In this document: positions 1 through 64,000 of the stretch, piece after piece | Numbering within the stretch: the first letter of the stretch is position 1 | Layout: the number at the start of each line of letters is the position of its first letter | Assembly: GCF_024529955.1 (NCBI RefSeq) | Contig: NZ_AP024854.1 | Location: 558,001-622,000 of the forward strand | Direction of reading: 5' to 3' | Length of the DNA: 64,000 nt | Source: Photobacterium toruni | Lineage (GTDB): Bacteria; Pseudomonadota; Gammaproteobacteria; Enterobacterales; Vibrionaceae | Translations under genes and position numbers: made by a program | The notes under the pieces: generated by a model | The model's database searches: none | What the model saw: only the letters and a program-made list of their open reading frames with translations | Told to the model about the DNA's origin: nothing

Positions 1-119
1 TCCCTAGACCTTTAAGGTCTCTAAAGGGTTGTTGAAGACTACAACGTTGATAGGTCAGGTGTGTAAGTGCTGCGAGGCATTGAGCTAACTGATACTAATT
101 GCCCGTGAGGCTTAACCAT
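1..119 (+). rRNA. rrl: 23S ribosomal RNA, 3' end (partial)
   Basis: The last part of a 23S rRNA gene enters from the left edge. The stretch from about 58 to 119 matches the conserved 3' terminus of bacterial 23S rRNA, ending in the GAGGCTTAACC element. The 3' end is placed at about 119 by analogy with the E. coli terminus. The spacer 120-253 that follows carries a short hairpin near 137-157 (TTCTTCTC / GAGAAGAG) that may help precursor processing; that role is inferred. Confidence 0.95.
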
Positions 120-253
120 ACAACACCCAAGGGGTTTTTCTTCTCAAAAGAGAAGAGACGGACTCTACAAACGCTTGAATGAGTGTGAGAACAACTAGTT
201 AGATTTTCCCAGATTGCTATTTATTGCCACAAGGTAATAAATAAAACAGAATT

Positions 254-373
254 TGCTTGGCGACCATAGCGTTATGGACCCACCTGATCCCATGCCGAAC
301 TCAGTAGTGAAACGTAATAGCGCCGATGGTAGTGTGGGGTCTCCCCATGTGAGAGTAGGACATCGCCAGGCTT
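254..373 (+). rRNA. rrf: 5S ribosomal RNA
   Basis: A complete 5S rRNA of about 120 nt. The ends pair (TGCTTGGCG with CGCCAGGCT), and the internal blocks CCCATGCCGAACTCAG and GGTAGTGTGGGGTCTCCCC are the usual gammaproteobacterial 5S sequences. It follows 23S rRNA in the same direction, so it belongs to the same rRNA operon. Confidence 0.96.
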
Positions 374-439
374 TAATTTCGTTTTTATCTTTTATAAAGG
401 TAGAGACAACAAGTTGCATTTATGCTGAATAGACACTGC

Positions 440-516
440 GGAGTGGTAGTTCAGTTGGTTAGAATACCGGCCTGTCACGCCGGGGGTCGCGGGTTCGAGT
501 CCCGTCCACTCCGCCA
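440..516 (+). tRNA. tRNA-Asp (anticodon GTC)
   Basis: A 77-nt cloverleaf. The acceptor stem GGAGTGG pairs with CCACTCC, the anticodon GTC lies at 474-476, the T-loop is GGTTCGAGTC, and CCA is encoded at 514-516. It lies directly after 5S rRNA, the usual place for a distal tRNA of an rRNA operon, and a terminator follows. Confidence 0.97.
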
Positions 517-522
517 TTTATT

Positions 523-557
523 AAAAAAACCTGAATCGAAAGATTCAGGTTTTTTTT
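523..557 (+). terminator. Rho-independent terminator of the rRNA/tRNA-Asp operon
   Basis: The stem ACCTGAATC / GATTCAGGT closes a GAAA tetraloop and is followed by eight T residues. It ends the rRNA-tRNA transcript. No other gene is seen from here to 737, which probably holds the promoter of the next gene. Confidence 0.93.
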
Positions 558-737
558 CGTCTGTATAAAAGTAAAATGATGCAGAATAGAGATGGCGGGG
601 TTGTGATTCTGTTGGCTACAATATTATTCTATAAAATATAGGTAAACTTATATTGAGCAACTAACCTGCAATTTTTAATAAATGAAGCATAAAATTAGAT
701 ATGTTTATCATTTTATTGAAGGTTAAACTATTTTGGT

Positions 738-1973
738 ATGGGAATTTCACCAGAAGCACCTTTAGTTACTCAGGTAAAAGAGGTGATTAAAGATAAATGG
801 GATATTTTCTTTTTAACTATATTAATTATAAGTATGGGGCAATTAAGTTTAGGACTAGTATTTCCTCTTTTGCCTTGGATTAGTGATAGTTTTAATATTA
901 ATCAACATGTTGTTGAATGGGTAATTATAGGGTATTTATTGGGTTATGGGCCTTCTCAATTAATATATGGTCCTTTATCTTATATTTACGGTAGACGACT
1001 TACTTTATTCGTTGGACTATTTATATCTATATTAGGGTTAGTAATAATATTTTTATATTCAGATAAGTTTTATTGTTTGGTTATTGGTCGTTTTATTCAA
1101 GGCATTGGGAGTGGTTGTGAATCTGTAATTGCCCGTTCAATTCTACATGATAGCTATAAAAATAAGTTTTTTTTAACAGCTGTAACTGGATTATCTATTA
1201 TTTCGGCTTTTATTCCTATTTTTTCACCTATTGTCGGTGGGTTAGTTAATCATAATTTTGGATGGGTGGCTGTTTTTGATGTATTGTTAATTTATGTTAT
1301 TTTAGGTTATCTGGTATTAGTTTTTTATTTACCGGAGACATTAAAAACATCTAGAGATAAAATATCTTTTATTCCAATTGTTTTATATTACCGAGACTTA
1401 TTAACAGATAGATACTTTTTGTCTTATGCTATTATGGGATGGATTAATTGGGCTTTGGTTATTTTTTGTGGTGCTTTATCTCCATTTATTTTTGAGCGTC
1501 AATTTGGGTTAAGTTCTGAAAATTACGCATATTGGACAATAATACCTGCCATTTCTTTTTTATTATCAAGTTTTATCTGTTTTATTTTACGTAAATCTTA
1601 TGGTAGTCATCATATTGTATTTATAGCACCTTTTATTCAATTTGTTGTTGGGGTGTTATTTATCATTTACCCTTTAAATATTTATATTATCACCTTGGGT
1701 TTTATTGGTATTTCTATTGCTCAAGCTTTTATTTATCCTTGTTCTCAATCATTACTACTTGTACCGTATAGTAATAAATTTGGAACCGTTAGTGCTTTAT
1801 CTGGTAGTGGACAAATGGTCTCTGCGGCTTTATTTATATTATTTTTTATATATGCAGGATTTAATCATATTAGGGCTTTAGCTGTGCTATTTTTATTAAC
1901 CTCGTTTATAGGGTTAATATTAGCGTTAATAGGTAAAAATAGTAAATCTACAGCGGTTTTGAATGCGGATTAG
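738..1973 (+). CDS. MFS exporter, Bcr/CflA (DHA1) type
   Basis: A 411-residue major facilitator transporter, probably a proton-driven exporter of drugs or metabolites in the inner membrane. Hydrophobic stretches fit twelve membrane helices. The MFS loop 2-3 motif is at residues 78-87 (GPLSYIYGRR), followed by RFIQGIGSG near 118, which is typical of the Bcr/CflA branch. The substrate cannot be read from sequence. Codons are strongly A/T-ending compared with the housekeeping genes in the window, and it stands alone right after a tRNA gene, so recent acquisition is possible. The Shine-Dalgarno sequence is weak. It converges on the next gene with a 3-bp gap and no terminator. Confidence 0.8.
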   Translation: MGISPEAPLVTQVKEVIKDKWDIFFLTILIISMGQLSLGLVFPLLPWISDSFNINQHVVEWVIIGYLLGYGPSQLIYGPLSYIYGRRLTLFVGLFISILGLVIIFLYSDKFYCLVIGRFIQGIGSGCESVIARSILHDSYKNKFFLTAVTGLSIISAFIPIFSPIVGGLVNHNFGWVAVFDVLLIYVILGYLVLVFYLPETLKTSRDKISFIPIVLYYRDLLTDRYFLSYAIMGWINWALVIFCGALSPFIFERQFGLSSENYAYWTIIPAISFLLSSFICFILRKSYGSHHIVFIAPFIQFVVGVLFIIYPLNIYIITLGFIGISIAQAFIYPCSQSLLLVPYSNKFGTVSALSGSGQMVSAALFILFFIYAGFNHIRALAVLFLLTSFIGLILALIGKNSKSTAVLNAD

Positions 1974-1976
1974 CTG

Positions 1977-2591
1977 TTATTTTAATAGTAGCCATTTAGG
2001 AAAGGTGATTTTTTTAATTACAATATACATTCTTAGAATAATAATAAAACTGATACTGGTTAAGGTCGCAATGTTAGGATTGATTGAAAATTTGGTTTGA
2101 AGAATATAAAGATAACACCCAATAATGACAGGGCTAGCGTAAAATTCAGTATTATTAAACATGGTCGGACGAGCAAGAATTACATCTCGTAGTACACCCC
2201 CAAAAATGGCGGTGATCATGCCCATTGTGACTGCAACATAACCTGCGTAATGTTCGGCAACCATATTCTTAGTGACAAGTACGGAAAACATAGCAATCCC
2301 AATAGCATCGAGAACAATGATTAAACGTTCAGCTTTTAGTTGTCGTAAGTGTGGAGCTAGGAAAAAGCCAAAAAAAGAAGCAAGGAGTGCAGTCCAAAAA
2401 TAAGAAGGATCTTTGATCCAAAATACTTGGTTCGTTGATAGGATTATATCTCGAACAGTACCGCCACCTAATGCGGTTATCCAGCCTAACACCATGACAC
2501 TAACAATATCTTTTCCTATATTGGCTTCACTGATGACAGCACTTAATGCGAAGGCAATGATACAGATAATTTCGATGGTGTGAATTAGCAT
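1977..2591 (-). CDS. TRIC/UPF0126 family membrane protein (YicG-like)
   Basis: A 204-residue, very hydrophobic protein with about seven membrane helices. The two halves are internal repeats, each carrying the family signature: GGGTVRD near 43-49 and GGVLRDV near 131-137. Bacterial members of this family (YicG, YadS) are described as TRIC-like cation channels or glycine-transporter-domain proteins. Length is normal for the family. The ion or solute handled is unknown. It is a single-gene unit convergent with the MFS gene. Confidence 0.85.
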   Translation of the reverse strand: MLIHTIEIICIIAFALSAVISEANIGKDIVSVMVLGWITALGGGTVRDIILSTNQVFWIKDPSYFWTALLASFFGFFLAPHLRQLKAERLIIVLDAIGIAMFSVLVTKNMVAEHYAGYVAVTMGMITAIFGGVLRDVILARPTMFNNTEFYASPVIIGCYLYILQTKFSINPNIATLTSISFIIILRMYIVIKKITFPKWLLLK

Positions 2592-2693
2592 AAATAAGCC
2601 TTTAACATATAAATATCAAGGGATAAATTCAAATTTAATACTAACATGCAGTAGTGTTTATACGAGAGAGTAAAAATGGTCATAGTGTTTTCA

Positions 2694-2724
2694 AAAATAA
2701 AAAAAGGCCGGAAATCCGACCTTT
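2694..2724 (-). terminator. Rho-independent terminator downstream of gadB
   Basis: Read on the minus strand, AAAGGTCGG / CCGGCCTTT forms a stem (one G-U pair) followed by a T-rich run. It lies about 35 bp after the gadB stop and would end the antiporter-glsA-gadB transcript. Confidence 0.85.
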
Positions 2725-2758
2725 AACTATGACTTTTTACAGTATAACTTTTGAAAAA

Positions 2759-4159
2759 CTAGCGACCACTATGATCAAATGTTTTTACATCTTCTGCAGT
2801 ACATTGAGAAGCTGCATGTGAAGTAAGAAATTCAATCGAACGTGTAAAGTCAGCAATTAATAGATTAGCAAGATCAATAGTTAGACCTTGTTTGACTAAA
2901 ATACGTTGAACGATAATCTCTTGAGCATTCGCTGGTAATGTATAGGCAGGAACTAACCACCCACGGGTACGTAAACGATCAGCAAGATCATAGAGTGAAA
3001 ATGGTACGTTAGCATCCGCTTTTAAACGCCACGAAATGGCTGGAATACCTTTTTCGCGATTACCATCAAAGATAAATTCAAACATATTAAATTTATTAAG
3101 TTCTTTGACTAAATACTCACAAACGTCATAACTTGCATTATGAATACGTTGATAACCTTCAAAACCTAACCGTAGGAAATTATAGTATTGCGCAATAATT
3201 TGACCTGCAGGACGAGAGAAGTTTAAGGCGAAGGTTGGCATGTCACCACCTAGGTAGTTAACATGGAAGATTAAGCCTTCAGGTAAATCTTCTTTACTAC
3301 GCCATACCACCCAACCACAACCTAATGGTGCTAAACCAAATTTATGACCAGAAGTACTGATTGATTTAACACGTTCTAGACGGAAGTCCCAAAGTTCAAT
3401 ATTTGGAGCACAGAATGGAGCAAGCATCGCACCACTTGCACCATCAACGTGAATATCAATAGAGTTACCCGTATCATGTTCATAAGTATCTAATGCGTCT
3501 GATAATGGTTTGACTGTTTCATATAAACCTGTGAAGGTTTGACCAAACGTAGGTACAACCATAATAGTGTTAGCATCAACTAACTCTAACATGTCTTCTG
3601 GGGTCATAAAGTAATGACCATCGTCCATTTTGGTTTCACGCATTTCTACGTCCCAGTAGCGGGCAAATTTTTCCCAACATACTTGAACGGGGCCACAAAC
3701 CATATTGGGTTTATCTGTTGGTTGACCTTGCGCACGACGCTTTTCACGCCAACGCCAAAGAGCAGCCAAACCACCAAGCATACAGGCTTCACTTGAACCT
3801 GTTGTTGATGTGCCTACTGTGGTTACAGAATCAGGTGAATTCCATAAATCCGCTAACATATGGACACAACGTCCTTCAATTTCAGCAGATTGAGGGTATT
3901 CATCTTTATCGATCATGTTCTTATCAATGGAAAGATCCATTAATTTATGAACTTCATCTTCTTCCCATGTTTGGCAAAATGTTGCTAGGTTTTGACGTGC
4001 ATTACCATCAAGGTAAAGTTCATCACGGATCATTTGATAGATCACATTAGGTGCTTGTTCTTGCTGTGGTAGCTTGGTAGTTGCCGCAACGTTATTAATC
4101 GCTTCTGAACCAAAGATTGGATCATTTTCGGATTGACGGTTTACTTCATGAAGAGCCAT
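2759..4159 (-). CDS. gadB: Glutamate decarboxylase
   Basis: A PLP enzyme that converts glutamate to GABA and CO2, consuming a cytoplasmic proton; it is the core of glutamate-dependent acid resistance. At 466 residues it equals E. coli GadA/GadB in length. The PLP lysine lies in SGHKFGLAPLGCGW (K273 by my count), with the cofactor-binding aspartate in HVDGASGAM. The tail ends FDHSGR, with a histidine near the terminus, comparable to the penultimate His of E. coli GadB, which blocks the active site at neutral pH; equivalence is inferred. GGGAGAAATTT precedes the ATG. It follows glsA by 15 bp in the same operon. Confidence 0.96.
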   Translation of the reverse strand: MALHEVNRQSENDPIFGSEAINNVAATTKLPQQEQAPNVIYQMIRDELYLDGNARQNLATFCQTWEEDEVHKLMDLSIDKNMIDKDEYPQSAEIEGRCVHMLADLWNSPDSVTTVGTSTTGSSEACMLGGLAALWRWREKRRAQGQPTDKPNMVCGPVQVCWEKFARYWDVEMRETKMDDGHYFMTPEDMLELVDANTIMVVPTFGQTFTGLYETVKPLSDALDTYEHDTGNSIDIHVDGASGAMLAPFCAPNIELWDFRLERVKSISTSGHKFGLAPLGCGWVVWRSKEDLPEGLIFHVNYLGGDMPTFALNFSRPAGQIIAQYYNFLRLGFEGYQRIHNASYDVCEYLVKELNKFNMFEFIFDGNREKGIPAISWRLKADANVPFSLYDLADRLRTRGWLVPAYTLPANAQEIIVQRILVKQGLTIDLANLLIADFTRSIEFLTSHAASQCTAEDVKTFDHSGR

Positions 4160-4174
4160 AAATTTCTCCCTACC

Positions 4175-5119
4175 TCAATGTTGTTTACTGCTAAATAAGT
4201 TCCAAGCCATTGCTTGAGTAATATGTTTAATCATTTGTTGACCACGAATACTATTACCAAATTGGTCAAGTCGTGGTGAAAATGCTGCGAGTGCGCCAAT
4301 GTTGGGTATGACTGTTAATAAACCACCACCAACACCACTTTTACCTGGTAGACCAACATCATATGCCCAGTCACCAGAGGTATCGTAAAGTCCTTCCATT
4401 ACCATTTCCGCCAGAATATGGGGAATGTTTTGGGGTTGAATTAATTGCTTATCTGAACATGGGTTTTTACCACCATTAGCCAATGTTGCTCCGACTGTTG
4501 CAAGTTCTACCGCATTAAATAAGGTGGAACATTGGCGAGTATAAACATCACACGCTTCAAGAGGCTCTGAATACATACGACCTGATGACTCTAATAACAA
4601 CGCAATAGCGCGGTTATGAGTATTGGTGGTTTGTTCAGACTGATTCACTTCATCAGAAAGCGTAATCGCACTGTTTGCGAGCAGAGATTGGAAATTTAAA
4701 ATCTGTTGCCAGCGTTGTTCTTTATCTGTTGCTTTAACTAAACTTACGGTTGCCATTGCACCTGCATTAACAAGGGGCGTTAAAGGCTTTCCTTGGTGTA
4801 ACTCAAGCGCAAGCACTGAATTAAATGGCATTCCAGTCGGTTCAGCACCAATTTTGCTATGTAATGCCTCTGCTCCTGATTGCTCTAGCACTAATCCAAG
4901 CGTCATGATTTTTGAAATTGATTCAATCGCAAATTTATACTCAGCATCTTGTAATTGAATTACATCACCTGTAACAGAAACAAAAGCCAGTCCTGTTAAC
5001 TCTGACGGTACAGAAGCAAGAAACGGAATATATGAGGCATTTTCGCCGTCCATATTGGTTTTGGCTTCATTCAGCGCTTGCTGCATAACAACAGCAAGCT
5101 TTTCATTTAGTTGTGACAT
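4175..5119 (-). CDS. glsA: Glutaminase (YbaS-like)
   Basis: Hydrolyses glutamine to glutamate and ammonia. The 314-residue chain has the serine-dependent glutaminase fold. The catalytic Ser-x-x-Lys is ESISK (S67, K70), followed by the conserved blocks GKPLTPLVNAGA, DEVNQSEQTT, DVYTRQCS and LPGKSGVGGG. It resembles E. coli YbaS, the acid-activated glutaminase that works with the GadC antiporter, more than YneH. AAGGATG precedes the ATG. Gaps of 17 bp to the antiporter and 15 bp to gadB indicate one operon: glutaminase buffers with ammonia and feeds glutamate to GadB. Confidence 0.95.
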   Translation of the reverse strand: MSQLNEKLAVVMQQALNEAKTNMDGENASYIPFLASVPSELTGLAFVSVTGDVIQLQDAEYKFAIESISKIMTLGLVLEQSGAEALHSKIGAEPTGMPFNSVLALELHQGKPLTPLVNAGAMATVSLVKATDKEQRWQQILNFQSLLANSAITLSDEVNQSEQTTNTHNRAIALLLESSGRMYSEPLEACDVYTRQCSTLFNAVELATVGATLANGGKNPCSDKQLIQPQNIPHILAEMVMEGLYDTSGDWAYDVGLPGKSGVGGGLLTVIPNIGALAAFSPRLDQFGNSIRGQQMIKHITQAMAWNLFSSKQH

Positions 5120-5136
5120 TAACGCATCCTTAACTC

Positions 5137-6657
5137 TTATTGGTTTAATGTATGAGTTATTTTGTCTGATGGGTTGATAACACCTGGGTGAACGTTTTCA
5201 ATTTCCCAAGTAAATGGTGCAAAGTCTGTCACTGCTGGATCTTTCCAGTGAGGTTGGCGGGCTTTGTAAAGAAATAGCGGTACTGATACGAAAATTACGG
5301 TTAATACAACTAAGAAGCCGACGTATTCTTCAGGACTACCCACGGCAATTTGGCTTGGTGGAATAAAAGAGAAGATGAACGCTAATAGTGAGCCAGAAAA
5401 ACCAACACCTGCAATGATCCACATACCCATATCACCACCCGGGATTTTATATGGACGAGGACGGTTAGGTTGGCTGTAACGTAAGTGAATTGCAGCAGCA
5501 AACATTAATAAGTACATGATTAGGTAAAGTACAACCGTTAGCTGACTTAGAATTTGATAAGCGGCTTGAACGGAAGGTAATACAACAAATACAACTGAAA
5601 TAATGGTGACTAAGAAAGCCTGCACCATCATGATATGCGTTGCCATTCCGTGTTTGTTGGTATATTGAAAAAAGCGAGGTAAATAACCGCCTTTAGCAAC
5701 AACAAGTAATGCAGATGAAGGACCCGCAACCCAACCAACAACGCCAGCAAGTACACCTAATGCTAAACACGCAGCCATAATTGGCGCTGCCCAACTGATA
5801 CCAGCCCAAGCAAACATATCATCATAAGCAACTAATAAACTTTGAGTTAAGTTAATATCTTTTTGAGGAATAACAAAAGCGATAGCCAGTGTACCAAGTA
5901 CAAAAACACACACAGTACCAATAGCTGCAATCGCAATCGCAATCGGATAGTTACGCGGCGCGTCATCAACTTCTTTAACGTGAATAGCGTTCATTTCCAT
6001 ACCGGCATAGAACAAGAAGATACTTGCAGCTAAAACAACGTTATTAAAGTTAGAAAAGTCAGGGATCACATCGTGCCAAGATAGTTGAACTTGTGGTGGA
6101 CGACCAGAGAAGAATAGGTAAGAGAAACCTAAAACAATTAACATGATACCTGGAATCACTGTACCAATTAAGCCACCCCATTTAGCTACTTTAGAAAAGG
6201 CTGCAGTACCACGTAAAGCGATGAACGTTGCTAGCCAATAAATAGCCAATACAATCCCTAGTACAAAGAATTTATTTTGAGATAATGCTTGGTCCCATGA
6301 TTGATCGGGACCCATAAATGCAAGTGATACTGAACCGAAAGTCAGTGCAGTTGGAAACCATACTGTAACTTCAATCCATAACATAAAAATAGCAACTAGT
6401 GCTAAACGCGGACCAAAAGCTTCACCGACCCAGCGGAAGACCCCGCCTTTTTCTGACCAACCTGTAGCAAGTTCAGCAGCGACCAGTGATACCGGAACTA
6501 AAAATACGATAGCGGCAAAAATATAATAAAAAATGGAGCTCAATCCGTATTCTGCTTCTGCTGGAAGACCCCGCAAACTCACCACTGCAACAATGTTTAA
6601 CATTGCTAACGCGAATATGCTGATCCCCCCTTTTTTAATTTTCTCTACACTAGCCAT
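5137..6657 (-). CDS. gadC: Glutamate:GABA antiporter (GadC-type)
   Basis: An APC-superfamily antiporter predicted to import glutamate and export GABA. I start it at the ATG at 6657 (MASVEK..., 506 aa) because TAGG lies just upstream and the paralogs start there; the frame is open further upstream only by chance. Family blocks include PDFSNFNNVVLAASIFLFYAG, HVKEVDDAPRNYP, IPQKDINL and GPSSALL. About 36 residues follow the last membrane segment, in the place of the C-plug that closes E. coli GadC at neutral pH; the two paralogs upstream lack this tail. It heads the gadC-glsA-gadB operon. Confidence 0.92.
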   Translation of the reverse strand: MASVEKIKKGGISIFALAMLNIVAVVSLRGLPAEAEYGLSSIFYYIFAAIVFLVPVSLVAAELATGWSEKGGVFRWVGEAFGPRLALVAIFMLWIEVTVWFPTALTFGSVSLAFMGPDQSWDQALSQNKFFVLGIVLAIYWLATFIALRGTAAFSKVAKWGGLIGTVIPGIMLIVLGFSYLFFSGRPPQVQLSWHDVIPDFSNFNNVVLAASIFLFYAGMEMNAIHVKEVDDAPRNYPIAIAIAAIGTVCVFVLGTLAIAFVIPQKDINLTQSLLVAYDDMFAWAGISWAAPIMAACLALGVLAGVVGWVAGPSSALLVVAKGGYLPRFFQYTNKHGMATHIMMVQAFLVTIISVVFVVLPSVQAAYQILSQLTVVLYLIMYLLMFAAAIHLRYSQPNRPRPYKIPGGDMGMWIIAGVGFSGSLLAFIFSFIPPSQIAVGSPEEYVGFLVVLTVIFVSVPLFLYKARQPHWKDPAVTDFAPFTWEIENVHPGVINPSDKITHTLNQ

Positions 6658-6685
6658 AACTAACCTATATTTTTGTAAGAAAGTT

Positions 6686-6703
6686 GAATAGATATATCTA
6701 TTC
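6686..6703. promoter_or_regulatory. Perfect 18-bp palindrome upstream of gadC
   Basis: GAATAGATATATCTATTC is a perfect inverted repeat, ending 29 bp before the gadC start codon. It could be an operator or a 5'-leader hairpin. The regulator is unknown. The surrounding 206-bp gap (6658-6863) is very AT-rich and has no clear terminator for the antiporter gene upstream, so gadC may have its own promoter here while also receiving readthrough. Confidence 0.45.
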
Positions 6704-6863
6704 TGTATTTTTATTAAAATAGCACTGAGTGAGAGGTTTTTAATGTTGTAAAAATAGTTGTTTATGTTGCAATTATGCACGTTGTTATAAAATTAATAAC
6801 CTGCATTGTTGTTTTATTGTTTGTTTTGTTGTTTATTTTATAATATCTGTTAATTTGAATTTG

Positions 6864-8297
6864 TTAGTTTACTCTATCTATTATCCATGATGATTTCCTA
6901 TTTTTATAAATAAGCACAGGCACTAATAAAAATAGTATTGTTAATGTTATCAATATGGCGATGTATAATAAATTACTTCCAGTATTAAATTGGCCAGGTG
7001 GAATAAAACTTAAACACAAGGCTAAAAGGCTAGAAATAAAACCAAGAGTTCCAACAATCCACATACCTATATTACCAAATGGTACTTTATATGGTCGGTT
7101 AACGTCAGGTTCTTTATAACGGAGATAAATAGCACTAGAAAATAATAATAAATACATTATTAAATATAAGATAGAAGCTAGTTGTCCTAATATTTGGAAT
7201 GTTGATTGTACTGATGGCAATATAATGAGTAAGAACGAAAGCGTTGTAACTATAATACCTTGAAGGTAAAGAAGTGGCATTTGCACTCCATTTTTATTAC
7301 TTTTTTGCAGTTTTGGCGGTAAATAACCTTTCTGTCCAACTTGAAATAAGCCTGTAGATGGTCCAGCGATAATTACTGTAATCTGAGCAAATGCACCGAT
7401 GGCTATCGCTGCAGTAATAATTTCACCCATCCATGAAATATGGAAGTATTTAAATATCGTATCATAAGTAGTAAATAGACTATCAACAATATTAATTTGA
7501 TTGTGGGGGATAATCGCACTTATCAATAATGTACCTATAATATGGCAAATAACAACAAGGCTTGCCGCTATAGCTACGGATATAGGATAGTTTTTCAAAG
7601 GATTATTCATGCTTTGAACATGAACTGCATTTATTTCCATACCAGAATAAAATAGAAAAACACTGGCAGCTAATACTAAATTGTGAAAATGTAAAATATT
7701 AGGAAATAATTGATGGCTGGAGACGGTAAAATCAATAGTACCTTTTAAATAGACGTAAGTAATACCACTAATAAATAGAATTGCCAGTGGTATTATTGTT
7801 CCAATAATACCTGCGATAGATCCTATTTTTGCAGCAGATTTAACGCCTTTAGATGTTGTGAATACAGAAAACCAATAAAAAACTAGAATAACAACTAATG
7901 TGTAGTATTTATTTGTAGATAGCTCATGGGCATGTTTTACATCGATAAAAGCAATGGAAACAGCAATAAATATCAACATTGTAGGAAAACAGATAGTTGT
8001 CGCTAGCCATTGTAAATAGATAGCTATAAAACCGATTTGTTTTCCAAAGGCTGCACCAACCCAATTAAATACCCCTCCTTTTTGTGGCCATCCAGTAGCA
8101 AGTTCTGCTGAAACTAATGATACGGGAATTAAGAAACAGACAGCCGCAAAAATATAATAAAAAACAGATGTTAACCCATACATTGCTTCTGGTGAAAATC
8201 CTCTAGGACTTAGCACCGTAATTGTATTCATGACAATAAACGTTAAAATACCAAGCTTTATATTTTTTTGTATATTACTTTTAGCATTATTATTCAT
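6864..8297 (-). CDS. GadC-family amino acid antiporter, paralog 2
   Basis: A 477-residue APC-superfamily antiporter, clearly homologous to its two neighbours: start region LSPRGFSPEAMYG, then HVQSMNNPLKNYP, IPHNQINIVDSL, KSNKNGVQMP and a C-terminal FIPPGQFNTGS block. It is the most diverged and most AT-rich of the three. It ends about seven residues after the last membrane segment, so it lacks the C-plug-like tail of gadC. Substitutions in otherwise shared blocks (MNNP for VDNP; ITVIIAGPSTG) suggest a different substrate pair, perhaps that of the unassigned decarboxylase; this is inference. GTGAG precedes the ATG. Confidence 0.85.
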   Translation of the reverse strand: MNNNAKSNIQKNIKLGILTFIVMNTITVLSPRGFSPEAMYGLTSVFYYIFAAVCFLIPVSLVSAELATGWPQKGGVFNWVGAAFGKQIGFIAIYLQWLATTICFPTMLIFIAVSIAFIDVKHAHELSTNKYYTLVVILVFYWFSVFTTSKGVKSAAKIGSIAGIIGTIIPLAILFISGITYVYLKGTIDFTVSSHQLFPNILHFHNLVLAASVFLFYSGMEINAVHVQSMNNPLKNYPISVAIAASLVVICHIIGTLLISAIIPHNQINIVDSLFTTYDTIFKYFHISWMGEIITAAIAIGAFAQITVIIAGPSTGLFQVGQKGYLPPKLQKSNKNGVQMPLLYLQGIIVTTLSFLLIILPSVQSTFQILGQLASILYLIMYLLLFSSAIYLRYKEPDVNRPYKVPFGNIGMWIVGTLGFISSLLALCLSFIPPGQFNTGSNLLYIAILITLTILFLLVPVLIYKNRKSSWIIDRVN

Positions 8298-8309
8298 GAT
8301 GACTCACAG

Positions 8310-8347
8310 ACATACTGTAGATATTTTATTAAATATCTACAGTATGT
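8310..8347. repeat. 17-bp perfect inverted repeat between two antiporter genes
   Basis: ACATACTGTAGATATTT and its exact reverse complement are separated by a 4-base loop (TATT). The hairpin fills most of the 57-bp gap between the stop of the upstream antiporter and the start of the next. No T-run follows on either strand, so it does not look like a normal terminator. A role in mRNA stability, partial termination or uncoupled translation is possible. Confidence 0.6.
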
Positions 8348-8354
8348 TATTTAG

Positions 8355-9800
8355 TTAATTATTTTCAGGCGTAGTTAACCAATTTTTTTTACGATAGGCA
8401 TAAATAATAAAAGGTACAATTACAAATGCGATTGTTCCTATAACAAGAATACCAATATAAGTGGAAGGTGATCCAACAGATATTTGTGATGGTGGAATAA
8501 AGCTTAAAACAAAAGCTAGAATAGAACCTAATAAACCAACCCCTGCAATTATCCATAAACCAATCATACCGCCAGGTAGTTTATATGGACGTGGAGTGTT
8601 TGGTTCTTTATAACGTAAATATATAACGGATAAAAATAACATAATATACATGGCAAGATATAATATAACAGCCAGTTGACTAATCATTTGATAAGCTGCT
8701 TGTACTGAAGGTAATATCATCATAATAACAACTAACGCTGTTACAATTCCGCCTTGACACATTAGAATGTTTTTTTGAACACCATTTTTATTTACTTTCT
8801 GTAGTGATAGTGGCAAATATCCTTCACGCCCAACCTGTAATATACCAGCAGAAGGACCTGAAATAATAGCGATTATTTGACCTAGAACCCCGAGAGCAAG
8901 AGCAAGTGCAGTCACATTTCCTAACCAACTTAAACCAAAGTGTGCAAACAATTTATCGTATGCTACTAATAAACTTTGTACTAAATTGATTTGATCTTTT
9001 GGAATGATTGTTGCGATTGAAAGCGTACCAAAGATAAAAATAATAACCGTAAATATTGTGGCACAAATAATAGCGACAGGATAATTTCTGGAAGGATTAT
9101 CTACTTCAGTAACGTGTACAGCATTTATTTCCATACCAGCAAAGAAAAGAAAGATACTAGCCGCTAAAACAAGATTATTAAAATTACTAAAGTCTGGTAA
9201 GAACTCCTTCATTGAAGGATTGAAATGAATAGGATTACCATTTGCTATATAAATAGCGGCAAGAGTAACTAAAATAATACCAGGAATAATGGTACCTACT
9301 AATCCGGCAATAGAGCTTATTTTTGCAGCTGTTTTTAATCCCTTTAAACTAATAAATGTAGCAAACCAATAAACAACTAGGACGACTAATCCGCTATAAA
9401 AACGATTTGCGGCTAATGCCTGATCAAATGTCTGATCTGGACCAATAAAAGCTAAAGCTACCCCTGCAAAAATAAGTACTGTTGGAAACCAAATTGTAGT
9501 AGCTAACCATTGTAAATAAATAGCTAGGAAACCAAAACGATGTCCAAAAGCTTTACTTACCCAATTAAAAATCCCACCTTTTTGTGGCCAACCTGTTGCT
9601 AATTCCGCTGCACATAATGCAACAGGAATAAGAAATACAATAGCAGCAAAAATATAATAAAATACTGCTGTAATACCATATTCAGCTTCTGCTGAAAATC
9701 CACGTAAACTTACAACAGTCGTTATATTCATTATTGCTAATGTCGCAACTGTTATTTTTGTTTTAGTTGATGCTTTATTTGTTGATATATCCGTTGACAT
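8355..9800 (-). CDS. GadC-family amino acid antiporter, paralog 3
   Basis: A 481-residue inner-membrane antiporter of the GadC branch of the APC superfamily. Shared blocks are VVSLRGFSAEAEYG near the start, HVTEVDNPSRNYP, IPKDQINLVQSLL, IISGPSAGILQVGREGYLP and FIPPSQISVGSPSTY. It is the first antiporter after the unassigned decarboxylase (71-bp gap containing a terminator), so the two are the likeliest functional pair: amino acid in, decarboxylation product out. Its C-terminus ends soon after the last helix (KKNWLTTPENN), without a C-plug. GGGGTGAG precedes the ATG. Confidence 0.87.
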   Translation of the reverse strand: MSTDISTNKASTKTKITVATLAIMNITTVVSLRGFSAEAEYGITAVFYYIFAAIVFLIPVALCAAELATGWPQKGGIFNWVSKAFGHRFGFLAIYLQWLATTIWFPTVLIFAGVALAFIGPDQTFDQALAANRFYSGLVVLVVYWFATFISLKGLKTAAKISSIAGLVGTIIPGIILVTLAAIYIANGNPIHFNPSMKEFLPDFSNFNNLVLAASIFLFFAGMEINAVHVTEVDNPSRNYPVAIICATIFTVIIFIFGTLSIATIIPKDQINLVQSLLVAYDKLFAHFGLSWLGNVTALALALGVLGQIIAIISGPSAGILQVGREGYLPLSLQKVNKNGVQKNILMCQGGIVTALVVIMMILPSVQAAYQMISQLAVILYLAMYIMLFLSVIYLRYKEPNTPRPYKLPGGMIGLWIIAGVGLLGSILAFVLSFIPPSQISVGSPSTYIGILVIGTIAFVIVPFIIYAYRKKNWLTTPENN

Positions 9801-9827
9801 ATCTCACCCCATAAAAATAAGTTATGG

Positions 9828-9859
9828 AAAAAAACACCGATATTACTATCGGTGTTTTT
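9828..9859 (-). terminator. Rho-independent terminator after the second decarboxylase gene
   Basis: On the minus strand, AAAAACACCGATA / TATCGGTGTTTTT pairs around a four-base loop and is followed by T residues. It lies between the decarboxylase stop and the next antiporter, so the antiporter is expressed either by readthrough or from a promoter in the short remaining gap. The stem is A/T-flanked on both sides and could act in both directions. Confidence 0.85.
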
Positions 9860-9871
9860 ATTCATCTTAAA

Positions 9872-11614
9872 TTATTGTTCAGAAATAACTTCATCTCTTG
9901 CCGCTAAAACGCAATCAATAACATGACGCATAATATCTGGAGTGACATGAACATTCATAGGGAAAGCTTTTAATGCAAAAATACAAGCTTCTGGATCTGA
10001 AGCATCACGATTATATTCAGCAACACGGAATCCAGTACTGAAACTTAAATATGGAGTACAACGACCGTTGATTTTTTTACCATTACGGAACCAATGGTAT
10101 AATTTATCACCAATAGCTTTAGTTAAAATATTATTTTTAACTAATTGCTCTTTATAAGCAGGATCGGTTAATTCTTTACGGTATTCTTCTTCTGCAATAA
10201 CACCAGCAGGATAAGCACGGAATAGTGTTACAAGACCATGATCTTCAGGGTTTACACATACAGTTTCTGTATGAGCTGCGATGATATCACGTAAGAAGTT
10301 TTGATTTTCTAAGATACCACCAAGAATTGCTTGGAAACCTTCATAACCGAAGTATTTCATTGTTGCCCATCCAGCCAATGAACCTGTCGCTGCACGAGAT
10401 ACTTCAAGTGTGTAGTCTAAAGGATTATATGGTGAACGAGGCTGTAGATATGCAGAGCCTGGACGTTTAAGTAGATTTTCAAACTCATCGCTATTTTGAT
10501 AAACAAAACAGCTACTTGCATATGGGGACCAACCTGCTTTATGGAAATCGACACCAACAGCATCAGCAAATTTTACACCTTCAAGTGCTTCGCAATTAGC
10601 TTTAATTAATGGAAGTACATCGGAAGAGAATTCAAGTGGATTTTTTTCAAAATCGTATTCGCGGAAGGCTAGCCATGCCCAACATACAACAGCATCAGCA
10701 TAAAGTAAGGCCTTACCATACTGAGTGCTGTCATTTGGATATTTATCCATTAGCTCACGAACTTGAGCGATAGGATCAAAGGCATTTGCATCAGTCGTAC
10801 CCATGGTACAGACAACAGATGCAACTGGAATATTTTTCTCTTTACAATCTTTTAGAATTTCTTCTAAATGTTGAAGATCCATTGCATTTGTATTGATATT
10901 GGTACGAACTTTAATAATGTTGTCAGTTCCTAAACCCATCCAATCAGTACTATTAAGCATGGTATAGTGAGCTTGTTGTGAACAAATAACTTTAGCGTCT
11001 GTACGTACACCTTTAGTACGTGAATCATGTAATACACGGCTTAATGCGTATTTAACATGGTATGTCCAACAGCCTGAACCACCGTAAGTATATAAACAAC
11101 CTGTTGTATCAGGATTCCATCCAAATAAATTACCTAACATACCTGCACTTTCTAATTCTGCGCGGTGTACATTCCATGAATATTCGCCTTCAAGAATGTT
11201 AGGTGAGTATATTTCAGATAAAACAGCAGCGATAATAGATGCTGTATTTGCTTGAGGAATAACATTACACATTGTTAAAGGGTGTCCCCAGTTTGGTAGA
11301 CCTTCAAACAATTTAACAGTATCGTCAATAACCTTATCAGCAGTACTCATTTTTGCTGGCATAGCTATATGCTTAACATGATCAAAATCAATGGTTAATT
11401 CTGGGTTTTTACCTAAATAAGCAGGACCTTCAGCTTCTGGACGAAGTAAATCAATTGCTTTAACAGCTTTATCAATAGCAGCAGCTAGAGGATCTGGTGT
11501 TTCTTTTTGGTAAGCGGGGAAAGCACTAATCATTTCTTTACGATATTTTGCCCAATTACTAGCATCGTCTTTTATTTGATTATTTGAATTCCAATTACTT
11601 TCATATGTTTTCAT
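9872..11614 (-). CDS. Group II PLP-dependent amino acid decarboxylase, substrate unassigned
   Basis: A 580-residue PLP decarboxylase. The cofactor lysine lies in GVDFHKAGWSPYASS (K359 by my count). A histidine in SQQAHYTM (about 216) fits the ring-stacking residue and YADAVVCW (about 306-313) the cofactor aspartate. It is only distantly similar to GadB and longer. The DFHKxG motif recalls the aspartate/tyrosine/glutamate decarboxylase branch, including the aspartate 1-decarboxylase PanP from memory, but I cannot assign a substrate. AAGGATA precedes the ATG. The linked antiporter suggests a decarboxylation-antiport circuit rather than a purely biosynthetic role. The upstream gene is divergent, so this is probably the promoter-proximal gene. 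Confidence 0.85.
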   Translation of the reverse strand: MKTYESNWNSNNQIKDDASNWAKYRKEMISAFPAYQKETPDPLAAAIDKAVKAIDLLRPEAEGPAYLGKNPELTIDFDHVKHIAMPAKMSTADKVIDDTVKLFEGLPNWGHPLTMCNVIPQANTASIIAAVLSEIYSPNILEGEYSWNVHRAELESAGMLGNLFGWNPDTTGCLYTYGGSGCWTYHVKYALSRVLHDSRTKGVRTDAKVICSQQAHYTMLNSTDWMGLGTDNIIKVRTNINTNAMDLQHLEEILKDCKEKNIPVASVVCTMGTTDANAFDPIAQVRELMDKYPNDSTQYGKALLYADAVVCWAWLAFREYDFEKNPLEFSSDVLPLIKANCEALEGVKFADAVGVDFHKAGWSPYASSCFVYQNSDEFENLLKRPGSAYLQPRSPYNPLDYTLEVSRAATGSLAGWATMKYFGYEGFQAILGGILENQNFLRDIIAAHTETVCVNPEDHGLVTLFRAYPAGVIAEEEYRKELTDPAYKEQLVKNNILTKAIGDKLYHWFRNGKKINGRCTPYLSFSTGFRVAEYNRDASDPEACIFALKAFPMNVHVTPDIMRHVIDCVLAARDEVISEQ

Positions 11615-11921
11615 CTTAGATATCCTTAAATGTATAATTACAAATAGAATACTGTAGAGAAGTCTATGGTTAGATTACAATCGTAGGCTGTGACTCAGTA
11701 ATAATATGCATAGAATGATTAAATATGCATATAAGTATTTGTTTCGATTTATAAATTACTACTTAAAATATTGTTGTCACTCTATAAAATTGAAATCTGA
11801 TATTTTGTCTTTTTGAATGGCGATGATTTATTATTCTGTGATAAATCTAACAAATAAAAGTTAAAATTATGATGTTATTATTTGTTAATGACATAATAAT
11901 TAAAGATATAATTAATATGTA
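11615..11921. promoter_or_regulatory. AT-rich divergent intergenic region with a repeated 10-mer
   Basis: This 307-bp gap separates the unassigned decarboxylase (minus) from a small membrane protein gene (plus) and must carry both promoters. The 10-mer AATATGCATA occurs at 11703-11712 and again at 11722-11731. The 19-bp spacing is close to two helical turns, and each copy contains the palindrome ATGCAT. This could be a paired operator. No ORF or RNA gene is recognised. Confidence 0.4.
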
Positions 11922-12257
11922 ATGGAACAGCCCGTGAGATTTTTTTCCCAGCGTAATGAAACGGATTCAGAAGTTAGAATCGAATTAAAAACCGCATCGT
12001 TTTATTTATTAGTTGCAATGATTATAGGTTGGGTGGCGATCAGCTTTATTTTACAGTCAAATGAAGCTGGTTCAGTATTTTTACCAATATTAATTGGTTT
12101 TATGATGTTGCGTTTCTTTGCTTTAGTCAAAGTACAAAAGGAAGTGTTAATAGCAATGCGCGATAAGCGTTTAACTACGCAAGGAAGTAAATTTTCATTT
12201 ACGAACCCTTTTATTTATATCATTAAGAAAAAAGCAGCACCTGAGACTGAAGCATAA
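11922..12257 (+). CDS. Small membrane protein, function unknown
   Basis: A 111-residue protein that I do not recognise. A polar N-terminus (about 1-24) is followed by two hydrophobic stretches, about 27-46 and 51-68, then a basic C-terminal segment. It therefore looks like a two-helix inner-membrane protein. No Shine-Dalgarno sequence is evident before the ATG; a GTG at 11933 is in a different frame, so the ATG is kept. It stands alone between the decarboxylase cluster and dapD, and codon use is similar to neighbouring genes. Confidence 0.6.
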   Translation: MEQPVRFFSQRNETDSEVRIELKTASFYLLVAMIIGWVAISFILQSNEAGSVFLPILIGFMMLRFFALVKVQKEVLIAMRDKRLTTQGSKFSFTNPFIYIIKKKAAPETEA

Positions 12258-12298
12258 TAAAAACGGCTGCAACACTAACTAATAGTATTGCAGCCGTT
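12258..12298 (-). terminator. Rho-independent terminator of dapD
   Basis: A long stem (AACGGCTGCAA / TTGCAGCCGTT, extended inside with one mismatch) is followed on the minus strand by a T-run. It follows the dapD stop and lies immediately after the convergent small membrane protein gene, which it may also serve. Confidence 0.85.
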
Positions 12299-12324
12299 GG
12301 CGATCATTAACGACTTGAGCTTAA

Positions 12325-13356
12325 TTAGTTATTGCTGTGAAGTTCACTGTTTAATTCAATGGCTGTTTTATTGGTTAAGCATTCAATTTGACCTGTCATT
12401 GAGTTACGACGGAACAATAAGTCAGCTTTACCTGCAAGATCGCGTGCTTTTGCTGTTTCAACCGCTTTACCATCAGCATCTAGCATTTGTACTTTTGAGC
12501 CTGCTGTAACATATAAACCGGACTCGATAGTACAACGATCACCCAATGGGAAACCAAGACCAGCATTAGCACCTAACAGGCTATTTTCACCAATAGAGAC
12601 TACGACTTTACCGCCTCCTGATAATGTTCCCATAATAGAAGCGCCACCACCGATATCAGATCCTTCTCCAACAACAACACCTGCTGAGATACGTCCTTCG
12701 ACCATACTAACGCCGACAGTACCGGCATTAAAGTTAATGAAACCTTCGTGCATTACGGTGGTACCTTCACCAACATGTGCACCTAAACGTACGCGTGAGG
12801 TATCAGCAATACGTACGCCTGTTGGTACAATGTAATCTACCATTTTAGGGAATTTATCTACGCAATCAACGGTGATGGTTTCGCCGTTAAGACGAGCATC
12901 CATTTGACGCTCTGCAAGTTCAGGCAAGTCGATAGGACCTTGGTTTGTCCATGCAATGTTGTGTAGTAATCCAAAAATACCATCAAGAACTAGGCCGTGT
13001 GGTTTCACTAAACGGTGTGAAATAAGTTGTAGCTTTAAGAAACCCTCAGCAACCGATACTGGTGATATGTCAGTTTTAAGCATAACCATAATGAGAGGTT
13101 GTGAAGACAATGTCGCTTTTGCTGCAAATTGAGCACTTACTTCATCATTAGCATCTTCAAATGCGGATGCAATTGCAGCACATTGTTCTGGTGTAACGTC
13201 GATAGCTTGGTTACCACCATGGTAATCAACTATAGTAGCAATATCTTTTACTAGTTGCTCTGATGGATGTAGCGTTGGGGTTGGAAAATACGCTTCAATA
13301 ATTTTTCCATCACGGTTTTTAGTTACAGTACCTAGGGCAAGTGCAAAGCTAGACAT
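12325..13356 (-). CDS. dapD: Tetrahydrodipicolinate N-succinyltransferase (long DapD form)
   Basis: Transfers a succinyl group from succinyl-CoA to tetrahydrodipicolinate in the lysine/diaminopimelate pathway. The 343-residue chain is the long form found in Vibrio and Pseudomonas rather than the roughly 274-residue E. coli form. The C-terminal half has left-handed beta-helix hexapeptides (about 185-290, for example VRLGAHVGEGTTVMHEGF and GASIMGTLSGGG), and the N-terminal half is an alpha/beta domain. GGAGAACAGGTAATC precedes the ATG. It is a single-gene unit with a terminator behind it. Confidence 0.93.
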   Translation of the reverse strand: MSSFALALGTVTKNRDGKIIEAYFPTPTLHPSEQLVKDIATIVDYHGGNQAIDVTPEQCAAIASAFEDANDEVSAQFAAKATLSSQPLIMVMLKTDISPVSVAEGFLKLQLISHRLVKPHGLVLDGIFGLLHNIAWTNQGPIDLPELAERQMDARLNGETITVDCVDKFPKMVDYIVPTGVRIADTSRVRLGAHVGEGTTVMHEGFINFNAGTVGVSMVEGRISAGVVVGEGSDIGGGASIMGTLSGGGKVVVSIGENSLLGANAGLGFPLGDRCTIESGLYVTAGSKVQMLDADGKAVETAKARDLAGKADLLFRRNSMTGQIECLTNKTAIELNSELHSNN

Positions 13357-13632
13357 GATTACCTGTTCTCCATTTCAAATAAAATAATACGACGCGATAA
13401 TTAAAATAATACGTTTATCTATAACATAAGCCCATTGTTAGGTCTTGAGTTAACAGGATATTTATCGCGAATTAAAACCATCATAAAGACAGTTATAAAA
13501 ATAGAGAAGAGGTGAACTGATAATCAGAGCAAAATCATAGTTTATTAACACAAAGCGGACATTGTAAAACCAAATCAAGGGATTTTATTGATGATAAAAT
13601 TAACAGCTGAGCCTGTTTTGAGGGGACGTTAA
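13357..13632. other. Upstream region of dapD, no gene recognised
   Basis: The gap between dapD and yebG is 330 bp including the yebG terminator. It must contain the dapD promoter. I find no convincing ORF, conserved RNA or repeat in it. Confidence 0.4.
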
Positions 13633-13660
13633 AATAAAAAAACCTCCATCAGGAGGCTTT
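13633..13660 (-). terminator. Rho-independent terminator of yebG
   Basis: On the minus strand a short GC stem (CCTCC / GGAGG) with a four-base loop is followed by seven or more T residues, 27 bp after the yebG stop. Confidence 0.8.
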
Positions 13661-13686
13661 CGACGACAAACTGAATAATCTAAAAA

Positions 13687-13989
13687 TTATGCGGCGTCTT
13701 GCTGCTGCTCATCGGCAACACCATCAAGTTTTACAGCTTTTGTTTTTGGTGCTGGTTTGGCTTTTTTTGCGCCTAAAGCAACCAAGACTTCTTCACGATT
13801 TTGCGCTAAGAACATTGATAGTTCTTCTTGCTTAGCTTCATCTTCAAATAAGTCACTTTCACTTAATAAAGCAAACATCTCATCTGCCATATCAAGCATT
13901 TTGTCATATGCGTCAGCTTCGGATTTAGAGGTAAAAGTCATCTTTTCTTCCCCGTTGCGCTCTACTACATATTTGACGATAACTGCCAT
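13687..13989 (-). CDS. yebG: YebG family DNA-damage-inducible protein
   Basis: A 100-residue protein matching E. coli YebG, a small SOS-regulon protein of unknown molecular function. The start MAVIVKYVVERNGEEKM and the block FTSKSEADAYDKMLDMAD are characteristic. The tail is Lys/Ala-rich, then acidic. I choose the ATG at 13989 because AGGA lies at normal distance and E. coli YebG begins MAVEVKYVV; an in-frame ATG two codons earlier sits directly on the Shine-Dalgarno. A LexA box lies 27 bp upstream, so damage induction is expected. Confidence 0.9.
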   Translation of the reverse strand: MAVIVKYVVERNGEEKMTFTSKSEADAYDKMLDMADEMFALLSESDLFEDEAKQEELSMFLAQNREEVLVALGAKKAKPAPKTKAVKLDGVADEQQQDAA

Positions 13990-14015
13990 GGTCATCCTCT
14001 CCTGAAATTTATTTA

Positions 14016-14031
14016 CTGGACGCTTATACAG
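14016..14031. promoter_or_regulatory. LexA (SOS) box between yebG and the glycosylase gene
   Basis: CTGGACGCTTATACAG fits the CTG-N10-CAG core of gammaproteobacterial LexA operators, with one arm CTGG instead of CTGT. It lies in the 82-bp divergent gap and could repress both yebG (known SOS gene) and the Tag-like glycosylase gene. Confidence 0.78.
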
Positions 14032-14071
14032 TAGTATGGTGAATGAGTCTAGTGCTAAGCGTGTGAATGTG

Positions 14072-14758
14072 ATGACTCGAGAAAAATTTAACCAAATCTA
14101 TCATCGTGCTGCAGAAAGAAAGGGCAGTGACTCCAATTTAGAAAAATTACTCACAACTCCACTGAATAAAGAGCAATTGCGGTTAATTGCAGATCATCGG
14201 TGGTTGGCTGAATTTACTCAAAAAGTGTTTCAATGTGGGATTCGGTGGCAAGTTGTGCGTAATAAATGGCCTGCATTTGAAACCGCATTTTTTGAGTTTG
14301 ATATTGAAAAAATGGGCTTGATGCCAACTGAAATGTGGGAACGAAAAGCGCAAGATCCAACCATTATTCGTGATTTGAAAAAGGTGATGACGATCCCTGA
14401 AAATGCCAATATGATCCATCGTGCCGCATTGGAATATGGTTCATTTGCGGCAATGGTCGCAGATTGGCCTGAACAAGATATTGTAGGATTGTGGTTATAC
14501 CTTAAAAAGCACGGTTGCCGTTTAGGAGGCAAAACGGGTGCTTATAGTTTACGTGGGTTAGGTAAAGATACTTTTTTGTTTACTCAGGATGTTGAAGCTT
14601 ACTTACGTCATACCAATGTTATTGACGGTGGTCGTGATACGTTAAAGTCATTGCGAGCAGCACAGAATGCATTTAATGATTGGCAGCAACAATCTGGCCG
14701 ATCGTTAACCCAGATCAGCCAAATTATTGCATTTAGTGTTGGTGATAACCGCGTTTAA
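14072..14758 (+). CDS. DNA-3-methyladenine glycosylase I-like protein
   Basis: A 228-residue protein of the helix-hairpin-helix glycosylase superfamily, related to Tag, which removes 3-methyladenine from DNA. Similar blocks are KVFQCGIRWQVVRNKW, FEFDIEKMGLM, KAQDPTIIRD and LKKHGCRLGG. The Cys/His zinc site of E. coli Tag is not evident, so this is the Vibrio-type divergent branch; activity on 3-methyladenine is inferred. I place the start at the ATG at 14072 (MTREKFNQIYHRAA); the frame is open to 14036, but that start lies only 5 bp past the LexA box. Its stop overlaps the convergent LysR gene by 4 bp. Confidence 0.75.
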   Translation: MTREKFNQIYHRAAERKGSDSNLEKLLTTPLNKEQLRLIADHRWLAEFTQKVFQCGIRWQVVRNKWPAFETAFFEFDIEKMGLMPTEMWERKAQDPTIIRDLKKVMTIPENANMIHRAALEYGSFAAMVADWPEQDIVGLWLYLKKHGCRLGGKTGAYSLRGLGKDTFLFTQDVEAYLRHTNVIDGGRDTLKSLRAAQNAFNDWQQQSGRSLTQISQIIAFSVGDNRV

Positions 14759-15642
14759 TCAAATTGCCATTGTTGGCAAAATTCCAAGAATAATTTTAAT
14801 AATGGACTTTGATATTTTTCTTGGTGGTATAACAACCAGTATTGACGGTTCATATCTAGTGGCACCGTTAATATAGCAACACGTTGTTCTTCAATAGCAT
14901 GTGCAATCGCTCGCTGAGAAATACATGTAATACCTAAATCAGCACTGACACAATTAATGATCGCCTCAGTAGTATTGAGTTCAAATGAGGTGGTCCACTT
15001 ATCTAGCCTTGGTGAGATACGATTAAGAAAAAATTCTCGCGTACCCGATCCTGTTTCTCTTAATACCCATTCTGAATTTTCGAGATCTGATAATTGCAAA
15101 TTTTCAATTTGAGTCAATGGGTGGTGAGGATGACAAGCAATCACCATTTGATCACTAAGCCATGGTTGAACAACCAGATCTGAGTGCTGAACTTTTCCTT
15201 CAACTAAGCCAACATCTAATTCAAACTCCATTAATTTATGACATATTTGAGCTGTATTTGAGATAAATAGCGTTTGATCTCGATGCTGGGTGTCAAGTCT
15301 AAAATCACGTAATAGAAAGGGAGTCACTTGATTTCCAACGGTATCACTAGAGCCTACTTTTAATTGCCCCGTTAATGGACCTGTTTGATCAAATAAATTT
15401 TCAATAGCATTAGAACGAGCTAATAGTTCATCAGCTAGTGGTAATAATCGCTTCCCTTGTTCATTGATAATTAAACGATTATTGTTGCGATCAAATAATT
15501 TATGATCAAGTTGTTTTTCTAATTCTGATAACGCCATGCTAATAGCAGGTTTGGATAAAAACAATTTGCTAGCGGCGGCGGTAATTGTTTTTTCTTGTGC
15601 TACGGTAACAAAAACTTTGAGCTGTTTTAGTGCGATATTCAT
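14755..15642 (-). CDS. LysR-family transcriptional regulator (YeiE-like)
   Basis: A 295-residue LysR-type regulator: winged helix-turn-helix at about 1-60 (KQLKVFVTVAQEKTITAAASKLFLSKPAISMALSELE, split by the recognition helix) and a periplasmic-binding-like effector domain from about 90. Overall it resembles YeiE-type regulators. The second of two consecutive ATGs (15642) is chosen because GAGG then lies about 6 bp upstream. It is divergent from the TehA-like channel gene, the usual arrangement when a LysR protein controls its neighbour, so that is the likely target. Effector unknown. Confidence 0.85.
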   Translation of the reverse strand: MNIALKQLKVFVTVAQEKTITAAASKLFLSKPAISMALSELEKQLDHKLFDRNNNRLIINEQGKRLLPLADELLARSNAIENLFDQTGPLTGQLKVGSSDTVGNQVTPFLLRDFRLDTQHRDQTLFISNTAQICHKLMEFELDVGLVEGKVQHSDLVVQPWLSDQMVIACHPHHPLTQIENLQLSDLENSEWVLRETGSGTREFFLNRISPRLDKWTTSFELNTTEAIINCVSADLGITCISQRAIAHAIEEQRVAILTVPLDMNRQYWLLYHQEKYQSPLLKLFLEFCQQWQFD

Positions 15643-15808
15643 CATTACCTCATTAAAGAATAGAAGCAGGATTTTACCTTATCTTTTTGTTAAGATAATA
15701 TTAACACCGTTTTAAATATATTCAATTATTATAAACATTGATAAGAGGGTATACTGCTGCCAACAAAACAATAATTCGCTATTGCTATCATTTCAGCGGA
15801 GAAAAAAT

Positions 15809-16801
15809 ATGATTGCAGCAACAAAAAGAAAATTAGCCGGTGCTCCGACACCAATGGCAGGGTTAGCATTAGGTATTGGTAGTATTTTATGGTGCTGGGA
15901 GAATGGTGCTCAGCTTCATGGTTACGGACAAATAACGGGCGCAGTAATTGCGTCATTGATGCTACTCATTTTAATAGCTAAATTTATAGTGCATCCAAAG
16001 TTATTATGGGGTGATTTATCTCATCACGTTGTAGGTAGTGTTGTACCAACATTTGCTATGGCATTAATGGTGGTTTCAAAAGCTGTTGGTGTTTATGGCT
16101 CGATCACTGTTGGTGTGTATATTTGGTTATTTGCAGTGGGATTACATGTTATTTTCTTAGCATTATTCTTATTCCATCGCGCTCGTGATTTCCATTTACA
16201 TCATATGGTGCCAAGTTGGTTTGTACCGCCAATTGGTATTATTGTTGCGGATGTTTCATTTCCAGGCCTTGCTACGTTGCATCCGTTAGCTTATGTATTG
16301 CAAATGTTCGGTATGCTTGCTTATGCGGTAATGTTACCGATGATGATTTATCGATTTATGTTCCGTGATGAAGTGCCTGATGCTGCTAAACCAACTATTG
16401 CGATCATGGCGGCGCCAGCAAGTCTATCATTGGCTGGTTATTTAACTATTACTGCAACACCTTCACCTGTGATCGTTGCTTTGCTGGGAGGAATTGCCGT
16501 ATTAATGACAGCTATTATCTATTTAGCATTTTTCCGTTTATTACGTTTAGATTTTAGTCCAGGCTATGCAGCATTTACTTTCCCTATGGCTATTGGTGCA
16601 ACGGCATTATTTAAAACAGCCGCTTGGATGAAGAGTTATGGTTTTGATGCACATTATGTTGCTCAAGTTCATGGTTTAGCAACGCTTGAGTTATATGTCG
16701 CAAGTATCATTATTGGTTATGTAGCGATTCGATATTTAGCTTTTTATCGTCCAATGGGACGGTTATTCCATCGCAGTCAATCCTGCCCACAAAACATTTG
16801 A
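15809..16801 (+). CDS. TehA/SLAC1-family membrane channel or transporter
   Basis: A 330-residue membrane protein of the tellurite-resistance/dicarboxylate transporter (TDT, SLAC1-like) family, with about ten hydrophobic segments. Recognisable features are GAPTPMAGLALGIGSIL at the start, VPSWFVPPIGIIVADVS and AFTFPMAIGATALFK. Members conduct anions or export dicarboxylates, sulfite or tellurite-linked compounds; the substrate here is not readable. The start at 15809 follows GGAG at normal spacing; the open frame begins nine codons earlier without one. Divergent from the LysR gene and followed by a strong terminator. Confidence 0.83.
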   Translation: MIAATKRKLAGAPTPMAGLALGIGSILWCWENGAQLHGYGQITGAVIASLMLLILIAKFIVHPKLLWGDLSHHVVGSVVPTFAMALMVVSKAVGVYGSITVGVYIWLFAVGLHVIFLALFLFHRARDFHLHHMVPSWFVPPIGIIVADVSFPGLATLHPLAYVLQMFGMLAYAVMLPMMIYRFMFRDEVPDAAKPTIAIMAAPASLSLAGYLTITATPSPVIVALLGGIAVLMTAIIYLAFFRLLRLDFSPGYAAFTFPMAIGATALFKTAAWMKSYGFDAHYVAQVHGLATLELYVASIIIGYVAIRYLAFYRPMGRLFHRSQSCPQNI

Positions 16802-16860
16802 TAGCAATGATGCGGTAATTTCACGAGTGTATTATCGTATCAGAGAATGTTCAGTGTGTT

Positions 16861-16886
16861 GCCCAGCCAATTGGCTGGGCTTTTTT
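16861..16886 (+). terminator. Rho-independent terminator after the TehA-like gene
   Basis: GCCCAGCCAATTGGCTGGGC is a perfect 20-bp palindrome followed by six T residues. Confidence 0.92.
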
Positions 16887-17005
16887 GTGGCAGTTATATA
16901 GTGATATTGCGATGCTGAATGAATATTTTTAAGCTGTATTTATTTACAGTATCACAGTGATGGTAGACAATTTGATTATCTATTTTTCTGCTGTGGAATC
17001 TCTGC

Positions 17006-20000
17006 GTGTTCACTGTCTATCATTCAAATCAGCTCGATCTACTTAAATCCTTATTAGTGGAATTGATTCGCTTACAGCCATTAGCTAATCCATTTGAAAA
17101 AGAGCAAATTCTGGTACAAAGTCCAGGCATGTCACAATGGTTAAAAATGGAATTGGCGACCTCGTTTGGCGTGGCTGCAAATATAGAATTTCCATTACCT
17201 GCGACCTTTATTTGGAAAATGTTTACTCAAATTTTGGCGGATGTACCCGAGCGGAGTGCATTTAACAAAGAAGCGATGACATGGAAATTAATGCAGGTAT
17301 TACCTCAGCAATTTGATCAACCTGAATTTGAACCGTTAAAGCGCTATTTAGACAATGACAGTGATAGCCTTAAGTGTTATCAGCTTTCTGAAAAGATTGC
17401 TGATATCTTTGACCAATATTTGGTGTATCGCCCTGAATGGATTCAACAATGGGAAGCTGGTGAAACGGTTGCTGAGCTTAATGACGAGCATCCGTGGCAA
17501 CCGATCTTATGGCAAGCGCTTTACGATCAAACCTTAGCTTTAGAACAATCGCCGTATCATCGCGCTAATCTATACGATCACTTTATTGAAACGCTTACTA
17601 ATTATTCTGGTAATGAAGGTAAGGCGGCATTACTGGCTGCTGGATTACCACAACGGTTGTTTGTGTTTGGTATTTCATCGTTACCTCCGCGTTATTTAGA
17701 TGCATTAGCCGCGATTGGTGAACATATTGATGTCCATTTAATGTTTACTAACCCGTGTAAATATTATTGGGGTGATATTCGCGACCGTAAGCATCTGGCA
17801 CGTCTAGCAGCAAGACAGCGAGTACAGTTACAAAATATCACTACCGATGATGATCTTGATGCCTTGTTGTCTGTACTTAAAGATAACGACCAAAGTAATT
17901 ATGACGATGATATGCACAATGATGTTGTCGGTAATAGTTTATTGGCATCAATGGGTAAGCTCGGTCGAGATAATATTTATTTGTTATCGGCAATGGAAGT
18001 GAACGAAGTTGATGCGGGTTTTGTTGATATTGAACCTGATACCTTATTGCATGCTATACAAGCAGATATTTTAAACCTTCAAGATCGCCAAGATGACACG
18101 CAACTTGACTCTAGTGAACACAAATTCCCTATTGCGGCGGATGATCAGTCGATCACTATTCACGCTTGTCACAGTCCGATGCGTGAAGTGGAAGTGCTAC
18201 ATGATAAATTGCTGGCGATGTTTGAAACTGATCCCAAGCTAAAGCCGCGTGATGTGATTGTGATGGTGGCTGATATCAATGCTTACAGTGCCGCGATCCA
18301 ATCAGTATTTGGTAATGCGCCGGGTAATCGTTACATTCCGTTCTCTATTTCTGATCGTACTGCTGAGCAAGAAAATCCGATTCTATTGGCATTTTTACGT
18401 TTACTGACTTTACCTGAAAGCCGCTGCCATGCTTCTGAATTATTAGAGTTATTAGAAGTACCAGCAGTGATGGAAAAGTTTGGTTTTGACAGTATTAGTT
18501 TTGAAAAAATCAAACAATGGATTGAAGAAGTTGGTATTCGCTGGGGGCTTGATCAACATACGGCAAGCCAGTTTGATTTACCTGAACAACTGCAAAACAC
18601 ATGGTTATTTGGTATTCAACGAATGCTGCTGGGCTATGCAATGCCACATGATACCGGCTTGTTTGCAGGGATCTCTGCTTATGAGCAAGTACAAGGGTTA
18701 GATGCGGAATTAGCGGGACAGTTAGCCGGATTTATTGATAGTTTAATTGAATATCGTCATGCCTTGGCACAATCACAAACGGTTAATCAATGGGCTGAGT
18801 TATTGCATCAGCTATTGGACGATTTTTTTGTGGTAGAGCTGGAAGGTGAGTTAATTTTAAAATCGATTCGGGATAACTTACAGCGTTTACATCAGCAACT
18901 ACAAGATGCGGGTTATCAAGGGCAGATTACACCCGCAGTATTAACCCAATACTTAAAAGATAAACTCTCTGGTGAGCGTGTTAGTCAACGATTCTTAGCT
19001 GGACAAGTTAACTTCTGTACTTTGATGCCAATGCGCTCTATTCCTTTTAATGTGGTGTGTTTATTAGGAATGAACGATGGCGCTTATCCACGTAATATTG
19101 CTCCTGAAGGGTTCGATCTTATGAATGGTCGCACTAAAGCGGGTGATCGTTCTCGTCGTGATGATGACCGTTATCTGTTTTTAGAAGCATTGTTATCTGC
19201 CCAACAAACATTATATATCAGCTATGTTGGTCGTTCGATTCAAGACAATGCTCCAAAAGTACCCTCCGTATTGGTTAGTGAGCTGGTGGAGTATTGCCAA
19301 CAAGGTTATTGCTGTGTAGGTGATCAATCATTAGCTGTGGATATTTCTGCTGAAAATATCAAACAGCAGTTAATTCAACATCATCCATTAGTGCCGTTTA
19401 GTCCGAGTGCGTTTATTGGAAAACAAGCCAGTTTTGCTATTGAATGGTTACCTGCAGCTAACCGTGATGGGCAGGCAAGTGCGCCATTTCAGCTTAATGC
19501 GTTAATGGCTGAGCCGATGGCTGATGATCACGTGTTAGGCTTAGAGTTGGCTGAATTACAGCGTTTTTGGCGTTTACCTGTACGTTACTTTTTTAACCGT
19601 CGTCTTAAAGTCTATTTTGAATCATCTATGGGCTTATTAGAAGATGATGAACCGTTTGTGCTCAATGGCTTAGAAAGCTATGTGATTAGAGATCAGTTAT
19701 TAGAATTATTATTAGACGCCAAACTCAACAATACGGATCCCGATGTAATTTATAACCAGTTTGCAGCAGAGCAGCGAGCAGCAGGCAATTTACCTGTCGC
19801 TGCATTTGGTGCTCTTGATTTGGCAGCAAGCCGTCAAGCGGTGACTAATTTAACGGCGGTGATTGAGCCATTAATTCATGCCTCATTGGCTGATCAAGAA
19901 GTGACGATCACGGTGCAGGTAGCAGACCATCAAGTGGTTTTACAAGGCTGGCTAAAGAAACGTTATCAGTCTGGATTATTACGTTATCGTACTGGCAAAA

Positions 20001-20467
20001 TTCGCCCACAAGATCTTTTAACTGCTTGGTTTGACCATCTATGTTTGGCTGTGTCAGTGCCTGAAAATCTACAGGTTACTCATGTGATCGGCACGGATAA
20101 GCACCTTGAATTACAGCGTATTGAACCTCAGCAAGCCCTGGCGTATTTGCAGCAACTAATTGAACTGTATTACCAAGGATTAAATCAACCCTTAGCGTAT
20201 TTCCCTCAAACAGCAATGGCGGCAATACAGGCGCATATTGGTCGTGATGGCAGTTGGAAAGATGATACAGATACTGAGCAAAAAGCACTGACGAAAATGG
20301 CTGAATGTTTTAATGATAGCTATTTATTTGCAGGTGAAGGCAGTGATGATTATATCAAACGAGTGTGGTCACAATGGAATAATGATGTAGCACAAGAAGC
20401 TAATCAATTAGCGATGTTAGTGCTGCAAGCTGCGGTGGTGAATAGCAAAGAAATTAAACCAGAATAA
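17006..20467 (+). CDS. recC: Exodeoxyribonuclease V, RecC subunit
   Basis: The 1153-residue RecC subunit of the RecBCD helicase-nuclease, which processes double-strand ends and recognises Chi. It begins VYHSNQLDLLKSLL and continues ILVQSPGMSQWLKMELA and NIEFPLPATFIWKMF, matching E. coli RecC, and is close to its usual length (about 1120). Later blocks include MPMRSIPFNVVCLLGMNDG and DRSRRDDDRYLFLEALLSA. The start codon is GTG. It heads recC-recB-recD; the ptrA protease gene present between recC and recB in E. coli is absent. Confidence 0.96.
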   Translation: MFTVYHSNQLDLLKSLLVELIRLQPLANPFEKEQILVQSPGMSQWLKMELATSFGVAANIEFPLPATFIWKMFTQILADVPERSAFNKEAMTWKLMQVLPQQFDQPEFEPLKRYLDNDSDSLKCYQLSEKIADIFDQYLVYRPEWIQQWEAGETVAELNDEHPWQPILWQALYDQTLALEQSPYHRANLYDHFIETLTNYSGNEGKAALLAAGLPQRLFVFGISSLPPRYLDALAAIGEHIDVHLMFTNPCKYYWGDIRDRKHLARLAARQRVQLQNITTDDDLDALLSVLKDNDQSNYDDDMHNDVVGNSLLASMGKLGRDNIYLLSAMEVNEVDAGFVDIEPDTLLHAIQADILNLQDRQDDTQLDSSEHKFPIAADDQSITIHACHSPMREVEVLHDKLLAMFETDPKLKPRDVIVMVADINAYSAAIQSVFGNAPGNRYIPFSISDRTAEQENPILLAFLRLLTLPESRCHASELLELLEVPAVMEKFGFDSISFEKIKQWIEEVGIRWGLDQHTASQFDLPEQLQNTWLFGIQRMLLGYAMPHDTGLFAGISAYEQVQGLDAELAGQLAGFIDSLIEYRHALAQSQTVNQWAELLHQLLDDFFVVELEGELILKSIRDNLQRLHQQLQDAGYQGQITPAVLTQYLKDKLSGERVSQRFLAGQVNFCTLMPMRSIPFNVVCLLGMNDGAYPRNIAPEGFDLMNGRTKAGDRSRRDDDRYLFLEALLSAQQTLYISYVGRSIQDNAPKVPSVLVSELVEYCQQGYCCVGDQSLAVDISAENIKQQLIQHHPLVPFSPSAFIGKQASFAIEWLPAANRDGQASAPFQLNALMAEPMADDHVLGLELAELQRFWRLPVRYFFNRRLKVYFESSMGLLEDDEPFVLNGLESYVIRDQLLELLLDAKLNNTDPDVIYNQFAAEQRAAGNLPVAAFGALDLAASRQAVTNLTAVIEPLIHASLADQEVTITVQVADHQVVLQGWLKKRYQSGLLRYRTGKIRPQDLLTAWFDHLCLAVSVPENLQVTHVIGTDKHLELQRIEPQQALAYLQQLIELYYQGLNQPLAYFPQTAMAAIQAHIGRDGSWKDDTDTEQKALTKMAECFNDSYLFAGEGSDDYIKRVWSQWNNDVAQEANQLAMLVLQAAVVNSKEIKPE

Positions 20468-20482
20468 GCAGAAATGAAGTAG

Positions 20483-20535
20483 TGTGGCCGCCAGCAAATC
20501 ATTGTTAGTTGTAGGGTGTTCGCTGTGCGGCCACA
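20483..20535 (+). other. Long hairpin in the recC-recB gap
   Basis: TGTGGCCGC at 20483-20491 pairs exactly with GCGGCCACA at 20527-20535, and CAGC/GCTG extends the stem inward across one bulged base. GTTAGTT inside the loop can also pair with AACTAAC at 20571-20577, and CGCCAG with CTGGCG at 20557-20562, giving alternative folds. The whole 284-bp gap 20468-20751 has no convincing gene. No T-run follows, so simple termination is unlikely; an attenuation or structured-leader role before recB is possible. Confidence 0.45.
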
Positions 20536-20751
20536 GGTCCAGAGGTGACCAAGTTTCTGGCGCTGATACTAACTAACCGCTGCAGTACAAACCGTGAGTA
20601 AGTTCTCACATTATAGGAATACAATAGAATATTAGACGCCAATATTTGCTTATAAGTGTTGGGTCACATAATAACGAGCCTGATAGTTGACATTAATAAG
20701 CTTCAGGTTAGTGCTGTTGTTATAGATAGTAACCATGGGATGAGTAACATA

Positions 20752-23700
20752 ATGACGACTGAAGTACTAACAAACATACTGCAACCAATGACGTTTCCAT
20801 TACACGGCACGCGTTTGATCGAAGCATCTGCGGGAACGGGTAAAACATTTACTATTGTTAGCTTATATCTTCGTTTGTTGTTAGGGCACGGTAATAAAGA
20901 TTGCTCCCATAATAAGTCATTAGAGGTAGATCAAATTCTTGTGGTGACTTTCACAGAAGCAGCAACGGCTGAGTTAAGAGATCGTATTCGGAAAGGAATT
21001 AAAGATGCTTATGTTTCTTTTTCGAGAGGACAAAGTGTTGGTCCATTTAAAGATACTATTGATGCGTTATTAAGTGATACCCAAGATCATAAACTAGCAG
21101 CTCGAATCCTTAAAGATGCGGAAAGAAGAATGGATGAAGCGGCTATTTATACTATTCATGGTTTTTGTCAGCGAATGTTGACGCAAAATGCATTTGAATC
21201 CGGTAGTCGGTTTAATAATGAATTTGTAACCGATGAAAGCCAATTGAAAAAGTTAGTGGTTGCGGATTATTGGCGGAGTAATTTTTACCGTTTACCAACA
21301 GCGTTAGCGCATGAAGTTCGTGAAATTTGGTCATCACCCACTGCATTATTAAAAGAAATTGGTAATAGTTTAACGGGGGCGCCATTACGATTATCCGTAG
21401 CGGCCATGACGGAATCGTTAGAACAATTACATCAACAAAATATTGTACGTATTGATGAAGTAAAAGCGTTATGGCGTGAGCATCAAGCAGATCTTGAACC
21501 CCTAATTGCTAATTCTGGGGTGAATAAACGCAGTTACACTAAAAAAAGTTTACCCAATTGGTTAGAGCAAGTCAGTGCATGGGCCGCTCAACCAACGGTG
21601 GGTTATGAACTGCCTGATAATTTAATACGCTTTCATCAGCAAACATTAATTGAAAAAACCGCCAAAGGTGATGCGCCTGAGCATGAGGTTTTTAATGTTA
21701 TTGCTGAACTGTTAGATAATCCGGCTAATTTGCGTGAACCATTATTAGCTCATGCGATTGAGCATTGTCGCCAATTGTTGGCTGATGCTAAAACGCGTAA
21801 AGGGTGGTTATCGTTTGATGACTTACTAACGCAGTTAGGGGCTGCGATCGATAATGATGTTGATGAATTGCTAGCTGGAAAAATACGCGCCCAATATCCG
21901 GTAGCGATGATCGATGAATTCCAAGATACCGATCCACTTCAATACGGTATTTTTAGTGATGTTTATCGCCATCATCCTGAATGTGGATTGTTTATGATTG
22001 GTGATCCTAAACAAGCTATTTATGCATTTCGTGGTGCTGATATTTTTACTTATATTCAAGCTCGTCGCCAAGTCACTGATCACTATACTCTAGCAACAAA
22101 CTGGCGTTCAACGGCGGCGATGATTGCGGCAGTTAATGCGGTATTTCAACAACCACAAAGTCCGTTTATTTACGATCAAGATATTGAATTTTTAGCAGTG
22201 GATCATAGCCCTAAAGCCACTCAACGAAGCTGGTGGTTAAACGGTGAATCTCAGCATGCATTGACGTTTTGGTTACAAGGTAGCCTTGATGGTAAACCGA
22301 TAACCAAGGGTAATTATCAGGCAACAATGGCGGCAGCCACGGCAGCACAAATTCAACATATTCTGACTCTATCACAGCAGCAGCAAGCTTATTTCTTAGA
22401 TAACGATCAACAACATAGTATTGAAGCGGGAAATATCGCAGTGTTAGTACGTACTGGTACTGAAGGGCGATTAGTGCGCGAAGCGTTATCTAAACAAGGT
22501 ATCGCTAGTGTCTATTTATCTAACCGTGATAGTGTTTTTTCAACACCGGAAGCGGCGGATATTCAACGGTTATTACAAGCGGTATTAACCCCAGAAGATG
22601 ATCGTATATTACGTGCCGCGTTGGCGTCAGGGTTGTTTGCTCGTACCGCTCTTGAACTTGATCAACTCAATAATGATGAGAATGAGTGGGAAATTGCGGT
22701 TAATAGCTTTAAGCAATATCGCCAGCAGTGGCAAAAGCGCGGCGTGATGCCAATGTTACGCAGCGTGATGGCTAAAAATAAAATTGCAGAACGATTGTTA
22801 GCTGAAGATGGCGGTGAGCGTCGATTAACAGATTTACTGCATATCGGCGAATTATTACAACAAGAGAGCCAAACGTTAGACAGTGATTATGCACTATTAC
22901 GCTGGTTAGCTGAGCATGTTGCAGAGCCAAACGGTAATGCAGACGATCAAGTAATGCGGTTAGAGTCTGAACGTAACCTAGTTCAGATTGTTACTATTCA
23001 TAAATCGAAAGGTTTGGAATATGACATAGTCTTTATGCCGTTTGTATGTAGCTACCGTGAAGTAGATAGTAAAAGTGAAGTTAAATATCACGATGAGGTT
23101 GATAACATCACAGTGCTTGATATTGGTAAACAAGTAGCAGCAATCGAAAAAGCGGATCAAGAGCGATTAGCCGAAGATTTGCGGTTAATTTATGTGGCAT
23201 TAACCCGTGCTGTTTATGGCTGTTATGTTGGTATGGCTCCGATTCGTAATGGACGCAGTGTTAAAGAGCCAACGGGATTACATCGTTCAGCGATGGGACA
23301 TTTAGTGCAAAATGGTGAGGCTGGTAGTGTGGCGGCATTGGAACTCGCATTAGCCAAGCTTTGTGAGGCACAAGGCGCAATTACAGTGACCGAGCCGCCA
23401 CAACTTACTGACACACAATGGCAACCTCAAGATGAAGTGAGTGAAGCTTTAGTTAAGCGCCCTTTCACTGGCGCATTAGAGCGTAATTGGTGGATGACCA
23501 GTTATTCTAATCTTGTTAAACAAGGGCATCAGAGTGCTCATGACAGTAGTTTAGATTTGCCTGGGTTTGATATTGATTCGGTACAAAATGTAACAGCAGA
23601 CGTTGATGACAACGAGTTAGAATTAGAACCACAATACTCGATTTATACTTTTCCTCGTGGCGCTCGTCCCGGTACATTTTTACATACTGTGTTTGAAGAA

Positions 23701-24363
23701 ATTGATTTTACTGCTGCGGTTGATTGCCCTGAAACAGTTGCAAAATTAACTGAATTGTTGGCATTAGAAAATTATGAATTAGCGTGGTTGCCGGTATTAC
23801 AGCAGCTAATTCAGAATGTATTAACTTGCGCCCTTGATGGTGATGCGTTGCGATTAGCCGATAAGGGAGCGTCACAACGATTAACGGAAATGGAATTTTT
23901 ATTGCCGATTGAAATTTTACAAGCGGTGGCATTAAACAAGGTGATTGCTAAGCATGATCCGTTGTCAGCTAAAGCCGGTGAGCTAGGCTTTGCAACCGTC
24001 AGTGGTATGCTAAAAGGTTTTATCGATTTAGTGTTTGAACACCAAGGTAAGTATTACGTTTTAGACTGGAAATCAAATTATCTCGGTGATGATCCGCAAG
24101 TATATCGTGGTGAGCAACTGCAAACGGCGATGCGTGAACATCGCTATGATTTGCAGTATCAAATCTATGCGTTAGCACTACAACGTTTTTTGCGTAGTCG
24201 CATACCTAACTATAGCTATGAAACCCATTTTGGTGGCGTATATTATTTATTTTTGCGAGGCATTCAGGCGGGGAGTGATAGTGGTATTTTTTACGCGCGT
24301 CCAAGTGAACAATTACTTGATGAATTGGATTTACTCATGAAAGGAGCGCTACCCCATGCTTAA
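20752..24363 (+). CDS. recB: Exodeoxyribonuclease V, RecB subunit
   Basis: The 3'-5' helicase and nuclease subunit of RecBCD. With the start at 20752 it has 1203 residues, near the usual 1180. The UvrD-type Walker A is ASAGTGKT at about 25-32, and other helicase motifs include VAMIDEFQDTDP, GDPKQAIYAFRGAD and TIHKSKGLEY. The C-terminal nuclease site is LDWKSNYLG at about 1104. The open frame extends to 20656, but upstream residues have no family similarity; ATG 20740 is an alternative start. The stop overlaps recD by 8 bp, indicating translational coupling. Confidence 0.96.
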   Translation: MTTEVLTNILQPMTFPLHGTRLIEASAGTGKTFTIVSLYLRLLLGHGNKDCSHNKSLEVDQILVVTFTEAATAELRDRIRKGIKDAYVSFSRGQSVGPFKDTIDALLSDTQDHKLAARILKDAERRMDEAAIYTIHGFCQRMLTQNAFESGSRFNNEFVTDESQLKKLVVADYWRSNFYRLPTALAHEVREIWSSPTALLKEIGNSLTGAPLRLSVAAMTESLEQLHQQNIVRIDEVKALWREHQADLEPLIANSGVNKRSYTKKSLPNWLEQVSAWAAQPTVGYELPDNLIRFHQQTLIEKTAKGDAPEHEVFNVIAELLDNPANLREPLLAHAIEHCRQLLADAKTRKGWLSFDDLLTQLGAAIDNDVDELLAGKIRAQYPVAMIDEFQDTDPLQYGIFSDVYRHHPECGLFMIGDPKQAIYAFRGADIFTYIQARRQVTDHYTLATNWRSTAAMIAAVNAVFQQPQSPFIYDQDIEFLAVDHSPKATQRSWWLNGESQHALTFWLQGSLDGKPITKGNYQATMAAATAAQIQHILTLSQQQQAYFLDNDQQHSIEAGNIAVLVRTGTEGRLVREALSKQGIASVYLSNRDSVFSTPEAADIQRLLQAVLTPEDDRILRAALASGLFARTALELDQLNNDENEWEIAVNSFKQYRQQWQKRGVMPMLRSVMAKNKIAERLLAEDGGERRLTDLLHIGELLQQESQTLDSDYALLRWLAEHVAEPNGNADDQVMRLESERNLVQIVTIHKSKGLEYDIVFMPFVCSYREVDSKSEVKYHDEVDNITVLDIGKQVAAIEKADQERLAEDLRLIYVALTRAVYGCYVGMAPIRNGRSVKEPTGLHRSAMGHLVQNGEAGSVAALELALAKLCEAQGAITVTEPPQLTDTQWQPQDEVSEALVKRPFTGALERNWWMTSYSNLVKQGHQSAHDSSLDLPGFDIDSVQNVTADVDDNELELEPQYSIYTFPRGARPGTFLHTVFEEIDFTAAVDCPETVAKLTELLALENYELAWLPVLQQLIQNVLTCALDGDALRLADKGASQRLTEMEFLLPIEILQAVALNKVIAKHDPLSAKAGELGFATVSGMLKGFIDLVFEHQGKYYVLDWKSNYLGDDPQVYRGEQLQTAMREHRYDLQYQIYALALQRFLRSRIPNYSYETHFGGVYYLFLRGIQAGSDSGIFYARPSEQLLDELDLLMKGALPHA

Positions 24364-26431
24364 GCGTTTACAAACCCTGACTAAACAAGGTGGCTTACGT
24401 CAGCTTGATTACCAATTTGCTAAATTTGTGGCGCTGCATAGTCCTCAATCGCAACAAGATCTAGCGGCACTGATGGCTGCACTTGTTAGTTATGAATTAG
24501 GTAAAGGCCATGTGTGCGTTCAGCTTGAACTCGTGCGTGCACAACATTTATTTGGTTTACCAACTCGACTATCAGTAGCGTTAATTGACGGTTTACCTGA
24601 GCCGAGTCAATGGGCGCAATTATTATCACAGTTTGACGTGGTGACGAATGTGCAATCACAAGGGTTACAAGCAAGCCCATTAGTGTTTGATCATGGTCGA
24701 TTATACCTCAATCGTTATTGGCAATTTGAACAAACGGTTGCAAAACGGATTGTGGATATGGCAACCAATCAGGGGCAAGTCATCCATGATACTCAGTGGC
24801 AGGGTGAACAACTGGGTTTGATGCATCAAGCGTTGAATGCCTTATTTCAGCCAAGTTATGGTTATTTATATCATGCGCTACAAGGCGTAACAGACCGTCA
24901 ACATCGCCAACAAATAACCTGTGATTTTTTGAATATAGTAAAACCACAGCAACTTGATTGGGCTGCGATTGATAATGTATTACAACATGCGCAGCAAATA
25001 ACAGATTTACAACCATTAGACAGTCTAGTGCCAACGACGAGTTGTTTAAATTGGCAAAAAGTGGCAGCAGCAATGGCGTTAACTCGCCAGTTTGCGGTGA
25101 TCTCAGGTGGTCCCGGTACGGGTAAAACGACCACGGTGGCTAAATTGTTAGCTGCATTAGTGATGCAAGCTAATGGCGAACATAAACCGAATATTATGCT
25201 GGTGGCACCCACGGGTAAAGCCGCAGCTCGATTAACAGAATCGATTGGTTCAGCCATTAAATCATTAGCTGTACCGCAGGCGATTAAAGATTTAATTCCA
25301 ACACAATCTAGTACATTACATCGTTTATTAGGCTCGATTCCCAATAAAGTAGAGTTTCGGCATAGTAAAGATAATCCACTTCACCTTGATGTGTTAGTGG
25401 TTGATGAAGCATCAATGGTTGATTTACCAATGATGGCGCGATTATTAGAAGCGATGCCACAAGGCGCTAAATTAATTTTATTGGGTGATCGAGATCAATT
25501 AGCGTCAGTTGAAGCTGGTGCTGTGCTGGGTGATATTTGTTCTTTTGCAAATCAAGGCTACAGTGCACAACAAGGACAGTTATTAAGTCAGTTAACAGGG
25601 TTTGATCTGCACTCTAATAATATTGGTTTAAGTGTGGTGACCGATTGTTTATGTATGCTGCAAAAAAGTTATCGCTTCCATGCTTTATCTGGTATTGGTC
25701 AGTTAGCTCAAGCGATAAACCAAGGCAAACCAGCACTGGTAAATAAAGTATGGCAACAAGGGTTTAAAGATATTCACCATTATCCATTAGGTAGCGAAAC
25801 CTATGTCTCGATGATTAACCAAGTGGTGACGTTTTATCTTGATTATATCGATGCGATAAAAGCGAATAAAACACCTGCCGAGGTATTAAAAGCATTTTCA
25901 AATGTACGATTGTTATGTGCATTACGAGAAGGGGATTTTGGTGTTGTAGGTTTAAATCAACGGATTGAAAAAGAGTTAACGCATCGTGGTCGTATTTCAC
26001 CAAATGATGAGACATGGTATGTCGGTCGTCCAATTATGATCACCCGTAATGATCACGCATTAGGGTTATTTAACGGTGATATTGGCATGACGATGTTAGA
26101 GCCAGAAATAGATCCTGATAGTGGACGACGTCGATTACGGGTTTATTTTGAAATGCCTGATGGTACGATTCGCGGTATTTTACCTAGTCGTATTCCTGAG
26201 CATGAGGTGGTGTATGCGATGACGATCCATAAATCACAGGGGTCAGAATTTGCTGATACAGTAATAGTGTTACCTTCGGAATACACACCTATTTTAACCC
26301 GTGAATTAATTTATACCGGTATTACACGTGCTAAGTCGCGGTTATATCTCTATGCACCTATGGATATTATTACTAAAAGCGTGCAAGTACGGACAGAACG
26401 AGCCAGTGGTTTAGCTCAGTTATTAGTATAA
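24356..26431 (+). CDS. recD: Exodeoxyribonuclease V, RecD subunit
   Basis: The 5'-3' SF1B helicase subunit of RecBCD, 691 residues (E. coli 608). Walker A is SGGPGTGKTTT at about 247-257, Walker B VVDEASMVDLPMM, and later motifs are LLGDRDQLASVEAGAV and the C-terminal MTIHKSQGSEF. The ATG lies inside the last codons of recB, with AAAGGAG just upstream. The extra length is spread through the N-terminal part and linkers rather than an added domain. Confidence 0.95.
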   Translation: MLKRLQTLTKQGGLRQLDYQFAKFVALHSPQSQQDLAALMAALVSYELGKGHVCVQLELVRAQHLFGLPTRLSVALIDGLPEPSQWAQLLSQFDVVTNVQSQGLQASPLVFDHGRLYLNRYWQFEQTVAKRIVDMATNQGQVIHDTQWQGEQLGLMHQALNALFQPSYGYLYHALQGVTDRQHRQQITCDFLNIVKPQQLDWAAIDNVLQHAQQITDLQPLDSLVPTTSCLNWQKVAAAMALTRQFAVISGGPGTGKTTTVAKLLAALVMQANGEHKPNIMLVAPTGKAAARLTESIGSAIKSLAVPQAIKDLIPTQSSTLHRLLGSIPNKVEFRHSKDNPLHLDVLVVDEASMVDLPMMARLLEAMPQGAKLILLGDRDQLASVEAGAVLGDICSFANQGYSAQQGQLLSQLTGFDLHSNNIGLSVVTDCLCMLQKSYRFHALSGIGQLAQAINQGKPALVNKVWQQGFKDIHHYPLGSETYVSMINQVVTFYLDYIDAIKANKTPAEVLKAFSNVRLLCALREGDFGVVGLNQRIEKELTHRGRISPNDETWYVGRPIMITRNDHALGLFNGDIGMTMLEPEIDPDSGRRRLRVYFEMPDGTIRGILPSRIPEHEVVYAMTIHKSQGSEFADTVIVLPSEYTPILTRELIYTGITRAKSRLYLYAPMDIITKSVQVRTERASGLAQLLV

Positions 26432-26457
26432 TCTTGTTAGTAATGATCATCGCTACC

Positions 26458-26481
26458 AATGCCAGCATTCGTGCTGGCATT
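26458..26481. terminator. Hairpin between convergent recD and argA
   Basis: AATGCCAGCA / TGCTGGCATT closes a TTCG loop in the 75-bp gap between the convergent genes. The stem is stable, but neither side has a strong T-run, so termination efficiency is uncertain. Confidence 0.5.
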
Positions 26482-26506
26482 GTGTCATAGCGGTATCGTT
26501 ATTTAT

Positions 26507-27832
26507 TTAACGGGTAGGCATTATCAGTATTTTAGAACGACGTTGATAGTTGTAGAGATCTTTTTTTATCAATGGTAGTTGGTCAATATCACATTCATAA
26601 AATCCTTGTTCACGAAACCAATGCACACTACGGGTGGTGAGAACAAAGATATTATCAAGATCTGCTTCTCGTGCTTGTTGGCATAGTTTATTGAGCAATA
26701 ATACTCCACGATCCCCATCTCTAAAGTCAGGATGAATAGCCACACAAGCCATCTCTGCCATTTTTTCATCAGAATACGGATAGAGTGCAGCACAACCAAT
26801 AATAAGGTTATCAAGTTCAATCACACTAAAAAGAGTAATTTCACGTTCAAGTTGTTCTCGTGAACGGCGTACTAAAATTCCGTCTTTTTCTAATGGCTGA
26901 ATTAAATCTAAAATGCCCCCGATATCGTTAATATTGGCTCGGCGAATCTTTTCTGCACTCGACATTACAATTTGAGTGCCAATACCATCTAATGAAAATA
27001 GTTCCTGAATTAATGCGCCATCTTGTTTATAGCTTAGTAAATGGCTACGTGGTACACCGGCACGACAAGCTGTAATTGCGCCCCGCAGGAAACGACCAGT
27101 GCCACTTTGTTGATCATCGTTATCAATAAGCTGCTGCAGTACTTGTTCGGCTTCAAAGGGCAATAATTCTGAGATGATGTCATTATTATCAACAACTCCT
27201 TGCTCTGAACAAAAGCCAATCAGTTTATCTGCTTGTAAGCGAATGGCAACCTGAGTGGCGATTTCTTCTGAGGTGAGGTTAAAACATTCACCAGTGACAG
27301 AGCTGGCAATAGGGCCGAGTAATACAATTGAACCTTGTTCTAATTGATTGGTGATGGCTGTGCTATTAATACGACGGATTTTACCGCTGTGACAAAAATC
27401 AATACCGTCATCAATACCTAGTGGCTGCGCAATAATAAAGTTACCGCTAATGACATTGATTTGTGATCCTGCCATGGGGGTGTTATTTAGCCCCATTGAA
27501 AACCGGGCGGTAATATCAAGCTGTAGTTGTCCTGCTGCTTGTTTGGCCATTTCTAAACTGTGTGTGTCAGTGATTCTTATCCCTTTGTGGTAAGGGCTAT
27601 CATAATGTTGTTGCTCTAATAGGGTGGTGATTTGTGGTCGAGCGCCATACACCATCACAATGTGAATACCTAAGCTGTGCAGCAAAGCTATATCGCTAAC
27701 AATGTTAGCAAAGTTAGGATCAGCAATGGCTTCACCTCCGACCATGATCACCATTGTTTTACCGACATGGGCATTTAAGTAAGGGGCTGATTGGCGAAAT
27801 CCTTTTACCAAAGGAGTCTTACGTGTATTCAC
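26507..27832 (-). CDS. argA: N-acetylglutamate synthase
   Basis: Catalyses the first step of arginine biosynthesis, acetyl-CoA plus glutamate to N-acetylglutamate. The 441-residue chain has an amino-acid-kinase-like domain (about 20-285; [36 protein letters not shown]), which binds the feedback inhibitor arginine in this family, and a GNAT acetyltransferase domain (about 295-441; [37 protein letters not shown]). Start codon GTG. In E. coli argA is also next to recD but co-directional with it; here it is convergent. I could not identify a convincing pair of ArgR boxes upstream. Confidence 0.95.
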
Positions 27833-28244
27833 AAGCGATATCCATATCTATGTTTTATATAGTCATCAAATTAAAGCAATTGTTTACTTTGTGCAGCATT
27901 TAAATGTGATTTAGATTAAATCATACATAATCACTATTGTTGCTTATATATGCACAAGGTGATGTGGTTATTGTTTACATGCCAATACTTTGGTTTCTGG
28001 GTGGCTTTTCATTTTAATTTTACTTGAGTATCCAGAGCCTATTTAATGCTTTTAATGGAACTTTAATCACTTTTAATGAGTCTTAAACATTTCGATAGCG
28101 TTATGGCATTTATTTACGATTGTTTGAAATAGTTACTTATTTTTTGAGAGTGTTTGTTAGTATTGGCATCAGTTTACCGCTTTGATAAAAGTGAACGCGT
28201 TATCATCTTTTCTCTTTTTATAAAATTTTATAGGCTTATCTATC
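27833..28244. promoter_or_regulatory. Divergent argA-mltA intergenic region
   Basis: A 412-bp AT-rich region with no convincing ORF or RNA. It must hold the argA and mltA promoters. A perfect inverted repeat TGATTTA-GAT-TAAATCA lies at 27907-27923, 75 bp before the argA start. Its spacing does not fit the standard 14-bp ArgR core, so the cognate protein is unclear. Confidence 0.35.
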
Positions 28245-29378
28245 GTGTTACGTAAAGCAACAGTTGTAATGATTCTTTTTGGCTTGGTGGGGTGTTCATC
28301 CCCAGAGAGTACAACCACGGAAAAACCGAGCTTCGCGGCAGTTGGTAATCCATTAGCACACCAATATTTAGGTCATCACTTTGATCAAGTGTTAAATAAA
28401 GTGTCACAAGTTTCATCAAATAAGCCTCATGATTACAGTACATTTGGTCCACAAGCCCAAATGGTTACTTCTCGTTCACCGTCGATGGCGCGTAAATTTG
28501 AACCTTTATACAACCAAGTAGAAAATTGGGCTAAACATAGTGGTAATCCAAGTACGTTAGCTAAATATGGTATTCAGGCAGCACAATTGGGTGGTGCTAA
28601 TGGTGAAGGTAACGTGATGTTTACGGGCTACTATTCGCCAGTGATTGAGTTGCGTCATAAACCGACCAATGTTTTCCGTTACCCAATTTATGCAATGCCA
28701 AACTGTAAAGGTCGCTGCCCTTCACGTGAGCAAATCTATGATGGTGCGTTAGCCGGTCAAGATTTGGTATTGGGTTACAGTAAATCAATGCTTGATGTGT
28801 TTATGATGGAAGTACAAGGCAGCGGTTTTGTGCATTTTGAGGACGATAACCAACTGCAATATTTTGGCTATGCAGGTAAAAACGGCCACCGTTATGTCAG
28901 CATTGGTCGAGTATTGATTGATCGTGGTGAAGTACCAAAAGCGAAAATGTCACTGCAAGCGATTCAAAAGTGGGTAGCGAATCACAGTGAGGCTCAAGTA
29001 CGTGAATTATTAGAGCAGAATCCATCATTTGTCTTTTTCTCACCCCGTAAAACATTAGATGTTAAAGGCAGTGCAGGTATTCCATTGTTGGCAAATGCTG
29101 CTGTTGCAGCTGATCGTAAATACATTCCAATGGGGTCGGTATTATTAGCGGAAGTCCCGCAGTTAGATGCAAAAGGTAACTGGACAGGTAAGCATGTATT
29201 ACGCTTATTATTAGCTTTGGATACTGGTGGCGCTGTGAAAAAAAATCACTTAGATTTATATCATGGCATGGGTGCCAAAGCGGGTACTGATGCTGGCCAT
29301 TATAAGCATTTTGGTCGAGTATGGCGTTTAGGGCTTAAAGGTTCAGCAACGCAAGACCCGTGGTTGATGCCACAATAA
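28245..29378 (+). CDS. mltA: Membrane-bound lytic murein transglycosylase A
   Basis: An outer-membrane lipoprotein that cleaves peptidoglycan glycan strands with formation of 1,6-anhydro ends. The 377 residues start with a lipoprotein signal whose lipobox is LVGC (Cys17). The MltA double-psi barrel and 3D domains follow: MFTGYYSPVIELR, MEVQGSGFVHFEDD and, near the end, ALDTGGAVKKNHLDLYHG, which holds the likely catalytic Asp. Start codon GTG. As in E. coli, it lies beside tcdA and the csd genes. Confidence 0.94.
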   Translation: MLRKATVVMILFGLVGCSSPESTTTEKPSFAAVGNPLAHQYLGHHFDQVLNKVSQVSSNKPHDYSTFGPQAQMVTSRSPSMARKFEPLYNQVENWAKHSGNPSTLAKYGIQAAQLGGANGEGNVMFTGYYSPVIELRHKPTNVFRYPIYAMPNCKGRCPSREQIYDGALAGQDLVLGYSKSMLDVFMMEVQGSGFVHFEDDNQLQYFGYAGKNGHRYVSIGRVLIDRGEVPKAKMSLQAIQKWVANHSEAQVRELLEQNPSFVFFSPRKTLDVKGSAGIPLLANAAVAADRKYIPMGSVLLAEVPQLDAKGNWTGKHVLRLLLALDTGGAVKKNHLDLYHGMGAKAGTDAGHYKHFGRVWRLGLKGSATQDPWLMPQ

Positions 29379-29495
29379 TAGTTATGATCAAAGAGGTTGC
29401 TGTTGTGATCTCTGTGCTCTGACTGGACAATTGTTACCAGAGTGCGTATAAAAACGCACTCTTTGTTTATCCACCTCTGGCAGTGTAGAACCAAT

Positions 29496-30305
29496 ATGCG
29501 TGAATTAGATACCCCAGCATCCGATAGTTATAACCAGCGTTTTGGCGGCACTCGCCGTTTATATGGTAACAGTGAAGTTGAAATCCTTCGCGCTGCACAT
29601 GTATGTGTGATTGGTATCGGTGGTGTTGGCTCATGGGCGGCAGAAGCATTGGCTCGTTCAGGGATCGGTGAGCTTACTTTGATCGATATGGATGATGTTT
29701 GTGTAACTAATATCAACCGTCAAATTCATGCAATGACAGGCACTATTGGTCAAAGCAAAATTGAAGTGATGGCGGCACGAATTCAGCTAATTAATCCTGA
29801 GTGTAAAGTTAATTTAATTGATGATTTTATAAGTGCTGATAACCAAGCGCAGTATTTATCAAAAGAATTTGATTATGTATTAGACGCAATAGATAGCCTC
29901 AAAGCCAAAGCATCCTTATTGGCGTATTGTAAGAGTAATAAAATTAAGGTTATTACCATTGGTGGTGCTGGTGGACAAACGGATCCAACACAAATACAAG
30001 TCACTGATTTAACTAAAACGATTCAAGATCCATTGGCTCGAAAGTTACGTGAGACATTGCGTCAGCATCATAATTTTACTAAGAATCCTAAACGTAAATT
30101 TGGTATCGATTGTGTTTATTCAACCGAGCATTTGAAATACCCTCAAGCTGATGGTTCGGTGTGTGCGGTAAAAGCGACGGCTGAAGGTCCGAAACGGATG
30201 GATTGTGCTAGTGGTTTTGGTGCGGCAACTGTTGTAACTGCAAGTTTTGGTTTCGTTGCGGTCGCACATATTATTAAGAAGCTGATTGAAAAGTATCGTC
30301 AATAA
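29496..30305 (+). CDS. tcdA: tRNA threonylcarbamoyladenosine dehydratase
   Basis: An E1-like (ThiF/MoeB family) ATP-dependent enzyme, also called CsdL, that cyclises t6A37 to ct6A in tRNA. With the start at MRELDTPASDSYNQRFGG it has 269 residues, the family length; the open frame begins 18 codons earlier without similarity. The nucleotide-binding loop is IGIGGVGSWAAEAL, followed by DMDDVCVTNINRQ. It is convergent with csdE-csdA, whose products are thought to supply sulfur transfer to this system in E. coli. Separated from mltA by about 117 bp. Confidence 0.92.
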   Translation: MRELDTPASDSYNQRFGGTRRLYGNSEVEILRAAHVCVIGIGGVGSWAAEALARSGIGELTLIDMDDVCVTNINRQIHAMTGTIGQSKIEVMAARIQLINPECKVNLIDDFISADNQAQYLSKEFDYVLDAIDSLKAKASLLAYCKSNKIKVITIGGAGGQTDPTQIQVTDLTKTIQDPLARKLRETLRQHHNFTKNPKRKFGIDCVYSTEHLKYPQADGSVCAVKATAEGPKRMDCASGFGAATVVTASFGFVAVAHIIKKLIEKYRQ

Positions 30306-30334
30306 CGATGCTGTTTAAACCGTAGTAAAAAATA

Positions 30335-30364
30335 AAAAGCGGATCGATTTGATCCGCTTTTTTT
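30335..30364. terminator. Bidirectional terminator between tcdA and csdE
   Basis: AAAAGCGGATC / GATCCGCTTTT pairs across a short loop with A-run before and T-run after, so it can terminate both convergent transcripts. Confidence 0.9.
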
Positions 30365-30398
30365 GTGTTTCATTTTGCAGGTTATTATCGGTTTGAGC

Positions 30399-30836
30399 TT
30401 AGTGGGCAAGCTGTTTTATTTGCTCTACAATCGCTTTTAAACCATTACCACGAGAAGGGCTCAGATGGGCAATTAATCCTAAGCTATCAAAGTAGCTATC
30501 AATATCAAAAGCACTAATTTGTGCCGCTGTTTTTCCATGATAAGCTGCAAGTACTAAGGTAATTAAGCCGCGTACAATTCGAGCATCTGAGTCAGCGATA
30601 AAGTAATAGTGATCATCAATAACTTGGTGATGTAACCAAACTTGTGATTCACAGCCACTGATTTTTAGTTGATCTTGCTTATAGCTATCATCCAGTTGTG
30701 GTAATTTTTTACCTAGCTGAATAACATTGCGATAGCGATCTTCCCATCCTGTTGCGATTTGCATTTGGGCAATAATATCAGTCGCTGTGATCTCAGTGCC
30801 AAAAGGGTGTTGAGGAAGCGTTATAGTGGTATTCAT
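30399..30836 (-). CDS. csdE: Sulfur acceptor protein CsdE (SufE family)
   Basis: A 145-residue SufE-fold protein that accepts persulfide sulfur from CsdA. The active cysteine is in LKISGCESQVW (Cys62), and the C-terminal FDSLGLIAHLSPSRGNGL block is typical. AAGGAAT precedes the ATG. It lies 20 bp after csdA in the same operon, matching E. coli csdA-csdE. Confidence 0.92.
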   Translation of the reverse strand: MNTTITLPQHPFGTEITATDIIAQMQIATGWEDRYRNVIQLGKKLPQLDDSYKQDQLKISGCESQVWLHHQVIDDHYYFIADSDARIVRGLITLVLAAYHGKTAAQISAFDIDSYFDSLGLIAHLSPSRGNGLKAIVEQIKQLAH

Positions 30837-30856
30837 CTTAGATTCCTTGGCTGCAA

Positions 30857-32077
30857 CTATAATAAATCACAGGCTTTATGCAGTGCGGCAATAAATCGCG
30901 CTATATCTTGTTGATCATTATAAAGTGCTAATGATACTCGTAATGTTCCTGTTAAGCCTAGTGCATCCAGCATTGGATGGGCGCAATGATGACCAGCCCG
31001 TAACGCAATTTGCTGTTGATCAAGTAAGGTTGCAATATCTTGATGATGAACACCCTCGACAACAAAAGAGAATAAGCTCGCATTTGGCTGAAGACCAATA
31101 ATACGTAGCCCTTCAATATCTTTAATGCCATCTAGCGCTTGTTGACGTAAATCAGCAATGTGTTGTTCTGCGCCTTGGCGATCAATGTTTTGTAACCATT
31201 CAATGGCAGCCGCAAGTGCTAAACTACCCGCAACATTGGGTGTACCTGCTTCAAATTTCCCGGGTAAAGCCGCATAGCTAGTCCCACTAAATGATACTTT
31301 TTCAACCATCTTGCCACCACCGTGCCATGGCGGCATTGCTTCTAGCAGTGCTTGTTTGCCATAAAGCGCACCAATACCTGCTGGAGCATAAATTTTATGG
31401 CCTGAAAACACATAGAAATCAGCATCAAGGGCTTGAACGTCTACTTGTTCATGCGCTATTCCTTGTGCACCATCAATAACAACGACAGCGCCATATTGGT
31501 GAGCGGCGGCTATCATTGATTCTATGGGATTTCGAGTACCCGTTACATTAGTAATATGGGCGACAGCCACGATCTTTGTTTTTGTTGATAATAACTGTAG
31601 GTAAGCATCGGTATCTAATGTGCAATCATTGCGCATCGGAATTTTAACGACTTTTGCTCCAGTTTGTTCAGCGACCATCTGCCAAGGCACTATATTGGCA
31701 TGGTGTTCCATTTCCCCGACTAGAATCTCATCACCAGCTTGTAAGTGAGTGCGGGCATAGGTTTGGGCAATGAGATTTAATGCTTCCGTTGCGCCACGAG
31801 TCCAGATGATTTCTTTAGGACTCGCCGCACCAATAAAGTGTTGTACTGTTGTTCTTGCTTGTTCAAATGCCAAGGTTGCGTTAGTCGCTAAGCGATGGTT
31901 ACCGCGATGCACATTAGCATTATAGCCGCTGTAATAGTGACTTAGGGTATCGATAACAATCGCAGGCTTTTGTGCTGTTGCTGCGCTGTCTAAATAAACC
32001 GCCCGCGGCGCATCATCTAAATGTTGCAGTGCTGGGAATTGGGTTTGAATTTGTTTGATATCGAATGGTATGGTCAT
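30857..32077 (-). CDS. csdA: Cysteine desulfurase CsdA
   Basis: A PLP-dependent class V aminotransferase-fold enzyme (SufS/CsdA group) that removes sulfur from cysteine as an enzyme persulfide. 406 residues. The PLP lysine is in FSGHKIYAPAGIG (Lys228) and the persulfide cysteine in LRAGHHCAHPM (Cys365). The short loop around the active cysteine is that of group II desulfurases. No suf scaffold genes are nearby; the partner is csdE, and tcdA stands next door, pointing to tRNA modification rather than bulk Fe-S assembly. Confidence 0.93.
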   Translation of the reverse strand: MTIPFDIKQIQTQFPALQHLDDAPRAVYLDSAATAQKPAIVIDTLSHYYSGYNANVHRGNHRLATNATLAFEQARTTVQHFIGAASPKEIIWTRGATEALNLIAQTYARTHLQAGDEILVGEMEHHANIVPWQMVAEQTGAKVVKIPMRNDCTLDTDAYLQLLSTKTKIVAVAHITNVTGTRNPIESMIAAAHQYGAVVVIDGAQGIAHEQVDVQALDADFYVFSGHKIYAPAGIGALYGKQALLEAMPPWHGGGKMVEKVSFSGTSYAALPGKFEAGTPNVAGSLALAAAIEWLQNIDRQGAEQHIADLRQQALDGIKDIEGLRIIGLQPNASLFSFVVEGVHHQDIATLLDQQQIALRAGHHCAHPMLDALGLTGTLRVSLALYNDQQDIARFIAALHKACDLL

Positions 32078-32162
32078 AGCGGGTCACATTACAGAAATTT
32101 GAATTATCGATGATGCTAATAAATGCAAAGAAGAGCAAGTGTTGCGATGATTTTTGATAAAT

Positions 32163-32349
32163 AAAAAAATAGCACTGCGTTGGGGCGCAGTGCTAAAAAT
32201 TACTTCGACTTATCAGTCAAAATACAGGAAGTAAAGAGGTAGATAACTACCAATCCGGCAGGATCCGGACAATATGCAAACACAACATCGCAATGTTGAT
32301 TGAGCGGTTAGCCAGAGGGCAAAACACAAAATGTTAATCAACATTGCGG
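32163..32349 (-). ncRNA. gcvB: GcvB small regulatory RNA
   Basis: A roughly 187-nt RNA divergent from gcvA, the same arrangement as in enterobacteria. On the minus strand it begins with a 13-bp stem (CGCAATGTTGATT with AATCAACATTGCG). Then comes the G/U-rich, single-stranded seed region GATGTTGTGTTTGCA, which is almost identical to the E. coli R1 target-binding region, and later the conserved TTACTTCCTGTA. It ends in a terminator stem (TAGCACTGCG / CGCAGTGCTA) with seven T residues. GcvB uses Hfq to repress many amino acid and peptide transporter mRNAs. The reading frame spanning it is chance. Confidence 0.88.
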
Positions 32350-32354
32350 AACGA

Positions 32355-32383
32355 ATAATAGGGTTTATATAGCACTTAAACAA
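32355..32383 (-). promoter_or_regulatory. Predicted gcvB promoter
   Basis: On the minus strand, -35 TTGTTT and -10 TATTAT are separated by 17 bp and place the transcription start near 32349. The gcvA promoter (TATAAT at 32393-32398 on the plus strand) lies next to it, so one GcvA site could act on both, as in E. coli. Confidence 0.6.
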
Positions 32384-32442
32384 TGGACAATTTATAATGT
32401 TTGAGATGAAAAAAACTAATGCATTAGAGAGCATCGAAAAGT

Positions 32443-33363
32443 ATGTCTAGACGTTTACCTCCGCTTAACTCATTAAAGGTGTTTGAAGCTGCTGCAAGGC
32501 ATCTAAGTTTTACTCGAGCAGCTGAAGAATTGTTTGTTACTCAAGCCGCAGTTAGCCATCAAATTAAAGCCTTAGAGGAATTTTTGGGGTTAAAATTATT
32601 CCGTCGCCGTAATCGTTCATTACTATTAACTGAGGAAGGACAAAGTTACTTTCTTGATATTAAAGATATCTTTTCATCGATTTCAGATGCGACAGATAAG
32701 GTACTTGAAAGGGGCTCAAAAGGGGCATTAACCATTAGTTTACCTCCTAGTTTTGCGATTCAATGGTTAGTACCAAGATTAACTGATTTTAATGAGCAAC
32801 ATCCTGAAATAGACGTCCGTATTAAAGCGGTTGATCTTGATGAAGGATCACTGACTGATGATGTTGATGTCGCGATTTATTATGGCCGAGGTAATTGGTC
32901 TGGTTTACGTGCTGATAAGTTGTATCAAGAATTTATGATGCCGGTATGTTCACCAATGTTATTGGTTGGCACTAAACCATTACGTACCATTGAAGATTTA
33001 AAATTACATACGTTATTACATGACACTTCTCGTAAAGAGTGGAAAAACTATGTTCGTCACTATGAGGTGAAAGACGTTAACGTAAATCAAGGACCGATAT
33101 TTAGTCATTCGACCATGGTGTTGCAGGCTGCAGCTCATGGCCAAGGTATCGCATTAGGCAATAATGTTTTGGCTCAACCTGAATTAGAAGCGGGACGATT
33201 AGTGTGTCCGTTTGATGAGATTCTGGTAAGTAAAAATGCGTTTTATTTTGTATGTCAGGAAAAACAAGCCGACACTGGACGTATTCAAATTTTCCGTGAT
33301 TGGATTTTGAATAAAGCCCGTAAAGAGCAAGAGGATATGCCAGATGTCATTGAAGAAGTCTGA
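32443..33363 (+). CDS. gcvA: Glycine cleavage system transcriptional activator GcvA
   Basis: A 306-residue LysR regulator that in E. coli activates gcvTHP and gcvB. The N-terminus LPPLNSLKVFEAAARHLSF and helix-turn-helix AAEELFVTQAAVSHQIKALE are close to E. coli GcvA, followed by the effector domain. It lies divergent from gcvB, strengthening the assignment. TATAAT at 32393-32398 is its likely -10. It overlaps the following hydrolase gene by 20 bp and is probably co-transcribed with the next three genes. Confidence 0.92.
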   Translation: MSRRLPPLNSLKVFEAAARHLSFTRAAEELFVTQAAVSHQIKALEEFLGLKLFRRRNRSLLLTEEGQSYFLDIKDIFSSISDATDKVLERGSKGALTISLPPSFAIQWLVPRLTDFNEQHPEIDVRIKAVDLDEGSLTDDVDVAIYYGRGNWSGLRADKLYQEFMMPVCSPMLLVGTKPLRTIEDLKLHTLLHDTSRKEWKNYVRHYEVKDVNVNQGPIFSHSTMVLQAAAHGQGIALGNNVLAQPELEAGRLVCPFDEILVSKNAFYFVCQEKQADTGRIQIFRDWILNKARKEQEDMPDVIEEV

Positions 33364-34033
33364 ATATTTGATTGATGGTCCTGATACTGACGATGCAGTA
33401 GCAACGTTTTTATTTGCTCATGGTGCTGGTGCGGGGATGGGTCATGTGTTCATGACCACTGTTGCGCAGGGGTTAGCGGCGCATAATATTCAAGTCGTGC
33501 GGTTTAATTTCCCGTATATGATCAAGCGTGCGGAAGACGGTAAAAAGCGTCCGCCAGATCGTCAACCTAAATTATTACTTGATTTTCAAATCCATATTGA
33601 ACAGTTTGATAATGGCAAGTTAGTCATTGGTGGTAAATCAATGGGAGGACGTATGGCGAGTTTAATGGTAACGGATATTGCTGCTGATACGCCAATGGTA
33701 AATAATTGTGCCTCAAAAGTGTGTGGTGTTGCTTGTCTTGGGTTTCCTTTTCATCCGCCAGCCAAGCCAGAAAATTATCGCGGCGATCATCTTGCAACAA
33801 TAACTGTTCCAACCTTGATTTTACAAGGTGAACGCGACACCTTTGGCGTGCGTAGTGAAGTGGAGCAGTGGCCTTTTTCAACGCAAGTGTATTATCAATT
33901 TTTAGCTGATGGTGATCACGGTTTTAAACCGCGTAAGGCATCAGGTCATACTGAAGCTGAAAATATTACCATCGCTATCGAGGCATTGGCACAATTTATT
34001 AAAGACTGTGTCGGTATAAAAGGAGCGTGTTAA
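33344..34033 (+). CDS. Alpha/beta-hydrolase (KANL3/Tex30-like)
   Basis: A 229-residue small alpha/beta hydrolase. The oxyanion region is FLFAHGAGAGMGH, the nucleophile elbow is IGGKSMGGRMAS (likely Ser), and candidate acid and histidine residues are in LQGERDTFG and DGDHGFKPRK. This matches the KANL3/Tex30 or dienelactone-hydrolase-like group; the substrate is unknown. AGAGG lies upstream of the ATG inside gcvA, and the stop shares a base with the next start, so translation is coupled on both sides. Confidence 0.8.
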   Translation: MSLKKSEYLIDGPDTDDAVATFLFAHGAGAGMGHVFMTTVAQGLAAHNIQVVRFNFPYMIKRAEDGKKRPPDRQPKLLLDFQIHIEQFDNGKLVIGGKSMGGRMASLMVTDIAADTPMVNNCASKVCGVACLGFPFHPPAKPENYRGDHLATITVPTLILQGERDTFGVRSEVEQWPFSTQVYYQFLADGDHGFKPRKASGHTEAENITIAIEALAQFIKDCVGIKGAC

Positions 34034-34437
34034 TGGCTATTGAATTAACCGCTAAACAACGTCAACAATCGCGATTAATGCTGATGTTTGCTGCTTGTAG
34101 TGGCGTGATAATGGTCGCTTTAGGTGCATTTGCCGCTCATGGTTTAAGCCATCGCTTAGCACCTTATTTATTAGATGTGTTTAAAGTTGGGGTTCAATAT
34201 CAGGCATGGCATACATTAGCTTTATTAGCTTGTGGAATATTGTCACGCTTTTTGCCATCAAAAGCGTTATCATACGCGGCGCTGTTTTTTGGCCTTGGTA
34301 TAATCTGTTTTAGTGGCAGTTTATATGCATTGGCTTTAACCGGCATTAAATGGTTTGCTCCTATCACTCCGATGGGCGGAATATGTTTTATTATTGGCTG
34401 GGTGATGCTTGCAATAGCCGCCTGGCGTTCAGCTTGA
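34033..34437 (+). CDS. ygdD: DUF423 membrane protein (YgdD-like)
   Basis: A 134-residue inner-membrane protein with four hydrophobic helices and the family signature GAFAAHGL near the N-terminus plus PITPMGG near the C-terminus. No biochemical function is known. The start is the ATG that overlaps the hydrolase stop (TAATG), with AGGAG at normal distance. In E. coli the homolog ygdD lies between gcvA and rlmM; here a hydrolase gene is inserted before it. Confidence 0.88.
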
Positions 34438-34447
34438 GGGTTCCAAC

Positions 34448-35533
34448 GTGAATCAAGTTTTATTGTACTGTCGTCCTGGCTTTGAAAAAGAATGTGCCGG
34501 AGAGGTTCAAGACAAAGCAAATACGCTGGAATTGTTTGGTTTCCCTCGGGTGAAAAACAATTCAGGCTATGTGTTATTTGAATTTTATCAAGCAGGTGAT
34601 GCTGATAAATTCATTAAATTACAGTCATTTTCACAGTTGATTTTTGCACGTCAAATGGTAGCAACGTCAACAATGCTTAAAGATTTACCTGCAGATGATC
34701 GTATCTCACCTATCTTAGAAGCAATTGGTGAAAACTTTCCTATCTGTGGTGATCTACGCGTTGAAACGCCTGATACTAATGAAGCGAAAGAGCTATTAAA
34801 GTTCTGTCGTAAGTTTACAGTGCCATTACGTCAAGCCATGCGTAAACGTAATATTTTATATGTTAAAGATAACCATAAAAAGCCAGTATTACACGTGTGC
34901 TTTATTGCTCCTGGTTGTTGCTTTGTTGGTTATTCCTACCCGCAAAATAACTCACAGTTCTTTATGGGTATTCCACGTCTTAAATTCCCTGCTGATGCGC
35001 CAAGTCGTTCAACATTGAAATTAGAAGAAGCATTTCACGTATTTATTCCTCGTGAAGAGTGGGATGAGCGTTTAGCCCCTGGTATGTGGAGTGTGGATTT
35101 AGGTGCTTGTCCAGGTGGCTGGACGTACCAATTAGTGAAACGTTCAATGTTCGTTCACGCGATTGATAACGGTACAATGGCGCAAAGCTTAATGGATACC
35201 GGTCAAGTTAAATACCATGCGGTTGATGGCTTTAAATATGAGCCTGCACGTAAGAATATTACGTGGATTGTGTGTGACATGATTGAAAAACCTGCTCGAG
35301 TGGCACACCTTATTGGTGAGTGGTTAATTAAAGCATGGGCAAAAGAAGCTATTTTTAACCTTAAACTGCCGATGAAAGGCCGTTATGATGAAGTACTGCA
35401 AGATATTGAAAATCTAAAAGTATTGCTGATTAAAAATGGTGTCAAGTTTAAGCTTCAAGCAAAACATCTATACCATGATCGTGAAGAAATTACGGTGCAT
35501 ATTCAACGTTTAGATAATCGTTCTGCGTATTAA
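34448..35533 (+). CDS. rlmM: 23S rRNA 2'-O-methyltransferase RlmM
   Basis: Methylates the 2'-O of C2498 in 23S rRNA using S-adenosylmethionine. The 361 residues comprise an N-terminal THUMP-like part and a C-terminal Rossmann methyltransferase domain with [15 protein letters not shown] as the SAM-binding loop and [13 protein letters not shown] late in the domain. Length equals the family norm. Start codon GTG, with AGGG upstream, 10 bp after the DUF423 gene. Confidence 0.94.
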
Positions 35534-35560
35534 TTTTATGTAGTGTAGCGGATTATTATT

Positions 35561-35591
35561 AACGCCATCCTTATAAGGGTGGCGTTTTTTT
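35561..35591 (+). terminator. Rho-independent terminator after rlmM
   Basis: A stem AACGCCATCC / GGGTGGCGTT with one G-T pair around a short loop is followed by a T-run. It closes the gcvA-hydrolase-ygdD-rlmM unit. Confidence 0.88.
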
Positions 35592-35618
35592 ATCATTAGA
35601 TGTTAGGCTCAATGAATA

Positions 35619-36392
35619 TTAATTCGCTTCGTGATAACGAATATCTTGTAAATTAAAACCAAGTTCTAAATCAGTTTTTAAGCTCGCCACTGCTTTTGAT
35701 GCACGAGCGGTCTCTTCATTGCCGACAATTTTCTTTTGCCATTTAGGTGCAAGATCAGTGGCAGTGAGAATTGCGTCAAGATTAGGGTAAAGGCTTAATA
35801 ATTCGACTGCCGCTTTAGGACCAATACCAGCAACGCCTGGAATTTTACTGGAGCTAATTCCTGCGAGTCCCCAGTAGTCAGTTAATAGCTGTGGTTTTAC
35901 GCCATATTCTTTTTCAATAAATAGACTATCAAGCCAGCGTTGTTGGAAGTAATCACGAATACGTAATGTAGGCTGCAGTAACTGACAATAACCTTTATCG
36001 GTTGAAACAATAGTGACTTGCTCATTACGAGAGGCGACTTTTAAGGCTAAAGTTGCAACTAAATCATCTGCTTCGTCACCATCAGATAATAATGAGTCAA
36101 TACCAATTGCCATAAACGCATCTTGAATACTATCCATACCCGCTACCAGTTCAGGCGGCATGGGTTTACGTCCTTCTTTATAATGTGGTAGAAGTTCTGC
36201 TCGCCAACCACGATCATCGCTATTATGGTCAAACACCGCAACAATATGGCTTGGCTTGGTGCTATTAATGATTTTTTGTAATGCCTGACAACATACTCTG
36301 GCGGTGTTATCGACATCGGGTTGCCCCGGTTGCGCTGCATGGACGCGACGAATAAGATTTAATGCATCAATAATAACAAGGTGGATAGCCAT
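35619..36392 (-). CDS. xni: Flap endonuclease Xni
   Basis: A 257-residue 5'-nuclease-domain protein (formerly ExoIX/YgdG) related to the PolA nuclease domain. Acidic metal-binding residues are visible in VIIDALNLIRR and SDGDEADDLVATLA, and the helix-hairpin-helix is KIPGVAGIGPKAAVELL. The family has the reduced metal site typical of Xni. No clear Shine-Dalgarno sequence is seen. It lies 77 bp downstream of ppnN on the same strand, with a terminator between xni's start and ppnN's end. Confidence 0.92.
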   Translation of the reverse strand: MAIHLVIIDALNLIRRVHAAQPGQPDVDNTARVCCQALQKIINSTKPSHIVAVFDHNSDDRGWRAELLPHYKEGRKPMPPELVAGMDSIQDAFMAIGIDSLLSDGDEADDLVATLALKVASRNEQVTIVSTDKGYCQLLQPTLRIRDYFQQRWLDSLFIEKEYGVKPQLLTDYWGLAGISSSKIPGVAGIGPKAAVELLSLYPNLDAILTATDLAPKWQKKIVGNEETARASKAVASLKTDLELGFNLQDIRYHEAN

Positions 36393-36410
36393 AAATTAAT
36401 TCTATATAGA

Positions 36411-36437
36411 TAAATAAAAGGAGCACTTAGGCTCCTT
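36411..36437 (-). terminator. Terminator after ppnN
   Basis: On the minus strand AAGGAGC / GCTCCTT pairs around a six-base loop, followed by a T-rich tract, 33 bp after the ppnN stop. Confidence 0.75.
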
Positions 36438-36469
36438 ATTGTACGCAATACTATGATCAAATAACGCTA

Positions 36470-37843
36470 TTATTTTATTTGATTATGGCTGTTAACGATT
36501 TCATAACATGGCTCATATTTACTGCCAGGTAATTTCATTCGTTGTTGCTCGACAAAATTTTTCAATAGCTTATCCATGCGTTGCATCAGTACTTTATCAC
36601 CATCGATCTTAAAGCGACCATATTGCTCTATTTCATGAATACCTTCTTCTTTGACATTACCCGCGACGATACCTGAAAATGCTCGCCGTAAATTAGCGGC
36701 TAGTTTTTCTATTGGTTGATCCATGTGTAAATCTAAACTCGCCATGGCTTTATGCGTTGGAGCAAAGGGCATTTGGAAATCTTCAGGGATCGTCAGTGAC
36801 CAGTTAAAGCAATAAGCATCCCCAGTAGCTAAACGATGTTCTTTTACTCGCGCCATTGATGCTTTCATTACTTGTGCAACTTCTGCAGGATCACCAATAA
36901 TAATTTGATAATGCTGCGTTGCGGCCTCACCTAATGTGTCACGAATAAAGTCATCCAGAGTACGGAAATAGGCTTCACTTTCTTTAGGTCCGGTGAGGAT
37001 TAATGGTAGCGGTTGCTCTGCGTTATCGGGATGCATTAAGATCCCTAAGATATACAGTAGTTCTTCTGCCGTACCGGCTCCGCCAGGGAAAATAATGATT
37101 CCATGACCCACTCGCACAAAGGCTTCTAGGCGTTTTTCGATATCAGGTAAAATAACCAATTCATTAACGATTGGGTTTGGTGGCTCTGCGGCAATAATTG
37201 ACGGTTCAGTTAACCCAATAAAACGGCTGCCAGAGTAACGTTGTTTGGCATGACCAATGGCAGCACCTTTCATTGGCCCTTCCATTGCGCCAGGTCCACA
37301 ACCAGTACAAACATTGAGTTCACGCAAGCCTAATTCATTGCCCACTTCACGAGTGTATTGGTATTCGATTGCATTTATTGAGTGGCCGCCCCAACAGACA
37401 ACAATATTAGGATCTTCCCCTGCGTGTAGGGTGCGAGCATTACGTAATAAGCTAAATACAAAATCAGTAATATGGGGCGCACTAGCAAGATCAATATCAT
37501 TACGACGAGCAATATGCATATCGACATAAATAATATCGCGTAACACTGAAAACATGTGTTCTTGAATGCCACGAATAATACGGCCATCAACAAAAGCATG
37601 TTCTGGTGGATTAACCAGTTCGATTTTAATACCACGTTCACGACGGAGTAAGTTAATTGCAAAATCGAGGTGTTTTTCAAGTAATTCTTTGGAGTTATCA
37701 GTATGGCTGCCAGAATTTAAAACCGCCAGTGAGCAGTTACGATAGAGGCGATAGAGATCACTCGATGCGGTTGCTTTTAAGCTGTCGGCTTCTATTTGTG
37801 ATAATAGGTTCATGGCGCCGATAGGACTGATATGCGTTATCAT
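36470..37843 (-). CDS. ppnN: Pyrimidine/purine nucleotide 5'-monophosphate nucleosidase
   Basis: Hydrolyses nucleoside monophosphates to base and ribose 5-phosphate; the E. coli enzyme (YgdH) is stimulated by (p)ppGpp. The 457 residues follow the family order: an N-terminal DUF4478 domain, a central LOG-like Rossmann domain with the signature [17 protein letters not shown] and [18 protein letters not shown], and a C-terminal DUF3412 domain. Length matches E. coli (454). It is upstream of xni as in E. coli. Confidence 0.93.
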
Positions 37844-38064
37844 AATAACCTCCCTGGTAATGATGAAATAGCATGTTCATTTATTAATACAAAACAGCAA
37901 TAAACTGTAATCACCACGAGGCTGGCGATAAAATTAAATAAAGAACAACATGTTAAATTAATTTTTTTTCTATTCTTACCATACACAGTGAATTTATTTT
38001 TGACCAGTAAATGCTAACTAATATCAGAATATAATGCTGGTATGAATATCGTAATGACGTGTGA

Positions 38065-39627
38065 TTAATCTTGATGAATAATTGTATTACAGCTCTGACC
38101 TTGACTGTGGCGTAATGCTGTTTCAATGCGTTGTATTACATTGTTCGGTGTGTCTTTTGTCTTAAAGAAAGAGCTACATATCGACACTGACATTGAAACA
38201 CTTTCCCCTTTAAAGTGTAATGGTAATTGCATGATTGCAGTGCGAATATTATCCATTGCTTGATGGCATTGTTGCTGATTAATATCTGTCATTAGTAATA
38301 TGAAAGCATCTTCGTTAAAACGCGCAATAAAGTCAGTTGGATTCAGCTGTTGACTAATCGTTTGGGCTATAATTTTTAAGGCTTTGTCGCCAGCATGATG
38401 ACCATAGTTTTCATTAAGATGAGTAAAATTATCGATATCAATCAGTACAAGAAGTAATGGATTTTGGTAGCGAAGCCAACGTTGATATTCATGCTCAATT
38501 CGGTCATTAAATGCACTACGATTATAGGTTAAGGTTAGTTTATCGCGAAAAATATTTTGCTCTTGTTGGCTTAAACGTTGGCGATAACTATAAGTTTGTT
38601 CTTGTAAATGTAGTACTTTATTATCATTGTGATTTAACTGTTCAATTAATGCTTGTTCTCGTTGTTCTAATTGATGATTACGTTGTGCTAACTGGTGTAA
38701 TTCATGGGCAATATTTAACCATGATGACGAGACTGTTTCTGTTGCTTTTTTTAGGTCAATTTCTCGATTAATCTTGGCAGCAATAGTTGAAATGTTGTTG
38801 TTAAAGTCACATCGATGTTGGTGTAAAACAGTAAAAGAATTAACTGTCTTTGTTGTATTGTTGTGTAGTGAGGCTAAATCACTATTTAATGTATTTAGAA
38901 ACCGTTGTGAGGCATGACGTTCAGCATTGGTGCCTGACACAATTAGCCGTAAAACTTGTAATAATAATGCCAGTAAGGTTTGTTGATCGACACCCTGTGC
39001 TAATTGATTTCGAATGGTAAACAGTTGTTGACCTTGTTCATTAGTAAAGTCTATCTCAGTGATAATGAGCTGTAATTCCGCGACCAATTCTATTTCAAAA
39101 TTTTTTTTATGCTCATCATTTAATTGCGCTGTTATATTGTTACGGGTCGCCATTAATTTGATACCGCGCCCATAAAGTTCAAGTAAGTGAACGATACGAT
39201 GATGATTATCTAATAATGTTGTTGGTTGTTGGTTGAAAAGGTGGTGTAAATCTTGTTGTAAGGATGCGGGCAAATCTTGAAAATGAGAGAGACTATGACT
39301 ATGTTGGTTAATTTGCTGTTGTAAGTACTGATTTTGATGCAGGATCACATCCGCTTGTTGAATAACCAGACGTTCAACCATCGCTAAACGAGGAATGAGT
39401 CGACTGATATCTAATGGTTGTTCAAGATCATGAGTTATCGATTGTAATATGCTATCAAGATCGTTATCGATACCTCGACAAGCAATGGTTAATCGAGTGA
39501 TCAGACGTTTTAATATTACAATTTCACGCCGCGATTTAAGATTAGAATCACGGTAAGAAAGTTGAGACTTGTCTAATTGCTGCTTTAGAATACTGACTTC
39601 GGCAACAATGGCACTAATATCTGTCAT
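38065..39627 (-). CDS. Degenerate GGDEF-domain protein with helical N-terminal region
   Basis: A 520-residue soluble protein. About 1-355 is Gln/Leu/His-rich and predicted helical (coiled-coil around 310-355). A GGDEF-type domain follows (about 356-515) with intact fold landmarks DKLTLTYNRSAF and VLIDIDNFTHLNENYGHHAGD. The active-site loop, however, is ARFNEDAF: the GGDEF positions read N438-E439-D440-A441-F442, so the catalytic Glu and both glycines are lost, and no RxxD inhibitory site precedes it. It is therefore probably not a diguanylate cyclase but may bind GTP or c-di-GMP, or act as a structural regulator. The gene downstream is ppnN. Confidence 0.82.
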   Translation of the reverse strand: MTDISAIVAEVSILKQQLDKSQLSYRDSNLKSRREIVILKRLITRLTIACRGIDNDLDSILQSITHDLEQPLDISRLIPRLAMVERLVIQQADVILHQNQYLQQQINQHSHSLSHFQDLPASLQQDLHHLFNQQPTTLLDNHHRIVHLLELYGRGIKLMATRNNITAQLNDEHKKNFEIELVAELQLIITEIDFTNEQGQQLFTIRNQLAQGVDQQTLLALLLQVLRLIVSGTNAERHASQRFLNTLNSDLASLHNNTTKTVNSFTVLHQHRCDFNNNISTIAAKINREIDLKKATETVSSSWLNIAHELHQLAQRNHQLEQREQALIEQLNHNDNKVLHLQEQTYSYRQRLSQQEQNIFRDKLTLTYNRSAFNDRIEHEYQRWLRYQNPLLLVLIDIDNFTHLNENYGHHAGDKALKIIAQTISQQLNPTDFIARFNEDAFILLMTDINQQQCHQAMDNIRTAIMQLPLHFKGESVSMSVSICSSFFKTKDTPNNVIQRIETALRHSQGQSCNTIIHQD

Positions 39628-39759
39628 TGGTTATGCATCTGCATTAATACAATTAAAAGTCATTTAATTCATAATGTTACTGTTAATATTTAAACATGCT
39701 ACCAAAAATAAAATACAATAGTTAGTGATATTTTACAAAGTATCGATGTGTTTGTGTAT

Positions 39760-42039
39760 TTAATTGATATCTTTGTTAAGGTTGTGATCATAGTTCCAAT
39801 TTATTTCATGTTTCGTTGAACTACGAACTTTTACTAATCCTTTTGCTATTCCTTCAATACAAGAACGGCGAATATTATTGCTCACAAAACTGGCCGCAGG
39901 AGCTGCATCTATTGCGGATAAGTGCACCCAGTGATTGCCTGGTTGTTTGTTATTGAGGCCAATACCTGCATCAACAGTCATTAATAAAATATCAATTAAT
40001 TCCTGATCATTGATCGCTGTATATGAGCGTGGCAAAAAGGGGTATTCTGCCATACCTATTTGTAATGAACTTTCGATACCTAATGGCAAGGTATAATTAT
40101 CAATTAATTGCTGGATTGAGTCTGCAAGTTGTTTTGGATCACAGCTTAAACGTGCATTAGGCTCAATATATAAAAACATCGCATCGGAAAAATGATAAAT
40201 ACGTGCAGGTTCTAATACTTGCTGTTGTAAATAATCACCAAATTCTTTTTCTGCTGCTAGCCCTTGTTGATAACCTTTTTCTAAATAAATATTTTTTAAA
40301 AATGACACTTCACATAAGGCAAATCGTAATCGATCACTTAACGGTTCATTAATTATTTCACCAAGGTGCCATTGTTCAAAGTTAGCGCTGCTTTGTTGGA
40401 GAGAATTTGCTAAGCGAGCATTAAGCATCCGTAGATTGCGTAAGCCACTGCGTGGGTGGGTATAGTAATCAGTAGTTAATTTAGTAAGCTGTTGTTTTAT
40501 TTGTTTATTGATGTGTTGTCGACGCCATAATAGCAATAATAAAATCACTAACCCCCCAACAAGGGCTAAAGATATTTGTTGTTGTTTATACAGTGCATTT
40601 TTATTGATGAATTGCTCACGTTCCATTTCTTCAAGTTTAAGTGAACGCTCCATCATTTTTTGTTGTTGCTTAAATACCTCAGTATTGCTTTTGGTCGCAC
40701 TTTTTTGTTTGCCTGCATATAGCTGTTCATAGCGACGTTGACTGAGTAAAGCGTTGTAATAATCATTCTGTTTTTCAAACGCCTTCGATAATATTGACTC
40801 ACCCATTAATTGTAAGTTTGTTGCGCCAATGCGGCTTGCTGAGATTAATCCCGCTTGTAATGAGGTAATGGCATCATCTAACTTTCCTTTTTCTTGCTCT
40901 AATTGTCCTTGTAGAATTTGGCTTTCTGCGACAATATTTTCATTACCACCTTGAAGGGCAAGATTACGAGCTTGAACAATGTATTGCTCTGCTTTGGCGT
41001 AGTTATATAAATGCAAATATACCCGTGCAATATTTAAGCGTAAACTTGCGGAACGGACATCGTGTTTAAGCTGATTTTCTTGGTCTAGTGCATTAAAGTA
41101 ATGCACTAATGCGAGGTTATAGCGCCCTTGTTGCTCATAGATAGAAGCAATTAAGGTTAATGTTTTTGCTAATTGTTGAGTACGTTTATAACGCTCAAAA
41201 AACTCGCCAGCTTGAGTTGCATGTTCTAATGCTTTATCAAAGACGTTGCGTTCCTCAAATAGCTGCGCCAGTTCATAGTTAGCGCGAGCAATTTGGGGTT
41301 GATCGTCATTTTCAACCGCTAACCAATAACCACTTAATAAACGATCAAGAGCCATATCATAGTGATGATGACGTAAATAATGCTGACCTAAGGTGAGTTG
41401 ATAGTTAATCGTCTCATCGTTATCGTCAAATACAACTAAGTAACTTTTGGCCTTGATAAATAGTTTTTCTGCCGCATCATCTTTACCAATATTGGATTCA
41501 ATCAGAGCACGCAGCATCAGTGATTGATATTTTAATTCTTGAAGTTGTTTGGCTAGAGCTATGGGTTGCGAATGTTTCATCTCAGCGCTAAGAGTATTGA
41601 GCATTTTTAGGGCTGTTGCACTATTATTTAGGTTAACCCAGTAAAATTTAGCAAGTAAAATACGGCTTTCAAAGACACTAAACATAAGATTATTAGTAAA
41701 CGCGATTTTTTCTGCTTTTTTTATAATACTAATGGCTTGTTCTGGGTGTTGTAATAGTGACAAAGCCTGAGCTTGGAGCTGTAGAGCATTAATGGTATTA
41801 AGTGGTGTTCGTGTTGAATGATCAGCCTCACCGTTAAGATGAATGCGTGATGGATCTTGAGGTTGGCTTAGACGTCGTTGTTCCAAATAGTTTTGAGTAA
41901 TAGTGAGCGTTCGCTCTGGCTGATTAACCAATAAACTATGGGCTTCAATGAGGGTTGGTGAGCTATAAAGTTTTGCTTGTAGATCAAATGAAATTGTTAG
42001 TAATACTAACCCAGAAAGAAATAGGCCACGAAAATTCAT
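39760..42039 (-). CDS. Periplasmic TPR protein with membrane helix and degenerate GGDEF-like domain
   Basis: A 759-residue protein with a signal peptide (about 1-22), tetratricopeptide-like helical repeats (about 80-440), a coiled segment (about 455-485), one membrane helix (about 489-505) and a cytoplasmic domain (about 520-735). The last has the outline of a GGDEF domain, but the loop reads ARIYHFSDAMF (612-622), so the active site is absent. This looks like a membrane sensor with a non-catalytic output domain. It lies upstream of another degenerate GGDEF gene in the same direction (132-bp gap). Function unknown. Confidence 0.75.
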   Translation of the reverse strand: MNFRGLFLSGLVLLTISFDLQAKLYSSPTLIEAHSLLVNQPERTLTITQNYLEQRRLSQPQDPSRIHLNGEADHSTRTPLNTINALQLQAQALSLLQHPEQAISIIKKAEKIAFTNNLMFSVFESRILLAKFYWVNLNNSATALKMLNTLSAEMKHSQPIALAKQLQELKYQSLMLRALIESNIGKDDAAEKLFIKAKSYLVVFDDNDETINYQLTLGQHYLRHHHYDMALDRLLSGYWLAVENDDQPQIARANYELAQLFEERNVFDKALEHATQAGEFFERYKRTQQLAKTLTLIASIYEQQGRYNLALVHYFNALDQENQLKHDVRSASLRLNIARVYLHLYNYAKAEQYIVQARNLALQGGNENIVAESQILQGQLEQEKGKLDDAITSLQAGLISASRIGATNLQLMGESILSKAFEKQNDYYNALLSQRRYEQLYAGKQKSATKSNTEVFKQQQKMMERSLKLEEMEREQFINKNALYKQQQISLALVGGLVILLLLLWRRQHINKQIKQQLTKLTTDYYTHPRSGLRNLRMLNARLANSLQQSSANFEQWHLGEIINEPLSDRLRFALCEVSFLKNIYLEKGYQQGLAAEKEFGDYLQQQVLEPARIYHFSDAMFLYIEPNARLSCDPKQLADSIQQLIDNYTLPLGIESSLQIGMAEYPFLPRSYTAINDQELIDILLMTVDAGIGLNNKQPGNHWVHLSAIDAAPAASFVSNNIRRSCIEGIAKGLVKVRSSTKHEINWNYDHNLNKDIN

Positions 42040-42160
42040 ATAATCTCAAAGCAGCAGAATAACACACAAGATAGTGTTGATTTTACTGGGTTAATACATC
42101 AAGTCCAGCAAAGTAAAGGTTTTTACCGGACTTAATGTTGAATTCGTCGTTAGGATCTAA

Positions 42161-43012
42161 TTACTGACGTGCAAGACGGAAATTATCGCTTGGCGTTTTA
42201 CCCATATTGGTACGGTATGGATTTATATCTAAACCGCCACGGCGAGTATAACGCGCATAAACGGTTAGCAATTCAGGCTGACAAAAACGCATAATGTCGT
42301 TAAAAATACGCTCAACACATTGTTCATGGAATTCATTGTGATTACGGAATGAAACGATATAACGCAGTAATTTTTCGCGATCAATACGATTACCCTTATA
42401 GGCAATACGAACACTGCCCCAATCGGGTTGGTTAGTAATCAAACAGTTTGATTTTAAAAGATGGCTATGAACAATTTCTTCTACAACATCATTGTTATCA
42501 GCGGCACCTTTTAGGTATTCAGGCTTAAAGACATAGTCATTAATTTCAATATCTTGATCATCAATGCACTCACCAAAAAAATTAACAATCGGTTGATCAT
42601 TAAAGTCAGTTAGTGGCTGAATTGTGACATCAACATCTTCGCCAGCACAACCGGATAAATCAATTTGCAAAGTATCTGCAATATCTTGCCAGCTATCAAA
42701 GCGCGTTTGATTGAAACTGTTTAGATATAATTTAAACGATTTTGATTCTATAAGATTTGGGCTTGATGCTGGTAAACGTACTTCACCAATTGCAACTTGT
42801 GGTAAGCCTTTTTTATTGAGCCAAGATAATTCGTATAATGTCCAAATATCATAGCCAGTAAATGGCAGTGAATCATCGCTGATATTAATATCGGTGCGGT
42901 TTAAACTTCTTGGTACAGGTTGCAGTAGTGAAGGATCGTACTGATCTTTATACTCTGTTTTTTTGCCAAGGGTTAAACCTGCTAATTCTTTAGCGTCTTT
43001 ATATTTACTCAT
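42161..43012 (-). CDS. queF: NADPH-dependent 7-cyano-7-deazaguanine reductase
   Basis: Reduces preQ0 to preQ1 in queuosine biosynthesis. The 283-residue length is that of the long, two-domain (YqcD-type) T-fold QueF. The thioimide-forming cysteine is in [17 protein letters not shown], and the [10 protein letters not shown] block near 240 is conserved. It is a single gene upstream of the TPR gene and divergent from syd, as in related genomes. Confidence 0.94.
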
Positions 43013-43098
43013 ACTGTCTATGACACTCTTGGATTAGAATAGATGTCCGTCGAAACGGTTTAAACCTAAAGTTTACTGAATCTTTTATGAGGTTGCGA

Positions 43099-43653
43099 AT
43101 GAATCATCCTGTTACCTGCGCTTTATCTGATTTTTCTGCTCGTTATTTACAAGCATGGTGTGATGCAGATCGCGGTTTTCCAGAAAGTGAGCATTTAGTG
43201 GGGCTTATTTCACCCTGTGTTGTTGTTGATAATGGTCAAAATGTGACTTGGAAACCTATTGATCGCCAGCCAAGTATTCGTTTGGATGGGGTCGAGAAAG
43301 GCATGGATTTATTACTTCATAGTGATATTAATGCTTTTTATTGTTCACAATATAGCGGTGATATGAGCGCTATGTTTGGTGATTTATCATTGGATTTATT
43401 ACAAGCATTTAATGATGATGATATTGATCGCTTACAACAAAATATTTTAGGTCACTTAGTGACTCAACGTCGAATGAAGCTTAAACCGACTGTATTTATT
43501 GCCGTAGTGGATGATGAGTCACAAGTCATTTCTATCTGTAATTTAACTGGGCAAGTGGTATTAGAGACATTAGGTAAAGATATTCGGCAGCCATTAGCTG
43601 ATGATGTAGCAACATTTTTACAGCAATTGCAGCCGTTAGTGGTCGAGGTATAA
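43099..43653 (+). CDS. syd: SecY-interacting protein Syd
   Basis: A 184-residue peripheral inner-membrane protein that binds SecY and is thought to monitor translocon assembly. It matches E. coli Syd throughout (ALSDFSARYLQAW, FYCSQYSGDMSAMFGDL, NILGHLVTQRRMKLKPT, SICNLTGQVVLETLG). I start it at the ATG at 43099 because GAGG lies 7 bp upstream; an in-frame ATG four codons earlier overlaps that site. In E. coli syd is next to csrB, as here. Confidence 0.93.
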   Translation: MNHPVTCALSDFSARYLQAWCDADRGFPESEHLVGLISPCVVVDNGQNVTWKPIDRQPSIRLDGVEKGMDLLLHSDINAFYCSQYSGDMSAMFGDLSLDLLQAFNDDDIDRLQQNILGHLVTQRRMKLKPTVFIAVVDDESQVISICNLTGQVVLETLGKDIRQPLADDVATFLQQLQPLVVEV

Positions 43654-43656
43654 CAC

Positions 43657-44433
43657 GTGTTTGTTATTGAGTTACAATTTGAATGTTTTGATAATACGAC
43701 TTTATCACAAGTTGATACTGCCATTAATGGCTTAATGGATATGTTGCGCTATAACGGTCAAGTCCTTGGTCGTGAATTTCCTGTCGTTATTGATGAGGGG
43801 ATTTTTCGAGTTAGGGTTGTGTGTCCCGAAAAAGAAAGCCTTCATTCTCGCTATAATAGCCCACAAGTGAATCAGTGCTATGAACAATTAACGAATGCAT
43901 GTTTGCTGGCGCCTAAAATAAAAATATTAGGGGTGGATCTTAATTCAGATTCAGTCGCTGAAAGCTTTTCACCATCATGGCAAGTGCTTTATACCACTTA
44001 TGTTCATAGTTGCTCGCCGTTGCGTAGTGGCGATACGTTATTACCGATCCCATTATATCAAACGGGGGCAACGACAAATGATGACTATAAAGCGATCATT
44101 AAATGGCAAACCGAGTGGCAAGCATTTGATGAAATTCAAATGGCAATTAAAAGTCCGACTGCAGTTAGCATGGCATTAGCTGAAATTGGTGAGATAGACA
44201 GTGAATTATTCATTCGTGGGCGCGAATTATGTCGTCATATCGAAATGACCACTGAAGTACCGACGTATTACTATCAGTACCGTGTTGGTGGTGAAAGTAA
44301 AGCCATTGAATTAGCTAGAAAGTGTCCATGTTGTGGTGGCGAATGGCGAGTGCCAGAAGCATTGCATGGCTTGTTTCATTTTAAATGTGACCGTTGTCGA
44401 ATCGTGTCTAATATATCGTGGAACTTTCAGTAA
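43657..44433 (+). CDS. DUF2310 zinc-ribbon-containing protein
   Basis: A 258-residue conserved protein. A C-terminal zinc ribbon is formed by CPCCGGEW and, about 25 residues on, CDRCRI. The N-terminal 200 residues have no motif that I recognise. The family is annotated as possibly nucleic-acid-binding, without experimental function known to me. GTG start, 3 bp after the syd stop, so it is co-translated with syd. Confidence 0.82.
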   Translation: MFVIELQFECFDNTTLSQVDTAINGLMDMLRYNGQVLGREFPVVIDEGIFRVRVVCPEKESLHSRYNSPQVNQCYEQLTNACLLAPKIKILGVDLNSDSVAESFSPSWQVLYTTYVHSCSPLRSGDTLLPIPLYQTGATTNDDYKAIIKWQTEWQAFDEIQMAIKSPTAVSMALAEIGEIDSELFIRGRELCRHIEMTTEVPTYYYQYRVGGESKAIELARKCPCCGGEWRVPEALHGLFHFKCDRCRIVSNISWNFQ

Positions 44434-44441
44434 TAATGAAT

Positions 44442-44470
44442 AAAGCACCTAACCATAAAGGTGCTTTTTT
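44442..44470. terminator. Terminator between the DUF2310 gene and the next convergent gene
   Basis: AAAGCACCT / AGGTGCTTT pairs around a short loop, then six T residues on the plus strand; the A-run on the other side makes it usable for the convergent gene too. Confidence 0.85.
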
Positions 44471-44474
44471 ATTA

Positions 44475-44747
44475 TTAGCGATCAGCTTCTAATCGTGCTA
44501 GACGGGTTGAAAGTGACAATATCTGTTGTTCAAGCTGTTCAATACGTTGTTCGCTTGTTAACACCAGTTGCTGTTTTTCTATATAAGGTACCTTGGCATT
44601 TTTTTGCCATGCTTGTAATGCTTTTATGATCACCGGAATTGGTAATGGTGTCGTTAAACGCGCTTTAATTAATGCCGTTGAGGGCTGTTTTTTTTCTGCC
44701 ACTAAGCTTGCTATTACTTGCTCTATTTCTTGAGTAATGGTTGACAT
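44475..44747 (-). CDS. Small coiled-coil protein, KfrA-N-like, function unknown
   Basis: A 90-residue protein. The first 55 residues look like a small helical domain (EVKxPSTALIKARLTTPLPIPVII-like pattern) reminiscent of KfrA N-terminal DNA-binding domains. The C-terminus (about 62-90) is a leucine-heptad coiled coil (QRIEQLEQQILSLSTRLARL). AAGGAATT precedes the ATG. Similar small proteins occur in Vibrio, from memory. A DNA-binding role is inference only. Its upstream region is shared with the csrB array. Confidence 0.65.
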   Translation of the reverse strand: MSTITQEIEQVIASLVAEKKQPSTALIKARLTTPLPIPVIIKALQAWQKNAKVPYIEKQQLVLTSEQRIEQLEQQILSLSTRLARLEADR

Positions 44748-44919
44748 AATAATTCCTTAGTAAAGATTGAGCTTATTTTCGAAGTAAAGTATCTCGTTGG
44801 TCAATCATTTCACATTAATTTGCATGTGTTGTTGTGCTTCATTTAACAAGCTATTCTCACAGTGTGATTATTGTGGCTATCGGTGTAAATAGGCAATTTA
44901 GACAAATTGCTAATGCTGT

Positions 44920-44937
44920 TGTAAGAGATCTCTCACA
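44920..44937. promoter_or_regulatory. GacA/UvrY/VarA-type box upstream of csrB copy 1
   Basis: TGTAAGAGATCTCTCACA is an 18-bp imperfect palindrome that differs from the TGTAAG-N6-CTTACA consensus at one position. It ends 167 bp before the inferred 5' end of csrB copy 1. A second half-site TGTAAG lies at 44942-44947. The rest of the 356-bp gap 44748-45103 is AT-rich and holds no recognisable gene. Confidence 0.82.
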
Positions 44938-45071
44938 CGCATGTAAGAGATTAAGCTTTTTATTATAGATTATGACCACTTATTATTACTTAATAGGTTG
45001 ATTAATATTGATATTATATTTTTTGTTGTTTGTTAGGTGAAAAAATAAATTAAATAATATTTAAGCATATA

Positions 45072-45099
45072 TTGTGAATAATAATCAAAAGAGTAATCT
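45072..45099 (+). promoter_or_regulatory. Predicted promoter of csrB copy 1
   Basis: -35 TTGTGA and -10 TAATCT with 16-bp spacing, placing the start about 45104-45106, where sequence identity with copy 2 begins. Confidence 0.6.
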
Positions 45100-45103
45100 T
45101 CAT

Positions 45104-45544
45104 GGTGTCGAAAGGATACGACATAACGGAACAGGAAATGCCACGGATTCAGGCAGTCTCAGGATGAGATATTGGTAAACTAGGATGGTTTATCGAACAT
45201 GGAATGTGAAGGGAATATCGTAGGATGCGATAATAAGTAAACAGGATGTTTACTGGTCAGGAAGACATTAGGATAACTTCAGGATGAAGTAAGAACACCT
45301 CTAGGATTGAGGCATAAAGGATCACTTCAGGATGAAGTAAAGGACACCTCCAGGAAGGAGATGAGAGTCAGAGCAGGATGTGATGACGGGTTAGGATGGC
45401 CACTGGAACAACTTCAGGATGAAGTAAAAAGGACAATGCTGACGGAACACAGCAGTCAAGGGAAGGAAGCAGGGAGCAACATAGTAGCGGGATAGCTGCA
45501 AGCAAGACCTCAGGGCGCGACGAAAGTCGCGCCCGCTCTTTTTT
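45104..45544 (+). ncRNA. csrB: CsrB-family small RNA, copy 1
   Basis: A roughly 441-nt RNA that should sequester the translation regulator CsrA. I count about 29 GGA triplets, many as AGGATG or CAGGATG in hairpin loops whose stems are visible (ACTTCAGGATGAAGT, GTAAACAGGATGTTTAC, CTCAGGATGAG). The 3' part GCAGGGAGCAACATAGTAGC is close to the end of E. coli CsrB. It ends in a GGGCGCGAC / GTCGCGCCC stem, GAAA loop and six T residues. The 62-codon frame inside is chance. It is transcribed on its own, downstream of a GacA-type box. Confidence 0.9.
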
Positions 45545-45620
45545 GTGGATCTAATAAAAAGTAATTTATAGCGAAGGCGTGATAAATTTATTTTGATTCA
45601 TTCAAGGCGATTTGTTTTTA

Positions 45621-45697
45621 TTCACACTTCACACTTCACACTTCACACTTCACACTTCACACTTCACACTTCACACTTCACACTTCACACTTCACAC
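45621..45697. repeat. Heptanucleotide tandem repeat (TTCACAC) x 11
   Basis: Eleven perfect consecutive copies of TTCACAC lie 76 bp after the csrB copy 1 terminator. There are no spacers, so it is not a CRISPR. It is probably length-variable between strains through slipped-strand replication. Confidence 0.95.
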
Positions 45698-45777
45698 CTA
45701 TTTGTCTGAATAATAACAATATTTTGCTTCATATATTTAAATATGATAAATGATGAATGGCTTTTAACTACTCGCAG

Positions 45778-45795
45778 TGTGCGAGATCTCTTACA
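45778..45795. promoter_or_regulatory. GacA/UvrY/VarA-type box upstream of csrB copy 2
   Basis: TGTGCGAGATCTCTTACA keeps the AGATCT core and a perfect right arm CTTACA. It ends 169 bp before the inferred 5' end of csrB copy 2. A degraded second half-site (TGTGGGAGATAAGC) follows near 45801-45814. No protein gene is seen in the gap 45545-45963. Confidence 0.82.
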
Positions 45796-45963
45796 AAGTT
45801 GTGGGAGATAAGCATAATAGTAATATACATATAACCCCCGCGCCTTACTTAACCTATTGTTTTTAAGTTGTTTATATTTAATTTTATTTAATTTGATTAT
45901 AAGCAAGTAAAAAAGATATTTTGTTCTATATGGGATTTATTAGGTTATTCACATAGTATTAGT

Positions 45964-46356
45964 GGTGTCGAAAGGATACGACATAACGGAACAGGAAATG
46001 CCACGGATTCAGGCAGTCTCAGGATGAGATATTGGTAAACTAGGATGGTTTATCGAACATGGAATGTGAAGGGAATATCGTAGGATGCGATAATAAGTAA
46101 ACAGGATGTTTACTGGTCAGGAAGACATTAGGACAACTTCAGGATGAAGTAAAGGACACCTCCAGGAAGGAGATGAGAGTCAGAACAGGATGTGATGACG
46201 GGTTAGGATGGCCGCTGGAACAACTTTAGGATGAAGTAAAAAGGACAATGCTGACGGAACACAGCAGTCAAAGGAAGGAAGCAGGGAGCAACATAGTAGC
46301 GGGATAGCTGCAAGCAAGACCTTAGGGCGCGACGAAAGTCGCGCCCGCTCTTTTTT
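45964..46356 (+). ncRNA. CsrB-family small RNA, copy 2
   Basis: A roughly 393-nt CsrB-type RNA, nearly identical to copy 1 except that it lacks a 48-nt module and has a few substitutions. I count about 26 GGA triplets. The terminator is identical (GGGCGCGAC / GTCGCGCCC, GAAA loop, six T). A -10 TAGTAT lies at 45954-45959, but the -35 is weak. It should titrate CsrA like copy 1. Confidence 0.9.
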
Positions 46357-46433
46357 GTGGATTTGATAAAATGTAATTTATAACGAAGGCGTGATAAATT
46401 TATTTTGATTCATTCAAGGCGATTTGTTTTTAT

Positions 46434-46479
46434 CCACACCTCACACCTCACACCTCACACCTCACACCTCACACCTCAC
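46434..46479. repeat. Heptanucleotide tandem repeat (CTCACAC) x about 6
   Basis: Five full CTCACAC units with partial units at each end (CCACAC before, CTCAC after). It occupies the same place after csrB copy 2 as the TTCACAC array after copy 1. The unit differs by one base, consistently in all units. Confidence 0.93.
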
Positions 46480-46504
46480 GCAGATAGCGTTTTTCTATTG
46501 AATT

Positions 46505-46522
46505 TGTAAGAGATCTCTCACG
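46505..46522. promoter_or_regulatory. GacA/UvrY/VarA-type box upstream of csrB copy 3
   Basis: TGTAAGAGATCTCTCACG has the perfect left arm and AGATCT core; the right arm differs from CTTACA at two positions. It ends 167 bp before the inferred 5' end of copy 3. The gap 46357-46688 holds no recognisable protein gene. Confidence 0.8.
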
Positions 46523-46655
46523 GATGTGTAGGACTTTTTCTGTTTTCTTAGCAGCGAATATCGTAATTGAAAATTAATATTATTATCTATCAGTAAGTTA
46601 TTCATAATCTGTAAATATGAAGGATTGTGAATTATAATTAATGGTTTATTTATTA

Positions 46656-46683
46656 TTGCGTCATTTTTTTAATAAGGTAATAT
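46656..46683 (+). promoter_or_regulatory. Predicted promoter of csrB copy 3
   Basis: -35 TTGCGT and -10 TAATAT with 16-bp spacing, placing the start at about 46689. Confidence 0.6.
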
Positions 46684-46688
46684 GAGTT

Positions 46689-47096
46689 CATCAGCTGGAG
46701 CTGACAAGGATTAAGGAATAGCCATGGAGCTGGCCGCTCAGGATGAGCAATAGGTGGTGTGGATTATCATCTTGCTGGATGCATAGGATCCTCTAGGATT
46801 GAGGGCAATAGATAGGATATCTATTTGTTAGGATAACAATATTCTAGGATGGAATTGGGACTGACTTCATTATGGAGTTAGGAACATCAAGGACACCTCG
46901 TTAGAGAGAGAGAGTCAGTATCGGACATACTGATGGGTCAGGGATTACCGAAGAATGACTTCTAGGATGAAGTTAAGATTTACCTGGGGATTTGTATATC
47001 AAGGATTGATAGCAGGGAGCACTACAGTAGCTGGATTGCTGCAAAAGTAATATCTAAGGGCGTGACAATATTTATTGTCGCGCCCATTCTTTTTTT
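46689..47096 (+). ncRNA. CsrB-family small RNA, copy 3 (diverged)
   Basis: A roughly 408-nt RNA with about 24 GGA triplets by my count, mostly TAGGAT or AAGGAT, several within visible hairpins (GCTCAGGATGAGC, GACTTCTAGGATGAAGTT with a mismatch). The sequence is diverged from copies 1 and 2, but the 3' block GCAGGGAGCACTACAGTAGCTGG is conserved, and the terminator is a similar GGGCGTGACAATA / TATTGTCGCGCCC stem with a T-run. It is an older paralog with the same CsrA-sequestering role inferred. Confidence 0.85.
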
Positions 47097-47105
47097 ACAG
47101 CAAAG

Positions 47106-47420
47106 TTAATAATCGCTGCCTTCTGGAATACGGTGCGGCGGTACATAAAAATAACTCACCCGTAAGCGTTTCATTTCAATATAACCTTGATACACATCCG
47201 TTCCATCAGCAGAAAATTCAAACACAAACACTGTTCGCCATCCCCACTCATCATGATGATCTTTGAGTTTTTGTTTACCTCGAGCAAAACTGATCATTTG
47301 TAAGCCCATATTTTTACAACGCTGCTCAATGTAATGCTGTGCTAATTCAGTTTGACGCCGTTGTTGCCAAAATACGAAACCGATAATAGCAATAATTAAA
47401 ATACCGAACAGGTTATCCAT
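47106..47420 (-). CDS. DUF3301 single-pass membrane protein
   Basis: A 104-residue protein with one N-terminal membrane helix (about 3-19) followed by a charged cytoplasmic or periplasmic domain. WGWRTVFVFEFSADGTDVYQG resembles the DUF3301 family found in Vibrionaceae. No function is known. AAGGA precedes the ATG. The stop lies 10 bp from the csrB copy 3 terminator, which probably also ends this minus-strand transcript. Second gene of a pair with the DUF3549 gene, 33-bp gap. Confidence 0.75.
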   Translation of the reverse strand: MDNLFGILIIAIIGFVFWQQRRQTELAQHYIEQRCKNMGLQMISFARGKQKLKDHHDEWGWRTVFVFEFSADGTDVYQGYIEMKRLRVSYFYVPPHRIPEGSDY

Positions 47421-47453
47421 AGCGTAAAAAGTCCTTATAAACGATGAATATGA

Positions 47454-48500
47454 TTAGTGATTTCTAGCATGTTGTTGTAATTTTTGAATCGCATTAATAA
47501 GAGCAGGATCAGCTTGGCCATGCAGGATTTGCAACATGATCCCACGTAATAATGGTTGCATGACTAAATCAGTAAATAGCTGATTAAACAATGTCTGATC
47601 TTGGGTTTCGGCTAAACGTAATAAAAATAATGAGGCGATATTTATAACAGTAAGGCCACTCCAACATCGTCCACTAATCGCAATGAGTACTTCAGGATGG
47701 CATAGTGCAGGTTGCTGTAAAATAGTGGTTAAGGTTTGTTGTAGTTGTTGCGGGGCGCTACCAGCAAGAGCACGAATTAAGGCGGCGATCAAAAATAAAT
47801 CAGGTTGCTGCTGTTGGTATTCTAGTGTTAATCGCTCTGTTATACGTTGTGTTAGTGGCATTGGAATAGAGCAATGCTCAAGGCAGCCTAGCAGTGCATA
47901 CAAAGGTGTCATTGGCAGATGGTTTAATGCTTTACGTAATAAGGTTGCGTTATTGTGGTGTGACATACGAGCACAGATATCCGCTAAACCTTGTAAACCT
48001 ATATGTTGCCATTGCTGCCAATCTTGTTGACCAGATAAGTAAGCTTGTGCATCAGCATAATATTGACTGGGTGGTAACGATAGCAATACGCGTAATTGCG
48101 CATTAAATATCGCCATTTTATCGTCATTAGGCTTAAAGGTATAAGGGTTATTAGCAAGCTTTTGTTGTTCTTCTTCGGTTGGAGTACCGTTTAAACTTGC
48201 CCCCATTGCTTCAATAACATACTTAATAAAATCACCGACAGCCGCTTGTTTTAATAATCCTCGTTCATCAAGTGGTAAACGTAAAAACCATACCCAAGGC
48301 GGTTGTTGATGTTGCCAAAATGAAATTGCAATATGAGCATGTTGCTGAAGTGGCCATGGATAAGGCTGACGATTTTCTTCAACTGCTTTAAATTGGTCGT
48401 TATTAATTTCATTTACTCGGCGACCTAAATCAAAAATATTATAACGACAACCAGCGTTATCAAGCAATTGGGTTAAAGTATGAAAGGTTTCCATGGACAT
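47454..48500 (-). CDS. DUF3549 family protein
   Basis: A 348-residue soluble protein, Gln- and Leu-rich, mostly helical, resembling the DUF3549 family of Vibrionaceae and related bacteria. The N-terminal third (about 1-100; DLGRRVNEIN, WFLRLPLDERGLL) is the most conserved-looking part; the rest looks like helical repeats. No catalytic motif or known function. GGAG lies upstream of the ATG. It is transcribed away from yqcC with the DUF3301 gene downstream. Confidence 0.72.
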   Translation of the reverse strand: MSMETFHTLTQLLDNAGCRYNIFDLGRRVNEINNDQFKAVEENRQPYPWPLQQHAHIAISFWQHQQPPWVWFLRLPLDERGLLKQAAVGDFIKYVIEAMGASLNGTPTEEEQQKLANNPYTFKPNDDKMAIFNAQLRVLLSLPPSQYYADAQAYLSGQQDWQQWQHIGLQGLADICARMSHHNNATLLRKALNHLPMTPLYALLGCLEHCSIPMPLTQRITERLTLEYQQQQPDLFLIAALIRALAGSAPQQLQQTLTTILQQPALCHPEVLIAISGRCWSGLTVINIASLFLLRLAETQDQTLFNQLFTDLVMQPLLRGIMLQILHGQADPALINAIQKLQQHARNH

Positions 48501-48654
48501 AATAAATAAAGCTCCTTCAATTTAGCTTATTCAGTATCAGTAATCGTATTAACTCAGCATACCTGTGAATAGGTGGCTGATCACCATAATATAGTTGGGG
48601 CTGTTGAGCCAAAATGCTATCCTGCGCCGTTTTTATTATCAACAAAGAGGGGTT

Positions 48655-48975
48655 ATGGTGGATAAGTATCATCAAAGTCAGCAATTACTCACTCAATTAG
48701 AAAATACATTACGACAATATCATTATTGGGAAACGATTGTTCCTGAGCCGCAAGCTTTAGCGAGTATTGAACCTTTTGCGATTGATACTTTAGATTGTCA
48801 TCAATGGTTACAATGGATTTTCATTCCTAAATTACGTTACTTAGTCGTACAACGCTTACCGCTACCGACTCAGTTTGCTATTTCCCCTTATGTTGAAGAA
48901 GCAATGAAAAATCAGGCTGGAATAATAGCTATTGTGGCGATTGTTCGTGAAATTGATCAACTGTTTAAATACTAA
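48655..48975 (+). CDS. yqcC: YqcC family protein
   Basis: A 106-residue protein matching E. coli YqcC (PFAIDTLDCHQWLQWIFIPKLRYLV, LPTQFAISPYVEEAM). The family has no firmly established function. The start at 48655 follows AGAGGGG; the open frame extends 20 codons upstream without similarity. The stop is 9 bp before truC. In E. coli csrB lies between syd and yqcC, which agrees with the RNA array found here. Confidence 0.88.
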   Translation: MVDKYHQSQQLLTQLENTLRQYHYWETIVPEPQALASIEPFAIDTLDCHQWLQWIFIPKLRYLVVQRLPLPTQFAISPYVEEAMKNQAGIIAIVAIVREIDQLFKY

Positions 48976-48984
48976 GTGAGTCGA

Positions 48985-49722
48985 ATGGAACTGGAAATTT
49001 TATACCAAGATGATACGTTAATTGCGGTTAATAAACCGGCCGGTATGTTAGTTCATCGTTCTTGGTTAGACAGCCATGAAACGGTGTTTGTGGTGCAGAC
49101 CTTACGCGATCAAATTGGTCAGCATGTGTTTCCATTGCACCGCTTAGATAGACCAACATCAGGGGTACTCTTATTTGGCTTATCTAGTGAAATAGCAGCC
49201 ATGATGATGCCGGTCTTTGCTGGGCGAGAAATGCATAAAACCTATCATGCAGTTGTGAGAGGTTGGATAAAAGAAGCGGCAATATTAGATTATCCGCTCA
49301 AAGTGATGTTAGATAAAATTGCTGATAAAAAGGCCACTGAAGATAAAGAGCCACAATCAGCCGTGACTGCTTATGCGCCATTAGCCACTGTCGAGACTGA
49401 TATTGCGGTAGGGCGTTATGCGACTAGTCGTTATAGCTTAATAAAATTGGAACCAGAAACAGGACGGAAGCATCAATTGCGCCGCCACATGCACCATTTA
49501 GATCATCATATGATTGGCGATGTAAATTATGGCGATGGCAAACATAATCGTATGTTCCGTGAAAATCTTGATTGCCATCGGTTAATGTTACATGCATCCC
49601 GTTTACAATTTGTTCATCCCGTGACTGGTGTTGCTGTTGATATTCGTGCCGATGTCGATGATGTTTGGCAACGGGTTATGAGCACATTTAATTGGGCGCC
49701 ATCATTATTGCTAGATACATAA
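48985..49722 (+). CDS. truC: tRNA pseudouridine(65) synthase
   Basis: Converts U65 to pseudouridine in tRNA-Ile and tRNA-Asp. The 245-residue RluA-family enzyme has the catalytic motif HRLDRPTSGVLLFGLSS (Asp in RLDRPTS) and the later block LEPETGRKHQLRRHM. The start is the ATG at 48985 because GTGAG then sits at proper spacing; the GTG at 48976 has none. It overlaps functionally with its operon neighbours yqcC and yqcA as in E. coli. Confidence 0.94.
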   Translation: MELEILYQDDTLIAVNKPAGMLVHRSWLDSHETVFVVQTLRDQIGQHVFPLHRLDRPTSGVLLFGLSSEIAAMMMPVFAGREMHKTYHAVVRGWIKEAAILDYPLKVMLDKIADKKATEDKEPQSAVTAYAPLATVETDIAVGRYATSRYSLIKLEPETGRKHQLRRHMHHLDHHMIGDVNYGDGKHNRMFRENLDCHRLMLHASRLQFVHPVTGVAVDIRADVDDVWQRVMSTFNWAPSLLLDT

Positions 49723-49869
49723 TATAAAAGAGTGTTTGATGGTTCTTAATGGGCGGTAGTGCAAATTTATCAGCTTAAATTTACAGCATAACTTGCTTTT
49801 TTTTGATGTAGTTGCCAGATTGGTAATAGTCCTTTATTGAGGGCGTCTGACAGCAAAGGAGAGCGGACA

Positions 49870-50331
49870 ATGAATAAGTTAGGCATATTTGTAGGCTCTG
49901 TATATGGTGGAGCAGAAGCGTTAGCAGAAGCATTAGCGGCTAAGTTAGCATCGACGCAAGTTGAGATTTTCTTTGATTCAACATTAGATGATTTTATGGC
50001 TTATGATGCTGATACGGTGTTAGTGATTAGCTCTACTACCGGCCAAGGTGAGATCCCTGAGAATCTCCTTCCTTTATACGTTGCACTAAAGGATCAATTC
50101 CCATTATTACCTAAACAACGTTATGGTGTAATTTCTCTGGGTGATTCTAGTTATGGTGAAGATCGTTTTTGTGGTGCGGGACGTAAATTTGATACGTTAC
50201 TAACGGAGCTTCATTCTCAATCTGTTCAACCTCGATTAGAGATTGATGCTGGTGTTCATTTTGAGCCGTTAGAGGTCGCTGAAGCATGGTTTTCTCAATT
50301 TATTACAAGTGCAGAGCAAGCTGCGGCATAA
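49870..50331 (+). CDS. yqcA: Flavodoxin (YqcA)
   Basis: A 153-residue short-chain flavodoxin, an FMN electron carrier. The phosphate loop is FVGSVYGGAEAL, and STTGQGEIPENLLP and GDSSYGEDRFCGAGRKFD are the FMN-contact regions. Start ATG at 49870, 9 bp after AAGGAG. The open frame begins 11 codons upstream without similarity. Last gene of the yqcC-truC-yqcA unit, before a terminator. Confidence 0.93.
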   Translation: MNKLGIFVGSVYGGAEALAEALAAKLASTQVEIFFDSTLDDFMAYDADTVLVISSTTGQGEIPENLLPLYVALKDQFPLLPKQRYGVISLGDSSYGEDRFCGAGRKFDTLLTELHSQSVQPRLEIDAGVHFEPLEVAEAWFSQFITSAEQAAA

Positions 50332-50362
50332 CATCATTGCAGTGACCATTATTATAAAAAAG

Positions 50363-50392
50363 AACAACACCGTAGTTGCATACGGTGTTGTT
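50363..50392. terminator. Bidirectional terminator between yqcA and glnD
   Basis: GAACAACACCGTA / TACGGTGTTGTTT forms a 12-bp stem with a short loop; a strong T-run follows on the minus (glnD) side. Confidence 0.88.
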
Positions 50393-50402
50393 TCCGTTGT
50401 CG

Positions 50403-53024
50403 TTAAGCATGCTTATTGATAGTGATGATCAATGTTTCACGTAATAGCTGTTGCTGTTCTTTGGTTAAGCGCCCGCCCGTCTCATTAACAATAATAAAAA
50501 AGTCTTCAGCACGTTCACCAATGGTAGTGATTTTAGCCGCTTGTAAACTTACATTAAGATCTGCAAATACCGCCCCTATTTTTGCTAATAGCCCAGGCAT
50601 ATCTAATGCAATTAACTCCATCATGGTTTTTCGTCCAGTTTTAGTTGATAAAAACTCAACCTTAGTTGGTACATTGAAATGGAGTAGTTTACGGGGTGCG
50701 CGGCGAATTTTACGTTCAGATTTCATGGCAGTAAGGGCTTTGGTTAAATTGCGAATGATCCCGGTATGACGGTTTTCATTAATGGCTTTACCGTTAGGAT
50801 CGAGCACCATAAATGTATCTAATGTATAGCCATCTTTACTGTTCATGATTTGAGCATCATGAATACTTAAATTTTTCTTATCCAGCTCTGAGGCGACAAT
50901 TGCAAACAGTTTGGCTTTATCTTTACTATAGATAAATACTTCAGTGCCACCACGGGTCGCCTTCTTACTTATTAGTATAATAGGCTTATCGCTCGTATGT
51001 TTTAGGAGTGCCTGAGCGTGCCATGCGAGTTGTTTATGCGTATGACGGAGAAAGTAATCTGCTTTAAAACGACGCCACAGTACTTCAATATCGCGTGGCA
51101 TAAAGCCTTTACCACGTAATATTGCCGAGGCTAACTGTTGATTATGACGAATGCGATCACGCATATCGGGGGTTTTTTCTAATCCACGGCGCAATGTTTT
51201 TTGGGTTGAGTAGTAAAGTTCTGCGAGTAGAGTGCGTTTCCAACTATTCCATAAATCTTGGTTAGTGGCACAAATATCAGCGACGGTTAAACACACTAAA
51301 TAATCTAGATGTTCTTCATCACCGACTTGTTTAGCAAATTCTGCCACTACTTCAGGATCGTAAATATCACGTCGTTGTGCTGTGACTGACATTAATAAGT
51401 GCTTTTGGACTAACCATGCTACAGTTTCTGCATCGGGGTGAGATAAGCCATGTTCGATACAAAAATCATAAGCATCAACTGCGCCTAATTCTGAGTGATC
51501 ACCACCGCGACCTTTGGCGATATCATGAAATATTGCCGCTAAGATTAGGATTTCTTTTTTGATTAATCGTGGATAAACCTCACAACAAATCGGATGTTGT
51601 GAATGGTGATTAGGATCGTTAAATTTATGCAGATTTTTTATTACGCGAATACTGTGTTCATCAACGGTATAGACATGAAATAAATCAAACTGCATTTGAC
51701 CTACGATGTGACTCCACTGTGGTAAATAAGCTGCAATTACTCCGTGACGATGCATTAATTGAAATGCTTTTTGAAGTGCATTGGGTTGACGAACTAACTC
51801 CATAAATTTTTCACGTGCGGCGGGAATTTCAATCAGGAAACGATTGAGACGGCGTCGAGCGGTGCGCAATTGACGTAATGTTGGTGCGGCAATACCTTCA
51901 ATATTTGAATTCTGTGCAATGTGAAGAAACATATCCAGAATGGTTTCAGGACGGGCTTGAAATAAGGCCGGCTTAGTGGCCTCGATTAAGTTGCCTCGTA
52001 ATTGAAAATCATCATTAAGTACGATAGGGGCTAGGCGAGTATCGGGTTTTATAATTGCTTCATCAAATAGCTGCAATAGCATTTTATTGAGCTCAGCCAC
52101 TCGACGTAAAATACGGTAGAAAGCTTTCATCATCATTTCGACAGCCTGATTACCTTCACCATGATAATCGAGATGCTCTGCGACTGAGGTTTGGTGATCA
52201 AACGTTAATCGATTGTCATAACGACGTAATTCTATATGAAGCGCAAACCGAATTCGCCATAATGCATTTTGGCATTCAACCAGTTCACGATATTCAGCAT
52301 CGGTTAAAAAACCATGATGACTCATTTCTAATAAGCTGGTGGCGCCAAAATGACGGCGTGCAACCCAGCTTAAAGTATGTATATCACGTAAGCCACCGGG
52401 GCTTGATTTGATATCAGGCTCAAGATTATAGGTGGTGTCATGATAGCGGGCATGGCGAATCCGTTGTTCTTCAACTTTGGCTTGATAAAAGATTTCACTC
52501 GGCCAAAATTGGGGGGAATTAATGGCGACAGTTAATTGATGAAAGGTTTGCTGATTACCACATAAAAATCGTGATTCAGTTAAATTAGTGGCGACAGTCA
52601 GATCGTCTTTACCAACCGCGATACATTCTTCGACCGTACGTACACTTTGACCGACCTCTAAACGCAAATCCCATAATAATGTTATTAGTGCGCTTACATT
52701 AGCCGCAACGTCTTCTGTTAATGGATGTTGACTTAATATTAATAGGTCAACATCAGACAGGGGGTGCAACTCTCCTCGACCATAACCGCCAACGGCAATT
52801 AAGGCTAAATCAGGCTGCTGTTCAAAGCCATAGAAACGCCATAATCGAATCAATAATTGATCGATAAAATGACTGCGTTCAGTCACTAAATTAACAATGG
52901 ATTTTTGCTGCTTAAATTGTCGTTTTTGTTCATCAGCAAAATGGGATAGAGCATTGCGTAAGCTGTCAAGAGTGATGGCATCGTCGAGGTAATCAGAAAG
53001 TTGCGTCGCTAAAATATCTGTCAT
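50403..53024 (-). CDS. glnD: [Protein-PII] uridylyltransferase / uridylyl-removing enzyme
   Basis: The bifunctional nitrogen sensor that uridylylates PII proteins when glutamine is low and removes UMP when it is high. The 873 residues give the family order: nucleotidyltransferase domain (GGYGRGELHPLSDVDLLIL at about 79-97), an HD hydrolase domain (AAIFHDIAKGRGGDHSELG), and two C-terminal ACT domains (TRGGTEVFIYSKD; ELIALDMPGLLAKIGAVFADL). Close to E. coli (890). Upstream of it on the same strand is map, separated by a terminator. Confidence 0.96.
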   Translation of the reverse strand: MTDILATQLSDYLDDAITLDSLRNALSHFADEQKRQFKQQKSIVNLVTERSHFIDQLLIRLWRFYGFEQQPDLALIAVGGYGRGELHPLSDVDLLILSQHPLTEDVAANVSALITLLWDLRLEVGQSVRTVEECIAVGKDDLTVATNLTESRFLCGNQQTFHQLTVAINSPQFWPSEIFYQAKVEEQRIRHARYHDTTYNLEPDIKSSPGGLRDIHTLSWVARRHFGATSLLEMSHHGFLTDAEYRELVECQNALWRIRFALHIELRRYDNRLTFDHQTSVAEHLDYHGEGNQAVEMMMKAFYRILRRVAELNKMLLQLFDEAIIKPDTRLAPIVLNDDFQLRGNLIEATKPALFQARPETILDMFLHIAQNSNIEGIAAPTLRQLRTARRRLNRFLIEIPAAREKFMELVRQPNALQKAFQLMHRHGVIAAYLPQWSHIVGQMQFDLFHVYTVDEHSIRVIKNLHKFNDPNHHSQHPICCEVYPRLIKKEILILAAIFHDIAKGRGGDHSELGAVDAYDFCIEHGLSHPDAETVAWLVQKHLLMSVTAQRRDIYDPEVVAEFAKQVGDEEHLDYLVCLTVADICATNQDLWNSWKRTLLAELYYSTQKTLRRGLEKTPDMRDRIRHNQQLASAILRGKGFMPRDIEVLWRRFKADYFLRHTHKQLAWHAQALLKHTSDKPIILISKKATRGGTEVFIYSKDKAKLFAIVASELDKKNLSIHDAQIMNSKDGYTLDTFMVLDPNGKAINENRHTGIIRNLTKALTAMKSERKIRRAPRKLLHFNVPTKVEFLSTKTGRKTMMELIALDMPGLLAKIGAVFADLNVSLQAAKITTIGERAEDFFIIVNETGGRLTKEQQQLLRETLIITINKHA

Positions 53025-53096
53025 TGCTGTCCGTGCGGTAGAAGGATCTTGTATTTACTATAACCATTTCGAATGGCGAACAGTATCGCTAGGTAT

Positions 53097-53127
53097 AAAA
53101 AAACCGACACAAAAGGTCGGTTTTTTT
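53097..53127. terminator. Terminator between map and glnD
   Basis: AAACCGAC / GTCGGTTT pairs with A- and T-runs on both sides, 33 bp after the map stop and before glnD starts, so map and glnD are separately controlled. Confidence 0.87.
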
Positions 53128-53159
53128 GATTTTAGCTACTGCACAAGGCAGATAGTGCA

Positions 53160-53999
53160 TTAGGCGTTATGCATTAGACGCGGTAATGTTTCTTCTTTAC
53201 GTAGCGTTAAGATTTCACAACCATCTTTAGTTACAAGTAGAGTATGTTCCCACTGTGCAGATTTTTTACCGTCAACAGTATAAACAGTCCAACCATCTTG
53301 CTCATCTGATTCACAACTGAACTTGCCTGCGTTAATCATCGGCTCAATAGTGAAACACATGCCTTCTTTCATCACTGTGCGATCACTATTTTTGTAGTGA
53401 ACCACTTGTGGTTCTTCATGGAATTCATTACCAATACCATGACCACAGTAATCTTTTACGATAGAAAAACGACTGCTACCAGCTTTGATAAACTTCTGAA
53501 TGGCGGTACCTAGGTCGCCAATTTTCGCACCCGGTTTTACTTTTTTGATTGCCAGATAAAGGCTTTCTTGAGCAACACGACAAAGGCGTTTGTCTTCAAG
53601 AGATACTTCACCTACTTCAAACATCTTTGAAGTATCACCGTGGTAACCATCTTTAATCACTGTCACGTCAATATTAATGATGTCGCCATCTTTCAATACT
53701 GCGGGCTTGTTATATTTGCCGTTAGCTTCTACAACAATTTCATCTGCTGATGCAGGAATACCATGGCAAACAACGTGGTTAATAGAGGTACACACAGATT
53801 TAGGAAAGCCGTGGTAGTTCAACGGTGCTGGAATAGCGTGTTGAACTTGTGTGATGTAGTCATGACAAATTTGGTCTAGCGCTTCTGTCGTCACACCTGC
53901 CTTTACATGCGGTTCGATCATTTCTAATACGTCAGCAGCTAGTTGGCCTGCAATACGCATTTTTTCAATTTCTTCAGCCGTTTTGATCTTAATGCTCAT
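53160..53999 (-). CDS. map: Methionine aminopeptidase, type I
   Basis: Removes N-terminal methionine from nascent proteins. 279 residues; the five metal ligands are in INIDVTVIKDGYHGDTSKMF (two Asp), CGHGIGNEFHEEP (His), GMCFTIEPMI (Glu) and WEHTLLVT (Glu). Type Ia, without the N-terminal extension. Divergent from rpsB, as in E. coli. Confidence 0.96.
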   Translation of the reverse strand: MSIKIKTAEEIEKMRIAGQLAADVLEMIEPHVKAGVTTEALDQICHDYITQVQHAIPAPLNYHGFPKSVCTSINHVVCHGIPASADEIVVEANGKYNKPAVLKDGDIINIDVTVIKDGYHGDTSKMFEVGEVSLEDKRLCRVAQESLYLAIKKVKPGAKIGDLGTAIQKFIKAGSSRFSIVKDYCGHGIGNEFHEEPQVVHYKNSDRTVMKEGMCFTIEPMINAGKFSCESDEQDGWTVYTVDGKKSAQWEHTLLVTKDGCEILTLRKEETLPRLMHNA

Positions 54000-54264
54000 A
54001 AAATCGTCTCAATCTGTATGTTTCTGTGTGAGACTATATTACCAGTCGCAAGGGGTTAAAGGAAAGATAAGATTAGTTCTCATATCCAATTTTGACTGGA
54101 TTTTATTGGTCGTTCTATGGTATAAAGCGCGCCGTAAACAGTGATTTTGTTTCTGTTATAAGCAATAATTTAACCTTTATAAGGTCAAGTTAAGGTCAGT
54201 AATGGTGCAACTTGATTGGATTACACATACTTTTTTATTATTCACACATATCGACACATCTGCC

Positions 54265-54367
54265 GGGGTGCTCAGTTATCTGCTTTAGGTAACAATGGCT
54301 ATACGCTGTTATCGGGTCGGTTTTAAGATGGGATATGTGGACGCCTAACCCCATAGAGGATTATTCA
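54265..54367 (+). promoter_or_regulatory. rpsB 5' leader, likely S2 autoregulation site
   Basis: Between map and rpsB lie 368 bp without a gene. The last 100 bp can fold: GTTATC / GGTAAC near 54275-54293 forms a hairpin, and GGGGT at 54265-54269 can pair with ACCCC at 54348-54352, just before the Shine-Dalgarno GAGG. In gammaproteobacteria the rpsB leader is the target of repression by S2; that this is the homologous structure is inferred. Confidence 0.5.
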
Positions 54368-55096
54368 ATGGCAACTGTATCAATGCGCGACATGCTTCAG
54401 GCTGGTGTACACTTTGGTCACCAAACTCGTTACTGGAACCCAAAAATGAAGCCATTCATTTTCGGCGCTCGTAACCGTGTACACATCATCAACCTAGAAA
54501 AAACTGTACCAATGTTCAATGCAGCACTAGCTGAAATTGAAAAAATTGCTGCACGTAAAGGTAAAGTTCTTTTCGTTGGTACTAAGCGCGCAGCTAGCGA
54601 ATCAATCAAAGAAGCAGCAATCAGCTGTGACCAGTACTACGTAAACAACCGTTGGTTGGGTGGTATGTTGACTAACTGGAAAACTGTTCGTCAATCAATC
54701 AAGCGTCTTAAAGAACTTGAAGCTCAATCTATTGATGGTACTTTCGAAAAGCTAACCAAGAAAGAAGCGCTTATGCGTACTCGTGAAATGGAAAAGCTTG
54801 AGAAATCACTAGGTGGTATTAAGAACATGGGCGGCCTACCAGACGCAATGTTCGTAATCGGCGCTGACTGTGAGCACATCGCAATCAAAGAAGCTAACAA
54901 CCTAGGTATCCCAGTATTTGCTGTTGTTGATACTAACTCTGATCCAGACGGCGTTGATTTCGTTATCCCAGGTAACGATGACGCAATCCGCGCGATTCAG
55001 CTTTACACTGGTGCTGTAGCTCAAACTGTTAAAGAAGCTCGTAACCAAGATATCGCTGTTCAAGCTGAAGAAGACGGTTTCGTAGCTGAAGCTTAA
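54368..55096 (+). CDS. rpsB: 30S ribosomal protein S2
   Basis: A 242-residue S2 protein that begins [20 protein letters not shown] and includes [12 protein letters not shown] and [20 protein letters not shown], all standard. Start at 54368 preceded by GAGGATT; the frame is open 11 codons upstream. Codon use is that of a highly expressed gene. Followed by tsf after a leaky terminator-like hairpin. Confidence 0.98.
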
Positions 55097-55156
55097 TAGC
55101 CTGCTGCTTTACATAAAAGCATCTTAAGTTACCTTGCGTAAACTAAGAATGGTTAC

Positions 55157-55183
55157 CAGGGGCCGATTTGGCCCCTGATTTTT
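55157..55183 (+). terminator. Attenuator-type terminator between rpsB and tsf
   Basis: CAGGGGCC / GGCCCCTG pairs around a five-base loop, followed by a short T-run. It sits within the rpsB-tsf operon, so it probably lowers tsf transcription rather than ending it. Confidence 0.82.
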
Positions 55184-55214
55184 ACTTAACGAATTCAAAT
55201 CTGAGGATTATCAC

Positions 55215-56060
55215 ATGGCAACAGTTACAGCTGCCCTAGTTAAAGAACTGCGTGAACGTACTGGCGCAGGCATGATGGATTGTAAGAAAGCACTAGTAGA
55301 AGCTAACGCTGATATTGAGCTAGCAATTGAAAACATGCGTAAGAGCGGTGCTGCTAAGGCTGCTAAAAAAGCAGGTAACGTAGCAGCTGAAGGTACTATC
55401 ATCATCAAAGATGCTGACGGTAAAGCAGCACTTGTTGAAGTAAACTGCCAGACTGACTTCGTTGCTAAAGACGGTAGCTTCCTTGCATTCGCTAACTCTG
55501 TTGCTGATGCAGCACTTGCTAGCCACGCAACAGTTGAAGAACTTCAAGCACAATTTGAAGAAGCACGTATCGAGCTTGTAGCTAAGATTGGTGAGAACAT
55601 CTCAATCCGTCGCGTAGCATACATTGCTGGTGATAAGGTTTCTACTTACACTCACGGTACTCGTATCGCAGTAGTTGTTGCTGGTAACGGCGACGAAGAA
55701 ACGCTTAAGCACATTGCAATGCACGTTGCAGCATCTAACCCTGAATACGTTAACCCATCTGACGTACCAGCTGAAGTTGTAGCAAAAGAGCGCGCAGTTC
55801 AAGTTGAAATCGCAATGAACGAAGGCAAGCCACAAGCTATCGCTGAGAAGATGGTTGAAGGCCGTATGAAGAAGTTCACTGGCGAAGTTTCTCTAACTGG
55901 CCAAGCTTTCATCATGGAACCTAAGAAAACTGTTGGTGACATCTTGAAAGAAACAGGCGCTACAGTAACTGATTTCGTACGTCTAGAAGTTGGTGAAGGT
56001 ATCGAGAAAGCTCAAGAAATGAGCTTTGCTGAAGAAGTAGCAGCTGTTCAAAAAGGTTAA
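55215..56060 (+). CDS. tsf: Elongation factor Ts
   Basis: The nucleotide exchange factor for EF-Tu. 281 residues; N-terminal [27 protein letters not shown] (split here by the TGAGMMDCK signature), CQTDFVAKD, and the C-terminal helical region. GAGG precedes the ATG. Strongly biased codons. Confidence 0.98.
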
Positions 56061-56081
56061 TCCTTTTTAATCAGAATATCA

Positions 56082-56110
56082 AAGACCGCAACCGACGTTG
56101 CGGTCTTTTT
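56082..56110 (+). terminator. Terminator after tsf
   Basis: AAGACCGCAA / TTGCGGTCTT around a six-base loop, with T-run. Confidence 0.9.
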
Positions 56111-56151
56111 ACAACTCCGGATCTCAAAATCAGCTTGGAAGGTAAAAAAAC

Positions 56152-56880
56152 ATGACCACAAACCCTAAACCAACTTATCAACGTATTCTTTTAAAGCTAA
56201 GTGGTGAAGCGCTGCAAGGCAAAGAAGGATTTGGTATTGACGCTCAAGTTCTTGACCGTATGGCACAAGAAGTAAAAGAACTTGTCGAATTAGGTGTTCA
56301 AGTCGGCCTTGTAATCGGTGGCGGTAACCTATTCCGTGGCGCTGGCCTCGCTGAAGCAGGTATGAACCGAGTTGTGGGCGACCACATGGGTATGCTAGCA
56401 ACGGTAATGAATGGCTTAGCAATGCGTGATGCGTTGCACCGTGCCTATGTGAACGCGCGAGTAATGTCTGCTATTCCTCTAAATGGCGTATGTGATAATT
56501 ATAACTGGGCTGATGCAATCAGTCAGTTACGTCAAGGTCGTGTTGTTATTTTCTCCGCAGGTACAGGTAATCCGTTCTTCACAACAGATTCTGCTGCATG
56601 TCTTCGTGGTATCGAAATCGAAGCTGATGTAGTATTAAAAGCAACAAAAGTTGAAGGCGTGTTTACGGATGATCCAGTTAAAAATCCAGATGCAACGCTT
56701 TGCGAACAGCTGAGCTACCAAGATGTACTTGAAAAAGAACTTAAGGTAATGGATTTGGCTGCATTTACTCTTGCTCGTGACCACAACATGCCAATTCGTG
56801 TATTTAACATGAATAAGCCAGGCGCATTACGCCGTGTTGTAATGGGTGAGCAAGAAGGTACGCTGATCACTAACGCTTAA
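56152..56880 (+). CDS. pyrH: Uridylate kinase
   Basis: Phosphorylates UMP to UDP. 242 residues of the bacterial hexameric amino-acid-kinase fold: [59 protein letters not shown] upstream of the ATG. Only 68 bp separate it from frr. Confidence 0.97.
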
Positions 56881-56947
56881 GCCTTGTAAATTTAATATGG
56901 CGCTGACGCTCAGCGCGATGATAACAGCATAATTTAAGGTATTTACC

Positions 56948-57505
56948 GTGATTAACGAAATCAAACAAGACGCGCAAACGCGCATGGAAAAAAGTGTTGA
57001 TGCACTGAAAGGCCAATTAGTAAAAATTCGTACTGGCCGTGCACATCCAAGCCTACTTGATACTATCTATGTTGAGTATTACGGCGCAAGCACACCGCTT
57101 AAGCAAGTTGCGAACGTAGTTGCTGAAGATTCACGTACACTGGCTATTACAGTGTTTGATCGTGAATTATCAGCAAAAGTTGAAAAAGCAATCATGATGT
57201 CTGATTTGGGTCTTAACCCAATGTCAGCAGGAACGGTTATTCGTGTTCCATTGCCACCGCTAACAGAAGAGCGTCGTCGCGATCTTGTTAAGATTGTACG
57301 CGCAGAAGCGGAGCAAGGTCGTATTGCTGTACGTAATATTCGTCGTGATGCTAACGCAACAGTGAAATCTTTACTAAAAGATAAAGATATTTCTGAAGAT
57401 GATGATCGTCGCGCACAAGATGAAATTCAAAAGCTAACAGATGAAGCTATCAAGAACATTGAAGCTGTTCTTGAAGTTAAAGAAAAAGAGCTAATGGAAG
57501 TTTAA
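56948..57505 (+). CDS. frr: Ribosome recycling factor
   Basis: Splits post-termination ribosomes with EF-G. 185 residues, typical: [55 protein letters not shown] start. Followed by a strong terminator. Confidence 0.97.
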
Positions 57506-57538
57506 GACCTTTGTCTTAATTTAGCGAACAAAGTTAAG

Positions 57539-57569
57539 GCGCTGTGCGGCAGCACGGCGCTTTTTTTTT
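57539..57569 (+). terminator. Terminator after frr
   Basis: GCGCTGTGC / GCACGGCGC with one G-T pair and a four-base loop, followed by nine T residues, only 12 bp before the uppS start. Confidence 0.9.
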
Positions 57570-57580
57570 GAGGGATAAAT

Positions 57581-58342
57581 ATGGCACAACCTTTAATAGA
57601 TGCTGCTCTTTCAGTTGATTGTCTTCCACAACACATTGCAGTGATTATGGATGGTAATGGCCGTTGGGCGAAAGCCAAAGGTAAAGCGCGAGTATTTGGC
57701 CATAAAGCAGGGGTAGAGGCGGTACGTAAGACAGTTTCTACTGCAAATCGACTCGGAATCAAAGTCGTTACATTGTTTGCTTTTAGTAGTGAAAACTGGC
57801 GTCGTCCAGAAGATGAAGTTTCATTACTGATGGAATTATTCATGACTGTTTTAGGTCGTGAAGTAAAACGACTGCATAAAAATAATATTCGATTATGTAT
57901 TATCGGAGACAAAAGTCGCTTTAGTGCTCGATTGCAGAAAAAAATCACGGCAGCAGAGCAATTAACTGAAGATAATACGGGGTTAGTGTTAAACGTGGCA
58001 GCCAATTATGGTGGTCAGTGGGATATTCTTCAAGCGACCAAACAAATGATGCAGCGTGTGATTGATCAACAACTTGATATTGACTCTCTGACTGAACAAG
58101 ATTTAGCTCAGGGATTAGTAACTCAAGGGCTACCCAATGTTGATTTGTTAATTCGCACCAGTGGTGAATGCCGCATTAGTAATTTTATGTTGTGGCAGAT
58201 GGCTTATGCTGAATTGTATTTTACTGAACAACATTGGCCTGATTTTGATGAACAAAGTCTGGTAAATGCCGTTGCATGGTTTGTAAATCGAGAACGCCGC
58301 TTTGGTTGTACTGGCGAGCAAATACAAGCTTTGTTAAAATAA
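57581..58342 (+). CDS. uppS: Undecaprenyl diphosphate synthase
   Basis: A cis-prenyltransferase making the C55 lipid carrier for peptidoglycan. 253 residues: [17 protein letters not shown] (catalytic Asp), [49 protein letters not shown] (split by ISNF). GAGGG precedes the ATG. Followed by cdsA 105 bp on. Confidence 0.97.
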
Positions 58343-58447
58343 AAAATTATTTTCGCCAATATACAGTGTTGTGTGTTGGCGTTATTATTTAAGTAACGGT
58401 TCTTCCGGTACTAAATATCATATTTCCTATAGAAAAGAGGACGCAGC

Positions 58448-59296
58448 TTGCTTAAGCAACGAATTATTACCGCGTTAATCCTCGCGCCACTCGTCATTGC
58501 AGGGATCTTTTTTCTGCCGTTGCCCGCTTTTATTATTGCAATGGCTGCAATAACCTTAGTTGGTTTTTGGGAGTGGACGCAGTTTGTTAATGCCTCATCA
58601 CGTATTACAGCGATGATTTTACCCACTATCACGTTGGGAGCGAGCATTGCACTCTTACCAACCGATCCTACTTCCCTTTCTCATCCTATTGGCATTTATC
58701 GCGCTATATTGCTTATTGGTGGTCTCTGGTGGTTAGTTGCATCCGCATTAGCTATTAGTTATCCCAAGAGTGCTGATTTCTGGTCCAATAAACCTTTTCT
58801 AAAGCAAATTTTTGGTTTGCTCACATTATTGCCTTTTTTTTGGAGTATTTTAATGCTCCGAGCCGTGAATTATGATCATAATCCGTATCATGGTGCTTGC
58901 TTAGTTTTACTAGTGTGCTTATTAGTTTGGGCTGCCGATACTGGCGCTTATTTTTCTGGCAAGCGCTTTGGTAAGCATAAGATGGCACCGGCCGTGAGTC
59001 CAAATAAAACCATTGAAGGTTTAATTGGGGGTGCTTGCTTAGCTATATTTATTACTTGGCTGGGATCACATTTATTATCGATTGAATTCACGTCATTAGG
59101 TCAACTGTTCTTTATTGCAATTGTAACCGTGATTATTTCGGTATTAGGCGATTTAGTTGAAAGTATGTTTAAGCGTGTTTCTGGTATAAAAGATAGTGGT
59201 AATATTTTACCGGGGCACGGTGGAATACTGGATCGTATTGATAGCTTAACGGCAGCGATTCCTGTATTTGCATTACTCTATCTGTGGCTAATATAA
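58448..59296 (+). CDS. cdsA: Phosphatidate cytidylyltransferase
   Basis: An inner-membrane enzyme that makes CDP-diacylglycerol from phosphatidate and CTP. 282 residues with about eight membrane helices; the C-terminal signature GDLVESMFKRVSGIKDSG and GHGGILDRIDSL is complete. It uses a rare TTG start, supported by GAGG six bases upstream and by the family N-terminus MLKQRIITALIL. Confidence 0.95.
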   Translation: MLKQRIITALILAPLVIAGIFFLPLPAFIIAMAAITLVGFWEWTQFVNASSRITAMILPTITLGASIALLPTDPTSLSHPIGIYRAILLIGGLWWLVASALAISYPKSADFWSNKPFLKQIFGLLTLLPFFWSILMLRAVNYDHNPYHGACLVLLVCLLVWAADTGAYFSGKRFGKHKMAPAVSPNKTIEGLIGGACLAIFITWLGSHLLSIEFTSLGQLFFIAIVTVIISVLGDLVESMFKRVSGIKDSGNILPGHGGILDRIDSLTAAIPVFALLYLWLI

Positions 59297-59318
59297 TTAA
59301 TAACAGCCATCTTTTCTA

Positions 59319-59344
59319 AAGGCAGCTATTTCGCTGCCTTTTTT
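59319..59344 (+). terminator. Terminator after cdsA
   Basis: AAGGCAGC / GCTGCCTT around a six-base loop, then T-run, just before dxr. Probably partial, since the following genes are normally in the same operon. Confidence 0.82.
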
Positions 59345-59362
59345 GTAACTGTAAGTGATTTT

Positions 59363-60559
59363 ATGCGTAAGTTAACGATTCTTGGTGCTACAGGCTCAAT
59401 TGGTAGTAGTACTTTAGCGGTAGTCGCTCAAAACCTTAGTACATTTGAAGTTACTGCACTAGCTGCAGGTTCTAATGTCGATAAAATGTTTGAACTATGT
59501 CAGCAATGGCGACCGAAATACGCTGCGATGGCATGCGAGACTGCTGCTGCGCAACTTAATGACTTAGTAACACTATCAGGATTAAATATTCAGGTGTTAG
59601 GCGGTGATGATGCGATTTGTCAGGTTGCAGCATTAGATGAAGTTGACACCGTTATGGCTGCTATTGTCGGTGCAGCGGGTTTATTACCGACCATGGCTGC
59701 AGTTAAAAAAGGTAAGCGTATTTTACTTGCTAATAAAGAAGCATTAGTCATGACTGGCCAAATGTTTATTGATGCTTGTGAAAAATATGGCGCAGAATTA
59801 TTACCTGTCGATAGTGAACATAATGCGATTTTTCAAGCGTTACCTGCTGAGATTCAACAGCGAATGGGACGTTGTGATTTAGCCGCTCATGGTGTTAGTA
59901 AAGTATTATTGACCGGCTCTGGTGGTCCATTCCGTTATACTGACATCCATGCTTTAGATGCTGTAACACCAGCAATGGCGATTGCACATCCAAATTGGTC
60001 TATGGGACCTAAAATCTCAGTCGATTCAGCGACGATGATGAATAAAGGCTTGGAATACATTGAAGCACGATGGTTATTTAATGCCAGCCGTGAGCAAATG
60101 CAGGTGATTATTCATCCGCAATCAGTGATTCATTCAATGGTGCAATATAAAGACGGTTCGGTTATTGCCCAAATGGGGTTACCTGATATGTGCACACCGA
60201 TTGCTTGTGCAATGGCGTACCCACAGCGTATTGAATCAAGTGTTGCTGCGCTTGATTTTAGCAAAATCGGCGAGTTCACTTTTATGGAACCTGATTTTGA
60301 ACGTTATCCATGTCTAAAACTGGCGATTGATGCTTGTTATAAAGGCCAAGCAGCAACAACAACATTGAATGCTGCAAATGAGATAGCTGTTGCTGCTTTT
60401 TTAGCCAGTGAGATTCTTTTTACTGATATTGCGAAAGTAAACAAGTTAGTGTTAGATGCCGCAGTATTAACTGAACCTAATGATATTGATGCCGTAATGG
60501 TGCTAGATAAACAAGCACGTGAGCTTGCTTTAGACATTATTGCGAAGGAATTTGCATGA
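59363..60559 (+). CDS. dxr: 1-deoxy-D-xylulose 5-phosphate reductoisomerase
   Basis: Makes 2-C-methyl-erythritol 4-phosphate in the non-mevalonate isoprenoid pathway. 398 residues: NADPH loop [35 protein letters not shown] (metal-binding), LTGSGGPFR and [20 protein letters not shown]. Its product pathway supplies uppS substrates encoded nearby. The stop overlaps rseP by 4 bp (ATGA). Confidence 0.97.
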
Positions 60560-61911
60560 TTGAATTTATCCGTAATTTAAGCGCTTTTTTAGTTGCTCTT
60601 GGTATTCTGATCGCTGTCCACGAGTTTGGCCATTTTTGGGTCGCTCGTCGCTGTGGTGTCTATGTTGAACGCTTTTCAATTGGCTTTGGTAAAGCCTTAT
60701 TTAATCGCGTCGGTAAAGATGGCACAGAATACACATTGGCACTGATACCACTGGGTGGTTACGTTAAAATGCTTGATGAGCGGGTAGCTGAGGTTCCGCC
60801 TGAAAAGCGTCATATGGCGTTTAATAATAAGAAAATTTGGCAACGAAGTGTTATTGTTGCGGCAGGCCCAATGGCAAACTTTGTCTTTGCGATCTTTGCT
60901 TATTGGGTTGTATATCTGATAGGTGTACCGGCTTTAAAGCCTATTATTGGTGAAGTTGCACCACAATCTATTGCGGCGAAAGCGGGAATTATTCCAGGAA
61001 TGGAACTAAAATCAGTTTCTGGACTCGAAACATCTGATTGGGAATCTGCCAATATGGCATTGATTTCTCAGATTGGAGATAAGCAAGTTGTGGTAACTGC
61101 ACAAGAGCCTGATAGCTCGGTGGTAGTGTCACGAACACTTGATTTAACCGATTGGTCTTTTGATCCTGAATCCCAGCGCGTGTTGACGACATTAGGTATT
61201 TCGCCATTTACACCGCCAATTACGCTAACTGTTTCACAACTTGTTGATAATAGTGCTGCAATTGATGCAGGATTTAAATTAAATGATAAGATTGTTGCTG
61301 TTGATAATAAATCAGTAACGCAGTGGCAGCAATTTGTGGATGCTGTTCGTAGTCATCCTGGAAAAACACTGCAAGTTGAAGTTTTACGTGATGAGGAACC
61401 AGTGATGTTATCATTGACGCCTCGTGTAAAAGTTGAAGCTGATGGTAAAGAGGTTGGCTATGTAGGATTAGCTCCAAGTATTGAACCTTGGCCTGCATCG
61501 TACAAAGTTAATTTAAAATTTGGTCCAATTGATGCGGCGATCAAAGCGACTGAAAAAACCGGTCAATTAGTGTCATTAACGTTTGATATGGTCACTAAGC
61601 TTGTTACTGGTGATGTTGCAATGAAAAACTTAAGTGGACCGATATCTATCGCGAAAGGAGCAGGAATGACCGCCGAGTTTGGCTTGGTGTATTTTCTTGG
61701 TTTCTTAGCCTTGATCAGTGTTAACTTAGGTATTGTAAATCTATTACCTTTACCTGTGCTTGATGGCGGACATTTAATGTTCTTTGCTATCGAGGCAGTA
61801 ACTCGTCGTCCTGTATCTGAACGAATTCAGGATATTGGCTATAGAGTGGGATCAGCCATTTTGGTTGCGTTAATGGCGGTTGCGCTATTCAATGATTTTA
61901 CCCGACTTTAA
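60556..61911 (+). CDS. rseP: Site-2 zinc metalloprotease RseP
   Basis: An intramembrane protease that cleaves RseA and other membrane peptides in the sigma-E envelope stress response. 451 residues: zinc motif HEFGH (22-26) in the first membrane helix, two periplasmic PDZ domains (about 115-310), and [13 protein letters not shown] in the third helix with the third zinc ligand. Start overlaps the dxr stop. Confidence 0.96.
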
Positions 61912-61947
61912 TAAATGCATATTTAGCAAGGAATAATCAGTACAGTA

Positions 61948-64000
61948 ATGGCGATTAAAAAACTGTTAGTCGCATCGCTACTTTTAACCAGTAGCGTTGC
62001 GCATAGCGCGGAAAATAAATTTGTAGTTGATAACATTCGTTTTGAAGGTCTTCAGCGAGTCACTATGGGCGCCGCATTATTAAAAATGCCTGTTCGAGTG
62101 GGCGACACTGTTGATCCGCAGGATATTTCAACGCTGATCAAATCTCTCTATTCTTCCGGCAATTTTGAAGATATTAAGGTATATCGAGACGGTAATACGT
62201 TACTGGTCGATGTAAAAGAGCGTCCAACGATTGCTGATATTACTTTTGCTGGTAATAAGGCAATCAAAGATGAGCAACTAAAAGAGAACCTTGAATCATC
62301 AGGCTTGCGTGTTGGTGAAGCGCTAGATAGAACAACCTTATCTAAGATCGACAAAGGTCTAGAAGACTTCTATTACAGTGTGGGTAAATATAATGCCACT
62401 GTAGAAGCGGTTGTTACGCCTTTGCCTCGTAATCGTGTTGATATTAAATTTGTCTTTACTGAGGGTGTATCCGCTAAAATTAAGCAGATTAATATCCTTG
62501 GAAATCATGTTTTCAGTGATGCAGATTTAGTCGGTAAGTTCAAACTTAAGGACAGTGTGCCTTGGTGGGACTTTATGGCTAATGAAAAGTATCAGAAACA
62601 AGTACTGCAAGGTGATTTAGAAACATTACGCTCACAGTATTTAAATAACGGCTATTTAAAGTATCGCTTAGAATCAACGCATGTTGCTATTTCTCCTGAT
62701 AAAAAAGGCGTGTACATTACTTTAAAAATTCATGAAGGTGAGCAATACAAGATTAAAAACGTTAAGTTCCAAGGTGACGTTGCTGGTCGTATTGCTGAAT
62801 TTGATAAGTTAGTAACCTTTAAAGCTGGCAGTGTCTACAATGGCGCTGAAGTGACCGCATTAGAAGAAGCTGTTAAGCGTGACTTAGGCAAAGCAGGTTA
62901 TGCTTATCCTAAAGTAACCATCATGCCTGAATTTGATGATGCTGCACATCAAGTATCCTTGATCGTAAATGTTGAACAAGGTAAACGTGTGTATGTACGA
63001 AATATTGAATTTAGTGGCAATAACACCACTAAAGATGAAGTATTACGTCGTGAAATGCGTCAGATGGAAGGCTCATGGCTTAACGCTAAATCAATTGAAA
63101 CAGGTAAGCAGCGTCTAAATCGTACTGGTTTCTTTGAAAATGTTGATGTACAAACTGTTCGTGTTCCTGGCTCTGATGATCAGGTTGATGTGAAGTACAA
63201 CGTTAAAGAAGCTAACTCAGGCAGTGTTAACTTCGGTGTTGGTTACGGCACTGAATCAGGCATTAGTTTTCAAGCGGGTTTAACCCAACAAAACTTCTTG
63301 GGTACAGGTAATTTATTTGGCATTAATGCAATGACCAATGATTACTCTAAAAATATCAGCCTAGAGTACAAAGATCCGTACTTTACGATCAACAATGTTA
63401 GCCTAGGCGGTAAGATTTATTACAACGAGTTTGAAGCATCAGATGCCAACATCTCGGATTATACCAACCAAAGCTATGGTGCAAGTTTAACGTGGGGTTT
63501 CCCGTTTAATGAATTGAACTACTTCGATTTTAGCTTGGGTTATGATCATAATAAGATCTCTAATATTCAAGATTACTATCAGATAGAGCAATTTAAAAAG
63601 ATCCATGGTTTTGATGAAAATAGTGATAATGCGATTGAACTTGATGACTTCAGTTGGAGTGTTTCATGGACGCGAAATCACTTAAACCGCGGTTATTTCC
63701 CAACCTCGGGTAACTACCAGAATGCGTCATTTAAGATGACTATTCCTGGCTCTGATTCACAATACTTTAAAACCCAATACGATGTTCGTCAGTACATTCC
63801 ATTAACGGAAAAACAAGACTACACCTTATTGCTACGTGGTAAATTAGGTTACGGCAACGGTTACGGTAAAACAGACAATGGTAGTGATCAATTGATGCCA
63901 TTCTATGAAAACTACTATGCAGGTGGCTTTACTACTATTCGTGGTTTCCGTTCTAATACTGTCGGTCCGAAAGCGGTTTACGGTGAAGGTCAAGGCAATA
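61948..64000 (+). CDS. bamA: Outer membrane protein assembly factor BamA (partial, cut by window end)
   Basis: The Omp85 core of the beta-barrel assembly machine. The first 684 codons are present and the frame is open to the window edge. A signal peptide (MAIKKLLVASLLLTSSVAHS, cleavage near residue 20-22) is followed by five POTRA domains (about 24-420) and the start of the barrel. GGFTTIRGFRSNTVGP near 667-682 is the conserved loop-6 IRGF/VRGF motif. It follows rseP by 36 bp, the standard order. Confidence 0.96.
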   Translation, partial: MAIKKLLVASLLLTSSVAHSAENKFVVDNIRFEGLQRVTMGAALLKMPVRVGDTVDPQDISTLIKSLYSSGNFEDIKVYRDGNTLLVDVKERPTIADITFAGNKAIKDEQLKENLESSGLRVGEALDRTTLSKIDKGLEDFYYSVGKYNATVEAVVTPLPRNRVDIKFVFTEGVSAKIKQINILGNHVFSDADLVGKFKLKDSVPWWDFMANEKYQKQVLQGDLETLRSQYLNNGYLKYRLESTHVAISPDKKGVYITLKIHEGEQYKIKNVKFQGDVAGRIAEFDKLVTFKAGSVYNGAEVTALEEAVKRDLGKAGYAYPKVTIMPEFDDAAHQVSLIVNVEQGKRVYVRNIEFSGNNTTKDEVLRREMRQMEGSWLNAKSIETGKQRLNRTGFFENVDVQTVRVPGSDDQVDVKYNVKEANSGSVNFGVGYGTESGISFQAGLTQQNFLGTGNLFGINAMTNDYSKNISLEYKDPYFTINNVSLGGKIYYNEFEASDANISDYTNQSYGASLTWGFPFNELNYFDFSLGYDHNKISNIQDYYQIEQFKKIHGFDENSDNAIELDDFSWSVSWTRNHLNRGYFPTSGNYQNASFKMTIPGSDSQYFKTQYDVRQYIPLTEKQDYTLLLRGKLGYGNGYGKTDNGSDQLMPFYENYYAGGFTTIRGFRSNTVGPKAVYGEGQGN

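Follow-up and report, generated by a model that had tools for sequence, protein, structure and literature searches.

According to the accessible text of Nguyen et al. (2018, PMC6262261), CsrB, CsrC and CsrD of V. cholerae and CsrB1 to CsrB4 of V. tasmaniensis are redundant CsrA-sequestering RNAs under the control of VarS/VarA, csrB1 of V. tasmaniensis excepted, and the reason why bacteria should possess several redundant Csr RNAs is a question posed by these authors. The same text describes csrB2 and csrB3 of Aliivibrio salmonicida as neighbours, put down to duplication (one passage prints Aeromonas), and, through its reference 30, credits Photobacterium profundum with four putative csrB copies. 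For E. coli csrB, the accessible part of Zere et al. (PMC4682653) gives an inverted repeat at -183/-182 and, 5 bp downstream of the 18-bp repeat, the partial repeat TGTAGGAGA.

Here we describe a locus of Photobacterium toruni within a stretch of 64,000 nucleotides (the window). We hold with considerable confidence that csrB forms a tandem array here, at its ancestral site, with three promoters and three RNAs that by analogy would sequester CsrA; this confidence extends jointly to the mechanism, the gene conversion and the turnover of an internal unit set out below.

Organisation of the locus

The preliminary description proposed three tandem CsrB-family RNAs where E. coli has csrB, between syd and yqcC. 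Both proposals are borne out: the Rfam covariance model RF00018 exceeded its gathering score of 71 three times on the plus strand, at 45219-45546 (140.4 bits), 46058-46358 (133.4) and 46790-47095 (89.6), and the Syd and YqcC/TruC flanks agree with the E. coli location. The RNAs lie head to tail over 45106-47094 (Table 1). Their ends were taken from an HMM seeded with the three window copies and then extended over relatives, and the starts listed are the first HMM position, i.e. predicted 5' ends; the starts given before were 45104, 45964 and 46689 and the lengths 441, 393 and 408 nt. Independent termination of each RNA had also been claimed, and putative terminators, in which T runs follow stems 9, 9 and 12 pairs long, are the three plus-strand matches among 8 terminator-like matches on both strands (shuffles, 0.9).

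GGA motifs enclosed by a stem of at least 4 pairs number 16 of 29 in RNA 1, 14 of 26 in RNA 2 and 14 of 24 in RNA 3, which is two to three times the level of shuffled flanks (5.4, 4.7 and 6.6). Across the genus, 1916 of 3864 GGA in 131 complete RNAs have this stem context, against 17%. The region is without a protein gene, as described earlier: the open reading frames of at least 50 aa across 44748-47100 encode 62, 73 and 63 aa, every one starts with TTG, and none is gene-like. The shuffle controls for box geometry, stem context, IHF sites, linker identity and units preserve single-letter composition only.

Three observations go beyond the preliminary description, namely the 48-nt unit that separates RNA 1 from RNA 2, the near-identity of these two RNAs despite unlike linkers, and the divergence of RNA 3.

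Table 1. Positions in the window of the RNAs, predicted regulatory sites, repeats and flanking genes of the csrB array.
Feature	Position	Strand	Description	Basis
Syd-side flank	43087..44747		Syd 43087-43653 (+); DUF2310 43657-44433 (+); 90-aa ORF 44475-44747 (-), without Pfam match	
Candidate UvrY/GacA(VarA)-type box 1	44920..44937	+	TGTAAGAGATCTCTCACA; 1 mismatch; centre 177 bp before RNA 1	
Half-site of box 1	44942-44951		TGTAAGAGAT	
IHF-like site, linker 1	44991..45003	-	exact consensus match; two more 1-mismatch sites elsewhere in linker 1	
CsrB RNA 1	45106..45543	+	438 nt, 29 GGA; terminator stem 45513-45534	Rfam, HMM, terminator scan
Extra 48-nt unit of RNA 1	45274..45321	+	missing in RNA 2; edges ambiguous	
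Heptamer repeat TTCACAC	~45626..45698	+	11 copies; spacer 1, downstream edge of the stretch common to spacer 2	
Candidate UvrY/GacA-type box 2	45778..45795	+	TGTGCGAGATCTCTTACA; 2 mismatches; centre 179 bp before RNA 2	
Half-site of box 2	45800-45809		TGTGGGAGAT	
IHF-like sites, linker 2	45850..45876	-	two sites, 1 mismatch each	
CsrB RNA 2	45966..46355	+	390 nt, 26 GGA; terminator stem 46325-46346	Rfam, HMM, terminator scan
Heptamer repeat CACACCT	~46436..46480	+	6 copies; spacer 2	
Candidate UvrY/GacA-type box 3	46505..46522	+	TGTAAGAGATCTCTCACG; 2 mismatches; centre 175 bp before RNA 3	
Half-site of box 3	46527-46533		TGTAGGA	
IHF-like site, linker 3	46588..46600	+	1 mismatch; two more 1-mismatch sites in linker 3	
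CsrB RNA 3	46689..47094	+	406 nt, 24 GGA; terminator stem 47058-47085; diverged from RNAs 1 and 2	
YqcC-side flank	47106..49722		DUF3301 (-); DUF3549 (-); YqcC/DUF446 (+); pseudouridine synthase at TruC position (+)	

Upstream boxes and promoter geometry

A candidate GacA-type box precedes each RNA, as had been noted, and corresponds in sequence and distance to the 18-bp inverted repeat at about -180 of csrB. Measured from the box end to the starts of the preliminary description, the spacing is 167, 169 and 167 bp, which matches the 167-169 bp reported there. For 130 of the genus's 131 complete RNAs, 175-181 bp separate the box centre from the predicted start, the boxes having 0-3 mismatches; shuffled upstream regions gave 4-10, and 8 incomplete RNA rows out of 194 were excluded from these counts. 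The half-site beside the box is kept across the genus. By the IHF consensus used, 97 of 119 linkers contain an IHF-like site 50-70 bp past the box (mean 7.5 and maximum 15 over 20 shuffles), and the same scan placed the E. coli csrB IHF site at 68/71 bp after its box. The constancy of the geometry pointed out earlier is therefore real and beyond chance, but as a hallmark of this array the spacing was discarded: it is the arrangement of E. coli csrB and is also present in dispersed copies and in other genera.

When the whole 4.5-Mb genome was searched with the box pattern at up to 2 mismatches, matches were confined to the three array places and one place on C2 (1 mismatch), and a reversed control pattern gave 2 forward matches and 1 reverse match. 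The C2 match falls inside an M20-peptidase frame and is read as chance. The genome has one CsrA gene, a BarA homolog (55%) and a UvrY homolog (76%) with a receiver and a LuxR-type domain; one TAG was reported in the UvrY match, but the frame is intact.

Copy number in the genus and a csrC-type RNA

Comparison across Photobacterium genomes, the check recommended earlier, revealed an array that is spread across the genus and not a local oddity. Among the matches listed, from which the array sites in relatives were chosen, three copies were present in 27 of the 42 genomes with both flanks seen, two in 14 and one in 1. The source cited for the four putative csrB copies of Photobacterium profundum is probably Kulkarni et al. 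2006. The relatives are assigned to Photobacterium by a genus code that they have in common with the window, which is also matched by named Photobacterium records. Loss of the array is not supported for G005 or G026, whose flank genes are both present but on separate contigs, one of them near a contig end, nor for G043, with DUF2310 at 326 bp from the contig start and DUF3549 not detected. Arrays were compared through 119 complete RNAs from 48 genus genomes, with dispersed copies and the loci L092 and L094 set aside. The family survey comprised 61 genomes from a larger group under stricter filters, followed by 40 stretches of other genera, a subset of the matches.

The genome of the window also contains a fourth Csr-like RNA of 453 nt with 23 GGA. 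Its neighbourhood (polA, Spot 42, an EngB/YihA-type GTPase, YihI and HemN) is that of csrC, and it is flanked by cytochrome c and methyltransferase genes. A weak box is centred 153 bp upstream, compared with 159 bp for E. coli csrC, and is 2 letters off the Salmonella csrC repeat printed in the accessible part of Zere et al. (PMC4682653). Neighbourhood and box distance thus point to a csrC ortholog. The CsrB model scored 30.5 bits here, under the gathering score of 71, and an Rfam scan of the 11-kb stretch around the RNA, with E up to 0.5, returned no Csr family. Since a csrC-type RNA is retained at the csrC site, the array supplements dispersed copies, and the suggestion that it represents a different solution from dispersed Csr RNAs, as a replacement for them, had to be given up.

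Near-identical RNAs behind unlike promoters

An alignment of RNA 1 and RNA 2 over 392 positions shows 5 substitutions apart from the 48-nt unit, and the two copies also have about 75 nt of untranscribed tail in common. Core linkers 1 and 2 of the same genome are 62.6-69.4% identical in seven related genomes (shuffled, 68.0). These genomes were picked for having three copies and for their likeness to the window, and the comparison groups were likewise chosen by the authors. In the linker tree, which carried a long-branch warning, linkers 1 and 2 formed position clades (100/100). The tree of bodies and tails required 7 changes of position label, a position clade was rejected (AU p 4e-79), and RNA 1 and RNA 2 of the window paired at 100/99. 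Own-genome pairing of bodies was strongly supported in three of the seven genomes (G000, G006 and G009) and reached 87/87 in G029; there was no clear grouping in G025 and G017, and in G030 the copies fell apart.

Bodies that depart from position together with linkers that follow it point to gene conversion limited to the RNA and its tail, and for copies 1 and 2 this is the combination expected of a homogenised array, with G030 as the exception. As judged from sequence, copies 1 and 2 have probably been homogenised in this way, clearly in the genome of the window and not in every relative. Over all arrays of two or three copies, the own-genome paralog was nearest for 21 of 116 bodies and 2 of 116 linkers, and the nearest relative of 68 of the 116 bodies was the same position in another genome. 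For RNA 3 and for two-copy arrays, copies did not resemble those of their own genome more closely than the same-position copies in relatives.

A variable unit inside the RNAs

The length difference between RNA 1 and RNA 2 is one 48-nt GGA unit, whose edges are ambiguous because it is a repeat. Relatives carry it up to about 8 times, in a 732-nt RNA containing 56 GGA, and in few-contig assemblies the number ranges from 1 to about 8 (48-51 nt each). RNAs of 432, 532, 582 and 732 nt occur among near relatives whose DUF3549 DNA is 95.4-97.2% identical. Predicted minimum-energy folds contain 15 GGA hairpin loops in both RNA 1 and RNA 2, and 15, 16 and 20 in RNAs of 636, 732 and 927 nt from relatives. 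Unpaired GGA in these folds increase from 23 in RNA 2 to 26 in RNA 1 with the added unit, and to 33, 45 and 50 in the three longer RNAs. Extra units are thus predicted to add unpaired GGA and not GGA hairpin loops. Two separate hairpins, drawn by eye for a two-unit stretch, were abandoned in favour of the one longer pairing of the predicted fold.

Alternative explanations

The likeness of RNA 1 and RNA 2, with so few substitutions, could also have come from a recent and separate duplication of copy 1 in each species, with no conversion. A fresh copy would bring its promoter with it, yet within a genome linkers 1 and 2 are about as alike as shuffled ones, and because linkers cluster by position across the seven genomes, both promoters should be older than these species. 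Such duplications, largely contradicted by the linker tree despite its long-branch warning, are very improbable. We give just as little credence to purifying selection alone holding the bodies alike, with no exchange between copies. The hairpins and GGA motifs are constrained by CsrB function, and the failure of the G030 copies to pair would fit; however, bodies and tails together reject the position clade, genome pairing is strong in three of the seven genomes, the untranscribed tail is alike too, and RNA 3, which has the same presumed function, remains divergent. Gene conversion between copies 1 and 2 is thus the preferred reading.

For the internal repeats, an assembly artefact is suggested by the longest case, G037 (927 nt), whose repeat contains a stretch of N in an assembly of about 570 contigs, and by the draft state of several genomes. 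It is nevertheless a highly unlikely source, as long repeats are found in assemblies of 2-4 contigs (G038, 636 nt; G032, 732 nt; G045, 549 nt; G061, ~763 nt) and the units of one RNA differ among themselves. More weight belongs to the idea that array and extra units simply arise from repeat instability and leave CsrA titration unaffected, although we lean away from it. Unit number differs among near relatives, extra units bring no gain in predicted GGA hairpin loops, and the csrB copies of V. tasmaniensis are redundant in action in the accessible text of Nguyen et al. (PMC6262261). Against this, the copies have maintained their boxes, IHF-like sites and terminators, and two or three copies are present in 41 of the 42 genus genomes with both flanks among the matches listed. 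For unit number, the sole counterpoint is the rise in predicted unpaired GGA.

Proposed mechanism and significance

Family membership, terminators, boxes, geometry, conversion pattern and unit variation are evident in the DNA itself, and UvrY and IHF binding, transcription and CsrA titration are carried over from E. coli and Vibrio studies. By this analogy, phosphorylated UvrY would bind the box about 177 bp upstream of each RNA, and IHF would bend the linker, bringing the activator within reach of RNA polymerase. Each of the three RNAs would then be made from a promoter of its own, activated by UvrY(VarA) and assisted by IHF, and would titrate CsrA through its GGA motifs. Gene conversion inside the transcribed part and tail would hold copies 1 and 2 near-identical while the promoters diverge separately, and tandem duplication or loss of the 48-51-nt unit would alter the number of GGA units within an RNA.

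A higher CsrA-sequestering capacity of the array is plausible, and selection for titration capacity may drive both array and units. CsrA-binding capacity may evolve at two tandem levels, gene copies and internal units. We propose tentatively, and with less than even confidence, that Photobacterium tunes CsrA titration by two-level tandem repeats, in which an array whose paired members are matched by gene conversion excluding the promoters is combined with a varying number of 48-51-nt CsrA-binding units. If this is true, sponge capacity per promoter could shift by repeat slippage or recombination, the inputs staying separate. As bodies appear to be exchanged while promoters remain independent, the data suggest that the sponge is the part kept constant and that promoter sequence is free to vary around a fixed box-IHF-promoter geometry. 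Among close relatives, promoters and RNA ends are similar while GGA units and gene copies differ in number, and this graded series opens the dosage idea to a direct test.

Comparison with known systems

In the literature covered, with most subscription journals and supplements lying outside it, no csrB array in Photobacterium, no csrB gene conversion and no internal unit variation of CsrB was found. The closest counterpart is csrB of E. coli, likewise flanked by syd and yqcC, which the locus resembles in chromosomal site, RNA family, a half-site beside the box and a predicted IHF site between box and start. The E. coli box is centred 182 bp before the annotated 5' end and the array boxes 175-179 bp; E. 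coli has one copy whereas there are three here, with 48-nt units that vary. The 90-aa ORF and the DUF2310, DUF3301 and DUF3549 genes surround the array, and the E. coli stretch is without them. Similarly, E. coli csrC (yihA-yihI) matches the fourth RNA of the window's genome in site, but is annotated with 246 nt compared with 453 nt. The Csr RNAs of V. cholerae and V. tasmaniensis occupy dispersed loci, in contrast to the tandem array here, and in two genomes of group g12, inferred to be Vibrio, only one of the three retrieved copies lies at the syd-yqcC-type site. The csrB2-csrB3 neighbours of Aliivibrio salmonicida form a pair in place of three copies, and, relative to the accessible text on that pair, conversion and unit variation are described only for the Photobacterium array.

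The array and its site

An Rfam scan of the window returned three matches to RF00018 (CsrB) above gathering, head to tail on the plus strand, and the covariance model thus bears out the three tandem CsrB-family RNAs proposed in the preliminary description. Every one is closed by a GC-rich hairpin and a T run, and each is preceded by a UvrY/GacA (VarA)-type box, an 18-bp inverted repeat fitting TGTRNGAGATCTCTYACR. The only open reading frames of at least 50 aa overlapping 44748-47100 have 62, 73 and 63 aa, all with TTG starts. Syd, DUF2310 and a 90-aa ORF flank the array on one side and DUF3301, DUF3549, YqcC and a pseudouridine synthase on the other; because E. coli csrB sits between syd and yqcC-truC, this is the csrB site. 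The array holds 79 GGA motifs, and the range is 48-112 among 41 arrays with two or three copies and both flanks present. The window also contains GcvB and t44 RNAs, both matching above gathering, and the end of an rRNA operon.

Features of the window and of other loci
Feature	Position	Strand	Remark
rRNA operon end	1-513		LSU end, 5S, one tRNA
GcvB RNA	32164-32347	-	
Box 1	start 44920		
CsrB RNA1	45106-45543	+	HMM-extended ends
TTCACAC heptamers	45626-45698		
Box 2	start 45778		
CsrB RNA2	45966-46355	+	HMM-extended ends
CACACCT heptamers	46436-46480		
Box 3	start 46505		
CsrB RNA3	46689-47094	+	HMM-extended ends
t44 RNA	54223-54349	+	
csrC-type RNA	L097:1365-1817 (G000:C1, outside window)	-	453 nt, 23 GGA; ends drawn by eye
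Four CsrB RNAs, genome G056	L106:3125-5910		tandem, box for each
CsrB-like RNA, genome G061	L123:2987-3680		~763 nt, 62-nt unit x ~7

Distribution of the array

The RNA family is already known, and the array is genus-wide. Among the matches listed, CsrB occurs in at least 51 of 52 Photobacterium genomes, and the csrB site was fetched from 49, three genomes whose assemblies break at or near it being left out of the count. Where both flanks lay in the stretch (n = 42), 27 arrays had three copies (including G039, with an incomplete third), 14 had two and one had a single copy. Of the seven other fetched genomes, G010 has a three-copy array whose second flank gene falls just beyond the stretch, and in six a contig end cuts the site or a single flank is visible. 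Among 12 named records, the array is three-copy in P. piscicola, P. malacitanum, P. carnosum, P. iliopiscarium, P. aquimaris and P. phosphoreum, two-copy in P. jeanii and P. galatheae, and cut by a contig end in four (P. kishitanii, P. aphoticum and two metagenome bins).

For the other genera of the family, both flanks were present at 22 of the loci fetched: 14 hold one copy and eight hold two, with one copy incomplete in each of two of the latter (G057, G066). The four-copy array of G056, from another genus, occupies a different site, between EF-P/radical-SAM and MgtC/chaperonin genes; its relative G065 has three CsrB RNAs, two incomplete by HMM. Genus g10 carries csrB pairs at a site lacking Syd/YqcC-type flanks.

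Probable exchange between copies

Apart from one 48-nt gap, RNA1 and RNA2 differ by 5 substitutions over 392 aligned positions. Their identity drops to background at the RNA start, and their likeness extends about 75 nt beyond the terminator, up to a heptamer repeat, past which the spacers are unlike. Related genomes have heptamers of different sequence at that same spacer position.

Conversion was examined by trees of seven related three-copy genomes. The linkers, from box to RNA, formed one clade for position 1 and one for position 2 (100/100, with a long-branch warning from the program). The transcribed bodies plus their ~75-nt tails gave seven position-label changes, and a position-1 clade was rejected (AU p 4e-79). 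RNA1 and RNA2 of the same genome paired with strong support in the window's genome (G000; 100/99), G006 and G009 and at 87/87 in G029; the branches of G025 and G017 do not resolve, and in G030 the pairing is absent from the body tree.

Over the first 150 nt, mean identity of copies 1 and 2 within a genome was 94.8% in the window's group, against 90.9 and 91.4% for the same position across genomes, and 97.9 against 93.2 and 93.5% in a second group. In three other groups copies 1 and 3 are alike and the middle copy is divergent (95.7 within genomes vs 94.7 and 94.2% across; 93.3 vs 90.4 and 90.0%; 98.0 vs 94.7 and 96.0%), and a fourth shows 99.3% identity of copies 1 and 3 both within and between genomes. 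Over the last 200 nt the within-genome excess is small or missing in several groups, and homogenisation was seen neither for copy 3 of the window nor in two-copy arrays. Across 116 array RNAs, the nearest relative was the own-genome paralog for 21 bodies vs 2 linkers, and the same position elsewhere for 68 bodies vs 89 linkers.

Repeat units and titration capacity

The 48-nt unit was read by eye as two hairpins, of ACTTC-AGGAT-GAAGT and CCTC-TAGGAT-GAGG type; energy folding of a two-unit stretch preferred one longer pairing. Internal tandem repeats scoring at least 18 occur in 45 of 131 complete genus RNAs, from 29 of 50 genomes (maximum in 187 shuffles, 12), and in 2 of 56 RNAs from other genera. 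Periods in the genus are 48-51 or 86-88 nt, and seven RNAs have about three or more copies. Near relatives with 95.4-97.2% identical DUF3549 DNA differ in the length of their middle copy (432, 532, 582 and 732 nt); the longest contains 56 GGA and about eight units. In a pair with 99.2% identity the RNAs measure 636 and 927 nt, and an N run inside the repeat leaves the unit number of the longer one uncertain; expanded-unit RNAs also occur in assemblies of 2-4 contigs. The G061 RNA (genus g11) is apparently an independent case of unit expansion. The literature searched yielded no earlier description of two features of the array, probable body conversion between copies 1 and 2 and internal unit variation.

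As in E. coli CsrB, the GGA motifs likely titrate CsrA, and the numbers of copies and of units multiply them; we infer that selection acts on titration capacity. The minimum-energy folds speak against a simple capacity reading of the units: predicted GGA hairpin loops numbered 15 each in RNA1, RNA2 and the 636-nt RNA, 16 in the 732-nt and 20 in the 927-nt RNA, and unpaired GGA 26 (RNA1), 23 (RNA2), 33 (636-nt), 45 (732-nt) and 50 (927-nt). In P. profundum, RNA-seq found CsrB transcripts PBPRB1150a and b (chromosome-2 tags) up at high pressure, in passages silent on the csrB-array locus (PMC3505737).

Regulators and a csrC-type RNA

The window's genome has one CsrA, an intact UvrY homolog (76% identity) and a BarA homolog (55%). 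A fourth Csr-like RNA matches CsrB weakly, its 30.5 bits falling short of the Rfam gathering score. Its end is terminator-like, and the centre of a weak box lies 153 bp upstream, compared with 159 bp for E. coli csrC. The immediate neighbours of this RNA are cytochrome c and methyltransferase genes; further out, polA, Spot 42 and an EngB-type GTPase to one side and YihI and HemN to the other make up the neighbourhood of E. coli csrC. DNA matches to it, some partial, were found in 37 of 52 genus genomes.

Box geometry and comparison with E. coli csrB

Each box is the best match within the upstream region, chosen with no distance presupposed, and each RNA start is the first HMM position. Box centre to RNA start was 175-181 bp in 130 of 131 complete genus RNAs, dispersed copies included (169 in one), and 167-181 bp in 54 of 55 from other genera (100 in one), counts from related genomes that are not independent. 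Mismatches per box number 0-3 in the genus and 1-5 in other genera; shuffled upstream regions of the genus gave at least 4. From RNA end to the next box the distance is 57-366 bp, plus 1348 ahead of the incomplete copy of G039. In the window's group linker length is kept and sequence is not: between positions 1 and 2, core linkers share 62.6-69.4% identity, against 68.0% in shuffles. A half-site, TGTggGA, lies 3' of the box, and an IHF-like site (at most one mismatch) 50-70 bp past it in 97 of 119 linkers (mean 7.5 and maximum 15 over 20 shuffles).

E. coli csrB has equal geometry, with the box centre 182 bp upstream of the annotated 5' end and IHF consensus sites 68 and 71 bp past the box; the spacing is therefore ancestral and no hallmark of the window's array. 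The constant distance, earlier taken as a sign of selected geometry, holds across the genus and is not specific to the array. In E. coli, Zere et al. (PMC4682653) place an inverted repeat at -183/-182 with a partial repeat 5 bp downstream; they also report that phosphorylated UvrY leaves a footprint and that csrB requires IHF. Phosphorylated UvrY and IHF likely activate the Photobacterium RNAs as they do E. coli CsrB.
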